NCBI RefSeq assembly: GCF_903893715.1
Contig: NZ_CAITNG010000121.1
Coordinates: 1 to 64,000, forward strand
Length of the DNA stretch: 64,000 nt
Reading direction: 5' to 3'
Source: an uncultured Mucilaginibacter sp.
GTDB taxonomy: Bacteria; Bacteroidota; Bacteroidia; Sphingobacteriales; Sphingobacteriaceae
Shown piece after piece: positions 1 to 64,000 of this stretch. A program made the position numbers and the translations under genes. The first letter of the stretch is position 1. Every line of letters starts with the position of its first letter. The notes beneath the pieces are model-generated. The model had not been told where the DNA came from. It was given only the letters and a program-made list of their open reading frames with translations, and searched no databases.

Positions 1-1
1 G

Positions 2-75
2 TGGTCGCACCAGGGTTCGAACCTGGAACCTACTACTTAGAAGGCAGTTGCTCTATCCAATTGAGCTATGCAACC
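2..75 (-). tRNA. tRNA-Arg (anticodon UCU)
   Basis: Read on the minus strand, the 7-bp acceptor stem GGTTGCA/TGCGACC closes with one G-T pair. The D-arm (GCTC...GAGC), the T-arm loop GGTTCGAACC and a CTTCTAA anticodon loop are all present, placing TCT at positions 34-36. It decodes AGA/AGG arginine codons. The discriminator base is A at position 2; only one more base lies in the window, so an encoded CCA cannot be judged. Confidence 0.93.
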
Positions 76-80
76 GTTAC

Positions 81-120
81 TGTGCAAATTTCGGTGCAAA
101 TATGCACAAAATGGACAAAT
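81..120. repeat. GTGCAAAT word repeat upstream of tRNA-Arg
   Basis: GTGCAAAT occurs at 82-89 and 94-101, a 12-bp period, followed by related words (ATGCACAAA, TGGACAAAT). Similar GTGCAAAT/ATTTGCAC runs recur at 13574-13597 and 38521-38556. On the minus strand the reverse complement carries TTTG, so part of it may serve as the tRNA promoter's -7 region, although no perfect TAnnTTTG is present. Confidence 0.5.
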
Positions 121-146
121 TTAAAAAATAGAAGATGATAATGCCC

Positions 147-878
147 CTATAGCTTCTTTATCATCATGTTCCTAAACTCTATTTTCATTGGCGGGCCGAC
201 ATGTACCTGTACACCTATTAATCCGCTCATTTTACGGTTTACGAGGTCGTTATCGGTAACTTCGCTCATCAGGGTGCCGTTTAGGTAGTGCTTCATGTTA
301 TTGCCTTTTACCACGATGGTAATTTCGTTCCAGTCGTCGTATTTGATGTGGCTCAACAGTTCGGCCTTGGTGCCCAGGCTATCGATGAGGCGTGGTGGTT
401 TACCGGTTTCGATTATGGTGCGCTGCCCGCGCGGGGCCAGAAACTGACGACCACGTTCCTCGTAGTTTTGCCCGCTGTATTTAGGATAACCGAGATTGTA
501 TTTGTCTTTACCGTCGAGGTCGAACTGATAGCCTTTGAGGGCATAAGGCAAAGTATCAACACGAACGCTGCGGTAGTTAATGCCGCTATTGCCTTTTGAT
601 GAGATGCGGTACTCGGCCTTCAATATAAAATCGGCAGGCTGCTCTTTGGTATAGATGAGGAAGGTATTCACCTTGATGATGGTGGCAGGTGTAATCTCGC
701 CTATCATCTCGCCGTTTTCCACGCGCCAGTATTTCGCATCACCTTCCCAACCATTTAAGGTTTTACCGTCAAATATGGGAATAAAGCCTTTTTCGCCCGA
801 CGTTTTGACCGTACTACAGCCTAAGTATGCCATCATAACAACTAAAAGGGTTACACTCAGTAAAATTTTGTTCTTCAT
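147..878 (-). CDS. DUF1080 (3-keto-disaccharide hydrolase family) lipoprotein
   Basis: A 243-residue secreted protein of the DUF1080 family (PF06439), a jelly-roll fold found with glycoside hydrolases and now called 3-keto-disaccharide hydrolase in databases. The N-terminus is a lipoprotein signal ending YLGC, with Cys21 the predicted lipidated residue. Residues after the Cys are not acidic, so surface export is not indicated. Family-typical motifs are FDGKTLNGWEG near residue 36, the SKGNSGINYRS strand and the C-terminal IEFRNMMIKKL. It is the last gene of a three-gene minus-strand set after a GH27 alpha-galactosidase and a DUF4350-like protein, 67 bp below the latter. The context supports a role in sugar or glycoside breakdown; the substrate is not known. 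Confidence 0.85.
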   Translation of the reverse strand: MKNKILLSVTLLVVMMAYLGCSTVKTSGEKGFIPIFDGKTLNGWEGDAKYWRVENGEMIGEITPATIIKVNTFLIYTKEQPADFILKAEYRISSKGNSGINYRSVRVDTLPYALKGYQFDLDGKDKYNLGYPKYSGQNYEERGRQFLAPRGQRTIIETGKPPRLIDSLGTKAELLSHIKYDDWNEITIVVKGNNMKHYLNGTLMSEVTDNDLVNRKMSGLIGVQVHVGPPMKIEFRNMMIKKL

Positions 879-945
879 GATTTAAGTGTGCTGCGTAAAA
901 AGCCAGCTTCTTTCAGAATCCTGTTCAAATGTTATTTCATAGCAA

Positions 946-1752
946 TTATTTTTTTGCCGGTATTTGCGCCAATAGCCATTTGCTCAGGTCGTCAAGGGCT
1001 TTGTCGTTATCGTAACCGGGAGGCAGGTGGCCGTTGGTATATTCGTTGTACAACCATGGGTCGCCAACGGCGAAAACGGTGCCTTTGCCATATTTTAGGG
1101 TAGCCATCAACACTACGCCGTCCTTGTTGGTGTATACGGGTTTGGCATTGCCGCTCAGTTTGATCGAGCTGATGTCCTTGAGGTATATTTTGCGGGCGGT
1201 TGTAAATATGGGGTGCCCTTCGGGTACCATGAGCGTGCCGGCGGCTATATTGCTGCCTATAACATGGTTTTGCAGATCATCGTTAAAGTGCAGGCCAAAA
1301 GCCTCGGCCAGTACATTGGCGCTGGGCAGGTTCACGTTGGCACTATCGTTGGCCATGATCACCAACACGCCACCGGCCTTTACCCATTCGGCCACAGCCT
1401 TGGCATCTTTAGGGGTAATAAAATTGGGTTTTGGTGTTTCCTTGGCATTATCGGGGTCAACAACGATGTATACGTCGGTACCTTTCAGGTTTTCGGCGGT
1501 TGGGGCGGTTTCAAGACTTTTTAGTTGGGCGCCGTATTTTACAAAGGCGTCGCCCCAATTGGAGTAGCCGTTCAGGTCCTTCTCTTCCCAAATGTAGTGG
1601 AAACGTTCGGTAGTGTAGTTACCGTCTTTGTCTTTTTTAAATTCGTGGTTAAAATAGTAATCGAGTGTTACGGTTGGTTTTTGCGCGATGGCCACGGGGG
1701 CAAACAATACTGCAAAAAGCACAAGGGCCAGTGTTTTTTTAATGGGGTTCAT
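946..1752 (-). CDS. secreted DUF4350-like protein
   Basis: A 268-residue protein with a signal peptide (about residues 1-23, ending AIAQ). The body resembles the DUF4350/ThuA-like class I glutamine-amidotransferase fold: a VYIVVDPDN strand, AVAEWVKAGGVLVIMANDS, then KYGKGTVFAVGDPWLYNEY near the C-terminus. Proteins of this kind often accompany rhamnogalacturonan and galactoside hydrolases in Bacteroidota, and here it lies 54 bp downstream of a GH27 gene. No catalytic triad is evident, so an enzymatic function is not claimed; glycan binding or a scaffold role is equally possible. Confidence 0.65.
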   Translation of the reverse strand: MNPIKKTLALVLFAVLFAPVAIAQKPTVTLDYYFNHEFKKDKDGNYTTERFHYIWEEKDLNGYSNWGDAFVKYGAQLKSLETAPTAENLKGTDVYIVVDPDNAKETPKPNFITPKDAKAVAEWVKAGGVLVIMANDSANVNLPSANVLAEAFGLHFNDDLQNHVIGSNIAAGTLMVPEGHPIFTTARKIYLKDISSIKLSGNAKPVYTNKDGVVLMATLKYGKGTVFAVGDPWLYNEYTNGHLPPGYDNDKALDDLSKWLLAQIPAKK

Positions 1753-1806
1753 ATTGATGCTGGTGTTATAATTTTAGGTTAGTAAAGGTAGTTTTATTCG
1801 TGTAAA

Positions 1807-3375
1807 TTATTTGTTCATTTTAATCAAAACTACGCCGTGTGGCCCAACTTTGGCAGTAAAACTATCCGCAAAGGCTCCCAAATCTTTCTGACGCCATAAG
1901 TCGCGGACCTGGTATTTGCCCGATAGCTTCAGGTCGGCCCATTTGATGGTAACATCGGTATCTGCATCACCACGGTTAAACAGCCCTATCGACCATGAAC
2001 CATCGGCCATGGGTTTGGCATACACATCGGTATTGGTATCAGTTGCTACATCCACAGCTTGTTTGCCCAGTTCGTCCTGACTTACGTCGATTACGTCATC
2101 GTTGGTGAGCAGGTTGAGGGTAAAATCGTCCATGTGCTCCAAATCGCAACCCAACAGCATAGGCGCATTGAGCAGGCACCATAGGCTGATGTGCGTGTAC
2201 TGTTCGTTGGCGGTCAGCTTTTTGGGTTTTCCGCCACCATTGGCACCAACTTCAAACATGTCGGGGTCGTTCCAATGGCCAGGCGACGAGTATGGCAGCC
2301 AGTCGGTTTGGCCAAAGCCGTGCGTTTTGAGCGAGTTCCAGTTGTCGCTGATATCGCCGCTGATGCGCCAGCTATTGGCGTATTTGGCTATTCCAGGTAT
2401 CTCTTTTATTAACGATTTGGTGGCATTATTAGAAAGGCTCAGTATCACATCGCGTTTGCTTGCGCGGAGGGCATCGTACATCTCTTTTGTTTCGGGCAGT
2501 TCATTTGGCGCCCAGTCGTACTTCAGGTAATCGATGCCCCAAATGGCCCATTGTTGCGCATCCTGTTTTGCAAACGAGTATTTACCGATGGCATAAGGCA
2601 GCTCTTTTTTATTACGCCCTCCATTGCCGACTTTGTGCGGGTCCCAGGAGCCATCTGCATTTTCGGAACTGCCGCCAACATGGCGCGCATATGATTGCAC
2701 CCAAGGTGTAGAGTAGATGCCCAGTTTTAATCCCATTTTATGGATAGCATCCGACAATCCTTTCATATCCGGAAAACGGACAGAATCGGATTGAATAGCA
2801 TTTAATGGGCCGCCACGTTTGCCCTGCCAGGCATCATCAATGTTGATATAGGTCCAACCATGCTGATCCAAGCCATATTTAATAAAGCCCTCGGCCGAAC
2901 GCATAATTTTTGTCTGGTCGACATCGGCATGCCAGCAGTTCCAACTGTTCCAACCCATTGGCGGGGTAAGGGCAATGCTTTCGCCCACTACAATTTTGAA
3001 AGTGCGACTTGCCCTACCCAAACTGTTTTTAACATTTAATGTAACCTGGTAAGTACCTTCTTTTTCAATACTGCCGGTTATTTGGCCGTTATCGGCATTA
3101 ACGTGTAAACCTTTTGGCAGATGGTCGGCCGAGAATTTTACCGGTCTGGTGCCTGTTGCGGGTATGGTGTACAAAAAGGGTGAACCCGGCCGTACGCCAA
3201 ATATCTTTGGCCCATGTATCCAGGGCTGCGGTGGCGATGTCGGTGTTAAAATATCGGCGGAAGTTGGCAGCGCAATGGCGGGTGCCCGGTTTGCCGCAGG
3301 AGTTGTGGTTTGCGCGTAAACTGTAAAGCTCATCGCCAAAAGCAACAGGCTGCAAGCTGATTTTATATTGCTCAA
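1807..3375 (-). CDS. GH27 alpha-galactosidase with N-terminal putative Ig domain
   Basis: Secreted enzyme of 522 residues that removes terminal alpha-galactose from oligosaccharides or plant galactans, presumably in the periplasm or outside. A signal peptide ends near AQ22. Residues about 55-130 resemble a putative Ig domain (He_PIG: PKGLHVNADNGQITGS). The GH27 barrel starts at TPPMGWNSWNCW (138). The nucleophile is D287 in YLKYDWA and the acid/base D341 in RISGDISDNW. A small beta domain closes the protein. It is first in the minus-strand set GH27, DUF4350-like, DUF1080. Upstream is a 202-bp divergent promoter region shared with the GT2 gene. Confidence 0.93.
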   Translation of the reverse strand: MSNIKSACSLLLLAMSFTVYAQTTTPAANRAPAIALPTSADILTPTSPPQPWIHGPKIFGVRPGSPFLYTIPATGTRPVKFSADHLPKGLHVNADNGQITGSIEKEGTYQVTLNVKNSLGRASRTFKIVVGESIALTPPMGWNSWNCWHADVDQTKIMRSAEGFIKYGLDQHGWTYINIDDAWQGKRGGPLNAIQSDSVRFPDMKGLSDAIHKMGLKLGIYSTPWVQSYARHVGGSSENADGSWDPHKVGNGGRNKKELPYAIGKYSFAKQDAQQWAIWGIDYLKYDWAPNELPETKEMYDALRASKRDVILSLSNNATKSLIKEIPGIAKYANSWRISGDISDNWNSLKTHGFGQTDWLPYSSPGHWNDPDMFEVGANGGGKPKKLTANEQYTHISLWCLLNAPMLLGCDLEHMDDFTLNLLTNDDVIDVSQDELGKQAVDVATDTNTDVYAKPMADGSWSIGLFNRGDADTDVTIKWADLKLSGKYQVRDLWRQKDLGAFADSFTAKVGPHGVVLIKMNK

Positions 3376-3524
3376 GATGCGGGTATTGGTAATTGGTTTA
3401 AAATTAAGACGAATTAAATAAATATTGATGTATTGCCCATCATGTACAGTACTGCCTGTGTTAAAAGTTGTTAATAGTAAGGTAATAATTGTAGCACATT
3501 AGTTTAATTGAGAGGACAATATTT

Positions 3525-3532
3525 TATATTTG
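3525..3532 (+). promoter_or_regulatory. -7 element of the GT2 gene
   Basis: TATATTTG fits the Bacteroidota -7 consensus TAnnTTTG and lies 45 bp before the GTG start at 3578. The nearest TTG upstream is only 14 bp away, so the -33 element is not certain. Confidence 0.55.
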
Positions 3533-3577
3533 CGGCTATTCTGAAAAAAATCTACCAGTACCTTATAAACTTACACT

Positions 3578-4327
3578 GTGCCCGATAGTATTGTAATTGT
3601 CCCCACGTATAACGAGAAAGAGAATATTGAACGCCTGTTGGATAAGGTATTCTCGCTGGAGCATGATTTCCATGTGCTCATCATCGACGATGGGTCGCCG
3701 GATGGTACAGCCGATATTGTAAAACGCATACAAAAAGACTATCCAGAACGCCTTTTTATTGAAGAGCGGGCGGGAAAGCAGGGTTTGGGCACGGCTTATA
3801 TCCACGGTTTCCACTGGGCCATTGCGCATCATTACGATTTTGTTTTTGAGATGGATGCCGATTTTTCGCATAACCCGGATGACTTGATACGACTGCGCCA
3901 GGCTTGCGTTGACAATGCCGACATGGCTGTTGGTTCGCGTTATGTTACGGGTGTTAACGTGGTAAACTGGCCTATGAGCCGTGTGCTGATGAGTTACTTC
4001 GCGTCGGTATATGTGCGTTTTATTACCGGTATCAATATACAGGATGCTACAGCTGGTTTTGTATGCTATCGCCGTAAGGTATTGGAGACCATTAATTTGG
4101 ACAAGATACAGTTTGTGGGTTACGCTTTCCAGATAGAAATGAAGTTTACGGCCATTATGTATGGCTTTAACGTGGTGGAAGTGCCTATTATTTTTACCGA
4201 CCGCACGGTTGGTACCTCCAAAATGTCGACCAGTATTTTCCGCGAAGCTTTCATCGGTGTGTTGCAGATGAAAATCAATAGCTGGTTTAGGAAGTATAAG
4301 AGGGTTGAACCGAAGTCAGAAGTCTGA
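3578..4327 (+). CDS. GT2 polyprenol-phosphate mannosyltransferase (DPM1-like)
   Basis: A 249-residue family 2 glycosyltransferase of the dolichol/polyprenol-monophosphate mannose synthase type, which moves a sugar from GDP- or UDP-sugar to a lipid phosphate at the cytoplasmic face. It opens with IVIVPTYNEKENIERLL, followed by DDGSPDGT and the metal-binding FEMDADFSHNP. No C-terminal membrane segments are present, so it is the single-domain form. The start is GTG at 3578; there is no in-frame ATG nearby before the conserved region. The C-terminal tail (VEPKSEV) is encoded by a low-complexity hairpin shared with the convergent neighbour. Confidence 0.88.
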   Translation: MPDSIVIVPTYNEKENIERLLDKVFSLEHDFHVLIIDDGSPDGTADIVKRIQKDYPERLFIEERAGKQGLGTAYIHGFHWAIAHHYDFVFEMDADFSHNPDDLIRLRQACVDNADMAVGSRYVTGVNVVNWPMSRVLMSYFASVYVRFITGINIQDATAGFVCYRRKVLETINLDKIQFVGYAFQIEMKFTAIMYGFNVVEVPIIFTDRTVGTSKMSTSIFREAFIGVLQMKINSWFRKYKRVEPKSEV

Positions 4328-4351
4328 GGTCGGGGGTCTGAAGCCTGACTT
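4313..4351. terminator. hairpin between convergent genes
   Basis: AAGTCAG at 4313-4319 and CTGACTT at 4345-4351 bracket word-like repeats of GTCTGA. The hairpin covers the stop codons of both convergent genes. It may act as a bidirectional terminator; the T-run is weak. Confidence 0.4.
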
Positions 4352-4787
4352 ATTTTAAACAGATAAATATCTCCGTTTCCAGTTTCGATTCGTCGGGGGT
4401 CCAGTGCCCGTAAACTTCGAGCCAGGGGAAACAGGTGTCTAAAGCCTGACGCTTAATGGCTGCCCGTATCTCTTCATATGCCGCCGGGATTTTGCTGTAA
4501 GGCCCCACGAGTTTATAGTAGGCGTACTTTTTAAGGTTCACCTGTTTTGGCTCAAGGCCGATGCCAGGTGGCGGCACATCTTCCAGCTCAACGCCGGTAA
4601 ACAGGTGCTCATTGGCTTCGTACACCCAAACATTGATGCCTTTATGTTTTAGTTTGTGCGCCTGTATCGTTTTCCACATTTCGCCCATCAGCTTCATACC
4701 TGTTTCGGCAAAAGCCCGGTTTACGGCAGTGCCCGATACGCCGTAAAGACTGAGCGTATAGTTTTGGTTGATGATTTGGAGTTCCAT
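4350..4787 (-). CDS. GyrI-like / effector-binding domain protein
   Basis: A 145-residue stand-alone GyrI-like small-molecule-binding domain (the AraC/BmrR effector-binding fold), without any DNA-binding domain. Features include the N-terminal LYGVSGTAVN strand, INVWVYEANEHLFTGVELED and the central KYAYYKLVGPYSKIPAAYEEI. It ends in LETEIFICLK. Such proteins bind or hydrolyse small cyclic or aromatic compounds; no substrate can be named. It converges on the GT2 gene and is followed upstream by the DUF559 repeat island. Confidence 0.75.
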   Translation of the reverse strand: MELQIINQNYTLSLYGVSGTAVNRAFAETGMKLMGEMWKTIQAHKLKHKGINVWVYEANEHLFTGVELEDVPPPGIGLEPKQVNLKKYAYYKLVGPYSKIPAAYEEIRAAIKRQALDTCFPWLEVYGHWTPDESKLETEIFICLK

Positions 4788-4843
4788 GGTTTTTGTTTGT
4801 GCTAATTTAGGGAACTGGTGGATAAAATTAAACGTCCAATTTG

Positions 4844-4905
4844 ACTCACCCCGACTACGCTGCGCTGGTCGACCCTCTCTTCCGCTGCGCGGGAAAGAGG
4901 GTGAA
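4844..4905 (+). repeat. 62-bp palindromic repeat A flanking DUF559
   Basis: Starts ACTCACCCCGACTACGC and ends AAGAGGGTGAA. It matches copy B (5306-5367) at 57 of 62 positions in the same orientation. It holds two potential hairpins, CGACTA/TGGTCG and CCCTCT/AGAGGG. It lies 5 bp from the 3' end of the DUF559 gene. Confidence 0.9.
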
Positions 4906-4910
4906 GAAAA

Positions 4911-5267
4911 TTACAGATGTTGTTCTATTTTATCTAAGACAACTTGTATGTCATTTAGTATCTCTTCGTTTTTAAATCTTAAAATAGTTAGACCTAATGC
5001 TGTTAGTACGGCATCCCTATTTTTATCATATTCTTTTTTGAAATTATGTATAGGACCGTCGGCTTCAATAACAAGTTTTGATTTATGACAGTAAAAGTCG
5101 GGGATATAATATAACCTTTTGCCCAAACCTCCATCTGCACAAATGGGGTACTGTCTTAAAAATTTATGGTTAAATAGTTTCCTGTTTCTCAAATTATCCC
5201 ATAGTAGCTTTTCCGCGGGTGTTTCCCTTTGTCTTAACTCACGACATAATTCGACGATCGATGCCAT
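4911..5267 (-). CDS. DUF559 endonuclease-like protein (Vsr/restriction-like fold)
   Basis: A 118-residue DUF559 protein if started at the inner ATG (5267); a longer 129-residue frame begins at 5300. The family has the Vsr/very-short-patch-repair-like PD-(D/E)xK fold. Visible motifs are ETPAEKLLWDNLRNRKL, FLRQYPICA, YIPDFYCHKSKLVIEADG (probable D...E-x-D core) and the closing ILRFKNEEILNDI. I prefer 5267 because the family normally begins MASIVE. The gene is bracketed by two direct 62-bp repeats with a third inverted copy, while neighbouring genes are ordinary core genes; this suggests insertion as a unit. Activity and mobility are inference. Confidence 0.85.
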   Translation of the reverse strand: MASIVELCRELRQRETPAEKLLWDNLRNRKLFNHKFLRQYPICADGGLGKRLYYIPDFYCHKSKLVIEADGPIHNFKKEYDKNRDAVLTALGLTILRFKNEEILNDIQVVLDKIEQHL

Positions 5268-5305
5268 ACTCAAATATAAAAAAATGGGAAAACTCTTCAA
5301 AGTTT

Positions 5306-5367
5306 ACTCACCCCGACCACGCTACGCTGGTCGACCCACTCTTCCGCTTCGCGTGAAAGAGGGTGAA
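5306..5367 (+). repeat. 62-bp palindromic repeat B flanking DUF559
   Basis: Direct copy of repeat A. Its first hairpin is perfect here (CGACCA...TGGTCG around CGCTACGC), where copy A has a G-T pair. It begins 38 bp upstream of the preferred DUF559 start. Confidence 0.9.
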
Positions 5368-5390
5368 AAACAAAAAAATTATTTTTCTTT

Positions 5391-5450
5391 TACCCTCTTT
5401 CCGCCGCAGGCGAAGAGAGGGTCGCCGGCGTAGCCAGGCGGGGTGAGTCA
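5391..5450 (-). repeat. inverted third copy of the DUF559-flanking repeat
   Basis: The reverse complement begins ACTCACCCCGCCTGG and ends GGAAAGAGGGTA. It faces copy B across a 23-bp A/T spacer, so B and C can fold into one long hairpin. It differs from A and B in the first stem (CGCC/GGCG), with changes on both sides that keep the pairing. Confidence 0.85.
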
Positions 5451-5557
5451 AATGCGCCGGATGTTCTAAATGCAGATCCATATTTTTCCAAAAAACTTTT
5501 CTGACATCCGGCGTCCCACTCCCCACTTCACAAAAATAATTACTAATTTCGTTGGCA

Positions 5558-6580
5558 ATGAACGAGAACCTCGATCCGAGTTTGGACAATCTTTCACCCA
5601 TTGAGCGCGACATTGAAAAAGTGTTGCGGCCGCAGGCTTTTGAAGATTTTACGGGCCAGCATGCCATTTTAGCCAACCTAAGGGTATTTGTTAAAGCGGC
5701 CAAAATGCGCGGCGAATCGCTGGACCATGTGCTGCTGCACGGCCCGCCGGGATTGGGCAAGACCACGCTTTCGCATATCATTGCCAACGAGATGGGTTCG
5801 GGTATCAAGATTACTTCGGGGCCGGTTTTGGATAAGCCCGGCGATCTGGCCGGATTGCTCACCAACCTGGAGAGCGGGGATATTTTGTTTATTGATGAGA
5901 TACATCGGTTGAGTCCGCTGGTGGAAGAGTACCTGTACTCGGCAATGGAGGATTTTAAGATCGATATTATGCTGGAAAGCGGCCCCAACGCGCGCTCGGT
6001 GCAGATAACGCTCAACCCTTTTACTTTGGTGGGCGCTACCACACGCTCGGGTTTGCTGACGGCGCCTTTGCGCGCCCGTTTTGGCATTAACTCGCGGCTG
6101 GAATATTACGATGCCAAATTGCTCACCACCATTGTGCTGCGCTCGGCATCCATCCTAAAAACACCGATACTGGACGAAGCCGCTTACGAAATTGCCCGAC
6201 GCAGTCGTGGTACCCCGCGTATTGCCAACGCCCTGCTGCGCCGCACCCGCGATTTTGCCCAGGTAAAAGGCAATGGCGAAATAGATACCGAAATAGCCCG
6301 CTTCGCGCTGGACGCGCTGAATGTAGATGAACATGGCCTGGACGAAATGGATAACAAGATACTGCTCACCATTATCGATAAGTTTAAAGGCGGGCCGGTG
6401 GGGTTAAAAACCATTGCCACTGCCGTGGGAGAGGACGAAGGCACCATTGAAGAAGTATACGAACCCTTTTTGATACAGGAAGGCTTTTTGATGCGCACCT
6501 CGCGCGGAAGAGAAGCTACGGAGAATGCGTATAAGCACCTTAACCGATTAAAAGCGGGGGGTGGACCGACGTTGTTTTAA
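5558..6580 (+). CDS. ruvB: Holliday junction branch migration ATPase RuvB
   Basis: A 340-residue AAA+ motor that drives branch migration with RuvA at Holliday junctions. Walker A is [16 protein letters not shown], Walker B is [10 protein letters not shown], and the sensor/arginine-finger region is [19 protein letters not shown] winged-helix DNA-binding domain ends the protein ([17 protein letters not shown]). An in-frame TTG lies 6 bp upstream, but ATG at 5558 gives the family's usual MNENLDP start. A membrane-protein gene follows after 5 bp. Confidence 0.97.
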
Positions 6581-6585
6581 ATCAC

Positions 6586-6993
6586 ATGATTATGAAGATT
6601 ATCTACATATTGTTTTTTGCCGCTTCTAACCTGGCCATTTATATGAAACTCAATAAGCCAGACATAATTGAACGCAAAGCATGGATTGCTTTTATATGTT
6701 TCTTTTTGTTCTTTGTATTTCTTCATGTTGGTTTATTTCAATGGGGGTTTTTAATGCCGAGTAAACAATTTTTCAGGCTCCTGCCTGGATTTATAATGCC
6801 GATAGTTGCTTTTCTATGTTTTAAATACATTTTTTTGCGCCGAATTAGTAAAGCGAAGGAAAATGGGTTAAACGAAGACTTCTTAAATTTTAGTCAAAAA
6901 GTTTTTTCGTTTTTTTGCTTGAAATTGGTGCCAATAATGATATTTTTCAGTCAATTCTTGTTTGTTTTATCCCCGGACGGCACGACAAATTAA
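6586..6993 (+). CDS. small hypothetical membrane protein
   Basis: A 135-residue protein with about four hydrophobic helices (roughly residues 4-18, 31-53, 64-84 and 108-127), separated by short charged loops. No family is recognised. It starts 5 bp after the ruvB stop, so it is probably co-transcribed. Base composition is more A/T-rich than ruvB. Confidence 0.6.
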   Translation: MIMKIIYILFFAASNLAIYMKLNKPDIIERKAWIAFICFFLFFVFLHVGLFQWGFLMPSKQFFRLLPGFIMPIVAFLCFKYIFLRRISKAKENGLNEDFLNFSQKVFSFFCLKLVPIMIFFSQFLFVLSPDGTTN

Positions 6994-7051
6994 CAGTACT
7001 ACTCGCTTTTGTTAATGATTTAAGCGCACCAAATAAAATCCCCCAAACCAT

Positions 7052-7059
7052 TATATTTG
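7052..7059 (+). promoter_or_regulatory. -7 element next to the MBL-rhodanese start
   Basis: TATATTTG lies only 8 bp before the ATG at 7068, so the transcript would have almost no leader. No matching -33 TTG is seen at the usual spacing. Confidence 0.5.
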
Positions 7060-7067
7060 CGTTAACT

Positions 7068-8408
7068 ATGATTATCCACCAGTTTTATGATAAGGGCCTT
7101 GCCCATGCATCGTATGCCATCATCAGCCAGGGCAAAATGGTAGTGGTTGACCCTGCCCGCGACCCACAGCCTTATTATGATTTCGGGGCGGAGCATGGCG
7201 CGCAGATAGTCGGTGTGATCGAGACCCACCCCCATGCCGATTTTGTGAGTTCGCACCTGGAGATACACCAACAAACCGGCGCGGCCATTTATGTGAGCAA
7301 ATTGTTGGGCGCGGATTATGAACATACCCCTTTTGACGATGGCAACAGCATAGAACTTGGCGATTTGACCCTAAAAGCCATCAATACCCCCGGCCATTCG
7401 CCGGATTCCATTTGTATTTTGGTGGAAGACGACCTCGGCCAGCCAAAAGCCATATTTACCGGCGATACGCTGTTTGTGGGCGATGTTGGTCGGCCCGACC
7501 TCCGCGAAAGCGTAGGCAACCTGACTGCCAAAAAAGAAGAACTGGCCCGCGCCATGTTCCACAGCACCCGCGAAAAGCTAATGACCCTGCCCGAAAGCGT
7601 GGTGGTTTACCCGGCACACGGCCCCGGCTCGTTGTGCGGTAAAAATATGAGCCCCGACCTGCACACCACCATTGGCCGCGAGATACGCGAGAACTACGCC
7701 CTACAGCTAATGAGCGAACTGCAATTTGTTAAGGTTTTGACCGAGGACCAGCCCTTCATCCCCCGGTATTTTGGGTTTGATGTGGACCTGAACAAACATG
7801 GGGCACCTTCGTACGAAAAGAGTATCGCTTCGGTACCGCACTTAGATAAAAATTCGCCGCTTGATAAGAGAGTGATCATTATTGATACCCGCCCGCAACA
7901 GCTGTTCAAAGCCGGGCATGTGCACGGCGCTTTTAACCTGCAAAACGGCGACAAGTTTGAGACCTGGCTGGGCTCGGTGATCAACCCGGATGAGAAATTT
8001 TACCTGGTCGCTAAAAGCGAATCTCTGTTAAACACCATGATCGGCAAAGCCGCAAAAATCGGTTATGAGCAAAATATTAAAGGAGCTTTACTAAAGCCTG
8101 ATAGCGCGGTCGAAAAATCGGTAACAGCAGATACCGAAGCCATCCTGGCCGATCCGGAAAGCTATACCATTGTGGACGTGCGCAATGCAGGCGAGGCAGC
8201 CGATTTGAATTACTTCGAAAACTCCATCAATATCCCGTTGCCCGAACTGCGAGACCGTATTGGCGAAATACCAACCGATAAACCCATTGTAGTGCATTGC
8301 GCGGCGGGTTACCGCTCGGCAGCGGGGAGCAGTATTATTGCTTCGACTATTCATTCCGTACCTATTTATGACTTTGGCGAAGCCATTTTAACCGTCACGT
8401 CATCCTGA
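7068..8408 (+). CDS. MBL-fold hydrolase with two rhodanese domains (persulfide dioxygenase-like)
   Basis: A 446-residue cytoplasmic protein related to ETHE1/BlhB/CstB-type sulfur enzymes. The metallo-beta-lactamase part (about 1-235) carries THPHADFVSSH at 53-63, PGHSPDS and TGDTLFVGDVGRPDLR. The first rhodanese domain (IIDTRPQQLFKAGHVHGAF) lacks an active-site Cys. The second has IVDVRNAGEA and HCAAGYRSAAG with the Cys. Phe59 replaces the last His of the usual HxHxDH. Chosen start is ATG 7068; a longer frame from 6915 would overlap the upstream gene. The stop codon falls inside a palindromic repeat. Likely role: persulfide or thiosulfate handling. Confidence 0.85.
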   Translation: MIIHQFYDKGLAHASYAIISQGKMVVVDPARDPQPYYDFGAEHGAQIVGVIETHPHADFVSSHLEIHQQTGAAIYVSKLLGADYEHTPFDDGNSIELGDLTLKAINTPGHSPDSICILVEDDLGQPKAIFTGDTLFVGDVGRPDLRESVGNLTAKKEELARAMFHSTREKLMTLPESVVVYPAHGPGSLCGKNMSPDLHTTIGREIRENYALQLMSELQFVKVLTEDQPFIPRYFGFDVDLNKHGAPSYEKSIASVPHLDKNSPLDKRVIIIDTRPQQLFKAGHVHGAFNLQNGDKFETWLGSVINPDEKFYLVAKSESLLNTMIGKAAKIGYEQNIKGALLKPDSAVEKSVTADTEAILADPESYTIVDVRNAGEAADLNYFENSINIPLPELRDRIGEIPTDKPIVVHCAAGYRSAAGSSIIASTIHSVPIYDFGEAILTVTSS

Positions 8409-8495
8409 ACTTGCTTCAGGACCCCATCATGAATGTCTACCACACGCATGATGGCTACTTAACGCGTGAGGTGCCGAAACAAGTTCGGCATGACC
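8396..8495. repeat. BIME-like pair of inverted palindromes
   Basis: Two 25-bp arms, beginning GTCATCCTGAACTTG (from 8397) and ending AACAAGTTCGGCATGAC (to 8495), are inverted copies with a few mismatches. Each is itself a hairpin (CCTGAA/TTCAGG and GCCGAA/TTCGGC). Between them CATCATG/CATGATG forms an inner hairpin. The left arm supplies the TGA stop of the MBL-rhodanese gene. Confidence 0.75.
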
Positions 8496-8511
8496 TGTTT
8501 AATTAAGTGCC

Positions 8512-9216
8512 ATGACCAATGAACTAATGACAAGTGAACCAGTGAACTTCTTCGTACTAACCGCCGATGGCTCCAAAACCATTTACAACCCTGTTGTGGG
8601 CGAGAACTACCATTCGCGTAACGGGGCTTTGCAGGAGAGTGAGCATGTGTTTTTAAACTCGGGCCTGCGTTATTTTTTGGCGGATAAAACGGTTGATGAG
8701 GTTTCAATTTTGGAAGTTGGTTTTGGTACCGGTCTCAATTTCTTACTCAGCGCTGATTTTTGTACCATGCGCGAGATTAACCTGAATTATGTGGGCATTG
8801 AAGCTTATCCCTTAAGTCAGGAAATGATAAGCCAAACGAGCTATGAGCAATATGTTTCGCCGGGGTTGTGGGGCAGTTTTATTGGCACTTACCCGGCAGC
8901 AATGCAAAATACAGTCGGACTAAATGGATATGTGAATTTGCACATAGCCCCGCTCCCATTATTGGAATTTGTAAGTGATAAACAATTTGATGTAATTTAC
9001 TTTGACGCCTTCGCATCGGCTAACCAGCCCGAGATGTGGAGCGAAGAAAGCATGAAAAATACCATTCGGTATTTAAAGACGGGCGGCGTGTTTGTTACTT
9101 ATGCTATTACCGGTAATTTAAAGCGAATGCTGAAAGCTTTGGGGTGTAAAATAGAAAAAGCACCGGGAGCTTTGGGCAAGAGGGAAATGCTGCGGGCTAC
9201 TTTGTTGGTTCATTAG
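8512..9216 (+). CDS. mnmD: tRNA (mnm5s2U34) methyltransferase MnmD
   Basis: A 234-residue stand-alone MnmD, the SAM-dependent enzyme that finishes 5-methylaminomethyl-2-thiouridine at tRNA wobble U34; in enterobacteria it is the N-terminal half of MnmC. The SAM motif is LEVGFGTGLNFLL and the family motif is IYFDAFASANQPEMWS. Start is ATG 8512 or ATG 8527. The first dozen codons are written in the AATGAACT-type repeat, whose inverted copy covers the stop codon at 9211-9252. The N-terminus therefore looks repeat-derived up to about VNFFVLTADG. Confidence 0.88.
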   Translation: MTNELMTSEPVNFFVLTADGSKTIYNPVVGENYHSRNGALQESEHVFLNSGLRYFLADKTVDEVSILEVGFGTGLNFLLSADFCTMREINLNYVGIEAYPLSQEMISQTSYEQYVSPGLWGSFIGTYPAAMQNTVGLNGYVNLHIAPLPLLEFVSDKQFDVIYFDAFASANQPEMWSEESMKNTIRYLKTGGVFVTYAITGNLKRMLKALGCKIEKAPGALGKREMLRATLLVH

Positions 9217-9254
9217 TTCATTGGTCATTCGTTCATTGGTCATTCGTTCATTGG
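9210..9254 (-). repeat. 15-bp tandem repeat, inverted copy of the mnmD 5' repeat
   Basis: TTCATTGGTCATTCG is repeated about three times. The reverse complement reads ATGACCAATGAACTAATGA, identical over 19 bp to the sequence at 8512-8530 at the other end of mnmD. The gene is thus framed by inverted copies. Confidence 0.8.
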
Positions 9255-9281
9255 TATGGCATGTAAATCGGCTAATTGTTT

Positions 9282-9289
9282 TAATTTTG
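9282..9289 (+). promoter_or_regulatory. -7 element of mazG
   Basis: TAATTTTG matches TAnnTTTG and lies 20 bp before the ATG at 9310. The -33 element is not clear. Confidence 0.5.
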
Positions 9290-9309
9290 GCTGAACTCAA
9301 TTTTATCGT

Positions 9310-10113
9310 ATGCCTTTAATACCTCCTCCCTTCGCTTCCACCCCCGCTACAGCTTTCGACCGTTTGGTTGCCATTATGAACGATTTGCGTGCCAACTGCC
9401 CCTGGGATAAAAAACAGACGCTGGAAAGTCTGCGACATTTAACCATTGAGGAGACCTACGAACTAAGCGACGCCATACTGGAAGGCGATATGCAGGAAAT
9501 AAAAAAAGAGCTGGGCGATATTATGCTGCACCTTGTATTTTATGCCAAGATAGGTTCGGAGAGCGGTGACTTTAATATTACCGACGTACTGAACGGCATC
9601 TGCGAAAAGCTGATACATCGCCACCCGCATATTTACAGCGATACCGAAGTGAGCAACGAGGAAGATGTGAAACGCAACTGGGAGCAGTTGAAACTAAAAG
9701 AAGGCAATAAGTCGGTTTTGGAAGGAGTGCCGGCATCGTTGCCTGCACTGGTGAAGGCATCTCGCATACAGGAAAAAGCCCGCGGCGTGGGTTTTGACTG
9801 GGAGGAGAAAAGCCAGGTGTGGGAAAAGGTGGAAGAAGAGATGCGTGAATTTCGCGATGAGTTTAACGCGGTGGACGATAAGGCCATCGATATAGAAAAA
9901 GCCGAAGGCGAGTTTGGCGATCTGCTGTTTTCGCTCATCAATTATGCCAGGTTTATCGACATCAACCCAGAGAACGCGCTCGAAAAAACGAACAGGAAAT
10001 TCATTAAACGCTTCCAATACCTCGAAAGCAAAGCCAAAGAGCATGGCAAACAATTGCGGGATATGACCCTCGCCGAAATGGACCTGTTTTGGAACGAGGC
10101 AAAAAAAGTTTAG
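9310..10113 (+). CDS. mazG: nucleoside triphosphate pyrophosphohydrolase MazG
   Basis: A 267-residue all-alpha NTP pyrophosphatase that hydrolyses NTPs to NMP and PPi, known for house-cleaning and, in E. coli, for modulating (p)ppGpp. Two MazG domains are visible. The first has CPWDKKQTLESLRHLTIEE and the metal motif EETYEL...KELGDIMLH; the second has EGEFGDLLFSLINYARF. Length is normal. It has its own -7 element and converges on the permease gene 4 bp away. Confidence 0.95.
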   Translation: MPLIPPPFASTPATAFDRLVAIMNDLRANCPWDKKQTLESLRHLTIEETYELSDAILEGDMQEIKKELGDIMLHLVFYAKIGSESGDFNITDVLNGICEKLIHRHPHIYSDTEVSNEEDVKRNWEQLKLKEGNKSVLEGVPASLPALVKASRIQEKARGVGFDWEEKSQVWEKVEEEMREFRDEFNAVDDKAIDIEKAEGEFGDLLFSLINYARFIDINPENALEKTNRKFIKRFQYLESKAKEHGKQLRDMTLAEMDLFWNEAKKV

Positions 10114-10117
10114 CCGT

Positions 10118-11338
10118 TTATTTAAACTGTATGGCCTTTACGGGCGATATGCGGCTCACCAACGTGGATGGTACGATGAGTACCAGTAAGCTGATGACCA
10201 GGGTGCCCAGGTTGAGCAAAACCACGTCCATTAGTTCCACTTTGATTGGGACGAAGGTCATATAGTAGGATGTTTGGTCGAGTTTTATCCAATGGGTTTG
10301 GTATTGCAACAGGCTGAGGCCCAGACCAAACAGGTTACCCAACAACATGCCGAAACCGATAAGGTAGGATGCGTTGATGAGGAATATGCGTTGTATGGTC
10401 CAGTTTTGGGCGCCCATGGCTTTGAGCATGCCAATCATCGAGGTACGCTCCAATATCATAATGAGCAGGGCCGATATCATGTTGATGACGGCCACGATGA
10501 GCATCAGGATGAGCATGATTTGGGTATTGATGTCGATTTTCTCCAGCCAGTCGAATATGTTGCCAAAGTTTTCGACCACGGTAAAGGTTTTGAGGTCGGT
10601 AGGTATTACATCGCCAATGGCGCTGTTGGCATAATCCAGTTTGTCGAAATCGTTGATGCGCACTTCGTAACCGCCGACATTATCCAAAGGCCAATCGCTC
10701 AATTTGCGGATGAGGGCCATATCGCCGATAACAAAGGTTTTGTCTACATCCTCTACCCCTGTTGTAAAAATGCCCACAATCTTAAACTTGCGTTTGCGCA
10801 GGTTGTCGCGCACAAAGTACATCAAAAAATCGTCGCCCACTTTCAGTTTTAACCTGTCGGCAGTGCGCTGCGATATCATGATCTGCTTTTGCGATGCCAC
10901 GGTATCTCTAAAATCCATCACGGTACCGACCACCAGACATTTTTGGAGGAAGGTCCAGTCGTAATCGCGGTTAACGCCTTTCATCACCACGCCTTCAATC
11001 TCGTCGTTGGCCTTGATGATGCAGGGCAGGGTGGCAAAAGGCATAATGTGGGTAAACACCTTGTTGGCCTGTACATGTTTTACAAAAACAGGGTCATAAG
11101 GTACGGGGCTGTTTTCGTAAGAGGTATTGAGGTCGAGCTTGAGCACCTGGATATCGCCGGAGAAACCGCGTATCTTTTCGCGCACTTCCTGCTTAAAGCC
11201 GTTCATTATCGCAAAGGAAAGTATCATCACCCCCAGGCCCAGCATAATGCCTATAACGGCTATCCTGACGATGAGTTTCGAGAATGTCCGTTTGGAACGG
11301 AACGAAATACGCGAAGCGATGAAGGCAGCAAAATTCAA
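10118..11338 (-). CDS. LolC/LolE-like ABC transporter permease (FtsX/MacB fold)
   Basis: A 406-residue inner-membrane permease of the lipoprotein-releasing type. One N-terminal membrane helix (about 24-46: IVRIAVIGIMLGLGVMILSFAIM) is followed by a large periplasmic domain (50-265) and three C-terminal helices after NTQIMLILMLIVAVINM. The N-terminal FIASRISFRSKRTFSKLIVR signature is typical of LolE-like proteins. No ATPase gene lies nearby, so the LolD partner is elsewhere. It is divergent from namZ, with a repeat hairpin in the gap. Confidence 0.85.
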   Translation of the reverse strand: MNFAAFIASRISFRSKRTFSKLIVRIAVIGIMLGLGVMILSFAIMNGFKQEVREKIRGFSGDIQVLKLDLNTSYENSPVPYDPVFVKHVQANKVFTHIMPFATLPCIIKANDEIEGVVMKGVNRDYDWTFLQKCLVVGTVMDFRDTVASQKQIMISQRTADRLKLKVGDDFLMYFVRDNLRKRKFKIVGIFTTGVEDVDKTFVIGDMALIRKLSDWPLDNVGGYEVRINDFDKLDYANSAIGDVIPTDLKTFTVVENFGNIFDWLEKIDINTQIMLILMLIVAVINMISALLIMILERTSMIGMLKAMGAQNWTIQRIFLINASYLIGFGMLLGNLFGLGLSLLQYQTHWIKLDQTSYYMTFVPIKVELMDVVLLNLGTLVISLLVLIVPSTLVSRISPVKAIQFK

Positions 11339-11395
11339 GATGAGAAAACGTTTTTGTATTTTAGCAAAGATGGAAATTTTTATTGGTTCGAGATT

Positions 11396-11476
11396 GGTTC
11401 ATGGTTGATGGATCATAGTTCATGGCAAAAAAATTCCGATCTTCGACTATGAACCATGATCTATGAACTATGAACC
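11396..11476. repeat. GTTCATGG-type inverted repeat
   Basis: Arms of 30 bp at 11396-11425 and 11447-11476 are inverted copies with about five mismatches. Each arm is built of the 6-10 bp words GTTCATGG and GATCATAG. It lies in the divergent gap between the LolE-like and namZ genes, ending 9 bp before the namZ start. Confidence 0.75.
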
Positions 11477-11485
11477 CAAAACAGC

Positions 11486-12649
11486 ATGCGAAGAATTAGT
11501 CTCGTAATTATAATCTTGTTTCTTTCGGCGCGGACAGCAAGTGCCCAAGCACCACGCATCATTACAGGCGCCAATCGTACAGATGCTTATGTGCCCTACC
11601 TGCAAGGCAAAAACGTGGGCATGGTGGTGAACCAGACATCTGTAATAGGACATTTGGTGCCGAGTGTGGACAGTTTGCTGAAACTGGGTGTTAAAGTGAA
11701 AAAGATATTCGGGCCGGAGCATGGATTTCGCGGGGCTGCCAGCGATGGCGCCAAAGTAAGTGACGAGGTAGATGCCAAAACGGGTATACCTGTGGTATCG
11801 CTTTACGGCAAACATTATAAACCTACGCCTGATGATTTAAAAGGCTTAGACATCGTAATTTTTGATATACAAGACGCGGGCGCGCGGTTTTATACCTATA
11901 TCAGCACGCTGCATTATGTGATGGAGGCCTGCGCCGAAAACAATATGGAACTGATGATACTTGACCGGCCTAACCCCAACGGCGGCTATGTGGATGGGCC
12001 GGTGCTGGATACCGCGCTGCACTCTTTTGTGGGGATGGACCCGGTGCCCATTGTACATGGCATGACCATTGCCGAATACGCTCAAATGATAAACGGGCAA
12101 GGTTGGCTGAAAGGCGGGATTAAGTGCAAGCTGAAGATCATCAAGATGGAGAACTATATCCGTACTTTGCAGTTCGGTTTGCCGGTAAAGCCATCGCCCA
12201 ATTTGCAAACGCACCAGGCTGTGGTATTGTATCCCAGCCTGTGTTTGTTCGAGGGGACCAATATTAGTGTTGGGCGGGGCACGCCCTATCCTTTTATGGT
12301 TTTTGGCAGTCCGCTGTTAAAAGGCAAATACACTTTTGAGTTTACGCCCCAAAGCATAGCAGGTGTAAGCGACAACCCGCCGCAAAAAGGACAGCTTTGC
12401 TATGGCCTTGACCTGCGGAATTACCATGTAGATGCCGACAAGATCAACCTGACCTGGCTGATGGAAGCCTACAAGGCCTATCCCGATAAGGCGCACTTTT
12501 TTACTCCCTACTTTACCAAACTGGCGGGTACTAAGGAATTGCAAAAGCAAATTGAGGATGGCGAGACGGAAGAAAATATCAGGCTAAGTTGGGAACCGGC
12601 CTTGAGCCAGTATAAGTTGATGCGGTTGAAGTATTTGTTGTACCGGTGA
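11486..12649 (+). CDS. namZ: exo-beta-N-acetylmuramidase NamZ (DUF1343, GH171)
   Basis: A 387-residue secreted DUF1343 protein. The family includes NamZ, which releases terminal MurNAc from muropeptides and peptidoglycan fragments. A signal peptide (about 1-20) ends TASA. Family motifs are FGPEHGFRGAASDG, FDIQDAGARFYTYISTLH, LDRPNPNGG, and EGTNISVGRGTPYPF. Length is typical. It probably works in periplasmic cell-wall recycling. A small membrane-protein gene follows closely. Confidence 0.88.
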   Translation: MRRISLVIIILFLSARTASAQAPRIITGANRTDAYVPYLQGKNVGMVVNQTSVIGHLVPSVDSLLKLGVKVKKIFGPEHGFRGAASDGAKVSDEVDAKTGIPVVSLYGKHYKPTPDDLKGLDIVIFDIQDAGARFYTYISTLHYVMEACAENNMELMILDRPNPNGGYVDGPVLDTALHSFVGMDPVPIVHGMTIAEYAQMINGQGWLKGGIKCKLKIIKMENYIRTLQFGLPVKPSPNLQTHQAVVLYPSLCLFEGTNISVGRGTPYPFMVFGSPLLKGKYTFEFTPQSIAGVSDNPPQKGQLCYGLDLRNYHVDADKINLTWLMEAYKAYPDKAHFFTPYFTKLAGTKELQKQIEDGETEENIRLSWEPALSQYKLMRLKYLLYR

Positions 12650-12664
12650 GTTGATTTGAATCTT

Positions 12665-12943
12665 ATGAAGAAAATAATTGGGAACCCTATATTCATCTAT
12701 GGTTTATGGATTTTACTTGTGGCTGGCAATTACTTCAGAATACTACTCACAGGTAGTCTTGATTATGAGGACGAGGTAAAGGAAGTTTTTAACATACACA
12801 TTCTTGTTGCCTCACTTGGCGTATTGTGTATTGGCGTATTAACTATAATCTTTCGAAGGGATTGGTACAAGAAATTTTATTTCATTCCATTGACTATTCC
12901 CATCGGTGTGGTGCTCTGGATAGCTTATACTATACTACGATAG
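12665..12943 (+). CDS. small hypothetical membrane protein
   Basis: A 92-residue protein with three predicted membrane helices (about 10-25, 45-62 and 72-90) and no recognised family. ATG 12665 is preferred over a TTG 9 bp upstream. It follows namZ by 15 bp and may share its transcript. Confidence 0.55.
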   Translation: MKKIIGNPIFIYGLWILLVAGNYFRILLTGSLDYEDEVKEVFNIHILVASLGVLCIGVLTIIFRRDWYKKFYFIPLTIPIGVVLWIAYTILR

Positions 12944-13063
12944 TAGGTGCAATGTAGGATATCGCGGTGATTATTTTGGATATCTCACAAATTTTCCTTA
13001 TATTGTATAGTTTGTAAAACCAAATTGTGAATTTGATAAAAGTGCTTTTGAACTTTTTTTAGA

Positions 13064-13081
13064 TACCCATAAATACCCATA
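13064..13081 (+). repeat. TACCCATA doublet 1 (10-bp period)
   Basis: TACCCATA-AA-TACCCATA. It belongs to a family of 8-bp words spaced exactly one helical turn apart, seen again at 13456, 13535, 38612 and 38690. Confidence 0.8.
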
Positions 13082-13120
13082 TCCATCAAAAAACAATTGA
13101 GAAAATTGTAAAATGAAATA

Positions 13121-13405
13121 ATGAATGCGACAAAAGTGATGACCGTTTTGATACTGATTTTAGGCGTCCCTGTATTGATATGGGGGCTGATGATATCGCC
13201 CTATGCATTTGCCTGGGACCCGCTGTTGAAACAAAGGAATGATGAGGGGATATTTATTGCCAGGGTGCTTTTTAGCAGTTTGCTGGTATTGTTTGCCTGC
13301 GGTTTGTTTTTGGCCAGAAAAGGGGGCGGGTATTGGGTGAAGGCTGTCTATATCGGGGCCTTGGTAGTGGCTGTTTTTAAGTTGCTGGAGATGGTTAGTT
13401 TGTAA
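13121..13405 (+). CDS. small hypothetical membrane protein
   Basis: A 94-residue protein with three hydrophobic helices (about 6-28, 46-64 and 71-90). A short polar loop (DPLLKQRNDEG) lies after the first helix. No family is recognised. It lies between TACCCATA doublets, upstream of fmt on the same strand. Confidence 0.5.
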   Translation: MNATKVMTVLILILGVPVLIWGLMISPYAFAWDPLLKQRNDEGIFIARVLFSSLLVLFACGLFLARKGGGYWVKAVYIGALVVAVFKLLEMVSL

Positions 13406-13455
13406 TGCTATTGATAAAGGAACAAGGAGTAAAGACAAAAAGTAAATGTTTTGTA

Positions 13456-13552
13456 TACCCATATTTACCCATAGCCAGGCCGGAGGCCAGAGGGTAGTTG
13501 GTCACGAGGCAGAGCCTCGCGCCAGCTTTCGCCGTACCCATATTTACCCATA
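13456..13552 (+). repeat. TACCCATA doublets 2 and 3 framing a palindromic element
   Basis: Identical 18-bp doublets (TACCCATA-TT-TACCCATA) lie at 13456-13473 and 13535-13552. The 61 bp between them carry two hairpins, GGCCGGAGGCC and CGAGGC-AGA-GCCTCG. The arrangement looks like a palindromic element inside, or bounded by, a direct repeat. Confidence 0.8.
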
Positions 13553-13602
13553 TCTTTCATTTTCATATCGGCACAAACGCACATTTGCACATTATATTGA
13601 AT

Positions 13603-13610
13603 TATCTTTG
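13603..13610 (+). promoter_or_regulatory. -7 element of fmt
   Basis: TATCTTTG, only 8 bp before the ATG at 13619, implying a very short leader. A TTTG at 13584-13587 is 15 bp upstream, shorter than the usual spacing. Confidence 0.5.
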
Positions 13611-13618
13611 CCATCAAT

Positions 13619-14542
13619 ATGAGAATAGTATTTATGGGTACGCCCGAGTTTGCGGTGGCATCGCTGGACGCACTGGTGAAGGCCGGGTTTGAGGTGGTTG
13701 GTGTGATAACGGCACCGGATAAGCCGGCCGGCCGGGGGCAAAAACTGAGCGAAAGCGCGGTAAAGCAGTATGCGGTGGCCAATAGTCTGATGGTTTTGCA
13801 GCCCGAAAAGCTGAAGAACCCTGAGTTTTTGGCGGAATTAATGGCCTTAAAAGCCGACCTGCAGGTGGTAGTGGCTTTCAGGATGTTGCCCGAAGTGGTT
13901 TGGGCCATGCCGCCAAAGGGTACCATTAATTTGCATGCTTCGCTGCTGCCCAATTATCGCGGCGCGGCACCGATAAACTGGGCCATTATTAACGGCGAGA
14001 AACAAAGCGGGGTAACCACGTTCTTTTTAAAGCAGGATATCGACACGGGCGATGTGCTCTTCAGCGAAAGCGTCAACATAAAACCCGATGATACCGCCGG
14101 CGACCTGCACGATGAACTGATGGCTGTTGGGGCCGGACTATTGGTGAAGACCGTAAAGGCCATTGTAAGCGGCGATTACAAAGAACAAGCGCAGGATAGC
14201 ATGACCGCCGGTGCTAAGCTGAAACATGCGCCAAAAATATTTAAGGAGGATTGCCTTATAGACTTTAACCAACCCGCCGAGCAAGTATACAACAGGATAC
14301 GCGGCCTAAGCCCATACCCTACCGCTTATACCTTTTTGAACGGGAAGTTGTTGAAGATATTTAAGGCTGAACTATTGCCCGGCGAACCCGGTATTTCGGC
14401 AGGTAGTTTTTTAACGGATAACAAGACGTATTTGAAGTTTGCCTGCGCGGATGGGTTTATGAGCGTTATGGATATACAATTGGAAGGGAAAAAGCGGATG
14501 GGGATTGAGGAGTTTTTGAGGGGATATTCGGGATTTCACTGA
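13619..14542 (+). CDS. fmt: methionyl-tRNA formyltransferase
   Basis: A 307-residue enzyme that formylates initiator Met-tRNA with 10-formyl-THF. Catalytic-domain motifs are VFMGTPEFAVASLDAL, TAPDKPAGRG and the signature NLHASLLPNYRGAAPINWAI, with D in QDIDTGDVL. The C-terminal tRNA-binding domain starts around residue 205 (YNRIRGLSPYPTAYTFL). Length is normal. There is no def neighbour. Confidence 0.97.
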   Translation: MRIVFMGTPEFAVASLDALVKAGFEVVGVITAPDKPAGRGQKLSESAVKQYAVANSLMVLQPEKLKNPEFLAELMALKADLQVVVAFRMLPEVVWAMPPKGTINLHASLLPNYRGAAPINWAIINGEKQSGVTTFFLKQDIDTGDVLFSESVNIKPDDTAGDLHDELMAVGAGLLVKTVKAIVSGDYKEQAQDSMTAGAKLKHAPKIFKEDCLIDFNQPAEQVYNRIRGLSPYPTAYTFLNGKLLKIFKAELLPGEPGISAGSFLTDNKTYLKFACADGFMSVMDIQLEGKKRMGIEEFLRGYSGFH

Positions 14543-14571
14543 TTTTTTGAGGATTACACCGATTTTATAGC

Positions 14572-14904
14572 TTAAACAATACCATCATCTGATAGTCGTT
14601 TTAAGATGCCGCTTTCATCAACGGTATCAAATTCCGACTTTAGATATATCTGTGCAAGAACAACGGTTTCGCGCGATATTTTAACGTAAGTTATAACACG
14701 GGCACCGCCGCTTTTGCCCTTACTTGTGCCGCTTAAGGCCAGTCGTACCTTATACAAATTATTGCCTAAAGATGTACCCATTGTTGGGTGTTCTTCAAGT
14801 TCATTAATTAAATTGAGGATGTCGTTCTTTACAGACTTATGTTTCTTTGCTATCTGCTTTAGCGACTTATCAAACTCGGGAGTGATTTTAACATTAAAGC
14901 TCAT
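14572..14904 (-). CDS. RelE/ParE-superfamily toxin
   Basis: A 110-residue small basic protein with the RelE/ParE-like layout: two N-terminal helices (FDKSLKQIAKKHKSVKNDI), then strands YKVRLALSGTSKGKSGGARVITYV and ETVVLAQIYLKSEFDT. Such toxins cleave mRNA on the ribosome or poison gyrase; which applies cannot be told. Its start overlaps the upstream 78-residue gene by 11 bp, the usual antitoxin-toxin coupling. Confidence 0.75.
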   Translation of the reverse strand: MSFNVKITPEFDKSLKQIAKKHKSVKNDILNLINELEEHPTMGTSLGNNLYKVRLALSGTSKGKSGGARVITYVKISRETVVLAQIYLKSEFDTVDESGILKRLSDDGIV

Positions 14905-15130
14905 TCAACAGGTCTTTAGCGTTTTTTAACTCGATTTCGCCATTTTCCCATTTTTTGATGTCCTGCAAAGAACTTTTCAGTCCATTATATAGCTTTTGAG
15001 ACTTTTTATCCAATGCTTTACCAGATGTACCAGAGTAGTTGACAGCATATTTCAATTCAAGCGCATCCAAAAAAGCTTTAACCGCTTTTTCGGCCTGTTG
15101 GTCTTCAATATCTATGGTAAACGTTGTCAT
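14894..15130 (-). CDS. antitoxin partner of the RelE-like toxin
   Basis: A 78-residue acidic protein. A short N-terminal strand (FTIDIEDQQAEKAVKAFLDAL) is followed by a helical C-terminus (KWENGEIELKNAKDLLNEL) of the sort that wraps RelE toxins. No HTH is obvious. It precedes and overlaps the toxin gene, supporting the assignment. The promoter lies in the 48 bp to the aminotransferase gene. Confidence 0.65.
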   Translation of the reverse strand: MTTFTIDIEDQQAEKAVKAFLDALELKYAVNYSGTSGKALDKKSQKLYNGLKSSLQDIKKWENGEIELKNAKDLLNEL

Positions 15131-15178
15131 TACAATACAAATTTAAGCTATTAAATAGATAATAACAATTCAGTAGGG

Positions 15179-16012
15179 TTATAGTTTATTGAGTTCGTCC
15201 ATCAAAACCTTGCTCATTTCGTTAAAATAGCGTTTGATACCGAAACCCATTACCCATTGTATGCCCCGGCTGGCATTGGTGATGAACACTTCTTCGGCTT
15301 CGTACAATATTTCGGGCGCTATTTGGGCCTCTACTACGGGGATGCCTTGTTTGGTGGCTATGTCCATCACCACCTGGCGCATTACGCCGCCTATGCAGCC
15401 CTCGCTCAATGCCGGGGTATATAGGTAGCCTTGGTAAAGTACAAATACGTTGGCACTGATGCTTTCGCAAAGGTTGCCGCTTTGGTTGAGGATAAAGGCC
15501 TCGTCGAGGTTGTTACGGGTTTTGTACAAGCCGGCCATTACGTACAACATGGAGTTGCAGGTTTTATAGTTGGATAGGATGTTGATGGCCTTGGGCACTT
15601 CATCGTAAATATCCATGATGAGGCCGCGTTCGTTCAAAAAGTAGCGGGGTTCATCAACGGGGGTAAGTTCCAGACAATAGCCTGTTTTGTTTTGTGATGG
15701 GGCGTAAAAGCCCTCGGCATCCCGGTAAACGGTCAGTCGCAAACGGGCGTGCTTGGCCTGGTTGCGCCGGGCCAATTCCTCTGCTTTTTCTTTGAGGAAG
15801 TAGGCATCCATTTGTGAGTAGCCGTCGAGTTGCAGGGCTTTCATACCTTTTTGCAGGCGCTCGGCGTGCAGGTCTACAAATTTGAGTTTGCCTTTCATCA
15901 GGCGCATGCTTTCGAACAGGCCGTCGCCATACTTAAAGCCACGGTTGGCCACGCTAAGCAGGTTGGTACCCGAAGGCAGTATTTCGCCATTAAAATTGAT
16001 GAAAGCAGGCAT
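15179..16012 (-). CDS. class IV aminotransferase (possible aminodeoxychorismate lyase)
   Basis: A 277-residue PLP enzyme of the BCAT/D-amino-acid transaminase/PabC fold type IV. Motifs are SVANRGFKYGDGLFESMR, the PLP lysine in LSNYKTCNSMLYV, EAFILNQSGNLCESISANVFV and EEVFITNASRGIQWV. The family cannot be split safely by eye. A pabB-like chorismate-binding gene at 25144 makes a PabC role in folate synthesis plausible. It follows rluD by 24 bp on the same strand. Confidence 0.8.
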   Translation of the reverse strand: MPAFINFNGEILPSGTNLLSVANRGFKYGDGLFESMRLMKGKLKFVDLHAERLQKGMKALQLDGYSQMDAYFLKEKAEELARRNQAKHARLRLTVYRDAEGFYAPSQNKTGYCLELTPVDEPRYFLNERGLIMDIYDEVPKAINILSNYKTCNSMLYVMAGLYKTRNNLDEAFILNQSGNLCESISANVFVLYQGYLYTPALSEGCIGGVMRQVVMDIATKQGIPVVEAQIAPEILYEAEEVFITNASRGIQWVMGFGIKRYFNEMSKVLMDELNKL

Positions 16013-16036
16013 ATTTAATTGACGTATAACAATGGT

Positions 16037-17080
16037 TTAATCATTTTGTCCGGCAGCAGCCGACATATATTTTTGCCACTTGGCCAGTACCGATTCGAAA
16101 TCAGGCGGCAAAGGTGCCTCAAAATAAACAAATTTGCGTGTTGTAGGGTGCACAAAACCAAGGCTTTGCGCATGTAAGGCCTGGCGCGGCATCAATTCAA
16201 AACCGTTCTCAACAAACTGTTTGTACTTGCTGAATACGGTGCCTTTTAAAATGCTGTCGCCGCCGTAAGTGGCATCGCTAAACAAAGGGTGGCCGATGTG
16301 TTTCATATGGGCGCGTATCTGGTGTGTGCGGCCGGTTTCCAACTGGCATTCTATCAGGGTAACGTAGTTGAGGCGTTGCAGCACTTTGTAATGGGTAACG
16401 CTCCATTTGCCCTTTTCGGGGTCATCGTAAATGCTCATTACCCGGCGGTCTTTAATACTGCGGCCAATATAGCCTTCAACGGTGCCGTCGGTTTCCAGGT
16501 CGCCCCAAACCAGGGCGATGTATTTGCGGGCAATGGTATGCTCGTAAAACTGGCGGGCTAACCAGGTCATGGCGCGTTCGTTCTTACTGATGAGGAGTAG
16601 TCCCGAGGTATCCTTGTCGATGCGGTGCACCAATCCCGGCCTGCCATCATTCCCCGGAAGGGTTGGCAATTGCTGGAAATGGTATACCAAACCATTTACC
16701 AGAGTACCGGTATAGTTGTTATAACCCGGATGGACCACCAAACCGGCGGGTTTGTTCACCACCAATACATCATCGTCCTCATAAACAATGTCGAGCGGGA
16801 TGTTTTCGGGGTAAACTTCAGTATCGCGAGGCGGATGCGGCAGTACCACCGATATTACATCCAAAGGCTTTACTTTGTAGCTGGGTTTGATGAGTTTATC
16901 GTTCACCAGCACGTTGCCCAGGTCGATAGCGTTTTGGATGCGGTTACGCGAGGCATTCTCGATGCGGTGCATCAGGAATTTGTCTATCCGCAACAGCGAC
17001 TGGCCTTTATCAACCACCACGCGCAAATGTTCGTATAGGTCCTGTTCTTCCTGTTCGTCTATTTCGGGTTGGTGGCTCAT
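16037..17080 (-). CDS. rluD: RluD-type pseudouridine synthase
   Basis: A 347-residue RNA pseudouridine synthase, probably modifying helix 69 of 23S rRNA. An S4 RNA-binding domain (RIDKFLMHRIENASRNRIQNAI, about 30-90) precedes the catalytic domain, with the aspartate in GLVHRIDKDTSGLLLISK. RTHQIRAHMKHIGHPLFSD is the conserved family block. ATG 17080 is preferred; a TTG 9 bp upstream would add three residues. Confidence 0.92.
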   Translation of the reverse strand: MSHQPEIDEQEEQDLYEHLRVVVDKGQSLLRIDKFLMHRIENASRNRIQNAIDLGNVLVNDKLIKPSYKVKPLDVISVVLPHPPRDTEVYPENIPLDIVYEDDDVLVVNKPAGLVVHPGYNNYTGTLVNGLVYHFQQLPTLPGNDGRPGLVHRIDKDTSGLLLISKNERAMTWLARQFYEHTIARKYIALVWGDLETDGTVEGYIGRSIKDRRVMSIYDDPEKGKWSVTHYKVLQRLNYVTLIECQLETGRTHQIRAHMKHIGHPLFSDATYGGDSILKGTVFSKYKQFVENGFELMPRQALHAQSLGFVHPTTRKFVYFEAPLPPDFESVLAKWQKYMSAAAGQND

Positions 17081-17115
17081 TAGGGGCAAAAATACTGGTT
17101 TTTTTAAGGGGTATC

Positions 17116-17123
17116 TAATTTTG
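17116..17123 (+). promoter_or_regulatory. -7 element of the PLP deaminase gene
   Basis: TAATTTTG, 34 bp before the ATG at 17158. No good -33 element was seen. Confidence 0.45.
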
Positions 17124-17157
17124 TGTACTTTTAATGTGAACGGTGAGTAAAGAAAAT

Positions 17158-18051
17158 ATGATGAAAGAGATTGACCTTGAAATATTCAGCCCGGTACACG
17201 AAGTGAGGCATCCTTTGCTGGATGAAAAGGGCATTTATCTATATCTTAAACGTGATGACCTGATACACCCGGTGATATCGGGCAATAAGTGGCGAAAGTT
17301 AAAGTACCTGCTTAAAAAAGCGCGAGAAGAAAAGCGCAGCCACCTGGTTACTTTTGGCGGTGCATACTCAAACCACCTCATAGCAACGGCTGCAGCCGCG
17401 GCACAGTTTGGGTTTAAGGCAACCGGAATTGTACGGGGCGAGGAAGTGATGAACGACCATATTTTTTTATGTCGCCTTTATGGCATGGAGCTGATATTTG
17501 TTGACCGGGAAAGTTATCGTAAAAAGGCGGCGTTGTTTGCCCATTATTTTGGCGACGATGCGGATGCCCTATTTATCGACGAAGGCGGAGCATCGCCCGA
17601 GGGCGCCTTAGGCTGTGCCGAAATAGTTGATGAATTAATGGACAATTATCATCATATATTTTGTGCCTGTGGTACGGGTACAACCGCTGCAGGTATTATC
17701 AATGGCATTAATAATAATTACCTGGAAACGGAATTTCACGCGGTTCCTGTGTTTAAAAACGGCGGTTTTATGGCGAATGAGATAGATAAATACGTTTTAA
17801 AACCGTCGGTTTATCAATTACATACGGATTATCATTTTGGGGGTTATGCTAAAGCCACTCGCGAGCTGATATCGTTTATAAAACAATTTGTGATGGCAAC
17901 CGGTATCCTTATAGAACCGGTGTATACGGGAAAAATGCTGCATGCCATATTTGATTTAGCAGCAAAAAATTATTTTCAGCCCGGTAATAAAATATTAGCA
18001 GTTCATACAGGTGGTTTGTTAGGCTTGTTGGGAATGGCCGATAAGTTTTAA
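17158..18051 (+). CDS. ACC deaminase / D-cysteine desulfhydrase family protein
   Basis: A 297-residue PLP enzyme of fold type II, related to 1-aminocyclopropane-1-carboxylate deaminase and D-cysteine desulfhydrase. The PLP lysine lies in VISGNKWRKLKYLL; TFGGAYSNHLIATAAAAA and the phosphate-binding CGTGTTAAGI follow; HTGGLLGLLG ends the protein. Sequence reading alone does not separate ACC from D-Cys substrates. ATG 17158 is preferred over GTG 17143, which would add MSKEN. Confidence 0.82.
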   Translation: MMKEIDLEIFSPVHEVRHPLLDEKGIYLYLKRDDLIHPVISGNKWRKLKYLLKKAREEKRSHLVTFGGAYSNHLIATAAAAAQFGFKATGIVRGEEVMNDHIFLCRLYGMELIFVDRESYRKKAALFAHYFGDDADALFIDEGGASPEGALGCAEIVDELMDNYHHIFCACGTGTTAAGIINGINNNYLETEFHAVPVFKNGGFMANEIDKYVLKPSVYQLHTDYHFGGYAKATRELISFIKQFVMATGILIEPVYTGKMLHAIFDLAAKNYFQPGNKILAVHTGGLLGLLGMADKF

Positions 18052-18364
18052 CTTTAAAGCAATGCTTAAAATATGCTTAATCGGGTAAATACACCTATTA
18101 TATAGGTTTTATTTTATTAAAATGCGCTTATAAAAATTACATTGTAATTAATTAATTATCACCAAATGCAGGATAGGAAAATGTTTATGAATTATTTTTA
18201 AATAATACACACTTTTTAACACATAAAACGTTAGTTATCATTATAATTGAAGTTAAAATAATTTGATTATAAAAAATTATACTGAAAATCAATTAAATTT
18301 GCAGCTGTATCAATTTTCCCCGGGTTGATGCAAATGCACAAAATTCAAGCACTTATTAATTAAC
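18052..18364. other. 313-bp A/T-rich gap
   Basis: No coding frame of note. It is strongly A/T-rich with TTAATTAATTA tracts. A TAAATTTG -7 element is at 18294-18301, 63 bp before the next ATG. A TTTG at 18262 is 28 bp upstream of it, too far for a normal -33. Confidence 0.5.
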
Positions 18365-18817
18365 ATGAGCAAGCACACCGAAAAATTAAGAAAACAACTA
18401 TTGGAAATATCCGAAGTTGTTAACGCCTTCCGCTCGGAAGCCGTACAAGTTAAAATTATTGACAGACTATTGGACAGCATCATTGAGGGTGACAGACATG
18501 ACGGCGATGGAGAATCGTTGAAACTCCAGGACAATCGTGGCAGGAAAAGAAGAGAGTATGAAGATGATGGAACAGAAGGTAGGATAAGAAACCGCAAAAA
18601 ACCCGGCGCTACAAAAATCCTTAATCAAATCATCCACACCGATTTCTTTGAAACACGCAGATCAATAGCCGCGATAGCTAACTACTGCAGGGATTCGTAT
18701 GATTCTGATTTTAAAACTTCAGAACTGTCGGGTATCTTGTTGAAGCTTGCAAACGAGGGCAAGCTGAAACGCGAAAGAAACAACGAGAACAACAGGTTTG
18801 ATTACGTAAAACCCTGA
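18365..18817 (+). CDS. hypothetical protein, charged linker and C-terminal helical domain
   Basis: A 150-residue protein of no recognised family. Residues 1-45 look like two amphipathic helices (LRKQLLEISEVVNAFRSEAV). Residues 50-85 are a highly charged, probably disordered linker with alternating acidic and RKRRE-type basic stretches. Residues 85-150 look like a compact winged-helix-like domain (SIAAIANYCRDSYDSDF, ELSGILLKLANEGKLKRER). The basic linker and fold suggest nucleic-acid binding, which is inference. It stands alone after the A/T-rich gap. Confidence 0.6.
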   Translation: MSKHTEKLRKQLLEISEVVNAFRSEAVQVKIIDRLLDSIIEGDRHDGDGESLKLQDNRGRKRREYEDDGTEGRIRNRKKPGATKILNQIIHTDFFETRRSIAAIANYCRDSYDSDFKTSELSGILLKLANEGKLKRERNNENNRFDYVKP

Positions 18818-18872
18818 AAATTGTGTTGATGTGGTCGGTAATAAATCTCGCTTATTACCGGCAATCGACACC

Positions 18873-19595
18873 TTATCTAAGGTCAAAAAGGTTTTCCACC
18901 CCTAACAGTTTTTTAGAAGTAAAACCTTCTGCGTATTTAACCCCGATCGATTTTCCAAATTCGCGGGCGCGGCCATCAAGCATGTAATAAAACTCGGGCG
19001 ATGAAATGTATGTTTCATGCTTCTCATTCGAGCCGGGGTTGTGAAATTGCGTGCCATAGGCCTTTACGCTCTCCATTTTTTTATCCCAATAGTCAGTAAT
19101 ATCTACAATGATATCGGGTTGGATATATTGATCCTGGATAAAATGTAGAACCAATGAGGGCCTCCAAGCTTCTTGCCGAACACCATTAAAATCGGTCTCA
19201 ATTTTTATCAGTCCGGCCAAAAAAGCTGATGTCTCAACTAAATCGCTCGCGCGTCCATGATCGGGATGTCTGTCGTGATAGGCGTTGGTGATTACAATTT
19301 GGGGTCTGTATTTCCTGATGGCGGTAATTACCTTTAACTGGTGTTCTTTATCATTTGCAAAAAAGCCATCAGCCAAACCTAAATTTTCGCGAATAGTCAG
19401 GCCTAAAATTTTCGCGGCGGCGGCAGCCTCTATATCGCGCAATTCAGCAGAACCACGTGTACCTAATTCACCACGGGTAAGGTCCACTATACCAACTTTA
19501 TGCCCCAAAGCTATATGTTTAAGGATGGTTCCCGCACAACCTAACTCGGCATCGTCAGGATGTACAGCCAGTACAAGGATATCTAATTTTAGCAT
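18873..19595 (-). CDS. bshB1: bacillithiol biosynthesis deacetylase BshB1
   Basis: A 240-residue LmbE/PIG-L-family zinc deacetylase that converts GlcNAc-malate to GlcN-malate, the second step of bacillithiol synthesis. The zinc motif is VHPDDAELGCAG with the partner site YHDRHPDHGRAS; DLTRGELGTRGS is typical of BshB1. It is the last gene of DUF4294-gpx-bshB1, with 1 bp to gpx. A low-molecular-weight thiol gene coupled to a peroxidase gene suggests thiol-dependent peroxide defence. Confidence 0.92.
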   Translation of the reverse strand: MLKLDILVLAVHPDDAELGCAGTILKHIALGHKVGIVDLTRGELGTRGSAELRDIEAAAAAKILGLTIRENLGLADGFFANDKEHQLKVITAIRKYRPQIVITNAYHDRHPDHGRASDLVETSAFLAGLIKIETDFNGVRQEAWRPSLVLHFIQDQYIQPDIIVDITDYWDKKMESVKAYGTQFHNPGSNEKHETYISSPEFYYMLDGRAREFGKSIGVKYAEGFTSKKLLGVENLFDLR

Positions 19596-19596
19596 A

Positions 19597-20100
19597 TTAA
19601 CTTTGAGATGATAGCAAGCGGGTTATCTTTCTTTTGATTTTGGCCGAATTTGGTTTGGTAAAAGGGTAAAAAAAATCGACCACTTCGCCTTTCCTGTTTA
19701 TCAGGTATTTATGAAAATTCCACTTCGGTTGCGACCTTATATGCCCGTTCAATTTTTTGTCGGCAAGGAACTTAAATAGAGGGTGAGCGTAAGTACCCCT
19801 AACCCTTATTTTACCAAACATTTGATAGTTAGCCCCATGGTTTACATGGCAAAAACTTTCAATCTCCGCACCGTCTAATGGCTCCTGGCCACCAAAATCA
19901 TTCGAAGGAAAAGCTAATATCTCGAAGTCTGTATTTTCAAATTCCTTTCTTAGTTCTTCCAAATCGTTCAGTTGCGGAGCAAACCCGCAAGCGGAAGCTG
20001 TGTTCACTATCAAAAGTACTTTATTGCTATACTTCGACAGGCTTATTTCTTCACCGTTTAACTTTTCAACATTAAAGCGGTAAATGGTATGTTCGTTCAT
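19597..20100 (-). CDS. glutathione peroxidase family protein
   Basis: A 167-residue thiol peroxidase of the GPx fold. The peroxidatic Cys is in NTASACGFAPQ, the conserved Gln in NDFGGQEP and the Trp in WNFHKYLI. In the usual FPCNQFGGQEP block the first Cys is Ser here (FPSNDFGGQEP). Non-animal GPx enzymes generally use thioredoxin; linkage to bshB1 raises the possibility of bacillithiol or bacilliredoxin as reductant. It abuts the DUF4294 gene with no gap. Confidence 0.88.
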   Translation of the reverse strand: MNEHTIYRFNVEKLNGEEISLSKYSNKVLLIVNTASACGFAPQLNDLEELRKEFENTDFEILAFPSNDFGGQEPLDGAEIESFCHVNHGANYQMFGKIRVRGTYAHPLFKFLADKKLNGHIRSQPKWNFHKYLINRKGEVVDFFYPFTKPNSAKIKRKITRLLSSQS

Positions 20101-20715
20101 TTAGTCCCTGTGATATTTATAACCAGCCTTATCAAGTATGTTTTCTATTTCGTACTCCTCTTGCGGGTCGTAGGTCTCTTTCAAATCATGGCCAAACAAC
20201 CTCGCAAGCGATTGAAACATAAAAGCATTGATACTGCCTTTTAACTCTTTTACTAACGCATAACTGGTATTGCCTGTTTCACGGTTTACTAATTTTATCA
20301 ATATTTCGCCCTGCGTAATGCTCATGTCTTTAATTTTGGCATTAAAAAGGTCTTTTATTTGTTTGTCGCACGCGTTAACCAAAGCCTTTTGTTTGGCTTT
20401 ATCGCCGGTTAAGGCCAAATCGCGCTCCAGTTGGCGGTACCTGTTGCCCGCAAACATTGCATAAGGGGCTACTTTAAGTACGTTGTATCTCAGTTGGTAA
20501 TAATTGTTGCGCGCATCTTTATCAGCAAAGGTACGATGGTCATATATCGAAACATCTTTTAATAGTAACCAAGGTATCATCTCACCGTCAACTTCTGCAA
20601 CGGCTACCTTAATGGTATCATTTTTGCCCAATTTAGGCATAGGCGGATGCGCACTTTGAGCAAGGGCACACCCTGCAAAGCAAGTAAAAACACATAAAAG
20701 CCCAATAATTTTCAT
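20101..20715 (-). CDS. DUF4294 secreted protein
   Basis: A 204-residue protein with a signal peptide (about 1-19, CALAQ). DUF4294 is a Bacteroidota family of unknown function; typical are EVDGEMIPWLLLKDVSIYD, the arginine- and tyrosine-rich helix NNYYQLRYNVLKVAPYA and the block GEILIKLVNRETGNTSY. It leads the three-gene unit with gpx and bshB1, and the immediate abutment implies translational coupling. Confidence 0.85.
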   Translation of the reverse strand: MKIIGLLCVFTCFAGCALAQSAHPPMPKLGKNDTIKVAVAEVDGEMIPWLLLKDVSIYDHRTFADKDARNNYYQLRYNVLKVAPYAMFAGNRYRQLERDLALTGDKAKQKALVNACDKQIKDLFNAKIKDMSITQGEILIKLVNRETGNTSYALVKELKGSINAFMFQSLARLFGHDLKETYDPQEEYEIENILDKAGYKYHRD

Positions 20716-20728
20716 AATTTTACGTATA

Positions 20729-20736
20729 CAAAATTA
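20729..20736 (-). promoter_or_regulatory. -7 element of the DUF4294-gpx-bshB1 unit
   Basis: On the minus strand TAATTTTG lies 13 bp before the ATG at 20715. The -33 element is not evident. Confidence 0.45.
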
Positions 20737-20900
20737 AAGCTATTTTTTAGGTATTTGGTTAAACAAGCCACAATTAATAGTTTGTTACAATAATATTGCA
20801 TTTATAAATACCCGATTGTTTAAGAAGTAACCCATAATTACGTTTTAATAACGAAGAAATTACACCGGTAGTTCATAAACAAAAATATAAGCCGCTCTGA

Positions 20901-23120
20901 ATGAAAGAATTAGTGATTGACCTGGAAGTTGAGAAGAACGAAATACTAAAAAGATACCGTGCCTTGCTGCGTGCCTGTAAAGCTACCATGCAAAAAGGCG
21001 ATAAGGCCATGATACGCAAGGCTTTTGATATGGCGTTGGAAAGCCATAAAGATATGCGCCGTAAATCGGGCGAGCCTTATATTTATCACCCGATTGCCGT
21101 AGCACAGATAGCTGCCGAAGAAATAGGCTTGGGTACTACATCCATTGTTTGCGCATTGCTGCACGATGTTGTTGAGGATACTGCTGTTACCTTGGATGAT
21201 ATTGAACGTGAGTTTGGCAAAAAGGTGGCCAAAATTATTGACGGGCTCACCAAAATTTCGGGGGTATTTGATACCAACAGCTCGTTACAAGCCGAAAACT
21301 TCCGTAAGATGCTGCTTACCCTCGCTGATGATGTCAGGGTAATTCTGATAAAATTGGCCGACAGGCTCCATAACATGCGCACTATGGAGTTTATGCCGCG
21401 CGATAAGCAGTTGAAACTATCATCGGAAACGATATACCTGTATGCCCCTTTGGCACACAGGCTGGGGTTGTATGCCATAAAGTCGGAACTGGAAGACCTC
21501 TCGATGAAATACACCGAGCACGAAACTTACCAGTTCATCAAAAATAAACTGAACGAGAAAAAGGCGGAGCGGGAAAAATTCATCCGGGATTTTATTGAAC
21601 CGGTAAAAAAAGTCATATCGGCACAGGATTTACATTCTGATATTTTTGGCAGGCCAAAGTCTATCCACTCCATTTGGAACAAGATGAAGAAAAAGGCTAT
21701 CCCTTTTGAGGAAGTTTATGACCTTTTTGCAATCCGTATCATATTAGACAGCCAGCCCGACCAGGAAAAAGCGGATTGCTGGAAAGCCTACTCCATTGTT
21801 ACCGACCTTTATCGCCCCAATCCCGATCGGCTGCGCGACTGGATATCTTCGCCAAAAGCAAATGGGTATGAAAGTTTACACACTACAGTAATGGGGCCGC
21901 GCGGACAATGGGTTGAAGTACAGATACGTACAAAGCGGATGAACGAAATTGCCGAGAAAGGCTTCGCCGCGCACTGGAAGTATAAAGAATCATCAAGCGA
22001 CAGCGGGCTTGACCTGTGGGTACAAAAAGTACGCGAGATGTTAAAGAACCCCGACTCGAACGCGCTCGACTTTTTGGATGATTTTAAAATGAACCTCTTT
22101 TCGGACGAGATATTCATTTTTACGCCGAAAGGAGCGCTCATACAATTGCCATTGAACGCTACAGCACTGGATTTCGCTTTCGAGATACATAGTGACGTTG
22201 GTGCAAGTTGCATTGGTGCCAAGGTTAACCATAAACTGGTGCCGCTGGGGTATAAACTGCAAAACGGCGATCAGGTTGAAATCATTACTTCGGGTAAACA
22301 AACACCTAAGGAAGACTGGCTGAACATTGTGGTTACTGCCAAAGCGAAGGCAAAAATCAAGTCGTCATTAAAAGAAGAAAAGCGCAAAATTGCCGACGAC
22401 GGTAAGGAGATATTGGAACGTAAGATGAAATCGTTAAAGATTACTTACAACTCCGACAATATTTATAAACTAAGCTATTTCTTTAAACTACAATCTACCC
22501 AGGACCTGTTTTATAACGTGGCCAAGGGGTTGATTGACATGAAGGACCTGCGCGAGTTTGTTGCATCCGAAAAAATTGTTGAATTAAAACCACAAGACAA
22601 AATTGAAACCGACCAGGTGCAAAACCTGCTCAGGAGCGTCAAAACGAAAGACAGCGATATATTACTGATCGGCGAAGACATGCAAAAAATTGACTATAAA
22701 CTGGCCAATTGCTGCAACCCAATACCCGGTGATGATGTTTTCGGCTTTATTACCGTCGGCGACGGCATCAAGATACACCGTACCAACTGCCCGAATGCAA
22801 CCAAACTGATGTCGAACTATGGTTATAGAGTAGTGAAGGCTCGCTGGACCAACCAGCAGGAACTGGCATTTTTAACCGGGCTACGCATTACCGGTATTGA
22901 TGATGTGGGCTTGATAAACAAGTTGACTACCGTTATATCGAACGATTTTAAGGTGAACATACGATCTATTACGGTTGACAGCGATAATGGAATTTTTGAA
23001 GGATCGATTATGGTTTATGTTAACGATACCGAGCATTTGGATAACCTGATCAAAAAATTAAATACCGTTAGGGGTATAACTTCCGTTACCCGTTTCGATT
23101 CGATTGAAAAAGCATCTTGA
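20901..23120 (+). CDS. bifunctional (p)ppGpp synthetase/hydrolase (RelA/SpoT)
   Basis: A 739-residue Rel/SpoT protein controlling the stringent response. The HD hydrolase domain has H63 and HDVVEDT at 88-94, so hydrolase residues are intact. The synthetase domain follows (about 245-380: GRPKSIHSIWNKMKKK, YDLFAIRIIL, ESLHTTVMGP). The TGS domain is near 400-460 (IFIFTPKGALIQLP), a Cys-containing linker at LANCCNPIPGDDV, and the ACT/RRM domain at the end. Both activities look competent. Confidence 0.96.
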   Translation: MKELVIDLEVEKNEILKRYRALLRACKATMQKGDKAMIRKAFDMALESHKDMRRKSGEPYIYHPIAVAQIAAEEIGLGTTSIVCALLHDVVEDTAVTLDDIEREFGKKVAKIIDGLTKISGVFDTNSSLQAENFRKMLLTLADDVRVILIKLADRLHNMRTMEFMPRDKQLKLSSETIYLYAPLAHRLGLYAIKSELEDLSMKYTEHETYQFIKNKLNEKKAEREKFIRDFIEPVKKVISAQDLHSDIFGRPKSIHSIWNKMKKKAIPFEEVYDLFAIRIILDSQPDQEKADCWKAYSIVTDLYRPNPDRLRDWISSPKANGYESLHTTVMGPRGQWVEVQIRTKRMNEIAEKGFAAHWKYKESSSDSGLDLWVQKVREMLKNPDSNALDFLDDFKMNLFSDEIFIFTPKGALIQLPLNATALDFAFEIHSDVGASCIGAKVNHKLVPLGYKLQNGDQVEIITSGKQTPKEDWLNIVVTAKAKAKIKSSLKEEKRKIADDGKEILERKMKSLKITYNSDNIYKLSYFFKLQSTQDLFYNVAKGLIDMKDLREFVASEKIVELKPQDKIETDQVQNLLRSVKTKDSDILLIGEDMQKIDYKLANCCNPIPGDDVFGFITVGDGIKIHRTNCPNATKLMSNYGYRVVKARWTNQQELAFLTGLRITGIDDVGLINKLTTVISNDFKVNIRSITVDSDNGIFEGSIMVYVNDTEHLDNLIKKLNTVRGITSVTRFDSIEKAS

Positions 23121-23125
23121 GTTAA

Positions 23126-23150
23126 CGTGTATACTACACGACATTTTTTT
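23126..23150 (+). terminator. terminator-like hairpin after the Rel/SpoT gene
   Basis: CGTGTA-TAC-TACACG followed shortly by seven Ts (23144-23150), 5 bp after the stop codon. The stem is only 6 bp. As a perfect inverted repeat just upstream of fur it could also be an operator. Confidence 0.5.
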
Positions 23151-23174
23151 CCGTGGACTATAAACTAAAACGAC

Positions 23175-23182
23175 TAACTTTG
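23175..23182 (+). promoter_or_regulatory. -7 element of the fur-family gene
   Basis: TAACTTTG, 19 bp before the ATG at 23202. No clear -33 TTG was found. Confidence 0.5.
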
Positions 23183-23201
23183 AACTGAATAAAGTATAAA
23201 C

Positions 23202-23669
23202 ATGTCCCAGCAGGAAACCAGCGCAATGGTTAAAAAAATTTTCGAGGCTTATCTCGAGAATAAAAGTCTCAGGAAAACCCCTGAGCGCTTTGCCATACTC
23301 GAAGAAATATACTCTCGTACCGACCATTTTGATGTGGAATCGCTGTATATCCATATGAAAAACAAAAAATACCGGGTAAGCAGAGCAACCGTTTATAATA
23401 CGCTTGAATTATTGGTAAGCTGCGATCTGGTAACAAAACACCAGTTTGGCAAAAACATGGCCCAATTTGAAAAATCGTACGGGTATAAACAACATGACCA
23501 TATTATTTGCATTGATTGCGGCAAGGTGGTTGAGTTTTGCGACCCACGTATTCAACAAATACAATCGATGATGGGCGATATATTAAAATTTGACATCAAA
23601 CACCACTCGTTGAACCTTTACGGGAACTGCGATAAATTAAAAACGGGGGTGTGCGACAGGAGGAATTAA
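23202..23669 (+). CDS. Fur-family metalloregulator
   Basis: A 155-residue transcription regulator. The winged helix has [15 protein letters not shown] and the recognition region [15 protein letters not shown]. The dimerisation/metal domain has [17 protein letters not shown] (CxxC) and a C-terminal Cys pair (CDKLKTGVC) spaced wider than the standard second CxxC. Whether it is Fur, PerR or Zur cannot be settled from sequence alone. It lies between the Rel/SpoT and purA genes on one strand. Confidence 0.88.
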
Positions 23670-23724
23670 AGTTTCCTTTTTGATAAAATCTTCAAATTAA
23701 TCTGCATAGTTTAGTTAATGATTA

Positions 23725-23732
23725 TACCTTTG
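23725..23732 (+). promoter_or_regulatory. -7 element of purA
   Basis: TACCTTTG, 60 bp before the ATG at 23793. The -33 region is weak. Confidence 0.45.
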
Positions 23733-23792
23733 AACTTCTTCTTTGAAACGAAGGATACCAAAATGTTTTTTTGATAAAAATAAATAAGATAA

Positions 23793-25070
<1,278 letters not shown>

Positions 25071-25095
25071 CAGATATTAACTTAAATGAATAAGT

Positions 25096-25119
25096 AAAGG
25101 GCCGGTAATTCGGCCTTTT
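25096..25119 (+). terminator. terminator after purA
   Basis: AAAGGGCCG-GTAATT-CGGCCTTTT: a GC-rich stem with a T-rich 3' arm, 25 bp after the purA stop and before the pabB-like gene. Confidence 0.7.
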
Positions 25120-25143
25120 ATCATTTTTACAGGTTTTATACGA

Positions 25144-26418
25144 ATGAGGATCGCCACCGGAACCGTCGATTTGCTACTATTTAAAAGCAAAGCCCTGCAT
25201 TGGGCTTCTGGCTTTGAGGTGTGCGCATACCTCGATTCGAACGGATTTAGTGACCCGTACTCAAAATTTGAAACCCTACTGGCGATTGGTATTAAACACT
25301 CCGTACGTTGCAATGAAGGGAGTGCTTTTGAGGAACTGGATACTTTCAGGAAAAAAAATCCCGGCTTTGTATTGGGATTTTTTTCATACGATTTGAAAAA
25401 TGAGACTGAAGAACTCGCCTCTCAAAATGCGGACCATCTCCATTTTCCTGAACTGTATTTTTTTGTACCCAAGCATGTCCTACTATTTAAAGGCGCCGAA
25501 ATCGAGATTATTTCGGATGATGCGGGAAAGATATTCGACGCGATAAAGTCCTATCCTGAACTAGAGTCGAAAACCCCAACTAACGTAGCTATCAAGGCGC
25601 GTTTTAGCCGCGACGAGTATATCACGACGGTTAAAACCATTCAGCAGCACATCACACGCGGGGATATTTACGAGACCAACTTTTGCCAGGAGTTTTATGC
25701 GGAAAACTGTGTGTTACAGCCATTGGATGTTTTCGTGAAACTGAACCGTGTATCACCAACACCATTTTCGGCGTTCTTTAAGTTAAATAACAAGTATATC
25801 CTCTCTGCTTCGCCCGAAAGATATCTGGCCAAACGCGGGGAGCGACTCATATCGCAACCCATAAAAGGGACTGCAAAACGCGGTATTGACAAGGCAGAAG
25901 ACGAACACCTGAAAACCGAACTAAAAAACCACCCTAAAGAACAGCAGGAAAACGTAATGATTGTAGATCTGGTGCGTAACGATTTGACTCGTGCCGCCAA
26001 ACCAGGTACGGTGCGAGTGGAAGAACTATTCGGCATATACAGTTTTGAGCAAGTACACCAAATGATATCGACCGTTACCTGTATAAAAAACGAAGCGTTG
26101 AGCGATGTGCAGGCCATCAAGCGCACCTTTCCGATGGGCAGCATGACAGGAGCACCCAAAGTGAGCGCCATGCGCCTGATGGAGCAATATGAGCGTACCA
26201 AGCGGGGTGTATACTCGGGTGCCATTGGCTATTTCGGTCCGGATGACGATTTCGATTTTAATGTGGTTATCCGGACCATTTTTTACAATGCAGAGAACCG
26301 TTATCTCTCGTTACAGGTAGGAAGCGCCATTACGCACAATGCCTATCCCGAAAAGGAATATGAGGAATGTTTGTTGAAAGCGAAGGCTATATTTGAGGTG
26401 TTAGGCTGTAATTTATAA
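25144..26418 (+). CDS. pabB: aminodeoxychorismate synthase component I-like
   Basis: A 424-residue chorismate-binding enzyme (anthranilate/aminodeoxychorismate synthase component I). The conserved C-terminal half shows QQHITRGDIYETNFCQEF, SASPERYLAKRGERLISQPIKGTAKRG (split by family variation), ENVMIVDLVRNDL, GSMTGAPKVSAM and YSGAIGYFGPD. With no trp genes nearby, and a class IV aminotransferase at 15179, a PabB role in folate synthesis is likelier than TrpE. The glutaminase subunit is not in the window. It overlaps its convergent neighbour by 6 bp. Confidence 0.85.
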   Translation: MRIATGTVDLLLFKSKALHWASGFEVCAYLDSNGFSDPYSKFETLLAIGIKHSVRCNEGSAFEELDTFRKKNPGFVLGFFSYDLKNETEELASQNADHLHFPELYFFVPKHVLLFKGAEIEIISDDAGKIFDAIKSYPELESKTPTNVAIKARFSRDEYITTVKTIQQHITRGDIYETNFCQEFYAENCVLQPLDVFVKLNRVSPTPFSAFFKLNNKYILSASPERYLAKRGERLISQPIKGTAKRGIDKAEDEHLKTELKNHPKEQQENVMIVDLVRNDLTRAAKPGTVRVEELFGIYSFEQVHQMISTVTCIKNEALSDVQAIKRTFPMGSMTGAPKVSAMRLMEQYERTKRGVYSGAIGYFGPDDDFDFNVVIRTIFYNAENRYLSLQVGSAITHNAYPEKEYEECLLKAKAIFEVLGCNL

Positions 26419-26880
26419 TGCGGAAGTAAAAGGATAGAATGATTTTTTTTCGCCTGCAAATTCAATCTTCAAAGTTTTTAAATACTGTTCTAATTGCATT
26501 ACCTTGTCTAAATTACCTGGGTTCAATTCAATCAATTTACTATTACCTAGTTCGATAATTATGCCGTAACTACTTCCTTTTCTTGTGTTATAAACCGATT
26601 TATAATATCGAGAAATTTGTCCGCTGTCGATTTCCTTTTTAGATACAATTCTAATAAATGTCCATTTTCCGTCAAATTCGTCAATCTGTACCTTCAGTAC
26701 ACCGAAAACTGAAATCAATAAACCCACATACAACCAACTAATCAAAGCCGCAACTATATATAGAGGCTGTTGTCCATTTTTAATAATCCCATAAAAGACT
26801 ATAAGAAACAGGAGAATTGAAAAAATAATTAACAAAAAAATCCGTGAGCTTATATTTTTATAGTTTGTGTTTATTTCCAT
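26413..26880 (-). CDS. hypothetical membrane protein with PH-like soluble domain
   Basis: A 155-residue protein with two N-terminal membrane helices (about 12-31 and 38-62) and a C-terminal beta-rich domain of about 85 residues (LKVQIDEFDGKWTFIRIVSKKEI, GIIIELGNSKLIELNPGN). The layout resembles small bacterial PH-like membrane proteins; no family name is certain. It is A/T-rich and converges on pabB. Confidence 0.55.
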   Translation of the reverse strand: MEINTNYKNISSRIFLLIIFSILLFLIVFYGIIKNGQQPLYIVAALISWLYVGLLISVFGVLKVQIDEFDGKWTFIRIVSKKEIDSGQISRYYKSVYNTRKGSSYGIIIELGNSKLIELNPGNLDKVMQLEQYLKTLKIEFAGEKKSFYPFTSAL

Positions 26881-26897
26881 TTGCTATGCAATATAGC

Positions 26898-27644
26898 TTA
26901 TTTGATTGATATGCTATTTACTGTTTTAATTTTCCCAGCCACCCTCACCGCCACTGCCGAGCCATTGGCAAAAAAGGCGGACACTGGCTTTGCACTCAGG
27001 TAATGCACAAAATCAGCGCCGTACAATCGCGCAACATCAGCTTCAAACACAAAATCTTCCACTTTGCGCACCTCCCAACTCACATGCTCCACGGCATATT
27101 CGAGCGTTTTAGTTTCGTTTAGTTTATTGTAGCCCCAATAATGCTCAAAAATAAACTCTTCGGCGCTGCCGGGTTGCATTGGAGTGGCATTTTTATGTAC
27201 CGAAGCACCCAACTTGTTCCATTTACCCTTTAGTTTCCATTCGTACAAGTATTCGGTTAGGCCATTTGCTTTCGGCGTAATGGAATGCCTCATTGGCATG
27301 GAGCAGTAATGCTCGTTATACAAACTGTTGGCTATGATGCAGATGACTGGTTTAGGCACAATTTCGCTGATAAAAACAGCACCACGCTTCCACTTATTGC
27401 CATCAAAGTAGCGCACATAAAAACGCAGGTTTACCTCTTCAAAATTGACATGCCCCGGCCATTTGATGCCGAACACACGGGTTTGGTTAAACAAAAAGCC
27501 AACCATACTTACCAGGGCCTTGCCTTGCCAAAGGTCGAGCTCGGTGCCGGGCGGCAGATGTGGCTTTAAAATTTCGGGGGCAACCTCGTAGTTTACCATC
27601 AACAGGTTTTGCCAATGAGCGGTTAGAAATTTGGGCTTAGTCAT
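26898..27644 (-). CDS. DUF2071 (YqjF-like) protein
   Basis: A 248-residue DUF2071 protein of unknown biochemical role, with an acetoacetate-decarboxylase-like fold. The N-terminal signature FLTAHWQNLLMVNYEVAPEILKPHLP is typical, followed by LDLWQGKALVSMVGFLF, VNLRFYVRYFDGNKWKRGAVF and EEFIFEHYWGY. It has no signal peptide. It lies between a small membrane protein and apt on the same strand. Confidence 0.82.
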   Translation of the reverse strand: MTKPKFLTAHWQNLLMVNYEVAPEILKPHLPPGTELDLWQGKALVSMVGFLFNQTRVFGIKWPGHVNFEEVNLRFYVRYFDGNKWKRGAVFISEIVPKPVICIIANSLYNEHYCSMPMRHSITPKANGLTEYLYEWKLKGKWNKLGASVHKNATPMQPGSAEEFIFEHYWGYNKLNETKTLEYAVEHVSWEVRKVEDFVFEADVARLYGADFVHYLSAKPVSAFFANGSAVAVRVAGKIKTVNSISIK

Positions 27645-27698
27645 TTAACCGCAAAGGTCAGCTTTTAAATGGCTATGGCAAAGTTTATGGTTGCTACA

Positions 27699-28226
27699 TC
27701 AATATTCCGACAATACGATGATATTCTCGGATATTGGCCTTATGCGTTCTTTCCCGTTTAAAAAACCAAGGCCAACTACAAAAGCAAAACCTGCTACTAT
27801 GCCACCCATTTCCTGTATCAACTCACTGGTAGCAGTCACTGTGCCGCCCGTTGCCAGCAGGTCATCGTGTATCAATACATGCGCGCCAACCGCAAAAGCA
27901 TCGGTATGCAATTCAATAGCGGCGTCGCCATACTCCAGTTCGTATTTTTTTTGCTTGGTGGTGTAGGGTAACTTGCCCACTTTGCGCACCGGTATAAATG
28001 GCACGTCCAGGCGCATGGCCAATATCAAACCGAACAGGAAGCCACGGCTCTCTACACCGGCAACCACATCAATACGGGTATCGCCCAGTTTTTCCACAAA
28101 AGCATCAATAATCCCGTTACAAAGCTGCGGGCTTTTTAAAATGGGCGTAATGTCTTTAAAAACAATCCCCGGGCGTGGGAAATCGTGAACATCGCGTATA
28201 ACGGCTTTTATCTGCTGGTCTATCAT
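27699..28226 (-). CDS. apt: adenine phosphoribosyltransferase
   Basis: A 175-residue salvage enzyme converting adenine plus PRPP to AMP. Motifs are DFPRPGIVFKDITPIL, VAGVESRGFLFG and the PRPP loop VLIHDDLLATGGTVTA. Its start overlaps the HhH gene stop by 4 bp (ATGA), so the two are translationally coupled. Confidence 0.95.
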   Translation of the reverse strand: MIDQQIKAVIRDVHDFPRPGIVFKDITPILKSPQLCNGIIDAFVEKLGDTRIDVVAGVESRGFLFGLILAMRLDVPFIPVRKVGKLPYTTKQKKYELEYGDAAIELHTDAFAVGAHVLIHDDLLATGGTVTATSELIQEMGGIVAGFAFVVGLGFLNGKERIRPISENIIVLSEY

Positions 28227-29095
28227 TTATAAGTTATATAGGGTGTAATTTTACGTAAAATTTCGTCATCCAGTATGGCTACGTTTCGCAAGTCGTTTAT
28301 AGAGGTGTAATCGCCGTGCTGTTTGCGGTACTGTAATATGGCATTCATTTGCTTAAAGTTGAGGTACGGGAACGGCCGCAAATCATCAATGCCCACTTTG
28401 TTAATGGCTATCTTTTTGACGCGCTTCGGATTAACACTAATGCTGTTTGCTATCGCGCGGTATTTTGCCGAATCGATACCATAAACTTCCATCAACTGCT
28501 CTTTTTTATAAAAGCCGCCCAACTGGTTACGGTATTTAATGATGCGCTCCGCGAAAGCAGGGCCGATGCCTTTTATTTCGGTCAGCTTTGTCGAATCCGC
28601 CGTATTGATTTCAAGCACTATCCCTTCTACTTTATTACTGAATTTTTCATCGGGGATATTGATATAAGGTTCCAGTCGAGAATAGTCGGCAGCAGTGATG
28701 GAGTAAACCTTTTGCAGGTCGGTTTTAGCATAAAAATGCCCGCCCTTAAGCTTGTAGTTTTTGATGATGTGCACCTGCCTTTCGCTTAAGCCTAACTTTA
28801 ACCATAAGCTGTCGGGCAAGTTGTTAGGGTTAAAGGCAAACATGAGTGGATGTGTTTCCTTTTTATCCAAATCGGTATCCGCATCATCGTAAGTTACTTC
28901 GCCATCTTTGGTTTTGGCAGCTTTGATAAGAGCAAGGTCTTTGTTAAACTGGGTTAGGTCCATCGGCTTATCGCGATGGAAATGCCGGTAAACATAAGGC
29001 GAAATGATGATGAGAAAAATAAGGACGACCAGCACAACCATGCCGTTCCATTCTTTTTTGCTGATCTCAAAATATTTCCTGATGCGCGAACTCAT
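28223..29095 (-). CDS. membrane-anchored helix-hairpin-helix protein (ComEA-like)
   Basis: A 290-residue protein with an N-terminal membrane helix (about 18-37) and a periplasmic part with at least two HhH motifs: LEINTADSTKLTEIKGIGPAFAERIIKYR and the C-terminal INDLRNVAILDDEILRKI; a further HhH-like stretch is at PFPYLNFKQMNAILQYRKQHG. HhH repeats bind DNA backbone without sequence preference; a DNA-uptake role like ComEA is possible but unproven. It is coupled to apt and divergent from olsF. Confidence 0.82.
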   Translation of the reverse strand: MSSRIRKYFEISKKEWNGMVVLVVLIFLIIISPYVYRHFHRDKPMDLTQFNKDLALIKAAKTKDGEVTYDDADTDLDKKETHPLMFAFNPNNLPDSLWLKLGLSERQVHIIKNYKLKGGHFYAKTDLQKVYSITAADYSRLEPYINIPDEKFSNKVEGIVLEINTADSTKLTEIKGIGPAFAERIIKYRNQLGGFYKKEQLMEVYGIDSAKYRAIANSISVNPKRVKKIAINKVGIDDLRPFPYLNFKQMNAILQYRKQHGDYTSINDLRNVAILDDEILRKITPYITYK

Positions 29096-29124
29096 TCGAA
29101 GCTAATGTTTAGCTAAACTATGGC

Positions 29125-29132
29125 TATTTTTG
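29125..29132 (+). promoter_or_regulatory. -7 element of olsF
   Basis: TATTTTTG, 18 bp before ATG 29151. It overlaps the alternative TTG start at 29130, which argues for the ATG. Confidence 0.5.
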
Positions 29133-29150
29133 ATTAATATTACAAACCGC

Positions 29151-30908
29151 ATGAAGATAATAACCAGGGCCGAATTTGCCAAAGCCACCGGGTTAGATAA
29201 ATTTAAAATGCCAGGGCTTGCCGCTCTGTTGATGGAGGTAATGAAAATTAACCGGGTAAACGAACTGTTTGCCCAAGCCGAACATCAACAAGGCACAGCT
29301 TTTATTGATGCTATACTAGAAGGCTGTGGCATTACCCTCGAATTTGACGAACAGGAATTAAAGAATATTCCTGCCAATGGCGGCTTTATCGCTATCGCCA
29401 ATCATCCGTATGGCGGTATTGAAGGGATGGCGCTCCTGAAAATACTCTGCATTGTTCGCCCTGATGCCAAGCTGATGGCCAATTTTCTGCTCAAAAAAAT
29501 ACCCAACCTGAGCGAATATTTTATCGCTGTTAACCCTTTCGAAAATATTGAACATTCATCCAGTATTAGTGGTATCAAAAATACGCTCCAACTGTTGCAG
29601 GCAGGAACACCGATTGGCATTTTTCCGGCTGGCGAGGTGTCCACCTTTAAAATGGAAACCAAACAGGTTACCGACCGTATGTGGAGCCCTGTAGTAGGTA
29701 AAATTATTGCCAAAGCCGGGGTGCCGGTAATACCCATATACTTTCATGGCAATAACGGGCTGCTATTCAACTTACTGAGCCTGATTCATACTAATTTGCG
29801 TACAGCCAAGCTCCCATCAGAATTGTTCAACAAACAGGGCCATACCATTAAAGTGCGCATTGGAAAACCGATTGAAGTTGACGAGATAGCAGGCTACAGC
29901 AAGAATATACCCAAGCTTTTGAGTTTTTTACGCGCCAAAACCTACGTGCTTGGTACGGGCATTGAAGAACACAGAAGGCTTTTTAAGCCACGAAACCTGT
30001 TCAAAATAAAAAAAAGCCCCGAAGTAATTGTGATCGAAACCGCTGTCACCCTCATCCAAAAAGAGGTAACGGTTTTACGTGAGGAGCATTTGGTCTGGAC
30101 CGAAAAGACCTACGAAGTATTTATAGCGCCCCCACAAGGTATTCCTAATATATTGCGCGAGATTGGCCGCCTGCGGGAGATTACCTTTCGCGAGGTTGGC
30201 GAAGGCAGCAATAAAAGCATCGACCTGGACGAGTTTGATATTTATTACTACCACCTGTTTATTTGGGATGCCGACGCAAAACTCATCGTTGGCGCCTATC
30301 GCATTGGCTTGGGCGATGAGATATTTTACAGTCTCGGCAAAAAGGGATTTTACACAGCCGGGCTATTCAAAATAAAGAGCCAATTTACGCCAGTGCTAAA
30401 ACGCAGTCTGGAGCTTGGCCGTTCTTTCATCCGGCGGGAGTACCAGCAAAAGCCATTGCCCCTGTTTTTGCTTTGGAAAGGTATACTGAAATACCTGATT
30501 GATAACCCGCGTTACCGTTATCTCATTGGCCCGGTAAGCATTAGTAATAGTTTCTCAAGATTTTCCAAATCGCTCATTGTGGATTATATTAATCGCCACC
30601 ATTTCGACAATGAGCTGGCACGATTTGTAAGGCCACGCAAACGCTTCAAGGCCGACTTTTCGAAGATTGACACGGCCTCACTACTGCATGGCGATGAGAG
30701 CCTTAAAACAATTGATAGTCTTGTGTCGGAAATTGAAACGCGCCACCTTAAAATCCCGGTTTTACTGCGCCAATACATCGCGCTGAACGCCAAAATTATC
30801 TGCTTTAATATCGACCCTAAATTTGCAGATTGCCTAGACGGTTTTTTGGTACTCGACCTTGAAAATGTACCTCACGAGATGTTGGAAAAACTGGGGAAGA
30901 ATTTGTGA
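29151..30908 (+). CDS. olsF: OlsF-type bifunctional acyltransferase (ornithine/amino-acid lipid synthesis)
   Basis: A 585-residue fusion of a PlsC-like O-acyltransferase and a GNAT-like N-acyltransferase. The first half (about 60-290) has ANHPYGGIEGMALL and IFPAGEVSTF; the second (about 320-560) has REIGRLREITFREVGEGSN, LDEFDIYYYHLFIWD, VGAYRIGLGDEIF and LELGRSFIRREYQ, as in OlsB/hemolysin-like N-acyltransferases. This order matches OlsF of Flavobacterium and Serratia, which makes ornithine lipid in one protein; glycine-type lipids remain possible. The stop abuts the convergent Mpo1-like gene. Confidence 0.85.
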   Translation: MKIITRAEFAKATGLDKFKMPGLAALLMEVMKINRVNELFAQAEHQQGTAFIDAILEGCGITLEFDEQELKNIPANGGFIAIANHPYGGIEGMALLKILCIVRPDAKLMANFLLKKIPNLSEYFIAVNPFENIEHSSSISGIKNTLQLLQAGTPIGIFPAGEVSTFKMETKQVTDRMWSPVVGKIIAKAGVPVIPIYFHGNNGLLFNLLSLIHTNLRTAKLPSELFNKQGHTIKVRIGKPIEVDEIAGYSKNIPKLLSFLRAKTYVLGTGIEEHRRLFKPRNLFKIKKSPEVIVIETAVTLIQKEVTVLREEHLVWTEKTYEVFIAPPQGIPNILREIGRLREITFREVGEGSNKSIDLDEFDIYYYHLFIWDADAKLIVGAYRIGLGDEIFYSLGKKGFYTAGLFKIKSQFTPVLKRSLELGRSFIRREYQQKPLPLFLLWKGILKYLIDNPRYRYLIGPVSISNSFSRFSKSLIVDYINRHHFDNELARFVRPRKRFKADFSKIDTASLLHGDESLKTIDSLVSEIETRHLKIPVLLRQYIALNAKIICFNIDPKFADCLDGFLVLDLENVPHEMLEKLGKNL

Positions 30909-31442
30909 CTAATACTTCACCTTCCACCTCAACAAAACGAAGTGCAATAGCCATATCGGCCCGATAAGCAGGAACTTGATATCATCCAGAAATGATGGCT
31001 TTTTTCCTTCAATTTTATGACCGATGAACTGCCCTACCCATGCCAATACAAATACAGTTAAGCACGATAGCCATAGCTGCGGGCCACCCGTCTTGGCCCA
31101 GGTATCCAGCTCCATCACCCCGTAAGTAAAAACAAACACCACAATCAGCATAAAATACGACAGTATAGGCGATAGTTTATAGTAATAGTAAATACTGAAG
31201 CCGATGAGGAAAGACGCCCAGTTGAAATCCTCATTATATTTCCCTAAAAAACCAATATGAGGAAAAGGTATGGCCCAAACCAAACCCAGCAAGCTAAAAA
31301 CGATAAGGGGTACACATATCCAGTGTATTAGTTCGTTTTTCGGATTTTGGTGGCTTTCGGCATACTTGTCAAAATAAACATCGACAAGCTTTTTTTGCTC
31401 TTTTGCGGGAGCGATGGGTTTAGCTGATTTTACCTTTGCCAT
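30909..31442 (-). CDS. Mpo1-like (DUF962) membrane protein
   Basis: A 177-residue protein of the Mpo1/YGL010w family with about four membrane helices. Yeast Mpo1 is an Fe(II) dioxygenase that shortens 2-hydroxy fatty acids. Family features are the N-terminal YAESHQNPKNELIHWICVP and the later VGQFIGHKIEGKKPSFLDD with conserved histidines. Placement tail-to-tail with olsF suggests a shared lipid context; hydroxylated acyl chains are common in Bacteroidota amino lipids. The substrate is inferred. Confidence 0.78.
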   Translation of the reverse strand: MAKVKSAKPIAPAKEQKKLVDVYFDKYAESHQNPKNELIHWICVPLIVFSLLGLVWAIPFPHIGFLGKYNEDFNWASFLIGFSIYYYYKLSPILSYFMLIVVFVFTYGVMELDTWAKTGGPQLWLSCLTVFVLAWVGQFIGHKIEGKKPSFLDDIKFLLIGPIWLLHFVLLRWKVKY

Positions 31443-31466
31443 AACACTTTCGTTTTGTGTTAAAGT

Positions 31467-31496
31467 ATAAACCCTCCCCTTTGAAGGAGAGGGTTA
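31467..31496. repeat. AACCCTC/GAGGGTT palindrome between rny and Mpo1-like gene
   Basis: An 11-bp imperfect stem (AACCCTCCCCTT / AGGAGAGGGTT) around TGA. It lies 14 bp beyond the rny stop on the minus strand and may terminate rny. Its CCCTCC style resembles the element inside icmF. Confidence 0.5.
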
Positions 31497-31509
31497 AATT
31501 GGTTGTTCT

Positions 31510-33072
31510 TTACTTAGCAAACGCTACCGACCGGGTTTCCCTGATCACGGTAACTTTGATCTGGCCGGGATAGGTCATCTCGGTTTGTATGCGGTTTGAA
31601 ATGTCGGCAGCCAGTATCTCCGATTGTGCATCGGTTATCTTTTCGCTCTCAACAACCACCCGCAACTCGCGGCCGGCCTGGATAGCGAATGTTTTCTCTA
31701 CACCGGGGTACGACATCGCCAGTTCTTCCAGTTCCTTCAAACGCTTGATATAGCTTTCTACTACCTCGCGGCGTGCACCGGGACGGGCACCCGATATCGA
31801 GTCGCAAGCCTGGATGATAGGCGATATCATCGAGGTCATTTCTATCTCGTCGTGGTGGGCGCCTATGGCATTGCAAACCTCAGGGTTCTCTTTATACTTT
31901 TCGGCTAATTGCATACCCAAAATAGCGTGTGGCAGTTCGGGGTTATCGTCGGGCACTTTACCAATATCGTGCAGTAAGCCTGCTCGTTTGGCCAGTTTTA
32001 CATTCAAACCTAATTCGGCAGCCATGGTGGCGCAGAAGTTAGCAACCTCGCGCGAGTGCTGCAACAGGTTTTGCCCGTAGCTCGAACGGTAGCGCATACG
32101 GCCCACCATACGGATGAGTTCCGGGTGTAAACCATGGATACCCAAGTCAATTACGGTACGTTCGCCAATTTCAACGATTTCTTCTTCTATCTGTTTCTTG
32201 GTTTTAGCTACGATCTCTTCTATACGTGCCGGGTGGATACGACCGTCGGTAACCAAACGGTGCATAGCCAAACGGGCAATCTCGCGCCTAACCGGGTCAA
32301 ATCCCGAAAGGATGATAGCTTCAGGAGTATCGTCCACAATGATTTCAATTCCGGTGGCTGCTTCCAGCGCTCGGATATTACGACCTTCGCGACCGATGAT
32401 ACGGCCCTTCACTTCATCGTTGTCGATATTGAATATCGAAACCGTATTCTCAATAGCGCTTTCCGTAGCGGTACGTTGTATGGTTTGAATAACAATCTTT
32501 TTGGCTTCTTTAACGGCAGTCAGCTTGGCCTCGTCAACCACATCCTTAATGTGCATCATGGCTTTGCTGCGTGCTTCTTCGCGCAGGTTGTCTATCAGTT
32601 GGTTACGTGCGTCTTCAGCGGACAATCCTGCCAAAGTTTCCAATTGCTCGATATGTTGATTTTTTATCGCCTCAACCTCTTCCTGCTTTTTAACGGCCAG
32701 TTCGGTTTGGCGCTCCAGGTTTTTGCGCACATTGTCTAACTCCTGATCCTTACGTGTAGCGTTGTCCAATTTCTGGTTAAGCGATTGTTCCTTTTGTTTC
32801 AGGCTGTTCTCGCGTTGTATCATGTTGTTGTTTTTGCCGCTAATCTCCTGCTCGTGCTCAGCCTTCATTTGCAAAAACTTCTCTTTGGCTTCCAATAGCC
32901 TATTTTTCTTTAACAGTTCAGCATCGTTTTCAGCTTCTTTTAAGATTTTTTTAACTTTTGCCTGGGCGGCTATCTCCTGGTCTTTAAATAATTTCCGTAG
33001 AAAAAAACGACCGATTGGCACTCCGGCTCCAACGCCTACCAACAGCCCGATAATCAGATATAATATGTCCAT
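31510..33072 (-). CDS. rny: ribonuclease Y
   Basis: A 520-residue membrane-anchored endoribonuclease initiating mRNA turnover. An N-terminal membrane helix (about 3-24) is followed by a long coiled coil (about 30-200), a KH domain ([22 protein letters not shown]), the HD domain with [13 protein letters not shown] and LLHDIGK, and the conserved C-terminus ([19 protein letters not shown]). Length is standard. It lies just downstream of the structured RNA candidate. Confidence 0.96.
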
Positions 33073-33100
33073 GTTTGTATATGTATAATTGGTGTAAATA

Positions 33101-33274
33101 AAAAAAACCGCAACTAAATTTTAAGCTTCATGTATTATAAACTCCATTTTTAAGGCCTGGAAGCTAAGTCATCGTTAAGTGTTAAATGCTAACAGGTAAC
33201 GTACACCCTCTTGCTTTCGCCAATATTGAAGTGTTAAGTTTTAAATAGTGAAACTTAAAAATTTAACTGCGGTT
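33101..33274 (-). ncRNA. ssrS: 6S RNA-like structured RNA candidate
   Basis: In the 237-bp gap between zapA and rny, minus strand. The 5' segment AACCGCAGTTAAATTTTTAAG can pair with the 3' segment CTTAAAATTTAGTTGCGGTT, immediately followed by a run of at least seven Us. The interior can extend as a long interrupted hairpin ending in GGUG-UACGU-UACC. A closing stem, open centre and long apical arm of about 175 nt resemble 6S RNA, and 6S RNA sits next to zapA in gammaproteobacteria. The name is inference; the closing stem and T-run are seen. Confidence 0.5.
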
Positions 33275-33309
33275 AAATTTTAATTGCTCTGTATGTCTAA
33301 AGAACGTTA

Positions 33310-33600
33310 TTACTTCGAGAAAAATTCGGTCAGCATGCCATCCAACTGGTACACTTTGGCTGCTACTTCGGTGTCCTCAACCACTACCCTCTTTTCGGCT
33401 TTTAAGGCCGATGTAGCGTAATGTAGCACACACATCGATAGCAAATCCTGCTTGTCTTTAACCGCGTACCCATCCTGGTACTCCTTTATACGGTCGTTGA
33501 TCAGCTTAGCCGCCCTGCGTATTATTTCTTCCTCCTCCATGTTTACCTTTAACGGGTAAACCCTGTCAGCAATATTTATTTTTATGGAGATTTCTCCCAT
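33310..33600 (-). CDS. zapA: cell division protein ZapA
   Basis: A 96-residue FtsZ-ring-associated protein. Typical are the N-terminal strands ISIKINIADRVYPLKV, the EEEIIRRAAKLINDRIKEY helix and DKQDLLSMCVLHYA in the coiled-coil part. It follows the coiled-coil gene by 22 bp, with which it probably forms a small division-linked unit. Confidence 0.9.
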   Translation of the reverse strand: MGEISIKINIADRVYPLKVNMEEEEIIRRAAKLINDRIKEYQDGYAVKDKQDLLSMCVLHYATSALKAEKRVVVEDTEVAAKVYQLDGMLTEFFSK

Positions 33601-33622
33601 TGAGCTGTTTCACTTTTTTGCG

Positions 33623-33913
33623 TTACTTTTTAAGCAACACAATACACTTATCTATTTCCCGCACAAATTCGTTAATTTTTTGCTTGATGTCAAGTGTTTT
33701 CTCATTTGTTTCTGAGAACGACTTGGCCAACTTCAATACACGAAGCTTTTCTTCAAGCTCTTTATTCTTTTCTTTACTGGCTGCCAGTGCCGATTTAAGC
33801 GACTCGTTTTCCAGCGTAGCTAAATCATTTTCTTCTTGTAGGGCAGCGCAAAGCTCAATTAACCGTTCCGTTTTCTCTACTACCTTACTTAACTGATCAG
33901 CTAATGCAGCCAT
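33623..33913 (-). CDS. coiled-coil protein upstream of zapA
   Basis: A 96-residue, almost wholly heptad-like helical protein (LSKVVEKTERLIELCAALQ, LKSALAASKEKNKELEEKL) with no recognised domain. Size and place next to zapA recall ZapB, but homology cannot be shown for coiled coils by eye. It ends in ECVLLKK-like basic residues. Confidence 0.75.
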   Translation of the reverse strand: MAALADQLSKVVEKTERLIELCAALQEENDLATLENESLKSALAASKEKNKELEEKLRVLKLAKSFSETNEKTLDIKQKINEFVREIDKCIVLLKK

Positions 33914-34078
33914 TTTTTGTTATTCGTTATCTTGTTTTTTTGCTTGTTATTAATTATTTGTTACCGGGTTACTAAGTTAATGCAATAATTCCACATTAGT
34001 AAGATTTACAGATTTATAACAAGTGTCAGTTTGAACCTTATTTTCATAACTTTTTATCCAAAACAAACAACTCCGAAA

Positions 34079-36478
34079 TCACTTCCTTATCTCCGCCCCG
34101 GCTTCTTTCCCGAAATTGTAGATCAGCTTTTGCATAATGCTGTCGATGGCTTTATCTGTCAATGTATTCGCCTCATCCTGCAACACAAAGCTTAATGCAT
34201 AACTCTTTTTCTCGACAGGCAACTTGTCGCCTTCATACACATCAAAAATATTCACCTCTTTCAATAGCTTACGCTCTGTCTTCTGCGCAATCTGTTTTAA
34301 TTGCTGAAAACTTACCGCCTTATCTATCAACATCGACAAGTCGCGATTCACTGCCGGGAATTTTGATATCTCCTGGTATACAATCTTACTCTTCCGCACC
34401 AACGTTAACACCTGGTCGAAGTTAAAATCGGCGTAAAATACTTCTTTGTCAACATCGGCTTTTTTTAGTGCTGTTTTTGCCACCGCACCCAAATTTACCA
34501 ATACCTTACCGTTTTTCACATATTGTAGGCCATAGGCCAAGTCGGCGTTCGCGGAATCTTCAATCGTATAATCTCTAATTCCCAAACGCTCAACTAATGT
34601 ATCAACCACGGCTTTTAAATTATAAAAGCTGGATGGTTTCGGTTTGCTGTTCCAGTTTTCGCTTTGGTTAGCACCGGAAAGGAAAACAGCAAACTTTTGG
34701 CTCTCTGTGTACTTCTCTTCGCGAACATGATATATCTTGCCAAACTCGTACAGTTTCAAATCGGCCTTTTTGCGGTTCAGGTTATAAGCCACGGCTTCCA
34801 GACCCGAATACAGCATGGTTTGGCGCATAATGTCCAAATCGCTGCTCAACGGGTTCAATATTTTTACTGCCTCGTCGATATTCTCGGCATAAGCCGATTT
34901 GGTGAGCGAGTTGGATAAAATCTCGTTAAAGCCATTGGCCGTTAACAAATCGGAGATAGTATTTTGTACCGAATCCTTATCGGGCCGGATGGATGTATTC
35001 AACGAAGCCCGAATCTGTGTAGGTATCTCAATATTGTTATAGCCGTAAATGCGCAATATCTCCTCAATCACGTCCACATAGCGGGTTACATCCACTCGGT
35101 AAGGCGGCACTTTGAGAGATAGACCTTCGGCTGTCTCGTTCACCACTTGAATATCCAAAGCTTTGATAATGGCTTTGATTTCCTCATGCCCGATAGTTTT
35201 ACCAATCAGCCTGTCAACGTTTTTGTATGCCAGTTCCACTTCAAACGGTGCAACAGGTGCCGGGTAGTTATCGTATATCTCCGATGAAATGGTACCACCA
35301 GCCACTCCTTGTATCAAGAGGGCTGCGTATTTCAATGCGAACACGGTCATGTCCGGGTCGGTACCACGCTCAAATCGGAACGACGCGTCTGTTTTTAAGC
35401 CAAAGCGTTTTGAGGTTTTTCGGACAGATACCGAATTGAAATAAGCGCTTTCCAAAAATATATCGGTTGTGGATGCCTTTACACCCGATGCCTCGCCGCC
35501 AAACACACCGCCAATACACATGGGTTCTGTGGCATTGCATATCATCAGGTCATCGGCCGATAGCTTGCGTTCCATACCATCCAAAGTTTTGAATATAGTC
35601 CCTTCGGGGCAGTTCTTTACGATGACCTTGTCGCCGGTTATGGCAGCGGCATCAAAAGCATGCAGCGGCTGACCTAAACCATGTAAAACATAATTGGTAA
35701 CATCCACCACGTTGTTGATGCTGCGGATGCCGATAACAGCCAGCTTTTCCTTGAGCCATTTCGGCGAATCTTTTACTTCGATGCCCGATATGCTTACGCC
35801 TGAGTATCGTGGCGCGGCGGCCGTATTCTCCACCATCACTTCTATTTTCGAACTGTAGTTATCTACCTTAAAAGTGCTCACATCAGGCTTAATGATGCCT
35901 GTCTTTAAAAAAGCGGCGATATCCCTTGCCGTACCCAAATGCGACGCCGCGTCGGCACGATTAGGTGTGAGGCCTATCTCGTATAAATAGTCGTCGTTCA
36001 GTTTAAAGTAGTCTTTGGCTAACGCGCCTACTGTGGCATCCGCATCCAATATCATGATGCCATCGTGCGATTCGCCCAAACCTATTTCGTCCTCTGCACA
36101 TATCATACCGGCCGATTCTTCGCCGCGTATCTTCGACTTGCCAATTTTAAATGGCTCGCCTTTCAGCGGGTGAACCGTTGTACCAACCAAAGCCACCACC
36201 ACTTTTTGCCCGGCAGCCACATTGGGGGCGCCGCAAACAATTTGCAGGTCTTCGCCGGTGCCGGCATCAACCTTGGTTACCCGCAGCCTGTCGGCATTGG
36301 GGTGCTGCACGCAATCTTTAACATAGCCTATCACCAAACCTTCCAAACCACCTGGAATAGCCTGCACCTTTTCCAAACTCTCCACCTCCAGGCCTATGCC
36401 GGTAAGGATGACGGATATTTCTTCGGGCGTTTTATCGGTTTGTATGAATTGCTTTAACCAGTTATACGAAATCTTCAT
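34079..36478 (-). CDS. pheT: phenylalanyl-tRNA synthetase beta subunit
   Basis: A 799-residue subunit of the alpha2-beta2 enzyme charging tRNA-Phe. It begins MKISYNWLKQFI, then the EMAP-like tRNA-binding domain (VKDCVQHPNADRLRVTKVDAG), B3/B4 editing region, B5 domain, catalytic-like core (TNGFNEI-type LTANGFNEILSNS) and the C-terminal anticodon-binding domain (KFPAVNRDLSMLIDK). ATG 36478 is preferred over TTG 36487. pheS is not adjacent. Confidence 0.96.
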   Translation of the reverse strand: MKISYNWLKQFIQTDKTPEEISVILTGIGLEVESLEKVQAIPGGLEGLVIGYVKDCVQHPNADRLRVTKVDAGTGEDLQIVCGAPNVAAGQKVVVALVGTTVHPLKGEPFKIGKSKIRGEESAGMICAEDEIGLGESHDGIMILDADATVGALAKDYFKLNDDYLYEIGLTPNRADAASHLGTARDIAAFLKTGIIKPDVSTFKVDNYSSKIEVMVENTAAAPRYSGVSISGIEVKDSPKWLKEKLAVIGIRSINNVVDVTNYVLHGLGQPLHAFDAAAITGDKVIVKNCPEGTIFKTLDGMERKLSADDLMICNATEPMCIGGVFGGEASGVKASTTDIFLESAYFNSVSVRKTSKRFGLKTDASFRFERGTDPDMTVFALKYAALLIQGVAGGTISSEIYDNYPAPVAPFEVELAYKNVDRLIGKTIGHEEIKAIIKALDIQVVNETAEGLSLKVPPYRVDVTRYVDVIEEILRIYGYNNIEIPTQIRASLNTSIRPDKDSVQNTISDLLTANGFNEILSNSLTKSAYAENIDEAVKILNPLSSDLDIMRQTMLYSGLEAVAYNLNRKKADLKLYEFGKIYHVREEKYTESQKFAVFLSGANQSENWNSKPKPSSFYNLKAVVDTLVERLGIRDYTIEDSANADLAYGLQYVKNGKVLVNLGAVAKTALKKADVDKEVFYADFNFDQVLTLVRKSKIVYQEISKFPAVNRDLSMLIDKAVSFQQLKQIAQKTERKLLKEVNIFDVYEGDKLPVEKKSYALSFVLQDEANTLTDKAIDSIMQKLIYNFGKEAGAEIRK

Positions 36479-36498
36479 TGCTTGCAAAAAATGAACAG

Positions 36499-36506
36499 CA
36501 AAGATA
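36499..36506 (-). promoter_or_regulatory. -7 element of pheT
   Basis: TATCTTTG on the minus strand, 20 bp before ATG 36478. A TTTG lies 25 bp further upstream, longer than usual. Confidence 0.5.
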
Positions 36507-36559
36507 CGTTTTTGAGCTGAAAGCTTAAAGGCAAAAAGGGAAACAAGAAGGACTTAAAG

Positions 36560-36590
36560 AAAGTCGCGCCTATATGCAGGCGCGACTTTT
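36560..36590 (-). terminator. terminator of the SDR gene
   Basis: AAGTCGCGCCT / AGGCGCGACTT form an 11-bp GC-rich stem with T-rich ends on both strands, 10 bp beyond the SDR stop. Confidence 0.8.
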
Positions 36591-36599
36591 AGGGGAATA

Positions 36600-37349
36600 T
36601 TAAAAACGGCTAAAACCGCCATCAAGCACCAGGTCGCCGCCCACCATATATTTGGAGTCGTCGGACGCGAGGTATAAGAAGCCCTCAGCTATTTCTTCTA
36701 CATTGCCTAAACGCTTTACCGGTGTTATGCTGGCCATATATTCTTTCATACCGTCTATTTGCTCAGGCGTTGCACCATTACGACCAAAAATTGGTGTTTC
36801 GATAGGGCCAGGCGATAGCACGTTTACACGGATACCCCTGTCTAACAATTCGGCCGAGAAGCCCCTCGCCAATGAAGTTACGGCTGCTTTTGTAGCGGCA
36901 TACGCCGACGCTGTCGCCAAACCTTTATTGCTTACACCTGATGAGGTGATAACAATAGAAGCGCCATCGTTTAGATAAGGTAAGGCCCTTTGTACCGAAA
37001 AGAATGCGCCTTTAAAGTTGATGTCGCTGGTGGTATCAAACATTTCTTCGGTAAAATCGGCCAATGGGGCGGCAACAAATACACCGGCATTAACTACCAA
37101 TACATCTATCTTACCCAATTTGCCGGTTATCTCTTTATATTGACCATCTAACTTGCTGATATCGGCAACATCGCCTGCCAATCCTATCGCGTCATGGCCT
37201 ATAATTGTTATCGCTGTATCGAGCGTTGTTTTGTTACGGCCGGTAATGGCCACTTTAGCCCCATTTTGGGCAAATAATTTTGCGGCTGCCAAACCGATAC
37301 CGCTGTTACCACCTGTAATCACGGCTACTTTGTTCTGTAATTTTTTCAT
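36600..37349 (-). CDS. SDR-family oxidoreductase
   Basis: A 249-residue classical short-chain dehydrogenase. The cofactor motif is TGGNSGIGLAAAKLFA, then NAG, and the catalytic Ser-Tyr-Lys in ITSSGVSNKG and SAYAATKAAV; PGPIETPI follows. ATG 37349 fits the family start MKKLQNKVAVITG; the frame upstream is unlike SDR. An inverted repeat ATCGA-N6-TCGAT in its promoter region is also found before the neighbouring ArsR gene, so it is probably controlled by that regulator. Confidence 0.9.
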   Translation of the reverse strand: MKKLQNKVAVITGGNSGIGLAAAKLFAQNGAKVAITGRNKTTLDTAITIIGHDAIGLAGDVADISKLDGQYKEITGKLGKIDVLVVNAGVFVAAPLADFTEEMFDTTSDINFKGAFFSVQRALPYLNDGASIVITSSGVSNKGLATASAYAATKAAVTSLARGFSAELLDRGIRVNVLSPGPIETPIFGRNGATPEQIDGMKEYMASITPVKRLGNVEEIAEGFLYLASDDSKYMVGGDLVLDGGFSRF

Positions 37350-37391
37350 TGCGATTGTTCTTAATATATTTATATATGTAAATTTATCGAT

Positions 37392-37420
37392 ATTTATAAG
37401 CAAGCTTCTGACTTATAAAT
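37392..37420. promoter_or_regulatory. 9-bp inverted repeat upstream of the SDR gene
   Basis: ATTTATAAG (37392-37400) and CTTATAAAT (37412-37420) are perfect inverted copies with 11 bp between. A second regulator site is possible. Confidence 0.4.
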
Positions 37421-37451
37421 CCGTTGCAATAGTAAATCAACTTATCGATAT

Positions 37452-37467
37452 ATCGAAAATAATCGAT
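37452..37467. promoter_or_regulatory. putative ArsR operator before the SDR gene
   Basis: ATCGA-AAATAA-TCGAT, a perfect 5-6-5 inverted repeat. The wider pattern ATATATCGA-N7-CGATTGA is identical in spacing to the site upstream of arsR. Confidence 0.6.
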
Positions 37468-37484
37468 TGATTAAGGTTGTTTTT

Positions 37485-37760
37485 TTACACAGAAAATACA
37501 TTTAAAAACTTTACGTATTCGGCAACTACGTCTTTGTTTACCTGGTACTGCATGTTACGCCCGTCTTTTACGGCAATTAGCAGGTCGGCATCAACCAGCA
37601 AGTTCATGTGGTGCGACATGGTGGATTGTGCCAAATCAAAGTTCGAAATGATGCAGGAGCATTGCACCCAGTCGTTTTGCTGCTTCACCATCTCCATTAT
37701 TTTCAGCCTGCAGGGGTCGCCCAACGCTTTTGATATCTTTTCTATCTTCTTCAAATCCAT
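37485..37760 (-). CDS. ArsR-family transcriptional regulator
   Basis: A 91-residue winged-helix repressor. KALGDPCRLKIMEMVKQQ and the recognition helix AQSTMSHHMNLLVDADLL are typical. Cysteines C34 and C36 (VQCSC) precede the recognition helix, near where some ArsR proteins sense metals or thiols; the ligand is unknown. It lies 136 bp upstream of the SDR gene on the same strand, and both promoters carry the same palindrome. Confidence 0.88.
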   Translation of the reverse strand: MDLKKIEKISKALGDPCRLKIMEMVKQQNDWVQCSCIISNFDLAQSTMSHHMNLLVDADLLIAVKDGRNMQYQVNKDVVAEYVKFLNVFSV

Positions 37761-37774
37761 AACCTTGCAAATAT

Positions 37775-37790
37775 ATCGACTATTTTCGAT
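37775..37790. promoter_or_regulatory. putative ArsR operator before arsR
   Basis: ATCGA-CTATTT-TCGAT, 14 bp before the arsR start; same 5-6-5 palindrome as at 37452. This suggests autoregulation. Confidence 0.6.
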
Positions 37791-37804
37791 TGAATGAAAT
37801 CACC

Positions 37805-38503
37805 CTACAATACGCCCTCATCCCCAAAACTATAATACGCTTCATCGGTCAGTATCAAATGGTCAAATACCGTAATCTCCAGCAGTTTGCCACCTGCAAC
37901 AATCTTTTTGGTCATATCCAGATCCTCGCGACTGGGTTTTAAGCCGCCCGACGGATGGTTATGTGCCAGTATGATAGACGATGCATGGTGCTCTATCGCC
38001 ACCTGAAATATCACTTTAGGATCCACTACCGTGGCGGCCAGTCCGCCCTTGCTGATGAGCTGCGTGCTAATCACCTTGTTCGATTTCCCCATCAGCAGTA
38101 TCCAAAACTCTTCGTGGTTCAGGTCGGCAAGCAGGGGGTAAAACAGTTTGTAGGCATCCTTGCTACAAGTGATCTGCTCCACGGTTTTGGCCTCAGTATC
38201 ATCGCGCCTTCGGCCAAGCTCCAAAGCGGCAACAATGGATATTGCTTTGGCTTCGCCTATGCCTTTAAACTTGCACAGTTCGGCTACGCTGGCTTTGCCG
38301 ATGGCATTCAGGTCGTTTTTGTAATGGTGCAAAATGCGCTTACTCAACTCCACCGCCGATTCGTCCCTGCTGCCCGAACCGATGAGGATGGCAATCAGCT
38401 CAGCGTCCGTTAAGGTGCGCCTGCCCTGCCCCAATAGCTTTTCGCGGGGCCGGTCTTCCTCGGCCCATGCCTTGATGCTGATCTTGGCTTCATATGGTTC
38501 CAT
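37805..38503 (-). CDS. radC: RadC family protein (JAB/MPN domain)
   Basis: A 232-residue RadC. An N-terminal HhH region (ELCKFKGIGEAKAISIVAALELGRR) precedes the MPN/JAMM metalloprotease-like domain with ILAHNHPSGGLKPSREDLDMT. Despite the name, a direct DNA-repair role is unsettled. The gene stands alone, with a repeat-rich gap upstream. Confidence 0.93.
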   Translation of the reverse strand: MEPYEAKISIKAWAEEDRPREKLLGQGRRTLTDAELIAILIGSGSRDESAVELSKRILHHYKNDLNAIGKASVAELCKFKGIGEAKAISIVAALELGRRRDDTEAKTVEQITCSKDAYKLFYPLLADLNHEEFWILLMGKSNKVISTQLISKGGLAATVVDPKVIFQVAIEHHASSIILAHNHPSGGLKPSREDLDMTKKIVAGGKLLEITVFDHLILTDEAYYSFGDEGVL

Positions 38504-38520
38504 TAGCTAAAGCTACTATT

Positions 38521-38556
38521 TAATGTGCAAATATGTAAATGTGCGTATGTGCAAAT
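38521..38556. repeat. ATGTGCAAAT word repeat
   Basis: Successive ATGTGCAAATATG, AATGTGCG and TATGTGCAAAT words. The reverse complement of 13574-13597 is closely similar. Both loci also hold TACCCATA doublets. Confidence 0.55.
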
Positions 38557-38567
38557 TAAAAATGACT

Positions 38568-38585
38568 TCCCGATAGCTATCGGGA
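38568..38585. repeat. TCCCGATAGCTATCGGGA perfect palindrome
   Basis: An 18-bp perfect palindrome in the radC-rpsT gap. Its CCCGAT arm is also the apex of the rpsT terminator at 38739-38774. Confidence 0.7.
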
Positions 38586-38611
38586 TGACCAATGACTCAA
38601 TGACAAAAACA

Positions 38612-38733
38612 TATGGGTAAATATGGGTATATGTCTAAGAACTTTAACACATCTTCCGTCTTCCATTTTACATCTTACATCAAAAGTATTATGGGTAAAT
38701 ATGGATATTTTAAAAAATTTCAAAATACCCATA
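38612..38733 (-). repeat. TACCCATA doublets 4 and 5 with a single word
   Basis: On the minus strand, TACCCATA-TT-TACCCATA at 38612-38629 and a copy with one mismatch at 38690-38707, 78 bp apart start to start. A single TACCCATA follows at 38726 on the plus strand. The same 79-bp step is seen at 13456/13535. Confidence 0.75.
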
Positions 38734-38738
38734 AACCA

Positions 38739-38774
38739 AAAACAGCGTCCCGATAATCATCGGGACGCTGTTTT
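38739..38774 (-). terminator. terminator of rpsT
   Basis: AAAACAGCGTCCCGAT-AATC-ATCGGGACGCTGTTTT: a 16-bp perfect stem with A/T flanks, 25 bp beyond the rpsT stop. Confidence 0.85.
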
Positions 38775-38798
38775 GCGCTTTTAAAAAGCTATATATCG

Positions 38799-39053
38799 TT
38801 ATGCCAGGCTATTAACAAATTTTGTCAGTTTCGATTTGTTGTTCGAAGCTTTGTTTTTGTGAATCACGTTCTTTTTAGCCAAACGGTCCAGCATCGAGAT
38901 CACTTTCGACAAAAGTGGAGTAGCCTCAACTTTCGAAGTAGTGCTTCTTAACCTTTTGATGGCATTACGGGTAGTTTTTGCCTGATACCTGTTACGTAAA
39001 CGCTTCGCAGCATTACTCCTGATTCTTTTTAGTGATGATTTATGATTTGCCAT
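38799..39053 (-). CDS. rpsT: 30S ribosomal protein S20
   Basis: An 84-residue basic helical primary 16S rRNA-binding protein. [21 protein letters not shown] is the family start and [19 protein letters not shown] the end. Single-gene unit with a clear promoter and terminator. Confidence 0.95.
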
Positions 39054-39091
39054 TGCTTATAGCTATATTATTCGTTCTGTTTTAAGGACTG

Positions 39092-39123
39092 CAAATATAG
39101 GGACTTGTTTTTGAATTTGCAAA
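39092..39123 (-). promoter_or_regulatory. rpsT promoter (-33 TTTG, -7 TATATTTG)
   Basis: Minus strand TTTG at 39123-39120, a 20-bp spacer, and TATATTTG at 39099-39092. Both elements and spacing fit the Bacteroidota consensus. The leader would be about 35 nt. Confidence 0.75.
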
Positions 39124-39168
39124 GGTGAGTTGAAAAAAATTTTGATAGAAATTTGCCGTTGACTGGCG

Positions 39169-39738
39169 CTATCGTTTTACCGTATCCGAAATAACTTTCC
39201 CGTCAAACCCTATTTTGTATACATCATTGTTCCAATCGGTAGCTATTATACAAGATTCCGTTACTTCAAATCTCTCGTTACCTTCGAGTGTAACAAAAAT
39301 GTCTGCACCACTGGTCTGCCAAATAATAATACCATTTTTATCCAGTTTTGTTATTTGGAGCTCTCCGTGAACAATATAGCCACCTTGTATCGAAAATATT
39401 TCAAAACACGTAGCGCTATCGGCTATAACCTGCCAAGACATCTCAAGGGTAGGTATCCTTAAACAAAAAACACTATGACCACAACAAACTAATAGAGCGC
39501 CGTCATCAATTATCACACTTGTTTCGTGAATTGCTGTACCCCCACCCCAAGAGGAGACAAACGCACTATCAATAAGTTGTTCATTTTCATAAACCTTTAC
39601 ACCAAAAGAGGATTTGTAATAATCTCGGTCTTCATCATATAGGTGGTTATATTGAAAAACGTTGTCCGCAGAATCTGGCTTAAATTCATATTCGTCACAA
39701 CACTTTATTTGATAATTATTAAAATCAAGTTCAATCAT
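39169..39738 (-). CDS. hypothetical beta-propeller-like protein
   Basis: A 189-residue acidic protein rich in short beta strands with repeated Trp-turn features (SSWGGGTAIHETSVIIDDG, EMSWQVIADSATCFEI, GIIIWQTSGADIFVTLEG). It suggests part of a propeller or WD/PQQ-like fold, but no family is recognised. There is no signal peptide. It is divergent from the DUF1801 gene. Confidence 0.6.
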   Translation of the reverse strand: MIELDFNNYQIKCCDEYEFKPDSADNVFQYNHLYDEDRDYYKSSFGVKVYENEQLIDSAFVSSWGGGTAIHETSVIIDDGALLVCCGHSVFCLRIPTLEMSWQVIADSATCFEIFSIQGGYIVHGELQITKLDKNGIIIWQTSGADIFVTLEGNERFEVTESCIIATDWNNDVYKIGFDGKVISDTVKR

Positions 39739-39787
39739 TTGCGCAGAAAGTTTATCTTTATCTAACTAAGATAAAGATATTTATCCT

Positions 39788-40273
39788 ATGCCCAAATCCC
39801 AAACCTCCGAACTCCTCACCTTCCTGCTCCCTTTCGATAACCACATCGTTGAACTGGCGCTATGGCTGCGCGAGTTTGTTTGGGACCGATACCCGCACTG
39901 CAACGAGCTTATTTACGACAACTATAACGCTGTAGCCGTAGGCTGGTCGCCGACTGAGAAGATGGGTGATACTTTTTGCTCCATTGGCGTTTATGGCAAT
40001 AAAGACGTTCATTTCGGCTTTTACTGGGGCTCAAAAATTGCTGACCCCGAAAAGATGTTATTAGGTAACGGCAATCAATACCGCTACATCAAATTAAATA
40101 CCCAAGCCGATTTCCCGCAGGCCTACATCGAAAAACGGGTTGCCGATGCTTATGCCTACTCCGTGTCGCAGTTGAAACCTAAGTCTGTTATCCTAAATGG
40201 GCAAACCATCGTAAAATCCATTTCGGCAAAGAAAAAGCGGCCTGGCATTGTAGCACCCACCAAGAAAAAGTAG
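39788..40273 (+). CDS. DUF1801 protein
   Basis: A 161-residue DUF1801 (YdhG-like) protein of unknown role. The family region runs from LREFVWDRYPHCNELIYDNYNAVAVGW to IKLNTQADFPQAYIEKRVADAY. The C-terminal lysine-rich tail (SAKKKRPGIVAPTKKK) is typical of small soluble relatives. The next gene starts after 10 bp. Confidence 0.78.
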   Translation: MPKSQTSELLTFLLPFDNHIVELALWLREFVWDRYPHCNELIYDNYNAVAVGWSPTEKMGDTFCSIGVYGNKDVHFGFYWGSKIADPEKMLLGNGNQYRYIKLNTQADFPQAYIEKRVADAYAYSVSQLKPKSVILNGQTIVKSISAKKKRPGIVAPTKKK

Positions 40274-40283
40274 CTTTACTTGC

Positions 40284-41246
40284 ATGAAGCAAAAGCTTGC
40301 CCTTTTAATCCTTGGCTGTACCCTCATCATAACCTGCTCTTCCTGGGGCTTTTTTGCTCATAAACGCATCAACCGCACTGCTGTTTTTACCTTGCCAAAG
40401 GGTATGGCTGCATTTTATTCGGCCAATATTGACTATATTACTGAACACGCTGTCGACCCGGACAAACGCCGCTACGTCGACTCAACTGAAGCACCCCGGC
40501 ATTTTTTTGATGCCGACCACTATGGCAAACACCCTTTTACCCGAATGCCACAACGCTGGGAAGAAGCGGAGCGCCAATATTCGGCCGATTCGCTCGATAA
40601 ATACGGCACCGTGCCTTGGGCTATACAGTACCAGTATTATCAATTAGTAAAAGCTTTTAAGGGGAACGATACAGCGGCCATATTAAAAACATCAGCTAAT
40701 CTGGGGCATTACATTGCCGATGCTTGTGTACCCCTGCATTTAACGCAAAACTATAACGGGCAACTGACTAACCAAACCGGCATACACGCGCTCTGGGAAA
40801 CCCGCATACCCGAACTAATGGCCGATGGCTACCACTATAACGTGGGCAAAGCCCGTTACATTAACGACCCTTTAAAAGAAGCCTGGAAAATTTGCCACCG
40901 AACATTTAATTGTGTAGATTCAGTTTTGTTGTTTGAGAAAAGGCTGGATAAAACATTTACCGCCGACCAGAAATACGCCATCACGAAACGGGGCAACCGC
41001 AGCGTGAAGGATTATTCGGCGGCCTACGCCATGGGCTACAGCAAAAGCATGCACGGCATGGTGGAGCGGCAAATGCGTATTTCGATTTTGGAAGTGGGCA
41101 GCTATTGGTTTTCGGCCTGGGTGGATGCCGGGCAACCTGATTTAAATAAGCTGATTGATAAAAACATAAACACCACAGCCTTGGCTCAGGCAAACAAAGA
41201 AAAGCAACTATATAAATTGGGCAAGGTGATGCCCAAATCTAATTAG
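40284..41246 (+). CDS. zinc-dependent phospholipase C / S1-P1 nuclease-fold protein
   Basis: A 320-residue secreted helical trinuclear-zinc protein. The signal peptide ends near CSS, leaving Trp (SWGFFAHKRI) close to the mature N-terminus, as needed for a zinc ligand in this superfamily. Further likely ligands are His in EAPRHFFDADHY, NLGHYIADACVPLHLTQNY and HALWETRIPE. Phospholipase or nuclease activity cannot be separated by eye. It overlaps the convergent DedA gene by 4 bp. Confidence 0.8.
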   Translation: MKQKLALLILGCTLIITCSSWGFFAHKRINRTAVFTLPKGMAAFYSANIDYITEHAVDPDKRRYVDSTEAPRHFFDADHYGKHPFTRMPQRWEEAERQYSADSLDKYGTVPWAIQYQYYQLVKAFKGNDTAAILKTSANLGHYIADACVPLHLTQNYNGQLTNQTGIHALWETRIPELMADGYHYNVGKARYINDPLKEAWKICHRTFNCVDSVLLFEKRLDKTFTADQKYAITKRGNRSVKDYSAAYAMGYSKSMHGMVERQMRISILEVGSYWFSAWVDAGQPDLNKLIDKNINTTALAQANKEKQLYKLGKVMPKSN

Positions 41247-41893
41247 GCTCCCTGTTTAGTCATTTTGCCCTTAACAGCCGCGTATATTGGCGGTAATATT
41301 GATACAAATATGATGGCCAGCGTAACCAGCGAAAAATGCGTTTTAAAAAACGGTATCGTACCTAAAAAATACCCTGCCGATAGCAGCAAAATAATCCACG
41401 AGGCACCACCAATGATATTGTACAAGGTATAGCGCAAAAACGGCATCCTACTAACACCGGCCACAAAAGGCGCTATGGTACGGATGATGGGCACAAAACG
41501 GCTCAAAATAACAGCGTTACCGCCGTGTTTCTCAAAAAAAGCATGGGTTTGGTTATAGTATTCCAGTTTAAGCACTTTGTTTTCGGGTTTAAATATTTTA
41601 ATCCCAAAAAACTTGCCCAGTTCGTAATTTACCGTATTGCCGGTAAATGCTGCGGCTATCAGTATCAAACCTAAAATAAAAATATTGAGGCCGGTATTGC
41701 CTACGGCTATCAAAGCACCCGCTGCAAATAGTAATGAATCGCCGGGCAAAAACGGAGTAACCACAAAACCGGTCTCGGCGAATATAATAGCGAATAAAAT
41801 GAGGTATGTATAACCCTGATACTCGTTTATGATGAGCGCCAGGTTTTTGTCGATGTGCAGTATAAAATCAATAATAGTTTTTATCAGTTCCAA
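41243..41893 (-). CDS. DedA-family (VTT domain) membrane protein
   Basis: A 216-residue inner-membrane protein with about five helices. FVVTPFLPGDSLLFAAGAL and SRFVPIIRTIAPFVAGVSRMPF (shortened here by family variation) are hallmarks of DedA. Members act in lipid scrambling, undecaprenyl-phosphate recycling and proton-motive-force maintenance. The local substrate is unknown. Confidence 0.88.
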   Translation of the reverse strand: MELIKTIIDFILHIDKNLALIINEYQGYTYLILFAIIFAETGFVVTPFLPGDSLLFAAGALIAVGNTGLNIFILGLILIAAAFTGNTVNYELGKFFGIKIFKPENKVLKLEYYNQTHAFFEKHGGNAVILSRFVPIIRTIAPFVAGVSRMPFLRYTLYNIIGGASWIILLLSAGYFLGTIPFFKTHFSLVTLAIIFVSILPPIYAAVKGKMTKQGA

Positions 41894-41945
41894 AATGTGT
41901 GGGTTTTAGTTGTGCCAAAAATAAACATATCGGCAAAGCAATCAA

Positions 41946-42698
41946 TTATTTATTGATAATTACTTTAGCGCCAATAGCCGCGGTATCGGTACGGCCGGTA
42001 AGCCCATAGCTAAACAAGGTATACAATTTGCCGTCTTGTATGGTAATGAGTGGCACATCCACCAAAACACTGCCGGGTGCACCTGTGGCATAAATCTTAA
42101 AATCGTAAATACCGGCAGGCATTTGCACATATGGGGAAAAATTAGAATACGCTATACCGCTGAAGGCTGTAGTGCCGTTAGCGGTAACACTAAGCCCGGT
42201 AGTGCGCGGCGAAGCGTTTACAAACCTGATTTTCCCGCTGCCAATTGTCGATGCAGTTGCCGTGTCCACGGTCAGTACAGTAATAATGCTGTCAGCTGCA
42301 GTTGTTGCCGATTTGAGCCCCATTATATAAAGGGTATAATTAGTATTGGCAGCAAGGTTATCGGTTCTGGTTTTTATGGTGTAAAGCTGGGTATTAAGTA
42401 CCTGCATGTTTTGTATACCATTACCTATCCCGTAATAGCTCGATGGATAAGGATATTTAAAAGTGGTGGCGGTGCTGCCTATCCGATTGCTGCCGATAAG
42501 TAAAGTAAGGGGCAAAACATCGGGACTGGCATTCACTACCAATATTTTGGTGGCAGCAGCGGAGGGGCTTACCGAAGCCCCTGTATTGGCATTGCACGAT
42601 GTGATAACCATTGGCAGCATGATGATATAGAGGATATTGAACAACCATACTATTGGAGTATTTATTCGCAGCGGGGATTTATAATGGTTGTTGTTCAT
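41946..42698 (-). CDS. DUF4397 protein (second of a tandem pair)
   Basis: A 250-residue secreted protein with two DUF4397 units: LVVNASPDVLPLTLLIG and IRFVNASPRTTGLSVTANG. The N-terminus has a hydrophobic segment ending VITSC, a probable lipoprotein site. DUF4397 is an Ig-like extracytoplasmic domain of unknown function. It lies 23 bp after its paralogue. Confidence 0.82.
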   Translation of the reverse strand: MNNNHYKSPLRINTPIVWLFNILYIIMLPMVITSCNANTGASVSPSAAATKILVVNASPDVLPLTLLIGSNRIGSTATTFKYPYPSSYYGIGNGIQNMQVLNTQLYTIKTRTDNLAANTNYTLYIMGLKSATTAADSIITVLTVDTATASTIGSGKIRFVNASPRTTGLSVTANGTTAFSGIAYSNFSPYVQMPAGIYDFKIYATGAPGSVLVDVPLITIQDGKLYTLFSYGLTGRTDTAAIGAKVIINK

Positions 42699-42721
42699 TT
42701 CACAAATTTATCAGCTATAAC

Positions 42722-43411
42722 TTAATTCTGAATCAAGCCTACATTAAAAGCTTTAACGCCTGTTTGGTTGATAAGGCCGTAACTAAAAAAGGTATAAACA
42801 CTGTTCGAGCTTAAAGTTATCGTGGCATTCAAAATAGTATTGGATGTGCCGGCTATGTTCACTTTAACTGCTACCGCCCCCGAATCAGCCAAAGCGTAAC
42901 CGGATACAGACTTGTATGCCTTATTGCTCAACACCAAACTGTTCAAATAAACATCGAGCGATGGCGAACCGGGTGCCGCGTTTACAAACCTGAGTTTAGG
43001 TTTGCCAGTGGGGTGTGGCTCGGCATTGGCAGTTAAAATAGTGCTTACAGGGTTTGGAGCGTTTGCGACATAATCGCCTGTTACAAACATGGTGTAGTTC
43101 GAATCCGGCTTGAGTGTTAGCGAGGCCTCCTGTATTTGTGTATAGGTGGTGTCCTTAAACGATACATTTTGCTGTTCTGATGGCACACTAAGGTAACCCG
43201 ACGACTCGAGGTAAGCTATTTTGTTGCCATTTTGCCGGGTACCGTTAAAATACATATTAATAGTAGGCGCTTCGGGTATTATGTTGATGAAGGCCAAGTT
43301 TGCCGGCTGGGCCACGGGGTCGGGCGCATCATTGTTGCTCTTATTGCAGGCACAAAACCCTACTACAACGGTGCAAATAAAGAACAGATAATGCGTATAT
43401 CTAAAATTCAT
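42722..43411 (-). CDS. DUF4397 lipoprotein (first of a tandem pair)
   Basis: A 229-residue lipoprotein: the signal ends VGFCAC with Cys22 the probable lipidated residue, followed by NKSNND. Two repeats are seen, AFINIIPEAPTINMYFNG and LRFVNAAPGSPSLDVYLN. Tandem duplication with the next gene is evident from the shared repeat and C-terminal TLFSYGL/TFFSYGL motif. Confidence 0.83.
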   Translation of the reverse strand: MNFRYTHYLFFICTVVVGFCACNKSNNDAPDPVAQPANLAFINIIPEAPTINMYFNGTRQNGNKIAYLESSGYLSVPSEQQNVSFKDTTYTQIQEASLTLKPDSNYTMFVTGDYVANAPNPVSTILTANAEPHPTGKPKLRFVNAAPGSPSLDVYLNSLVLSNKAYKSVSGYALADSGAVAVKVNIAGTSNTILNATITLSSNSVYTFFSYGLINQTGVKAFNVGLIQN

Positions 43412-43709
43412 TGTTTTTGACAGGCCTCAAAAATAAATTTATAATGATTAATAAACGAATTTGTTTGGCTTTGGCGTATAGTTACTGGTTATTAAGTTGT
43501 TGTGTTATTACGCCACTTAACATTGTTTAAAGCATGTTTAATCCCAATAACCCAATAGCCAACAACCGGAAGCTAAACAAAACGATGCATAATCTGTTGA
43601 TATCTAAATAGATGTTAACAAATAAATGACGCTGGGTTTATATAATCTCGCGCTATATATGGTAATTTTACTAAACTCAATTCAGGGTTGTTAATTATAC
43701 ACCACTATT
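43412..43709. other. 298-bp gap between divergent genes
   Basis: A/T-rich, without a coding frame or strong hairpin. It must hold the promoters of the DUF4397 pair and of the YkuK-like gene, but no confident TAnnTTTG was picked. Confidence 0.4.
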
Positions 43710-44183
43710 ATGACCTGGAGAAAATTTAGCGGCGAAATACTACAATCGCCCATTATTGAAGAAGTTGAAAAAGCCATTGAGCGCGAATCGGCCCTGGGCA
43801 ACAAACTCAAAGTGTGTATCGGCACCGACTCGCAGGTTAAAGGCAACGTAACCGATTTTGCTACCGTAATCGTTTTTTTACGCGAGCAACGCGGCGGGTT
43901 TATGTTCATCCATCAGGAACGCACCTCGCAAAAAATGAGCATCAAGGAGCGTATGCTAAACGAGGTGCAAAAATCCATCGACATTGCCTACAAACTGTGC
44001 ACCCTGCTGGACCTGTACGATGTCGACCTGGAAGTACACGCCGACATCAACACCAACCCGATGTTCAAATCGAACCAGGCATTGCACGAGGCTATGGGTT
44101 ACATTTTGAGCATGGGCTTTGTGTTCAAGGCTAAGCCCGAAGCTTTTGCCAGCTCATATTGCGCCAACAAAATGGTGCAATAG
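43710..44183 (+). CDS. YkuK-like (DUF458) RNase H-fold protein
   Basis: A 157-residue DUF458 protein, predicted RNase H-like nuclease. VCIGTDSQVKG carries the first catalytic Asp, and VDLEVHADINTNP and NQALHEAMGYILSMGF contain further acidic residues. Function is not established in any member I know. It is a single gene. Confidence 0.82.
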   Translation: MTWRKFSGEILQSPIIEEVEKAIERESALGNKLKVCIGTDSQVKGNVTDFATVIVFLREQRGGFMFIHQERTSQKMSIKERMLNEVQKSIDIAYKLCTLLDLYDVDLEVHADINTNPMFKSNQALHEAMGYILSMGFVFKAKPEAFASSYCANKMVQ

Positions 44184-44338
44184 TTTTTTCGTTTTAATGT
44201 CATCATCCTTCTTTTTAAAAGAGGGTATTGGTTTTCTTTCCTACTTTCGCGTCCTGTTTATCAGCAGGATATGGGGGTATTGCCCCATTAAATATCCTTG
44301 CCATTAAAACATTGAGTAACTTTTTTTGTTAGACGCAC

Positions 44339-44815
44339 GTGAAGACCTACCACTTTAAATTCGAAACCGACCTGCCAATACCCTTGGCCGAAGCCTGGGA
44401 CTTTTTTTCATCGCCGCTAAACCTGGCGAAGATTACCCCGGAAAAAATGAATTTCATTATTACCTCCAATTTTACTGCCGATACCAAAATGTACCCGGGT
44501 ATGTTCATTTCGTACAAGGTATCGCCGCTGTTAGGGATAAAAATGAACTGGGTTACCGAAATTACCCATGTCAAGGAGGGGGAATACTTTGTGGATGAAC
44601 AACGCACAGGCCCATACGCTATCTGGCATCATGAGCATCATTTTACCGAGATAAAAGGCGGTGTACACATGACAGATATTTTGACTTATGCCATCCCATA
44701 CGGCATCATCGGGCGGATTGCCAACAAACTGATTGTTGAAAAAGAAGTGAAAACCATTTTTGCTTACCGCGATGAGGAAATCAAAAAGCTTTTTGGTGTT
44801 TATCGCGCCAAATAA
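44339..44815 (+). CDS. SRPBCC/START-like ligand-binding protein
   Basis: A 158-residue protein of the Bet v1/START-like superfamily: PIPLAEAWDFFSSPLNLAKITPE, a sheet with WVTEITHVKEGEYFVDEQ, and a C-terminal helix ending in VKTIFAYRDEEIKKLFG. It probably binds a small hydrophobic ligand. The start is GTG 44339. It converges on the CE7 gene (6-bp gap) but is on the opposite strand from that operon. Confidence 0.82.
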   Translation: MKTYHFKFETDLPIPLAEAWDFFSSPLNLAKITPEKMNFIITSNFTADTKMYPGMFISYKVSPLLGIKMNWVTEITHVKEGEYFVDEQRTGPYAIWHHEHHFTEIKGGVHMTDILTYAIPYGIIGRIANKLIVEKEVKTIFAYRDEEIKKLFGVYRAK

Positions 44816-44821
44816 GCCGGG

Positions 44822-46201
44822 TCAATACATCCTGAAATAGTCCTGATACCAAAGGTATTGATAGGTATAATACAGGTCGTCAACTTCGTGGGTTTTGTTG
44901 GGGCTTACCCATATTTCCTTGTTTTTGTTTTTCAGCACGTTATAGGTAGCGAAGCTGCACTCGGGCGGGCAAAACTGATCTAACAAGCCAATGGCCATTA
45001 ATACCGGGCATTTTATTTTAGGCACAAAATTCACGGGGTCGTAGTAGTCCCAAACCTTAAACAGTTTTTCCTTACTGAAACTCGGGTGGGTACGAACATA
45101 GTTCACCAACATGCCCACCGGCGTTTGCGATTGCGGGTCTAAAGCAGTTATCTCATACGCCCGCCTAAAATTGGTGTAAAGAGGGACTTCGCAGGTTACC
45201 AGTTTAACGCGCTTGTCCATTGCCGCCAAAGCAAGCACCAAGCCGCCGCCCTGGCTGGCACCATCAACCAATATCTTGCTGGTATCTAAACCCATGGCGG
45301 CTTGCGCGCATAAAAAATCGAGCCCGCGTATACAGTCCATATAAACGGCGCGATAAACGTATTCATCCTTATTTTCTACGTTGTAAAGGTTGTACTCGCC
45401 GTGGGTATCAATAGCATCGGCACTGTTGCCGTTGCCGCGCACGTTAAAGTTGAACACGGCAAAATCCTTATCATCAAATGATGGTTCCATTTTTACCACA
45501 TAACCCGGAAGGCGGTATTTTACAGGTATTTTTTTAGGGCGTTCGTTGGGTATAGTCAACCATCCGCGCACCGTAACATTCCCCCATGACTGCATCTCGA
45601 CCAAATACACCTGCTGTCCGTTGATAGACAGGGCGCGCTCCAGTGTCATTTTATATTTAGGCGGTATCTTTTTCAGCGAGTCGCGCGAGGCTTTCCAAAA
45701 CGCGTCAAAATCATCAGGAATATGCTGTATCGCCGTTATGTTTTTGGGATTAAAACCAAACACACGTTTTACTGTATCATCGTACAGGCTTAGGTTAAAG
45801 CCAAAGCCAATTTTATAAAAGCCAGGGTTTTTGCAAGGTATTTTAAAATGGTAACGGGTGGTACTCTTTTTATCTATCTTAACATTGATTGAATCTTCAT
45901 ATATTTTGACGCCTTCTTCGGTGGTTACAAAACATCTTACTTTACCTTCCTGAGGTTTTTTATAAGCATTTTTTAATTTTACGGTGTAGCCTACCGCGCC
46001 TTCGCCGGTAAAAATGGCATTTTTTACAGCCGGGGTTACAGTAATGAAAACATTACCCTCGTCATCGGCATTTTGTCCCTGGGTAAGGGTATCCTGTTTT
46101 GCGGCGTTAAAGTTTTCGGGGAAAATGTATTGGGCGCGCACGCCGCTATAACACAGAACGATCAGCGTTACCGATACAAAAAACTTTAGGCTTAATTTCA
46201 C
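44822..46201 (-). CDS. CE7 acetyl esterase (single unit)
   Basis: A 459-residue secreted carbohydrate esterase family 7 (acetylxylan esterase/cephalosporin-C deacetylase) protein. Signal peptide about 1-23. An N-terminal beta domain (about 50-150) precedes the alpha/beta hydrolase. The triad is S316 in DGASQGGG, D408 in AIGLLDQF and H438 in NKTHEVDD. It is last in the 44.8-55.2 kb operon and shares its N-terminal domain with each unit of the triple CE7 protein. It removes acetyl (possibly other short acyl) groups from glycans. Confidence 0.9.
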   Translation of the reverse strand: MKLSLKFFVSVTLIVLCYSGVRAQYIFPENFNAAKQDTLTQGQNADDEGNVFITVTPAVKNAIFTGEGAVGYTVKLKNAYKKPQEGKVRCFVTTEEGVKIYEDSINVKIDKKSTTRYHFKIPCKNPGFYKIGFGFNLSLYDDTVKRVFGFNPKNITAIQHIPDDFDAFWKASRDSLKKIPPKYKMTLERALSINGQQVYLVEMQSWGNVTVRGWLTIPNERPKKIPVKYRLPGYVVKMEPSFDDKDFAVFNFNVRGNGNSADAIDTHGEYNLYNVENKDEYVYRAVYMDCIRGLDFLCAQAAMGLDTSKILVDGASQGGGLVLALAAMDKRVKLVTCEVPLYTNFRRAYEITALDPQSQTPVGMLVNYVRTHPSFSKEKLFKVWDYYDPVNFVPKIKCPVLMAIGLLDQFCPPECSFATYNVLKNKNKEIWVSPNKTHEVDDLYYTYQYLWYQDYFRMY

Positions 46202-46222
46202 ACGGTAAATTTAAATGTTCTG

Positions 46223-47086
46223 TTAAAATTTATAACCATAGCCCAACGATACACTACTGCCTATTGCTGTGTTTTTACCACTTATAAAGGTAGTATAACT
46301 TAACGACAAGCTGCGGCTATGCCCCAAGCCGTACGAAAGGCCGGCGGTTACCTCGTTCGACGAATAATCCTTTGCCGGCGCAGGGCTGGCGGGGTTAAAG
46401 GTCTTGGTGATACTGTATGACGTTGCCGACGATTCGGAGAGCGACAGTTGCAGCTTTTTGGCTAACGATGTCCCGATGGATGCTGTAAACTGTCCCTGTA
46501 AAGGTGCGTCGCCGCCAAAATACTGACTCGTGCTCAGGTCAACCTCAAAAAAGAAGCTTTTGCTCAACATATTAAAATCGCCGGCGGCGGCCAATTGTAT
46601 ACTGCTGCCCAACTCGCCATAACCTCTTGTTACAGCAGCTGTATTAACATATAACGGGAATATAAGGTTGCCCTGGATTGAAAAATAGGTGCGATAGGCG
46701 ATATTGGCAAGGTAATAGCGCACACCAATCTGCCCATCGCCAAGGGTGTTGATGGTACTATTGGATATATCACTTCTCACCATGTTGGATACAAAAGGAA
46801 CAGACGCCATTAACGATACCCGCCTTGAAAAGCCGTACTCGGCACTAATGGATGCCGATAACGATGAGTTCCTTTCATTAAAAGCATAGTTTTGTACTTG
46901 CCCGTTTTGGTCCCAAAACTGATGGTTAAAAAAGTATGATGCGCCTATATTGATAAATAATCGGTGTTTGCCAACTGGTCTGCCACCCGCATAAGTAGCC
47001 ATACTGAGCAACAACAGAAGCGCGCCCAAAGCAAGGCATTTTATAGCGGTAAATTGTTTATGCGAAGTATTAAAGGTTATGGTCAT
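46223..47086 (-). CDS. outer-membrane beta-barrel protein
   Basis: A 287-residue exported protein with signal peptide (to about residue 34, ATYA). It consists of alternating amphipathic strands (LFINIGASYFF, LSASISAEYGFSRRVSLMAS, FFEVDLSTSQYF, LSLSYTTFIS) and ends in the aromatic Phe typical of outer-membrane insertion (SLGYGYKF). It is of the meta-pathway/transporter-like barrel type without a recognised substrate. Sitting between two CE7 genes (22 and 18 bp gaps), it may pass glycan or acyl products across the outer membrane. Confidence 0.75.
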   Translation of the reverse strand: MTITFNTSHKQFTAIKCLALGALLLLLSMATYAGGRPVGKHRLFINIGASYFFNHQFWDQNGQVQNYAFNERNSSLSASISAEYGFSRRVSLMASVPFVSNMVRSDISNSTINTLGDGQIGVRYYLANIAYRTYFSIQGNLIFPLYVNTAAVTRGYGELGSSIQLAAAGDFNMLSKSFFFEVDLSTSQYFGGDAPLQGQFTASIGTSLAKKLQLSLSESSATSYSITKTFNPASPAPAKDYSSNEVTAGLSYGLGHSRSLSLSYTTFISGKNTAIGSSVSLGYGYKF

Positions 47087-47103
47087 TTGCTTAGTCGAAT
47101 ATA

Positions 47104-50100
47104 TTAAAATGCCCCGAGTTCATCCATGGCCCACTTCATTTTATACGAACCAAGCCAAGGGTCCACTTCGTGCGTCAGGTTGGGGTAAATGAACAGTTTT
47201 TTCCATGCAGTAATGTTGTTGTACATAATCATCTCGTTAGTTGGCGGCACCAGCGGATCGAGCAAACCAATACCTACAATTACCTTACACTGAATGTTGG
47301 GTACAAAATTTTTCAGGTTAAAATATTCAAAGTTATCGAGCAGTTTCTGCAGGGTTACCGATTTTTGGTCGGCATAATCCGTAAAAACTGTGGTTGGCCA
47401 TTTATTGGCATAGTACGGCATTTTCAAATCGATATAGCCAGGGTTTTCGGCCTCGCACAAGGTTACGCGATGGTCAACACTGGCCAGGCAAAGGGTTAAG
47501 TACCCGCCCTGGCTACCGCCGGTAACAAAGATGGATTGCGTGTCAAAAATCTCTTTATGCGCAAACACAAAATCGAGCAGGCGCACACCATCCATAATGG
47601 AGCCGCGGTAAATAAACTTGTCTTTATCTTCCAACCCGTACGATATATATTCTTCGCGTTCGGGGTGTATCACATCGCGGCTGTTGCCTTGCCCGCGTAC
47701 GTTTAACGCTATAAAAGCCATATTGGGCGCTCCATGCAATGGTACCATCGCGTTACCATAACCCGGTAAGTTTATAAACACCGGGAACCTGTCTTTAGGC
47801 TTTCTATCTTTAGGCAAAGTAAGCCAGGCCCTGATGGTTAAATTACCCAAAGACTGCATCTCGATGAGATAAACCTGTTCATCGGGAGTAATCTCCATTT
47901 CCGGCTTCTCCGTCATTTTAAAGTTTGGCGGTACAGCGGCCAATTCCTTTTTGGTCCTGTCCCAAAACTGGTCAAAATCGGCAGGTTTAGGGTAGTTTGA
48001 ACGGATGTGCTCTATATCTACACCAAAAACACGGCGTAATGTATCATCATAATCACCCACATCAACCGCAAAGTTTATTTTATAAAAGCCTGTTTTTTGG
48101 GTGGGTATATCTACATGCACACGTTTGGTACCGCGCGAATCGATACTGATTTTGGATGAGTCTTCTTTAATAAATTTATCGTCGGAGGTATACACAAAAT
48201 AGCTAAACATACCGTCCACCTTTTTAAAGAAGTTGTTTTTCAGGTCAACGTCATAGCTGATGGTAGTATTGGCTTTAAAAACGGCTTCTTTAGTGGCCGG
48301 ATGGTCAATAATTACAACCGACTCGCTGCCAGATTCCGCTTCTTTAACCTTATCCAGTTCATTCTGTTTGTTAAAGGCAAGATACCTGTTCCATATATTC
48401 AGCTTTTTATATACCCAAGGACCGATGTAAGCACCCATTTCGGGGCCTATGTCATGCGCCAGGGTTGGGAAAACAAATAGCTTTTTATCGGTAGCCGGGA
48501 TGCTGTTGAACATGGTGGTTGAAAGCGTAGGTGGTGCCATGGGGTCGAGCATGCCTATACCAACTACGGTTGGCGCGTTTATTTGTGGGGCAAAATTCTG
48601 CAGGTCGAAGTAATCAAGGGTGTTCAAAATCTCGTCGAGGTTTTCGCCGTTGTTTTTGGCGTATAACTCAATCTCACCCATCGGAAAGGCATTACTTGCC
48701 TGAACGGACAATGTTCTGAAATCAGCAAAAACAGGGTTGTTTGCTGTGGATATTGTAACCCTCTTGTCCAATGCCGACAAAGCCAAAGCGAGGTACCCGC
48801 CCATACTGGCACCCGATGCATAAATCGCGGTCGAGTCGAGTTCGGGGCGGCTGCACACAAAATCGACCAGACGCTCGCAGTCCATCAACACGCCTTTTAA
48901 AATGTACTTGTTTTTGTTCTCGATATCAGTAGTGATGTATGCTTCACGTTCGGGTTTTATCACATCGTCGCTCATCATCTGGCCGCGTACACTGATGTTA
49001 AGCAATGCAATGCCCGATGAAGCCACAAGTGGCACCGCACTGGCTGCGTACCCGGGCAGGTATATACTTACTGGCAAACGCTGGCCGGGTTTAAGGTCTT
49101 TTTGCAAGGCCATATACCCCCTTATGGTGATATTATTGAGCGATTGCATTTCTATTTGGTACACCTTGTCGTTATGCTCCATATCGGGCATTTCGGTTAC
49201 TTTGAAATTAGGTGGCACCTTGGCGAGCTCCCTTTTTGCACCTGCCCAAAACTCATCAAAATCGGCAGGTTTATGGCCGGCGGCCATTATCTTATTGGTA
49301 TCAACAGCAAACGCGCGCCTTAAGGTATCGTCGTATTTGGAGGTGTTGATCATGAAATTCAAATTGTAATAACCAGGGCCTTGTGCAGGTATTTCGAAGG
49401 CAACGTTTTTAGTGCCTTTTGCTTCGATGCTTACCGGTTGCGAACCATTAGCAACAAGTTTACCTTCGGGTGTAAACACCGCGTACGATATTTTGCCTGT
49501 TTGTGTGGTCTTAAAACTGCTCTTCAGGTCTACCGTATAGGTAACCGGCGCATCGCTTTTATACACCGCGCTTTTATTGATGGGATGTTCAACCAGGTCG
49601 ATCACTTCGGCATTAGGGTCAACCACAGGTTTGGCCGCGTTGGCAGCCGCAGCAGCGGCTTCAGGTTTATGAAAAGCTATCCACTTGTCGTAAATCTTTA
49701 GTTTCTGATAAACCCAGGCCCCTACATACGTACCCTGTTCATCGCCAACCTCGTGGGCCAGGTTAGGAAATATGAACAATTTTTTATTCTTCCCGGGGAT
49801 ATTGTTCCATGCGGCCATGGAGGCTATCGGCGCGATAAAGTTATCCAGCAAACCGATACCCATTATCACGGGGCATTTAATGTGGGTTGCAAAACCTTTT
49901 AAGCAATAATAATCCCATGTTTTTAAACATTTCTCAAAATCAAGACCGGTACGGAGTGAGTAATCCTTCATGGTATTTATTGGGAATACTTCGGTGCTCA
50001 TGGCCCGTATATCGGGATAACCGGGGTTATCTGCCGAGCATATCGTAACACGGTCATCCAATCCGGCCGTAGCCATTGACAGGTATCCGCCCAAACTACC

Positions 50101-51009
50101 GCCTGTAACAAATATAGCTTTCGAGTCGAGGTAATCTGTACTGCAAATAAAGTCTATCGCCCTCACGCAATCCATCATCACTCCTTTAAAAACGTAGGTG
50201 TTTTTATCCTCCACACCAATATTGATGAAAGCATCGTGCGTTGCCGGGTGTATCACATCGCGACTATTACCATAACCACGTATGTTGAGTGCCAGAAAGG
50301 CCATGCCCGACACGCCATAATGTGGGTACATTTCGCTGTTAAAACCGGGATAAGCTATGGATACGGGCAATTTTTCGCCTGGTTTACGGTCGTGCGGCAA
50401 AGTAAGCCAGGCCCTTATGGTCATGTTACCGAGCGATTGCATTTCCACCAGAAAAATATCATCGTTGCCTTTTGACAATTTGGGTTGTGGCGTAACCTTA
50501 AAGTTGGGTGCTACGGCAGCCAGTTCTTTTCTGGCATTATCCCAAAAATCCCAAAAATCGTCGGGCATTTTATATGGGGATACCATATTGGTAGTATCCA
50601 CACCAAAAACACGGCGAACGGTATCGTCATCATCCGTTACGTTCAACATAAAGTTGACTTTGTAAAAACCCGATGGTTGTGATGGGATGTTGAACTGTAC
50701 CTGTTTAGTGCCTTTGGCATCGATAGTTACCGGCTGGGAGTATTTGGTGATTAATTTATTCTTAAAGTCGGTAACGGCGTAGGATATTTTGCCGCTTTGC
50801 TGGCTGTTGTAGGTGCTACGCAGGTCGATTTTATATTTTACGGTATCGTCTTTTTTAAATATCGAGTTCCTGTCGGCCGCATGTTCGTTAATGATGATTT
50901 CTTCGGCAGCAGCAGCCGGTTTCTGCTTGCTTTGGGCCAAAAGGGTTTCCGTTTGCCCTATCGCCAAAAAGAAGAAAAATACCGATAATAACTGTTGTTT
51001 CAATTTCAT
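47104..51009 (-). CDS. triple-domain CE7 acetyl esterase, 1301 residues
   Basis: One polypeptide of three complete CE7 units after a signal peptide (about 1-26). Each unit is a beta domain plus an alpha/beta hydrolase. Triads are S305/D389/H419, S735/D822/H852 and S1166/D1251/H1280, so all three look active and repeat every 430 residues. Motifs are GGSLGG, GASMGG and GGSQGG. An alanine-rich linker (about 449-460) separates units 1 and 2. CE7 proteins are usually about 320-450 residues. The units differ enough to be an old triplication. It follows an acyltransferase gene by 6 bp and precedes the barrel gene. Confidence 0.92.
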   Translation of the reverse strand: MKLKQQLLSVFFFFLAIGQTETLLAQSKQKPAAAAEEIIINEHAADRNSIFKKDDTVKYKIDLRSTYNSQQSGKISYAVTDFKNKLITKYSQPVTIDAKGTKQVQFNIPSQPSGFYKVNFMLNVTDDDDTVRRVFGVDTTNMVSPYKMPDDFWDFWDNARKELAAVAPNFKVTPQPKLSKGNDDIFLVEMQSLGNMTIRAWLTLPHDRKPGEKLPVSIAYPGFNSEMYPHYGVSGMAFLALNIRGYGNSRDVIHPATHDAFINIGVEDKNTYVFKGVMMDCVRAIDFICSTDYLDSKAIFVTGGSLGGYLSMATAGLDDRVTICSADNPGYPDIRAMSTEVFPINTMKDYSLRTGLDFEKCLKTWDYYCLKGFATHIKCPVIMGIGLLDNFIAPIASMAAWNNIPGKNKKLFIFPNLAHEVGDEQGTYVGAWVYQKLKIYDKWIAFHKPEAAAAAANAAKPVVDPNAEVIDLVEHPINKSAVYKSDAPVTYTVDLKSSFKTTQTGKISYAVFTPEGKLVANGSQPVSIEAKGTKNVAFEIPAQGPGYYNLNFMINTSKYDDTLRRAFAVDTNKIMAAGHKPADFDEFWAGAKRELAKVPPNFKVTEMPDMEHNDKVYQIEMQSLNNITIRGYMALQKDLKPGQRLPVSIYLPGYAASAVPLVASSGIALLNISVRGQMMSDDVIKPEREAYITTDIENKNKYILKGVLMDCERLVDFVCSRPELDSTAIYASGASMGGYLALALSALDKRVTISTANNPVFADFRTLSVQASNAFPMGEIELYAKNNGENLDEILNTLDYFDLQNFAPQINAPTVVGIGMLDPMAPPTLSTTMFNSIPATDKKLFVFPTLAHDIGPEMGAYIGPWVYKKLNIWNRYLAFNKQNELDKVKEAESGSESVVIIDHPATKEAVFKANTTISYDVDLKNNFFKKVDGMFSYFVYTSDDKFIKEDSSKISIDSRGTKRVHVDIPTQKTGFYKINFAVDVGDYDDTLRRVFGVDIEHIRSNYPKPADFDQFWDRTKKELAAVPPNFKMTEKPEMEITPDEQVYLIEMQSLGNLTIRAWLTLPKDRKPKDRFPVFINLPGYGNAMVPLHGAPNMAFIALNVRGQGNSRDVIHPEREEYISYGLEDKDKFIYRGSIMDGVRLLDFVFAHKEIFDTQSIFVTGGSQGGYLTLCLASVDHRVTLCEAENPGYIDLKMPYYANKWPTTVFTDYADQKSVTLQKLLDNFEYFNLKNFVPNIQCKVIVGIGLLDPLVPPTNEMIMYNNITAWKKLFIYPNLTHEVDPWLGSYKMKWAMDELGAF

Positions 51010-51015
51010 TGTTTC

Positions 51016-52284
51016 TTATTTAACCTCAATTACGTCGCTGCCGATACTTGCCGGTGCCACATCTGCATCGAGCGGTTTTGCATGTGTTTTTTTATGCGTT
51101 AAAAATTCTTTTACGCGCCTGTTCAAAGGCTCTTCAACAAATTTGTAGATGAAGATAGAGATGCCGAACAGCGCGGCCAAAATGTAAAATACGTTGATGG
51201 CATCGTTCTCGAAAGGTGAGTGCCAGTCGAGACCCCATTTATCGTACAATTCGAATACCCTGTCGTTTAACCAGTTGATGCCATTATGGATAAAATTACT
51301 GATGGGCCCAAGATGTATCAGATAGAACAAGAACGAACTGTTGCTCAACAACGTAACAAACTTGCCCGATAGTATCCTTTGCATAATGGTTTCTTCGCGT
51401 ATCAAACCCAAAAAGAATATGCCGATGGCCGGGGTGAGCATAACGGTATCGAGTATCATACCAGTGTAGGTTTTGATGCCGAATACCTGGCCCGGCCCAA
51501 GCGGGATGAGCGTAAAGAAGTAGATGCACACAAACATCAGCACAAAACCGATATAGGTGATCTTGATCTTACCAAACTGGTTCACCTTCATTTTGTGGTA
51601 GTATAAGGCCAATACCATCCCGACAAAAATTTCGATACAGCGGCCAAAAAAGGTGTAATACAACATAAACACGATGTTGCCCATAAAGCCGTACCAATTA
51701 AACCTGCCAAAAATATATACCAACAGGTAGCCCATAGGCACAAAAACCAGCGGCTGCCATATCAAAAATTTACGGTCTTTTTTAACCAGATAAAACACAA
51801 TCGGGGTAATAACGTAGAACACCACGTCGACAGTGATAGACCAGCCCTGACCGATGCCTGTAAACTTCAGATCCTCGAAAAAGCCACGTAAAAATGTTAA
51901 ATTTAAAAATATGGTGAACCATGGATGGTTTGCCTCGCCTACCAAACTGGCGGCCGATTGCTAGTTAAAATACCAATAGACAAATGCGAGCGTAGTGAAA
52001 ATAAAGTACATGGGGTACAACCTCGCCGCACGACTTATCCAGTATTTTTTGGCCCATTTCATACTCAGTTCAAAGCCATCAAAATAGCGTATAGTTATCA
52101 AAAAGCCGGTGAGCACAAAAAACATGGGCAAACCTATGCTCAACTCGTTACAGTAGCGTTGTACCCAAGCGGGTGCCCATGCAAACAGCACATAGCCAAA
52201 GTGCGTTAAAAACACCAAAATGGCCGCGAGGGCGCGTACACCTGTTAAAGCCGGGAAAAATTTCTGTTTTGTACCTTCAGCCAT
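51016..52284 (-). pseudogene. acyltransferase-3 gene A, interrupted by an amber codon
   Basis: A membrane O-acyltransferase (acyltransferase_3, OafA-like) of about 423 codons. The frame opens MAEGTKQKFFPALTGVRALAAI and runs to a TAG at 51963-51961; the same frame continues as QSAASLVGEANHPWFTIF without another stop to 51016. Typical parts are LFFVLTGFLI-type helix (GLPMFFVLTGFL), FTGIGQGWSITVDVVFY and YLIHLGPISNFI. Around ten membrane helices. Alignment to copy B shows ordinary sequence at the stop position. It is a nonsense mutation, a sequence error or two separate fragments. Confidence 0.8.
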
Positions 52285-52299
52285 CTTGTCCTTTTTTTA

Positions 52300-52990
52300 T
52301 TAATATAGGCCTCCGTTAATATCGATGCAGGCTCCGTTAATATATGTGGTATCCATTAATAGTTGTATCGTTTTAAAAATATCGTCGGGGTTACCCAGTT
52401 TTTTGTTGGGGATGCGGCTCTTAAGTTCCTCCAGATACTTTTCAGGCACTTCCCTTATCAGGCCGATATCAAAATAGCCCAGGTTCAATGTATTGCACGT
52501 GATGTTTTTACCGGCGTTCTCTTGTACCACAGTCTTCATCAAACCCCACAGGCCCGATTTGCTGGCCGCATAGGCCGATGCCCCTGCCACACCCGTTTGT
52601 GCAACAATGGACGATATAAAAACAATGCGGCCGTATTCCTGAGCGCGCATATAAGGCAGCAATATCTTGCAGATGTAAAAGGTCGACGTGAGGTTAACGT
52701 GTATCAGCTTCTCCCACTCCAACAAGGGGAATTTGTGCATATAGGCGTTAAAACTAACGCCTGCACAGTTGATGAATTTAATATCGGCCAGTTTATCACC
52801 CAGGCCCAACATTGCTTTTTCGGTTTCCTCAAAGCTGTTCAGGTCAACCTGGCACCAGGTGATGTTTTTGTGTTCAAAATCGGGAGGGGGTACTGTTATA
52901 AAAAGCGATAACAGGCTCATCGGTTGTATGAACCAGTTTTTGCAGTAAATGCCTGCCAATCCCTTTTGATGCTCCTGTTAATAAATACAT
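52300..52990 (-). pseudogene. SDR (FabG-like) reductase gene with a frameshift
   Basis: The true start is ATG 52990, giving MYLLTGASKGIGRHLLQKL and reading on to VIAFYNST, where the frame breaks at a C5 run (52890-52886). The rest (PPDFEHKNITWCQVDLNS onward) is in another frame: NCAG, ISSIVAQTG, SAYAASKSG, then GACIDINGGLY. Removing one C restores a continuous protein of about 230 residues. It would reduce a 3-ketoacyl or similar group. It is placed directly downstream of the ketoacyl synthase. Confidence 0.82.
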
Positions 52991-53002
52991 TTTACTTTGC
53001 TA

Positions 53003-54007
53003 CTATGTATATGCGTGTATAATGGGTTGTTTAATCGAAATAATGGATGCCCCGTAAGTAAAGCCCGCGCCAACGCCGGCCACTATAATCTTCATGCCCT
53101 GTCTGATGCGGCCATCGGCTATAGCCTCTGATAAAGCTATCGGTATTGAACCCGAATTTGTATTGCCGATGTGCTCGATGTTGATGATAAACTTACTGAT
53201 AGGTAAATTTAACTCGGCAGCCAAGCCTTCCAACATACGTTTATTGGCTTGGTGCGGTACAATATAATCAATATCGTCGAAAGTTAAATGGTTTTTGCCC
53301 ATCACTTCCAATATCACTTCTTTAAACAAGGCTATCCCGCCGCTAAATATACCACGCGAAGTAAACTTCATAAAGTGGTTGGTATTGACCAAGGTTTCGG
53401 GCGTAATGGGGTTCTTGCTGCCACCATCGCAAGCGCTAACGCTCATCAGGTCGGTGCTGTCTAATTTGCAAATGGTATCGATAATTTCGTTGTGTTCATC
53501 GTCCGTATGCTCCAATAAAACCACGCCCGCGCCGTCGCCGAAAATCAACGATGTCTTTTTATCCATCGGGTCGATAATGCTGGTCATTTTATCGGCAGCG
53601 CACAACAACACGTTTTTGTACTGGCGCGAGTTTAACAAGGCCGAACCTATTTCAAATCCGTACAAGAAACCGCTGCAAGCCGCCATGGCATCAAAACCCC
53701 AGGCGTTTTTGGTACCCAGTTTATGGTGAACCACTGCCGCTGTGGACGGGCAAGGGAAATCGGCCGTCATGGTGGCTACGATGATGCATTCTACATCCAA
53801 CACGTCCATACCGCAAGCCGAAAGGCATATTTTGGCCGCGTTAACAATCATGTCTGAAGTTGCGCCTTCATTAAATATACGGCGCTCCAATATACCCGTC
53901 TTCTCAGCAATTACATCACTGTCCATATTTAAACGGGCACCCAGCTCCACGTTGGTTATACGTGTTTCGGGTATAAAATGACCGATACTTTTTATGGCTA
54001 CTCCCAT
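53003..54007 (-). CDS. 3-oxoacyl-ACP synthase III-like (FabH family)
   Basis: A 334-residue thiolase-fold condensing enzyme. The triad is C111 in DAMAACSGFLYG, H252 in PHQANKRM and N282 in GNTNSGSIPIAL, so it looks active. The N-terminal VAIKSIGHFIPETRITNVEL is FabH-like. Setting inside an acyltransferase/reductase/esterase operon suggests it starts or extends a dedicated acyl chain rather than bulk fatty acids. There is no acyl carrier protein gene in the operon. It lies 12-13 bp from its neighbours. Confidence 0.88.
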   Translation of the reverse strand: MGVAIKSIGHFIPETRITNVELGARLNMDSDVIAEKTGILERRIFNEGATSDMIVNAAKICLSACGMDVLDVECIIVATMTADFPCPSTAAVVHHKLGTKNAWGFDAMAACSGFLYGFEIGSALLNSRQYKNVLLCAADKMTSIIDPMDKKTSLIFGDGAGVVLLEHTDDEHNEIIDTICKLDSTDLMSVSACDGGSKNPITPETLVNTNHFMKFTSRGIFSGGIALFKEVILEVMGKNHLTFDDIDYIVPHQANKRMLEGLAAELNLPISKFIINIEHIGNTNSGSIPIALSEAIADGRIRQGMKIIVAGVGAGFTYGASIISIKQPIIHAYT

Positions 54008-54018
54008 GTTCTTAAATT

Positions 54019-55241
54019 TTAGTTCTGCAGTTCGGCGCTTTGCTTTTTATAAGGCAGTAAAAAACCCGACTTGCGTATATAATGGTTTAAAGGCTCTTCA
54101 ATATTTTTATACAGCAAAATGGCTACGCCGTTTATGGCGATGAATATATACACCAAATTCAAAGTGTCATTTTCGAATGGTGTATGCTGCCAGCTGATAT
54201 TCCACTTGTCGTAAAGCGCAAAAATGGCATCGTTTAACCAGTTTACCGAAAAATGAAACATGCTGTAAATAAAGCCTAAATGTATCAAATAAAATATATA
54301 CGAGCTTTTCCCCAATAGTTCAACAAAGGGGTTGGCCAGTATCCGTTTCAAAAAACTCGCTTCGGTAAGCAGTCCGTAAAAGAACAGCGTTATCGATGCT
54401 GCCAGCAAATAGTTGTTGGTAATGATACCAAAAGGGTGTTGCTGACCAAACCCGTTACCCGGCAAGATCGGCAATACCGACATGATGCCCACGCAAAAGA
54501 ATATCAAAAAAAAGCCGAAGTACGTAAAGCTTACCCGTTCTTTCGTTCGAAACCTTTGCGCTTAACATAAAGAGCCAATAATATTCCCGAAAAAAACTCA
54601 AAACACCTGCCGAAAAACGTATTCAGCATCATAAAGGTAAAGTTGCCGAAGAAACCATACCAGTTTATATTCCTGAATATCAATACCAAAACAAAGCCAA
54701 AACCTGTAATGATGAAGGGTTGCAAATAAAACCTACCCCATTTTTTTGCCGCGAAAAACATGAGCGGCGCCGAAAAATAAAAACACTCTTCCACCGTGAG
54801 CGACCAGCCCTGGCCAATGCCCGTAAACTTAAACTGGTCGAAAAAACCACGGACAAATGTAATATTCATTAAAAACACGGCGATTGGGTGGTTAAAGCCA
54901 TTTAAAACACTCGGCTCTTTTGTTACCGAGTAAGCAATGAACGCGCAAATGGTGAGCAAAAAGTACATGGGATAGATGCGCGCCACCCTGTTTTTTAAGT
55001 ATTGCTTAAACCAATCGCTGGTTAGCGAAAAATTATCGTAATAGCGGAAAGCAATCAAAAAACCCGAAAGCACGAAGAAAATGGTAACGCCAATGTGGAA
55101 CTCACGGAAAAAAGCTTGCACATAGTGGGGAAGATTTTCATCAAAAATATCATGAAAATGCGATATGAACACCAGGTAAGCAGCCATGGCCCGTACGCCT
55201 GTTAATGCAGGAATGTAATTTTGCAGCGCTTTTTGTGACAA
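54019..55241 (-). pseudogene. acyltransferase-3 gene B, frameshifted
   Basis: Homologue of gene A of about 407 codons. From TTG 55241 the frame reads SQKALQNYIPALTGVRAM, FTGIGQGWSLTVEECFYF and so on to ALYVKRKGFERKNG and a TAA at 54533-54531. The continuation (ERVSFTYFGFFLIFFCVG, to 54019) is in the -1 frame and aligns with gene A (GKIKITYIGFVLMF). The break is around CGAAAGAAC near 54540. An O-acyltransferase of the inner membrane if repaired. Confidence 0.8.
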
Positions 55242-55311
55242 AGTTCCGGTTGTGCTAAGTAATTAATCAATAGGTATTTTGCAAAATCGATACCGCAAAA
55301 TCGGTACGCTG

Positions 55312-56268
55312 CTATAAAGATAGTGCAGACCCTTGAATAATCCCTCTTTTGCGAATAGTTTCGTCGATAAAATGTTGTATTTCCGATTTTTTGAGGCCCC
55401 AGTCGGGTGCGATGAGCAGGTCGCGGTCCGACAGGCCAAATAAGCGCTGTATCACGATGTCTTCCCGCACCAGCGGCAACAGCTCGCATAAAAAGTCGGT
55501 GTACTCCGGCAGGCTAAACAGTTTAAATGGTTCGCGTTTGTATTTTACGCCCATAATGGACCCTTCCACAATATGCAGATGATGGAATTTAACGAATTTA
55601 ATTTGCGGGAAAAGGTTGATTTCGTCGGCATATTTCAGCATCATTTCGTTCGTTTCGCCCGGCAGGCCGAAGATGGTATGCACGCAGACATCCAGTTTGG
55701 AGTTTTTGAGCAGTTCGAGCGCGTTGAGCAATTCGCTGTGCGAGCAGCCCCGGTTCAATTGCGAGAGGGTTTCATCATAGATGGACTCCATGCCCATTTC
55801 CAGGTCCACATCAAAGCGGTCGGTATAACTTTCCAGCAAGGCAATCTTTTCGGCATCGATGCAATCGGGGCGGGTACCTACGGACAGGCCGACGATATTT
55901 TCGGGCTCGTAACTCAACGCCTCATCATACAGCATTTTTAAATAATGCGCAGGTGCGTAGGTATTGGTATTGGGTTGGAAGTAGATGATAAACTTATCGG
56001 CCTTATTACCTGTGCGGGCACGTTCCATGCCTTTTATCACCTGCTCGCGGATAGATGGGTTTTCGCGCGAGACAGTGGGCGTAAAGGAATCGACATTGCA
56101 GTAGGTGCAACCGCCAAAGCCTCTGGAGCCATCGCGGTTGGGGCAGGTAAAGCCGCCATCAACAATTACCTTAAAAACTCGCTGGCCATTATACTTTTTA
56201 CGCAGCCAGGCGCCGTAATTATTGTAAGTTTTAAAGCCTTCGGCTACCGGTGTCAATTCTGCTTGCAT
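55312..56268 (-). CDS. YhcC-family (TIGR01212) radical SAM protein
   Basis: A 318-residue Elp3-like radical SAM enzyme of unknown reaction. The cluster motif is [37 protein letters not shown] and [14 protein letters not shown] are family blocks. It has a good promoter with almost no leader (-7 element ends 5 bp before ATG). It is the first gene upstream of the acyl operon, 70 bp before acyltransferase B. Confidence 0.9.
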
Positions 56269-56273
56269 TGGCG

Positions 56274-56303
56274 CAAAGATACGGATTAAGAATCAAGAGC
56301 CAA
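56274..56303 (-). promoter_or_regulatory. yhcC promoter (TTG, 19 bp, TATCTTTG)
   Basis: Minus strand TTG at 56303-56301, a 19-bp spacer and TATCTTTG at 56281-56274. The -33 TTG lies inside the AATCAAGA repeat. The ATG follows 5 bp after the -7 element, so the mRNA should be leaderless or nearly so. Confidence 0.6.
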
Positions 56304-56380
56304 GAATCAAGAACCAAGACATGCACCGTCATCGAGACGTAGCTTTCAGTCTTAATTCTTGCATCTTGATTCTTGAATCT
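56289..56380. repeat. AATCAAGA-type inverted repeat
   Basis: Arms of 32 bp (56289-56320 and 56349-56380) made of AATCAAGA-like words are inverted copies at roughly 75 % identity with 28 bp between. It lies between the divergent yhcC and icmF genes. Confidence 0.75.
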
Positions 56381-56397
56381 ATCTCAGTTATTTTGGT

Positions 56398-56405
56398 TAA
56401 TTTTG
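56398..56405 (+). promoter_or_regulatory. -7 element of icmF
   Basis: TAATTTTG, 20 bp before ATG 56426. A TTG 22 bp upstream (56373) comes from the repeat arm. Confidence 0.45.
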
Positions 56406-56425
56406 TATTACTAACCGATTATAGT

Positions 56426-56914
56426 ATGGACGCCGTTTCCGTTTATAAACCACAGAATAAAATTCGCTTTGTAACTGCTACCTCGTTGTTCGACGGGCAC
56501 GACGCTACCATCAATATCATGCGCCGTATTTTGCAATCGAGCGGGGCCGAAGTGATACATTTAGGCCATAACCGTTCGGTTGACGAGGTGGTAAATTGCG
56601 CCATACAGGAAGATGTGCAGGGCATTGCTTTAACATCATACCAAGGCGGGCACATCGAGTATTTTAAATACATTTACGACCTGCTGAAAGAACGCGGCGC
56701 GGGCCATATAAAAATATTTGGCGGCGGCGGCGGGGTGATATTGCCACACGAGATAAAAGAATTACAGGACTACGGTATCGCACGCATTTACTCGCCCGAT
56801 GACGGCCGGCACATGGGTTTGCAGGGCATGATAAACGATATGATGCGCCAATGCGATACACCCATTACATCGCACCTGAATGGCGAGATGAAATATCTTC
56901 CCAAAAAAAGATAA
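56426..56914 (+). CDS. icmF: IcmF N-terminal part: B12-binding domain (split by frameshift)
   Basis: A 162-residue cobalamin-binding domain. [18 protein letters not shown] is the IcmF form of the DxHxxG histidine-ligand region; LTSYQGGH and [14 protein letters not shown] line the cofactor tail pocket. The frame ends at TAA 56912 right after an A7 run (56903-56909). If one A is removed it continues into [23 protein letters not shown] and joins the downstream gene, making the usual fused isobutyryl-CoA mutase. ATG 56426 is preferred over an upstream start in the repeat. Confidence 0.85.
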
Positions 56915-56939
56915 TAAAGCAATCGCGACAGCCATCAGC

Positions 56940-59849
56940 GTGGTGGAGAACTATCCATCGAACGCCGGGTTTTTAACCGAACTCAAAAAAATAACCAATA
57001 AAGAGATACCCGTTTTAGGGATAACCGGCACGGGCGGCGCGGGTAAATCGTCCTTAGTGGATGAACTGGTGCGCCGTTATTTGATGGAAACGGATAAAAC
57101 GCTGGCCATTATCTCTGTCGACCCATCCAAACGCAAAACGGGCGGCGCGCTATTGGGCGACAGGATACGGATGAACTCTATTAACAGTCCGCGCGTCTAT
57201 ATGCGCTCGCTGGCTACCAGGCAGGCTAATTTGGCTTTGTCGAAATATGTACAGGAAGCTATAGATATTTGTAAAGCGGCCGGTTACGATTTGATCATTG
57301 TGGAAACATCGGGTATCGGTCAGTCTGATACGATGATCACGGATTATTGCGACTTGTCCTTATATGTGATGACCCCAGAGTTTGGCGCCGCCACGCAGTT
57401 GGAAAAGATAGACATGCTGGACTTCGCTGATATTGTGGTACTCAACAAGTTCGACAAGCGGGGTGCTTTGGATGCGTTACGCGATGTAAAGAAACAATAC
57501 AAACGCAACCACCAGCTTTTTGACGCGAAGGATAGCGACCTGCCGGTTTTTGGCACCATGGCATCGCAGTTTAACGATCCGGGGATGAACAGTCTGTTTG
57601 TAGCGCTTATCAAAACCATCAAAGCAAAAACTGGCGTCGACTTCCGCACCAAAAACGAAATGGTAGGCGAGGATGCTGAAAAATCTTACATTATCCCCCC
57701 AGACCGTACCCGCTACCTTGCCGAAATTGCAGAAAGCAGCGCGGCGTATAATGAATGGGTGGATGCGCAATGTAAGATAGCCCAACAACTATTCCAGGTG
57801 AAGGGTGTGATGGAATTGACAGCCCCACCCAAACCCTCCCCGGAAGGGAGGGCTTTAAAAGCAAATCAAAAAGTCTCCCCTACCGGGGGAGATTTAGAGG
57901 GGGCTTTGCAGGATATTTACACCCATTTAGAAGAAAGCCTTGACGCCGAATGCCGCAAGTTATTGCGCGAATGGCCACAAACCATCGAGACCTATAAAGC
58001 CGATAACTTCATCTATAAGGTACGCGATAAGGAAATCAAACAGCCTTTGTATTATACCTCGTTATCGCAATTGCGGGTGCCAAAAATATCGTTGCCTAAA
58101 TATGAGGCATGGGGCGATGTTTTGCGCTGGTTATTAACCGAGAATGTACCCGGCGAGTTCCCCTATGCGGCAGGTGTATTCCCGCTGAAGCGAGAGGGAG
58201 AAGACCCAACCCGTATGTTTGCCGGCGAAGGCGGGCCGGAGCGTACCAATAAGCGTTTTCATTACGTGTCGCTGGGGCAACCCGCACACAGGCTATCCAC
58301 CGCTTTCGATTCGGTTACCCTTTACGGGGAAGACCCGCATTTGCGGCCCGATATTTATGGTAAGATAGGCAACTCGGGCGTGAGCATCGCTACGCTGGAT
58401 GATGCGAAGAAACTGTATTCGGGTTTTGATTTGTGCCATGCGGCTACCTCGGTATCCATGACCATTAATGGCCCCGCGCCTATGCTGTTGGGCTTTTTTA
58501 TGAACGCGGCTATTGACCAGCAATGCGAGAAATATATCATCGACCACAAATTGGAGCATTTGGTTGAAGCAGCCTTTAAAGCCAACTACGATGATAAAAA
58601 ACTCAAGCGCCCACATTATGGCGCGACCGACCCTACCCTCCCGGAAGGCAACAGCGGCTTAGGCTTAATGCTTTTGGGCCTTACCGGCGACCAGGTGCTG
58701 CCTGCCGATGTATATGCTAAAATAAGAGCGCACGCCATATCCACCGTAAGGGGAACCGTGCAGGCCGATATATTAAAGGAAGACCAGGCGCAAAATACCT
58801 GTATCTTCTCTACCGAGTTCGCGCTGCGGATGATGGGCGATATACAGCAGTATTTTATCAGCGAAAAGGTGCGTAACTTTTACTCGGTATCCATATCGGG
58901 TTACCATATTGCCGAGGCGGGCGCTAACCCTATAACGCAACTGGCCTTTACCCTGAGCAATGGTTTCACTTACGTGGAATATTACCTGAGTCGTGGGATG
59001 AACATTGACGACTTTGCACCAAACCTATCCTTCTTCTTTAGTAACGGCATCGACCCGGAATATTCGGTGATTGGTCGCGTGGCGAGGCGCATCTGGGCTA
59101 AGGCCATGAAAAACAAGTACAAGGGCAACGACAGGGCGCAAAAATTGAAATACCATATCCAGACCAGCGGCCGCTCGCTGCACGCGCAAGAGATCGACTT
59201 TAACGATATCCGCACCACGCTGCAGGCCTTGTATGCTATTTACGATAACTGCAACTCGCTGCATACCAATGCTTACGATGAGGCCATCACTACCCCTACC
59301 GAAGAATCGGTACGCAGGGCCATGGCCATACAACTCATCATCAACCGTGAGTTAGGCTTGGCCAAAAACGAGAACCCGATACAGGGCGCCTTCATCATCG
59401 AAGAGCTGACCGACCTGGTAGAGAACGCCGTACTCGCCGAGTTTAAACGCATCAACGACCGTGGCGGCGTGCTTGGCGCGATGGAGACCATGTACCAGCG
59501 CGGTAAGATACAGGAAGAATCATTGTACTACGAAACGCTGAAACATACCGGCGAATACCCGATAGTAGGCGTAAACACCTTTTTGAACAAGAACGGCTCG
59601 CCAACCATTATCCCATCGGAAGTGATACGCGCCACCGAAGAGGAAAAGCAATACCAGATATCGGCCCTTGAGGCCTTTAAGCACCGTAATGAAAGCCGCG
59701 CGCCGCAGCTGCTCAAAAACCTGCAAAAAACAGCCGTTGCCGGCGAGAATATTTTTGAGAGCCTGATGGAAGCCTGTAAATATTGCTCCTTAGGGCAAAT
59801 ATCACATGCGCTGTATGAAGTGGGCGGGCAGTATAGGAGGAATATGTAG
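56940..59849 (+). CDS. icmF: IcmF main part: G-protein chaperone and acyl-CoA mutase domains
   Basis: A 969-residue frame. The MeaB-like GTPase loads and protects the B12 cofactor: P-loop [18 protein letters not shown], then [26 protein letters not shown] and [10 protein letters not shown]. After a linker with a 28-residue repeat-encoded insert (about 295-322), the mutase barrel follows ([55 protein letters not shown]). It interconverts isobutyryl-CoA and n-butyryl-CoA or related pairs. GTG 56940 is only a frame start; the real N-terminus is the B12 domain upstream. Confidence 0.88.
57821..57905 (+). repeat. palindromic repeat element inside icmF
   Basis: About 85 bp with outer arms AGCCCC/GGGGGCT and inner hairpins CCCTCCC-CGGAA-GGGAGGG and CTCCCC-TACC-GGGGGAG. 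It is translated in frame as proline- and glycine-rich sequence ([15 protein letters not shown]...) in the linker. Similar ends occur at 59850-59875 after the gene. Confidence 0.8.
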
Positions 59850-59875
59850 CCCCCCGGGCCCCTAAAGGGGGATGA
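59850..59875. repeat. partial copy of the CCCCTAAAGGGG palindrome
   Basis: GCCCCTAAAGGGGG directly after the icmF stop, related in composition to the element inside icmF. It may act as a terminator or as a remnant. Confidence 0.5.
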
Positions 59876-59885
59876 GAAATTAATC

Positions 59886-60671
59886 ATGAAGACAAGCATT
59901 ACAATATTCGTATTAGCAGGTTTATTTTTTGCAGCGCCTACTCCAACTAAACCGGTAACGGCGAAACGCGTCCCCATAGAGGTTAAAAAGCTGATGGCTT
60001 GTTACCCTGATTTTGTGGTCGGTTTTGCCGATAACCATATCCTGCTAAAGGACAAAGCCCGCTTGTTATGGGACGATGGCGTGAAGGATAAACCTTTCCA
60101 GCAATTGTTAGACGAGCCGGATATAAAGGATATGTTCGGACAGAAATATGAAAAGGGCGCTATGGCTAGTCCACCTACCAAAAACTCCGACCCGGGACGT
60201 ATACGCAACGAGGCTTTCTTCTTAAAAATGTATGGGCAAACCGAAGCTGCCGTACGCGGTAACTTAACCGAAATAACGTGGTGCCCTAAATTGGTTGGTC
60301 AAAAAATCATGGTAACGAAAATCAACGGCATCGATAAAAAATTCACCGAAATATCGAACGAACTGGACGAGCATCCTGAACTAAAGCAATATCTCGTCAA
60401 TATTGCCGGCACCTTCGCCTGGCGCAACATTAGCGGCACCAATCGCCATAGCACGCATAGCTTCGGAATGACGATGGATATTAACACCGATTATACCAAC
60501 TATTGGCAGTGGGACTGCAAATGCAAAAACGAAGATGCCGACGTTACGTACAGAAACCGGATACCACAAATTATTGTGGATATATTTGAAAAACATGGTT
60601 TTATATGGGGCGGCAAATGGTACCATTATGATACCATGCATTTTGAATACCGTCCCGAGCTGCTCAATTAA
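59886..60671 (+). CDS. M15-family peptidase (D-Ala-D-Ala carboxypeptidase-like)
   Basis: A 261-residue exported metallopeptidase, signal peptide about 1-17. The M15 zinc/active-site set is H and D in HSTHSFGMTMDIN and the late WYHYDTMHFEYRPELL, with H as third ligand. It probably cuts peptidoglycan peptides in the periplasm. DUF4846 gene follows after 11 bp. Confidence 0.86.
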   Translation: MKTSITIFVLAGLFFAAPTPTKPVTAKRVPIEVKKLMACYPDFVVGFADNHILLKDKARLLWDDGVKDKPFQQLLDEPDIKDMFGQKYEKGAMASPPTKNSDPGRIRNEAFFLKMYGQTEAAVRGNLTEITWCPKLVGQKIMVTKINGIDKKFTEISNELDEHPELKQYLVNIAGTFAWRNISGTNRHSTHSFGMTMDINTDYTNYWQWDCKCKNEDADVTYRNRIPQIIVDIFEKHGFIWGGKWYHYDTMHFEYRPELLN

Positions 60672-60682
60672 AAACCATCAGC

Positions 60683-61444
60683 ATGAAAAGCCTCTTAACT
60701 TTTAGCTTGTTAATATGGTGCGCGGCCATAGCACCAGCAGATACGGTCATCACCCGGTTTAAGGCGCCTGCGGGTTATGAGTTGATAAAGCCCGCTACCG
60801 GAAGCTTTGGCGCTTACCTGCAAAACCTGCCGCTTAAACCTGTTGGCGCCCATACCAAAACCTATACCGGCGCTATTGCCGCTACCGATGCCTATACCGC
60901 GGCCGTAGTTGATATTAGCGTTGGCAATGAAGACCTGCAACAATGCGCGGATGCCATAATGCGCCTTCGGGGCGAGTACCTTTACCAACAGAAACGGTAC
61001 GGTGAAATTGCCTTCCATTTTGTGAACGGCTTTTTGTGCGATTATGTGCATTATGCCGACGGCTACCGCTACAAAAACAACAAGTGGGCACTTATTGCTA
61101 CAAAAGACTACAGCTATCCCGCGTTTATGCGATACATGAAACTGGTTTTTGAGTATGCCTGTACCCTGTCGCTGGATAAAGAATTGAAAAATGTAGCTAA
61201 TACGACCGACATACAGGCCGGGGATGTATTTATCAGGGGCGGTTCGCCGGGGCATTGTTTTGTGGTGATGGCCGTGGCGCAAAACGCGCAAGGGAACAAG
61301 GTGTTCACCATCGCGCAAAGTTATATGCCTGCGCAAAATATCCAGGTGCTGCGCGATACTTCGCCATGGTTTAGCCTGAGCAAAACCGCTCAAATACCTT
61401 ACGGCGAATTAATAGATGTGGGTTATTTGAAAAGATTCGATTAA
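60683..61444 (+). CDS. DUF4846 secreted protein
   Basis: A 253-residue exported protein, signal peptide about 1-19. DUF4846 is of unknown function; typical are AYLQNLPLKPVGAHTKTYTG, DVSVGNEDLQQCADAIMRLRGEY (with VDIS here), and GDVFIRGGSPGHCFVVMAVA, a Cys-His containing block that resembles a papain-like or amidase site. It pairs with the M15 gene, suggesting cell-wall work. It overlaps the convergent desaturase by 4 bp. Confidence 0.82.
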   Translation: MKSLLTFSLLIWCAAIAPADTVITRFKAPAGYELIKPATGSFGAYLQNLPLKPVGAHTKTYTGAIAATDAYTAAVVDISVGNEDLQQCADAIMRLRGEYLYQQKRYGEIAFHFVNGFLCDYVHYADGYRYKNNKWALIATKDYSYPAFMRYMKLVFEYACTLSLDKELKNVANTTDIQAGDVFIRGGSPGHCFVVMAVAQNAQGNKVFTIAQSYMPAQNIQVLRDTSPWFSLSKTAQIPYGELIDVGYLKRFD

Positions 61445-62421
61445 ATACTGATCCAACTGAACTTGTACTCCAAACCAGGGTTCTTCATACGTTCGGCAAT
61501 GCGTATCAGGCGATCGGGCAGTTTAACCAAGTAATCGCGGGCTTTTTCGCCTGCTTCGGTTAAACCGGTCATGTTCTCTATCTGCCACTCCTGTATCAGT
61601 TCTTTCAAAATGTCCACGTAATCTATAGCGGTATAAACGCCTAAGCGCTGCGCGGCATCGGTAAAGTGGCCAAAGGTTTGGCCTATTTTCATGCCCACTT
61701 CGCGCAAAAAGTGTGCGGGCATTACAATTTTCTGGCGCATCATATCCTCAAAGGCCAACATGGCTTCGCTTGGGTCAACCTCAAATATGCGTTGTATAAA
61801 ATGTTTGTATGCCTTGGCGTGGCGAGCCTCGTCGGCAGCTATAACCCCACACATTTTTGATAGGAGTGCATCACCATCCTTTTTAGCCAAACTGGCTACC
61901 CGGCGGTGGCTCACATTGGTCGCCATTTCCTGGAAAGAGGTATAAATAAAGTTGCGGTACGGGTCGGAGCCGGTACCGATGTCAAAACCATCGGCAATTA
62001 AATACTGAGTAGACACTTCCATTGCGCGCATGTCAATGCGGCCTGTCAAGTAAAGGTATTTGTTGAGCAGGTCGCCGTGGCGGTTTTCTTCGGCGGTCCA
62101 GTGGCGGGTCCATTTCATCCAGCCACCATCTTCGTTACGCGAAACACCATCAACCATGGTCAACCACGACTCGTAGGTAGGCAAAGCTTCTTCGGTAATG
62201 GTATCGCCAACCAAAACGGCGAGCAAGTCGTACGAAAGGCCTTTTGATGTTTCTTGTAGTTCTTTTATATCCGAAAAAAAGGTATCCTTTGTCGAGTCGG
62301 GTAAAAAATCGGAAGGTTGCCAAATCTCTTCAACGGGTTTCAAATAGGTAAACATCTTCTCGAGCATATATTTCTCAATGTGTTGCATTACCTCCCTGCG
62401 TTGCTCTACCAAAAATTTCAT
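61441..62421 (-). CDS. acyl-ACP desaturase (ferritin-like di-iron)
   Basis: A 326-residue soluble stearoyl-ACP 9-desaturase-type enzyme that puts a double bond in acyl-ACP. The two iron-binding motifs are EENRHGD and DEARHAK, with a further E in QEMATN. Length is normal for bacterial members. Single gene, convergent with DUF4846 and 50 bp from the GH5 stop. Confidence 0.92.
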   Translation of the reverse strand: MKFLVEQRREVMQHIEKYMLEKMFTYLKPVEEIWQPSDFLPDSTKDTFFSDIKELQETSKGLSYDLLAVLVGDTITEEALPTYESWLTMVDGVSRNEDGGWMKWTRHWTAEENRHGDLLNKYLYLTGRIDMRAMEVSTQYLIADGFDIGTGSDPYRNFIYTSFQEMATNVSHRRVASLAKKDGDALLSKMCGVIAADEARHAKAYKHFIQRIFEVDPSEAMLAFEDMMRQKIVMPAHFLREVGMKIGQTFGHFTDAAQRLGVYTAIDYVDILKELIQEWQIENMTGLTEAGEKARDYLVKLPDRLIRIAERMKNPGLEYKFSWISI

Positions 62422-62471
62422 GTTATAATATTGTTTAGCAAAGCTAAGTATTTAAACCAAATTACACAGCG

Positions 62472-63608
62472 TCAATTATGGTAATCTATCGCGTCCTTCA
62501 TACAATCGGGCAGGTTATCCAACGAAGGGGCACCGCTAAACAACGAGAAATTACCGTTATATTCCCAAATAATGCCCGGTATTTTTAAGGCTTTGAGCGC
62601 GTTACGGGTGGCTTTAATATACCGGCAGCGGCTATCCAGGTCGGCATGTTCGTTAAAAGCCCCGTACTCGGTACAAACAACAGGTACATAGTATTTATCC
62701 GACCAGGATTTTGCGTAACCTTTCAACTTATCGTTGATGGATTGTTCGTTGCCATCGCGGGGATATTTATTGTAATCACTTTCGCCGTAGGTGCTTTTTG
62801 TTTTGGGATTGATTGTTGGAAAATTTTCCACACTATAAGGAAATGCCACCCCGATGGTTGCCGACGGGTCGCCCATCCAGCCGGCGCCCTGATGGGTAAA
62901 CAAAAAAGGTTCGTAAAAATGAAAAGAATAAATAATGTTTTCATCGGCCAGGCGCACAAATTTGCTCAGCTCGTAAATGCTGTTATAATTGGTTGCGCCC
63001 ACCAAAAGGGTTCGTTTTTTATCCACTTTTCGGATGCCTTGAACAATGTTGTAGGCGGCATCTTTCCATATCTGTTGAGATACCGTTGGCTCGTTATAAA
63101 TTTCAAAAAACAATTTATCGTCGCTTTCCGCGAAGTATTTTCGAGCTACTTTTTGCCACAAATCGATGATTTTAGGCGTTTCGGCGGAATAGTTGTCGTT
63201 TTTGAGGTTGCCTGCGTGGTAATCGATAATTAAATTGAGGTCGTGCTTTTTACATTCGTTCCAAACTTCGGTAACCCGATTTAAAACTTCTTCCAACGGT
63301 ATGTTCTTATTTTCGAACCAGGTGAAAGCTACGGGCAACCTGATGGTTTTAAAGCCAAGTTTTTTTAACAATACAAAATCGTTGTCGGTTATTGTGCTAT
63401 CGCTTAGCATATCTTTCTTCCAGGTTTGTTCCAACCACGATATGTTCATCCCGTTATCGAGTTTTTGTGCTTTTTTAAAGAGCGCTGCTCTCGAATCGGG
63501 CGGCAATGGTCTGGTTTTTGCCTGTAAAGGTTGCGATATGTGCACTATTTGAAAAATTGTTAATACAATTAACGATTTTATAACGCCGCAAAATTTTAAA
63601 TGGCTCAT
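62472..63608 (-). CDS. GH5 family glycoside hydrolase (cellulase-like)
   Basis: A 378-residue secreted TIM-barrel hydrolase, signal peptide about 1-27 from ATG 63608 (an upstream start at 63629 would add seven residues). GH5 signs are GFKTIRLPVAF, the acid/base Glu in FFEIYNEPT, IIYSFHFYEPFLFTHQG and the nucleophile Glu in VVCTEYGAFN. It cleaves a beta-linked glucan or mannan; the exact substrate is not clear. Confidence 0.9.
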   Translation of the reverse strand: MSHLKFCGVIKSLIVLTIFQIVHISQPLQAKTRPLPPDSRAALFKKAQKLDNGMNISWLEQTWKKDMLSDSTITDNDFVLLKKLGFKTIRLPVAFTWFENKNIPLEEVLNRVTEVWNECKKHDLNLIIDYHAGNLKNDNYSAETPKIIDLWQKVARKYFAESDDKLFFEIYNEPTVSQQIWKDAAYNIVQGIRKVDKKRTLLVGATNYNSIYELSKFVRLADENIIYSFHFYEPFLFTHQGAGWMGDPSATIGVAFPYSVENFPTINPKTKSTYGESDYNKYPRDGNEQSINDKLKGYAKSWSDKYYVPVVCTEYGAFNEHADLDSRCRYIKATRNALKALKIPGIIWEYNGNFSLFSGAPSLDNLPDCMKDAIDYHN

Positions 63609-63676
63609 AGTTATTTGTAATTTAAGCACCGAAATAGTTTCGCATTTTGCAATAAAATTAATCTAAACCAATACCG

Positions 63677-64000
63677 ATGTTTGTCCAACTAAATAAAGAA
63701 GAACTTATTGCGGAAAATTCGAAAAAGGCATGGTACCTAACAAATAACATTGTTTGGACCATTATTTTTGTTTTCCCTGTTTTTAGTGTTCTCGATTTTG
63801 TTTACCTCAACAAATACTGGGTTCAGTTTTTTATTGCAAGGATAATTATAATCATGTTGATTTACATGTTATATAATCTATTCCAACGCAACAATTATAA
63901 TTATCGTATCCTGCTGCACTTCGCTTTCCTGTCTGTTTCTATAATAGGTGCAATGTTGAGCACCCTGGTTGATGTGCAACAGGAGAACATCTTTTTTTTA
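63677..64000 (+). CDS. membrane protein, truncated by window end
   Basis: The first 108 residues (MFVQLNKEELIAENSKKAWY...) of a longer frame open at the window end. Hydrophobic helices lie at about 25-42, 49-67 and 80-97. The alternating membrane helices recall sensory N-terminal domains of Bacteroidota kinases or cyclases, but this cannot be shown. Confidence 0.55.
   Translation, partial: MFVQLNKEELIAENSKKAWYLTNNIVWTIIFVFPVFSVLDFVYLNKYWVQFFIARIIIIMLIYMLYNLFQRNNYNYRILLHFAFLSVSIIGAMLSTLVDVQQENIFFL

Follow-up and report, generated by a model that had tools for sequence, protein, structure and literature searches.

Here, we report that an AT3-family acyltransferase, secreted esterases and a predicted outer-membrane channel form a recurring gene set which apparently has not been described; a literature search combining AT3 and acetyl xylan esterase for Mucilaginibacter or Bacteroidetes returned no publication. 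The set was examined in a stretch of 64,000 nucleotides from an uncultured Mucilaginibacter sp. (the window), where it is part of seven minus-strand genes at positions 44822..55241. We infer all functions assigned to this run. In this soil bacterium, the cluster appears to be concerned with the transport, attachment and trimming of small acid groups carried by envelope molecules.

The content, order, strand and tight spacing of the run agree with the original prediction, the intergenic gaps being 11, 12, 15, 6, 17 and 21 bp. Pfam matches above cut-off are, in order, Acyl_transf_3, ACP_syn_III, adh_short, Acyl_transf_3, three AXE1 (CE7) and then one AXE1. The first acyltransferase, AT3a, consists of an N-terminal piece with a TTG start (54531..55241; 90% identity with M. 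rivuli) and a C-terminal piece in a different frame (54019..54507), recognised by alignment with intact genes. It is followed by a ketoacyl synthase, KAS III (53003..54007; PF08541/PF08545), and by a short-chain dehydrogenase (SDR), whose N-terminal piece with TGASKGIG (52874..52990) ends in a frameshift and whose remainder with YAASK (52300..52884; PF00106/PF13561) lies in a different frame. The second acyltransferase, AT3b, comprises an N-terminal piece (51961..52284) ending in an in-frame TAG and a remainder in the unchanged frame (51016..51960, listed ORF start 51945). A triple CE7 protein of 1301 aa (47104..51009), a putative outer-membrane barrel of 287 aa (46223..47086) and a single CE7 protein of 459 aa (44822..46201) complete the run.

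Two flanking genes serve as locus markers. Upstream and outside the proposed function lies mnmL (55312..56268, minus strand), a radical SAM tRNA modification gene (TIGR01212, 285 bits, over cut-off); the convergent flank is an SRPBCC-like gene, named by eye (44339..44815, plus strand), which has no Pfam family over cut-off and shows 84% (L037) and 73% (L038) identity at the matching position. A fused B12/mutase gene (IcmF-like, 56321-59849), also outside the run, is split here and whole in M. rivuli; it adjoins mnmL in genomes without KAS III as well, and was given no weight as an acyl supplier. The spacing of the seven genes lets us infer co-transcription. A common Bacteroidota promoter upstream of AT3a was considered and rejected: the consensus TTG-N18-22-TANNTTTG occurs in two of the 68 upstream regions, with 0.64 expected from shuffling, and in none of the three operons.

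An AT3a orthologue is present in 139 of 149 genus genomes. CE7 and barrel genes follow it in one run in 56 of 70 hand-picked genus regions (median gap 15 bp, gaps up to 400 bp allowed), and in 58 of the 70 mnmL is found upstream of AT3a at a distance of at most two ORFs. Among 50 regions drawn from the AT3a match list, 36 hold the full AT3a-CE7-barrel run; 13 of the other 14 have neither CE7 nor barrel in the run, and in one (L114) the contig edge follows the CE7 gene. The run as a whole is more than a chance grouping, as all seven genes occur unbroken, with gene order and locus conserved, in two further species, Mucilaginibacter rivuli and Mucilaginibacter sp. PPCGB 2223. Since the unit is conserved in relatives, the objection that no conserved neighbourhood exists, which the original prediction had raised against itself, falls away. 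What stood of that prediction is the linkage of acyl-handling genes with one for an outer-membrane protein. A single system of eight parts did not: the core comprises AT3, CE7 and barrel, and KAS III, SDR and AT3b accompany it in three of the 149 genus genomes, where they are most simply read as an addition. The core recurs at a different locus in a second family, with an AT3-CE7-barrel set in four of eight regions and CE7-barrel pairs up to three times over. Nine AT3 regions of the phylum draw that are more distant (L087-L095), and G117 of the same family (L157), have no CE7 gene beside AT3.

Of the genus genomes, 117 were good; in the 105 of these with CE7 places at E<=1e-60 among the matches listed, AT3a is always present. 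The remaining 12 include the sole two AT3a-less genomes (hypergeometric p = 0.0097, with kinship ignored and counts obtained by elimination from lists); ten retain AT3a, one of which (G229) holds a CE7 gene below the threshold in region L139. This co-occurrence, together with the return of the AT3-CE7-barrel order at a different locus in a different family, argues against a reading in which the CE7 and barrel genes are ordinary genes of plant-polysaccharide uptake and deacetylation and merely chance neighbours of the acyltransferase. In the same direction, neither SusC/SusD nor a glycosidase was found among the run genes, mnmL and the two genes on the opposite side. Parts of PMC13276840 place Bacteroidota CE7 enzymes in mannan loci, and CE7-barrel units without AT3a exist (L072, L085); on balance, we consider this explanation improbable.

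Both AT3 proteins carry the family motifs R-X10-H and RxxR, taken from passages of PMC9833829. With a PF01757 cut-off of 31 bits, the N-terminal piece of AT3a scores 74 bits, and the AT3b remainder and N-terminal piece score 43.8 and 37.8 bits; the C-terminal piece of AT3a by itself has no PF01757 match. The N-terminal piece of AT3a bears both motifs and also a GWSLTVEE segment, for which AT3b has GWSITVDV. The Glu of this segment, a regularity within our 85-row set rather than a published essential residue, occurs in 77 of 85 AT3 rows including AT3a; the three AT3b have Asp there, the second AT3 of G221 (L066_3) has Asn, and in four distant rows the segment is not matched by the pattern. A fused SGNH domain is absent, the intact AT3a proteins of L037 and L038 (411 and 406 aa) aligning full-length with AT3-only proteins. 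AT3b was rejected as a recent copy of AT3a, the identity being 46-48%. In a careful tree, AT3b groups with the second AT3 of G221 (96/94) and the fork between it and the genus AT3a rows is left open, with a long-branch warning; in a quick tree without the G221 protein it stands beside the genus AT3a rows, in a clade holding both with SH-aLRT 98.

The triple CE7 protein (PF05448, 398 bits, three stretches) has a signal peptide by eye and consists of three units of an N-terminal domain plus a CE7 domain in one frame, each with Ser-Asp-His. These residues are invariant in an alignment of 12 CE7 units from three species. For the single CE7 protein (PF05448, 162.6 bits), alignment with 1ods assigned the triad Ser316-Asp408-His438, and the predicted model (pLDDT 81.4) is nearest to the solved fold 1l7a (TM 0.83 by target). 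Four CE7 active sites had been taken as the acyl-removing part of the run. The four AXE1 stretches with their triads are there; removal itself was assumed from the name CE7. Parts of PMC13276840 describe a Bacteroides CE7, its N-terminal fold lacking annotation, that in vitro moves acetyl and some propionyl groups from vinyl esters onto mannotetraose, so that the CE7s of the run may either remove or transfer acyl groups.

The barrel matches no Pfam or NCBIfam family above cut-off. Its predicted model has 12 long strands and a mean pLDDT of 59.7, so that its identity as an outer-membrane channel is of low confidence; the best solved match of this weak model is 4rl8, a COG4313 channel (E 4.4e-9), followed by FapF. 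Three barrels searched with PF13557, which we take to be the profile for COG4313 channels, gave no match up to E 0.05. A TPR protein adjoins the CE7 or barrel gene in 15 of 72 genus regions, and none was found at E<=1e-60 in G000, G180 and G121. The pairing of a TPR protein with a barrel is known from exopolysaccharide modification-and-export systems.

KAS III keeps the triad Cys111, His252 and Asn282. At a pocket position it has Cys86 in all three species, whereas 33 of 34 comparators have Phe and one has a gap; Phe in the primer pocket is typical of acetyl-type FabH, and the exchange may thus indicate a non-acetyl 3-hydroxyacyl chain. The orthologues share 88 and 81% identity. A role as housekeeping FabH was rejected: three more KAS III-type proteins score over cut-off in this genome, and identity of the operon copy to the remaining KAS III matches of the family is only about 40%. 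Only M. rivuli and PPCGB 2223 exceed 39% identity in the contig scan, and 392 phylum genomes hold no KAS III above 45% beyond the window's own genome. Further relatives were rejected as carriers of the operon, because L039-L045 share KAS III alone out of 18 window proteins or pieces compared. The SDR is matched by FabG-like models, all below their own cut-off. Acyl making by KAS III and a reductase, as first proposed, would apply only to the three genomes with the added part, of which SDR and AT3b are interrupted in the window.

The same seven genes are whole in the two other species, but three of them are not open frames here: the AT3a frame breaks near 54.5 kb (change of frame), that of SDR near 52.88 kb, and AT3b is interrupted at 51961 with no length change. 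Window-only versus rivuli-only changes amount to 55:18 in AT3b (p = 1.7e-5) and 19:6 in SDR (p = 0.015), and to 11:16 in KAS III, 84:111 in the triple CE7, 19:24 in the barrel and 26:26 in the single CE7; after correction for 11 rate tests AT3b alone stays significant, and SDR is nominal. Where dS is computable, dN/dS between the window and M. rivuli is 0.03-0.13 (0.10 in the AT3b remainder), and any decay is therefore recent. The faster change fits decay, and it could also be adaptive. Judged from these rates, AT3b, and probably SDR, would be decaying in the window organism, with the CE7 and barrel genes probably under selection. A separate question from function is whether sequencing or assembly errors alone broke the frames and the window operon is whole. 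The four breaks all lie inside 5 kb, dN/dS remains low, and the neighbouring fused B12/mutase, which is not accelerated (22:29), is split too. Against errors alone stand the significantly faster AT3b, the nominally faster SDR and the nature of the AT3b break, an in-frame stop rather than a length change. We regard errors alone as somewhat doubtful; the breaks may also combine errors with decay.

Our preferred reading, to which we give slightly less than an even chance, is an enlarged AT3-CE7-barrel module for envelope acylation, with editing CE7 enzymes and an added 3-hydroxyacyl supply in three species. As suggested by its family, AT3a would draw on an acyl thioester of the cytoplasm and load the acyl group onto a glycan or glycolipid at the periplasmic face. 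The secreted CE7s would act on this product, most likely as editing esterases, to judge from their conserved triads, their distribution among genomes and signal peptides recognised by eye; the barrel, by its fold, may pass the product or its hydrophobic part across the outer membrane. In the three species, KAS III and the FabG-like SDR would supply the altered AT3b with a 3-hydroxyacyl group of greater length or bulk than acetyl. An acyl carrier protein inside the run was rejected, the gaps of 6-21 bp being too small, and the general ACP would therefore be used. Against the module reading, no glycan synthase occurs among the run genes, mnmL and the two genes on the opposite side.

Alternatively, AT3 could hand the acyl group to a periplasmic CE7, an alpha/beta hydrolase, which attaches it in the role of the SGNH domain of OatA or OafB. 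Close AT3-CE7 linkage in two families is in agreement with this, as are the Bacteroides CE7 transfers described above (PMC13276840, in part) and the esterase-like transferase domain of OatA, mentioned in parts of PMC9558356. AT3a, however, is kept in ten of the 12 genomes without CE7 at the threshold, G229 included, and therefore seems able to act without CE7; the window CE7s show no acceleration, in spite of the faster AT3b and the broken AT3a; and the surveyed AT3 frames, of 350-428 aa, are never fused to CE7. Such a division of labour is rather unlikely. Less likely still is a two-part machine in which a lone AT3 exports the acyl group, periplasmic CE7s attach it with the barrel alongside, and three species feed in a purpose-made 3-hydroxyacyl group.

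By what means an AT3 protein lacking a fused SGNH domain completes the transfer is an open question according to parts of a review (PMC9558356). The set of AT3, secreted serine esterases and outer-membrane barrel supplies candidates for this step, and natural variants are available: AT3 alone, with one CE7, with many CE7s, and with KAS III and SDR. OafB and OatA resemble the module reading in the AT3 family, its essential motifs and an esterase-fold partner outside the cytoplasm; here, the candidate partner genes are separate, encode CE7 alpha/beta hydrolases instead of SGNH domains, are sometimes multicopy and are accompanied by an outer-membrane barrel. In the Ica exopolysaccharide system, IcaC (AT3) and IcaB (deacetylase) likewise combine AT3 with a deacylase on an exported glycan, as outlined in parts of PMC9558356, but our run is without a synthase and has CE7 as its putative deacylase and a barrel, whereas IcaB N-deacetylates. 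BcCE7 of mannan loci, as far as described in parts of PMC13276840, shares the CE7 domain, the additional fold at its N terminus and the Ser-Asp-His triad; it differs in its linkage to SusC/SusD and glycosidases rather than to AT3 and barrel, and here up to three units occur per chain. COG4313 channels (4rl8) and FapF may resemble our barrel in a 12-stranded fold of about 290 residues, by weak prediction, and differ in that the run barrel is without a PF13557 sequence match. Finally, FabH-type KAS III enzymes share the Cys-His-Asn triad and, for FabH of the genus, about 40% identity with the run copy, which differs in having Cys for the pocket Phe and in being located in an acyltransferase run.

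The seven-gene run of the original prediction is real. On the minus strand, from 55241 down to 44822, it comprises an acyltransferase-3 (AT3a), a ketoacyl synthase III (KAS III), an SDR, a second acyltransferase-3 (AT3b), a triple CE7 esterase of 1301 aa, a putative outer-membrane barrel of 287 aa and a single CE7 esterase of 459 aa, separated by gaps of 6-21 bp. The source assembly (G000, Mucilaginibacter) amounts to 4.02 Mb in 161 contigs. AT3a and SDR are interrupted by frame changes near 54.5 kb and 52.88 kb, and AT3b by an in-frame TAG at 51961. Outside the run, a fused B12-binding/mutase gene (IcmF-like, named by eye; 56321-59849, plus strand) is split at about 56.9 kb into two frames, corresponding to a single 1140-aa frame in M. 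rivuli. Among the 26 M. rivuli frames that match the window at >55% identity, two-frame matches are limited to these three frameshifted genes, AT3a, SDR and the mutase. Past the module's flank, at 41946-43411 (minus strand), lie two neighbouring proteins that look secreted and, by eye, resemble DUF4397; one or both have relatives at the same place in regions L037, L038, L066, L067 and L073.

A neighbourhood conserved in relatives was also borne out: in M. rivuli HMF5004 (L037) and Mucilaginibacter sp. PPCGB 2223 (L038) all seven genes are open and keep their order, flanked by mnmL on one side and, on the other, by the convergent gene pair also seen in the window. With PPCGB 2223 as outgroup, window-only and rivuli-only amino-acid changes were compared for 11 genes (p values uncorrected). 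AT3b (55:18, p 1.7e-5) is the sole gene that survives correction; SDR (19:6, p 0.015) does not. The remaining ratios are 30:17 for AT3a (p 0.079), 12:4 for mnmL (p 0.077), 4:12 for the SRPBCC-like flanking gene (p 0.077), 84:111 for the triple CE7 (p 0.062), 11:16 for KAS III, 19:24 for the barrel, 26:26 for the single CE7 and 3:1 for the RNaseH-like gene. CE7s and barrel thus show no acceleration in the window's lineage relative to M. rivuli. For all genes with a computable dS, pairwise dN/dS against M. rivuli is low (0.03-0.13; 0.10 for the remainder of AT3b); in most of them dS is close to saturation or beyond it. The 55:18 excess together with this low dN/dS indicates that AT3b has changed faster recently, which, with its stop codon, fits a loss of constraint; for SDR, the ratio is suggestive. 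Since the mutase is also split and its amino-acid rate is not raised (22:29), some of the frame breaks may be assembly errors.

At E<=1e-80, an AT3a orthologue occurs in 139 of 149 genus genomes and in 115 of the 117 good ones. We examined 72 genus regions, chosen by hand and not at random: 20 from CE7 matches, the two intact relatives, and 50 from the AT3a match list, including five (G171, G082, G126, G141, G183) deliberately taken as lacking CE7 near AT3a. AT3a is present in 70. Its run (same strand, gaps <=400 bp) contains CE7 and barrel in 56 of these 70 hand-picked regions, with a median gap of 15 bp, and mnmL lies at most two ORFs upstream in 58 of them. Within the AT3a list the set is complete in 36 of 50 regions; 13 have neither CE7 nor barrel in the run, and L114 stops at a contig edge past CE7. 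Downstream of AT3a the order is most often CE7-barrel (19 runs), followed in frequency by barrel-CE7-CE7-barrel (13 runs). CE7 and barrel occur without AT3a in L072 and L085. A second AT3a-like match, 59% identical and with one TGA, lies off the usual locus (G111:C1:1972356-1973561). In two genomes the gene after CE7 encodes a protein of 327-332 aa, and the two proteins are homologous (L111:6406-7404, L130:6537-7520); a Pfam scan of the former gave no match.

CE7 (E<=1e-60) was found in 105 of the 117 good genomes; G229 is scored as CE7-less at this threshold, and L139 shows a sub-threshold CE7. By elimination from the match lists, the only good genomes lacking AT3a (G151, G310) both fall among the 12 without CE7 (hypergeometric chance 66/6786 = 0.0097, uncorrected for kinship), so every good genome with CE7 also has AT3a, and AT3a can dispense with CE7. 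CE7 acting on the AT3a product fits this distribution better than CE7 being required for the transfer itself.

An AT3a search of the phylum gave matches in 10 genomes outside Mucilaginibacter. One, G459, carries AT3-CE7-barrel beside apparent recA and nadA (by eye; L086); the other nine regions (L087-L095) have no CE7 adjoining AT3. Within the family of G459, 8 of 147 genomes searched have AT3 matches, accompanied by CE7 and barrel in four regions (L086, L151, L152, L153), among them L151 with the order AT3-CE7-barrel-CE7-barrel-CE7-barrel. In L155 CE7 runs to the contig end and AT3 lies in two frames, L154 is cut inside AT3, and L150 and L156 have neither CE7 nor barrel with AT3. The mnmL, SRPBCC and RNaseH-like flanks are absent from all eight. 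Among 166 sampled genomes of the window's family that belong to other genera, AT3 matched in one (G117), without CE7.

In 15 of the 72 genus regions, the immediate neighbour of CE7 or barrel is a protein of 673-782 aa that carries up to 16 TPR stretches and, by eye, looks secreted (L096:4724-6853, L100:5783-7804 and 13 more). At E<=1e-60 it occurs in 4 of 20 genomes tested, away from the module in two of them (G174, G155), and was not found in G000, G180 and G121. We regard it as a facultative fourth part of the module.

The proposed co-occurrence of KAS III, AT3 and multi-unit CE7 is kept in relatives, but a KAS III orthologue exists in just 3 of 149 genus genomes, and because of this narrow presence a gain of KAS III-SDR-AT3b is a simpler reading than its loss elsewhere. 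Among the matches listed, a near-full-length triple CE7 occurs in the same three genomes. KAS III is 88% (M. rivuli) and 81% (PPCGB 2223) identical to the window copy; in 392 sampled phylum genomes none closer than 45% was found outside the window's genome. Its catalytic residues Cys111-His252-Asn282 are kept, and the position aligned with Phe of 2ebd and 4dfe is Cys in all three species (comparators: Phe in 33/34, a gap in 1/34). In FabH, a smaller residue at this pocket position accompanies longer or bulkier primers. SDR, scanned in its post-break part, matches FabG-like models, none over the cut-off; together with KAS III it would yield 3-hydroxyacyl-ACP. AT3b keeps R-X10-H and RxxR, and Asp replaces the Glu of GWSLTVEE in 3/3; a second AT3 directly after AT3a in G221 has Asn there. 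That genome (L066:5396-7860) shows a tandem AT3 pair followed by two multi-CE7 proteins, with KAS III and SDR absent, a layout resembling a step towards the window's arrangement.

The novelty thus lies less in the originally listed eight parts than in the recurrent AT3-CE7-barrel set, for which a search of open-access full texts, judged mostly by titles and abstract openings, found no description. As a tentative reading, given just under an even chance, the window would hold an enlarged envelope acylation module in which AT3a acylates, the CE7s process and the barrel passes the product. We lowered this estimate slightly because the SDR rate fails correction and the regions were not chosen blind; the chemistry of the whole system we infer throughout.

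The single CE7 model (pLDDT 81.4) combines an N-terminal strand-rich domain with a CE7 domain, the nearest solved structure being 1l7a. The Ser-Asp-His triad does not vary across 12 units from the three species. Searched for with a simple pattern, it is complete in 83 of 92 CE7 frames (401-519 aa, 82 regions scanned); in the other nine the Asp pattern fails. Some multi-CE7 proteins (L066:7880-11215, L067:8115-11111) carry extra N-terminal-domain copies without a CE7 domain. For the barrel the model is weak (pLDDT 59.7), with the COG4313 channel 4rl8 and FapF as best solved matches; PMC4493636 describes uptake of hydrophobic molecules by COG4313 channels, and PMC5557850 presents FapF as an amyloid exporter. 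Rhizobium exopolysaccharides bearing O-(3-hydroxybutanoyl) groups are known, according to a reference in PMC6628131.
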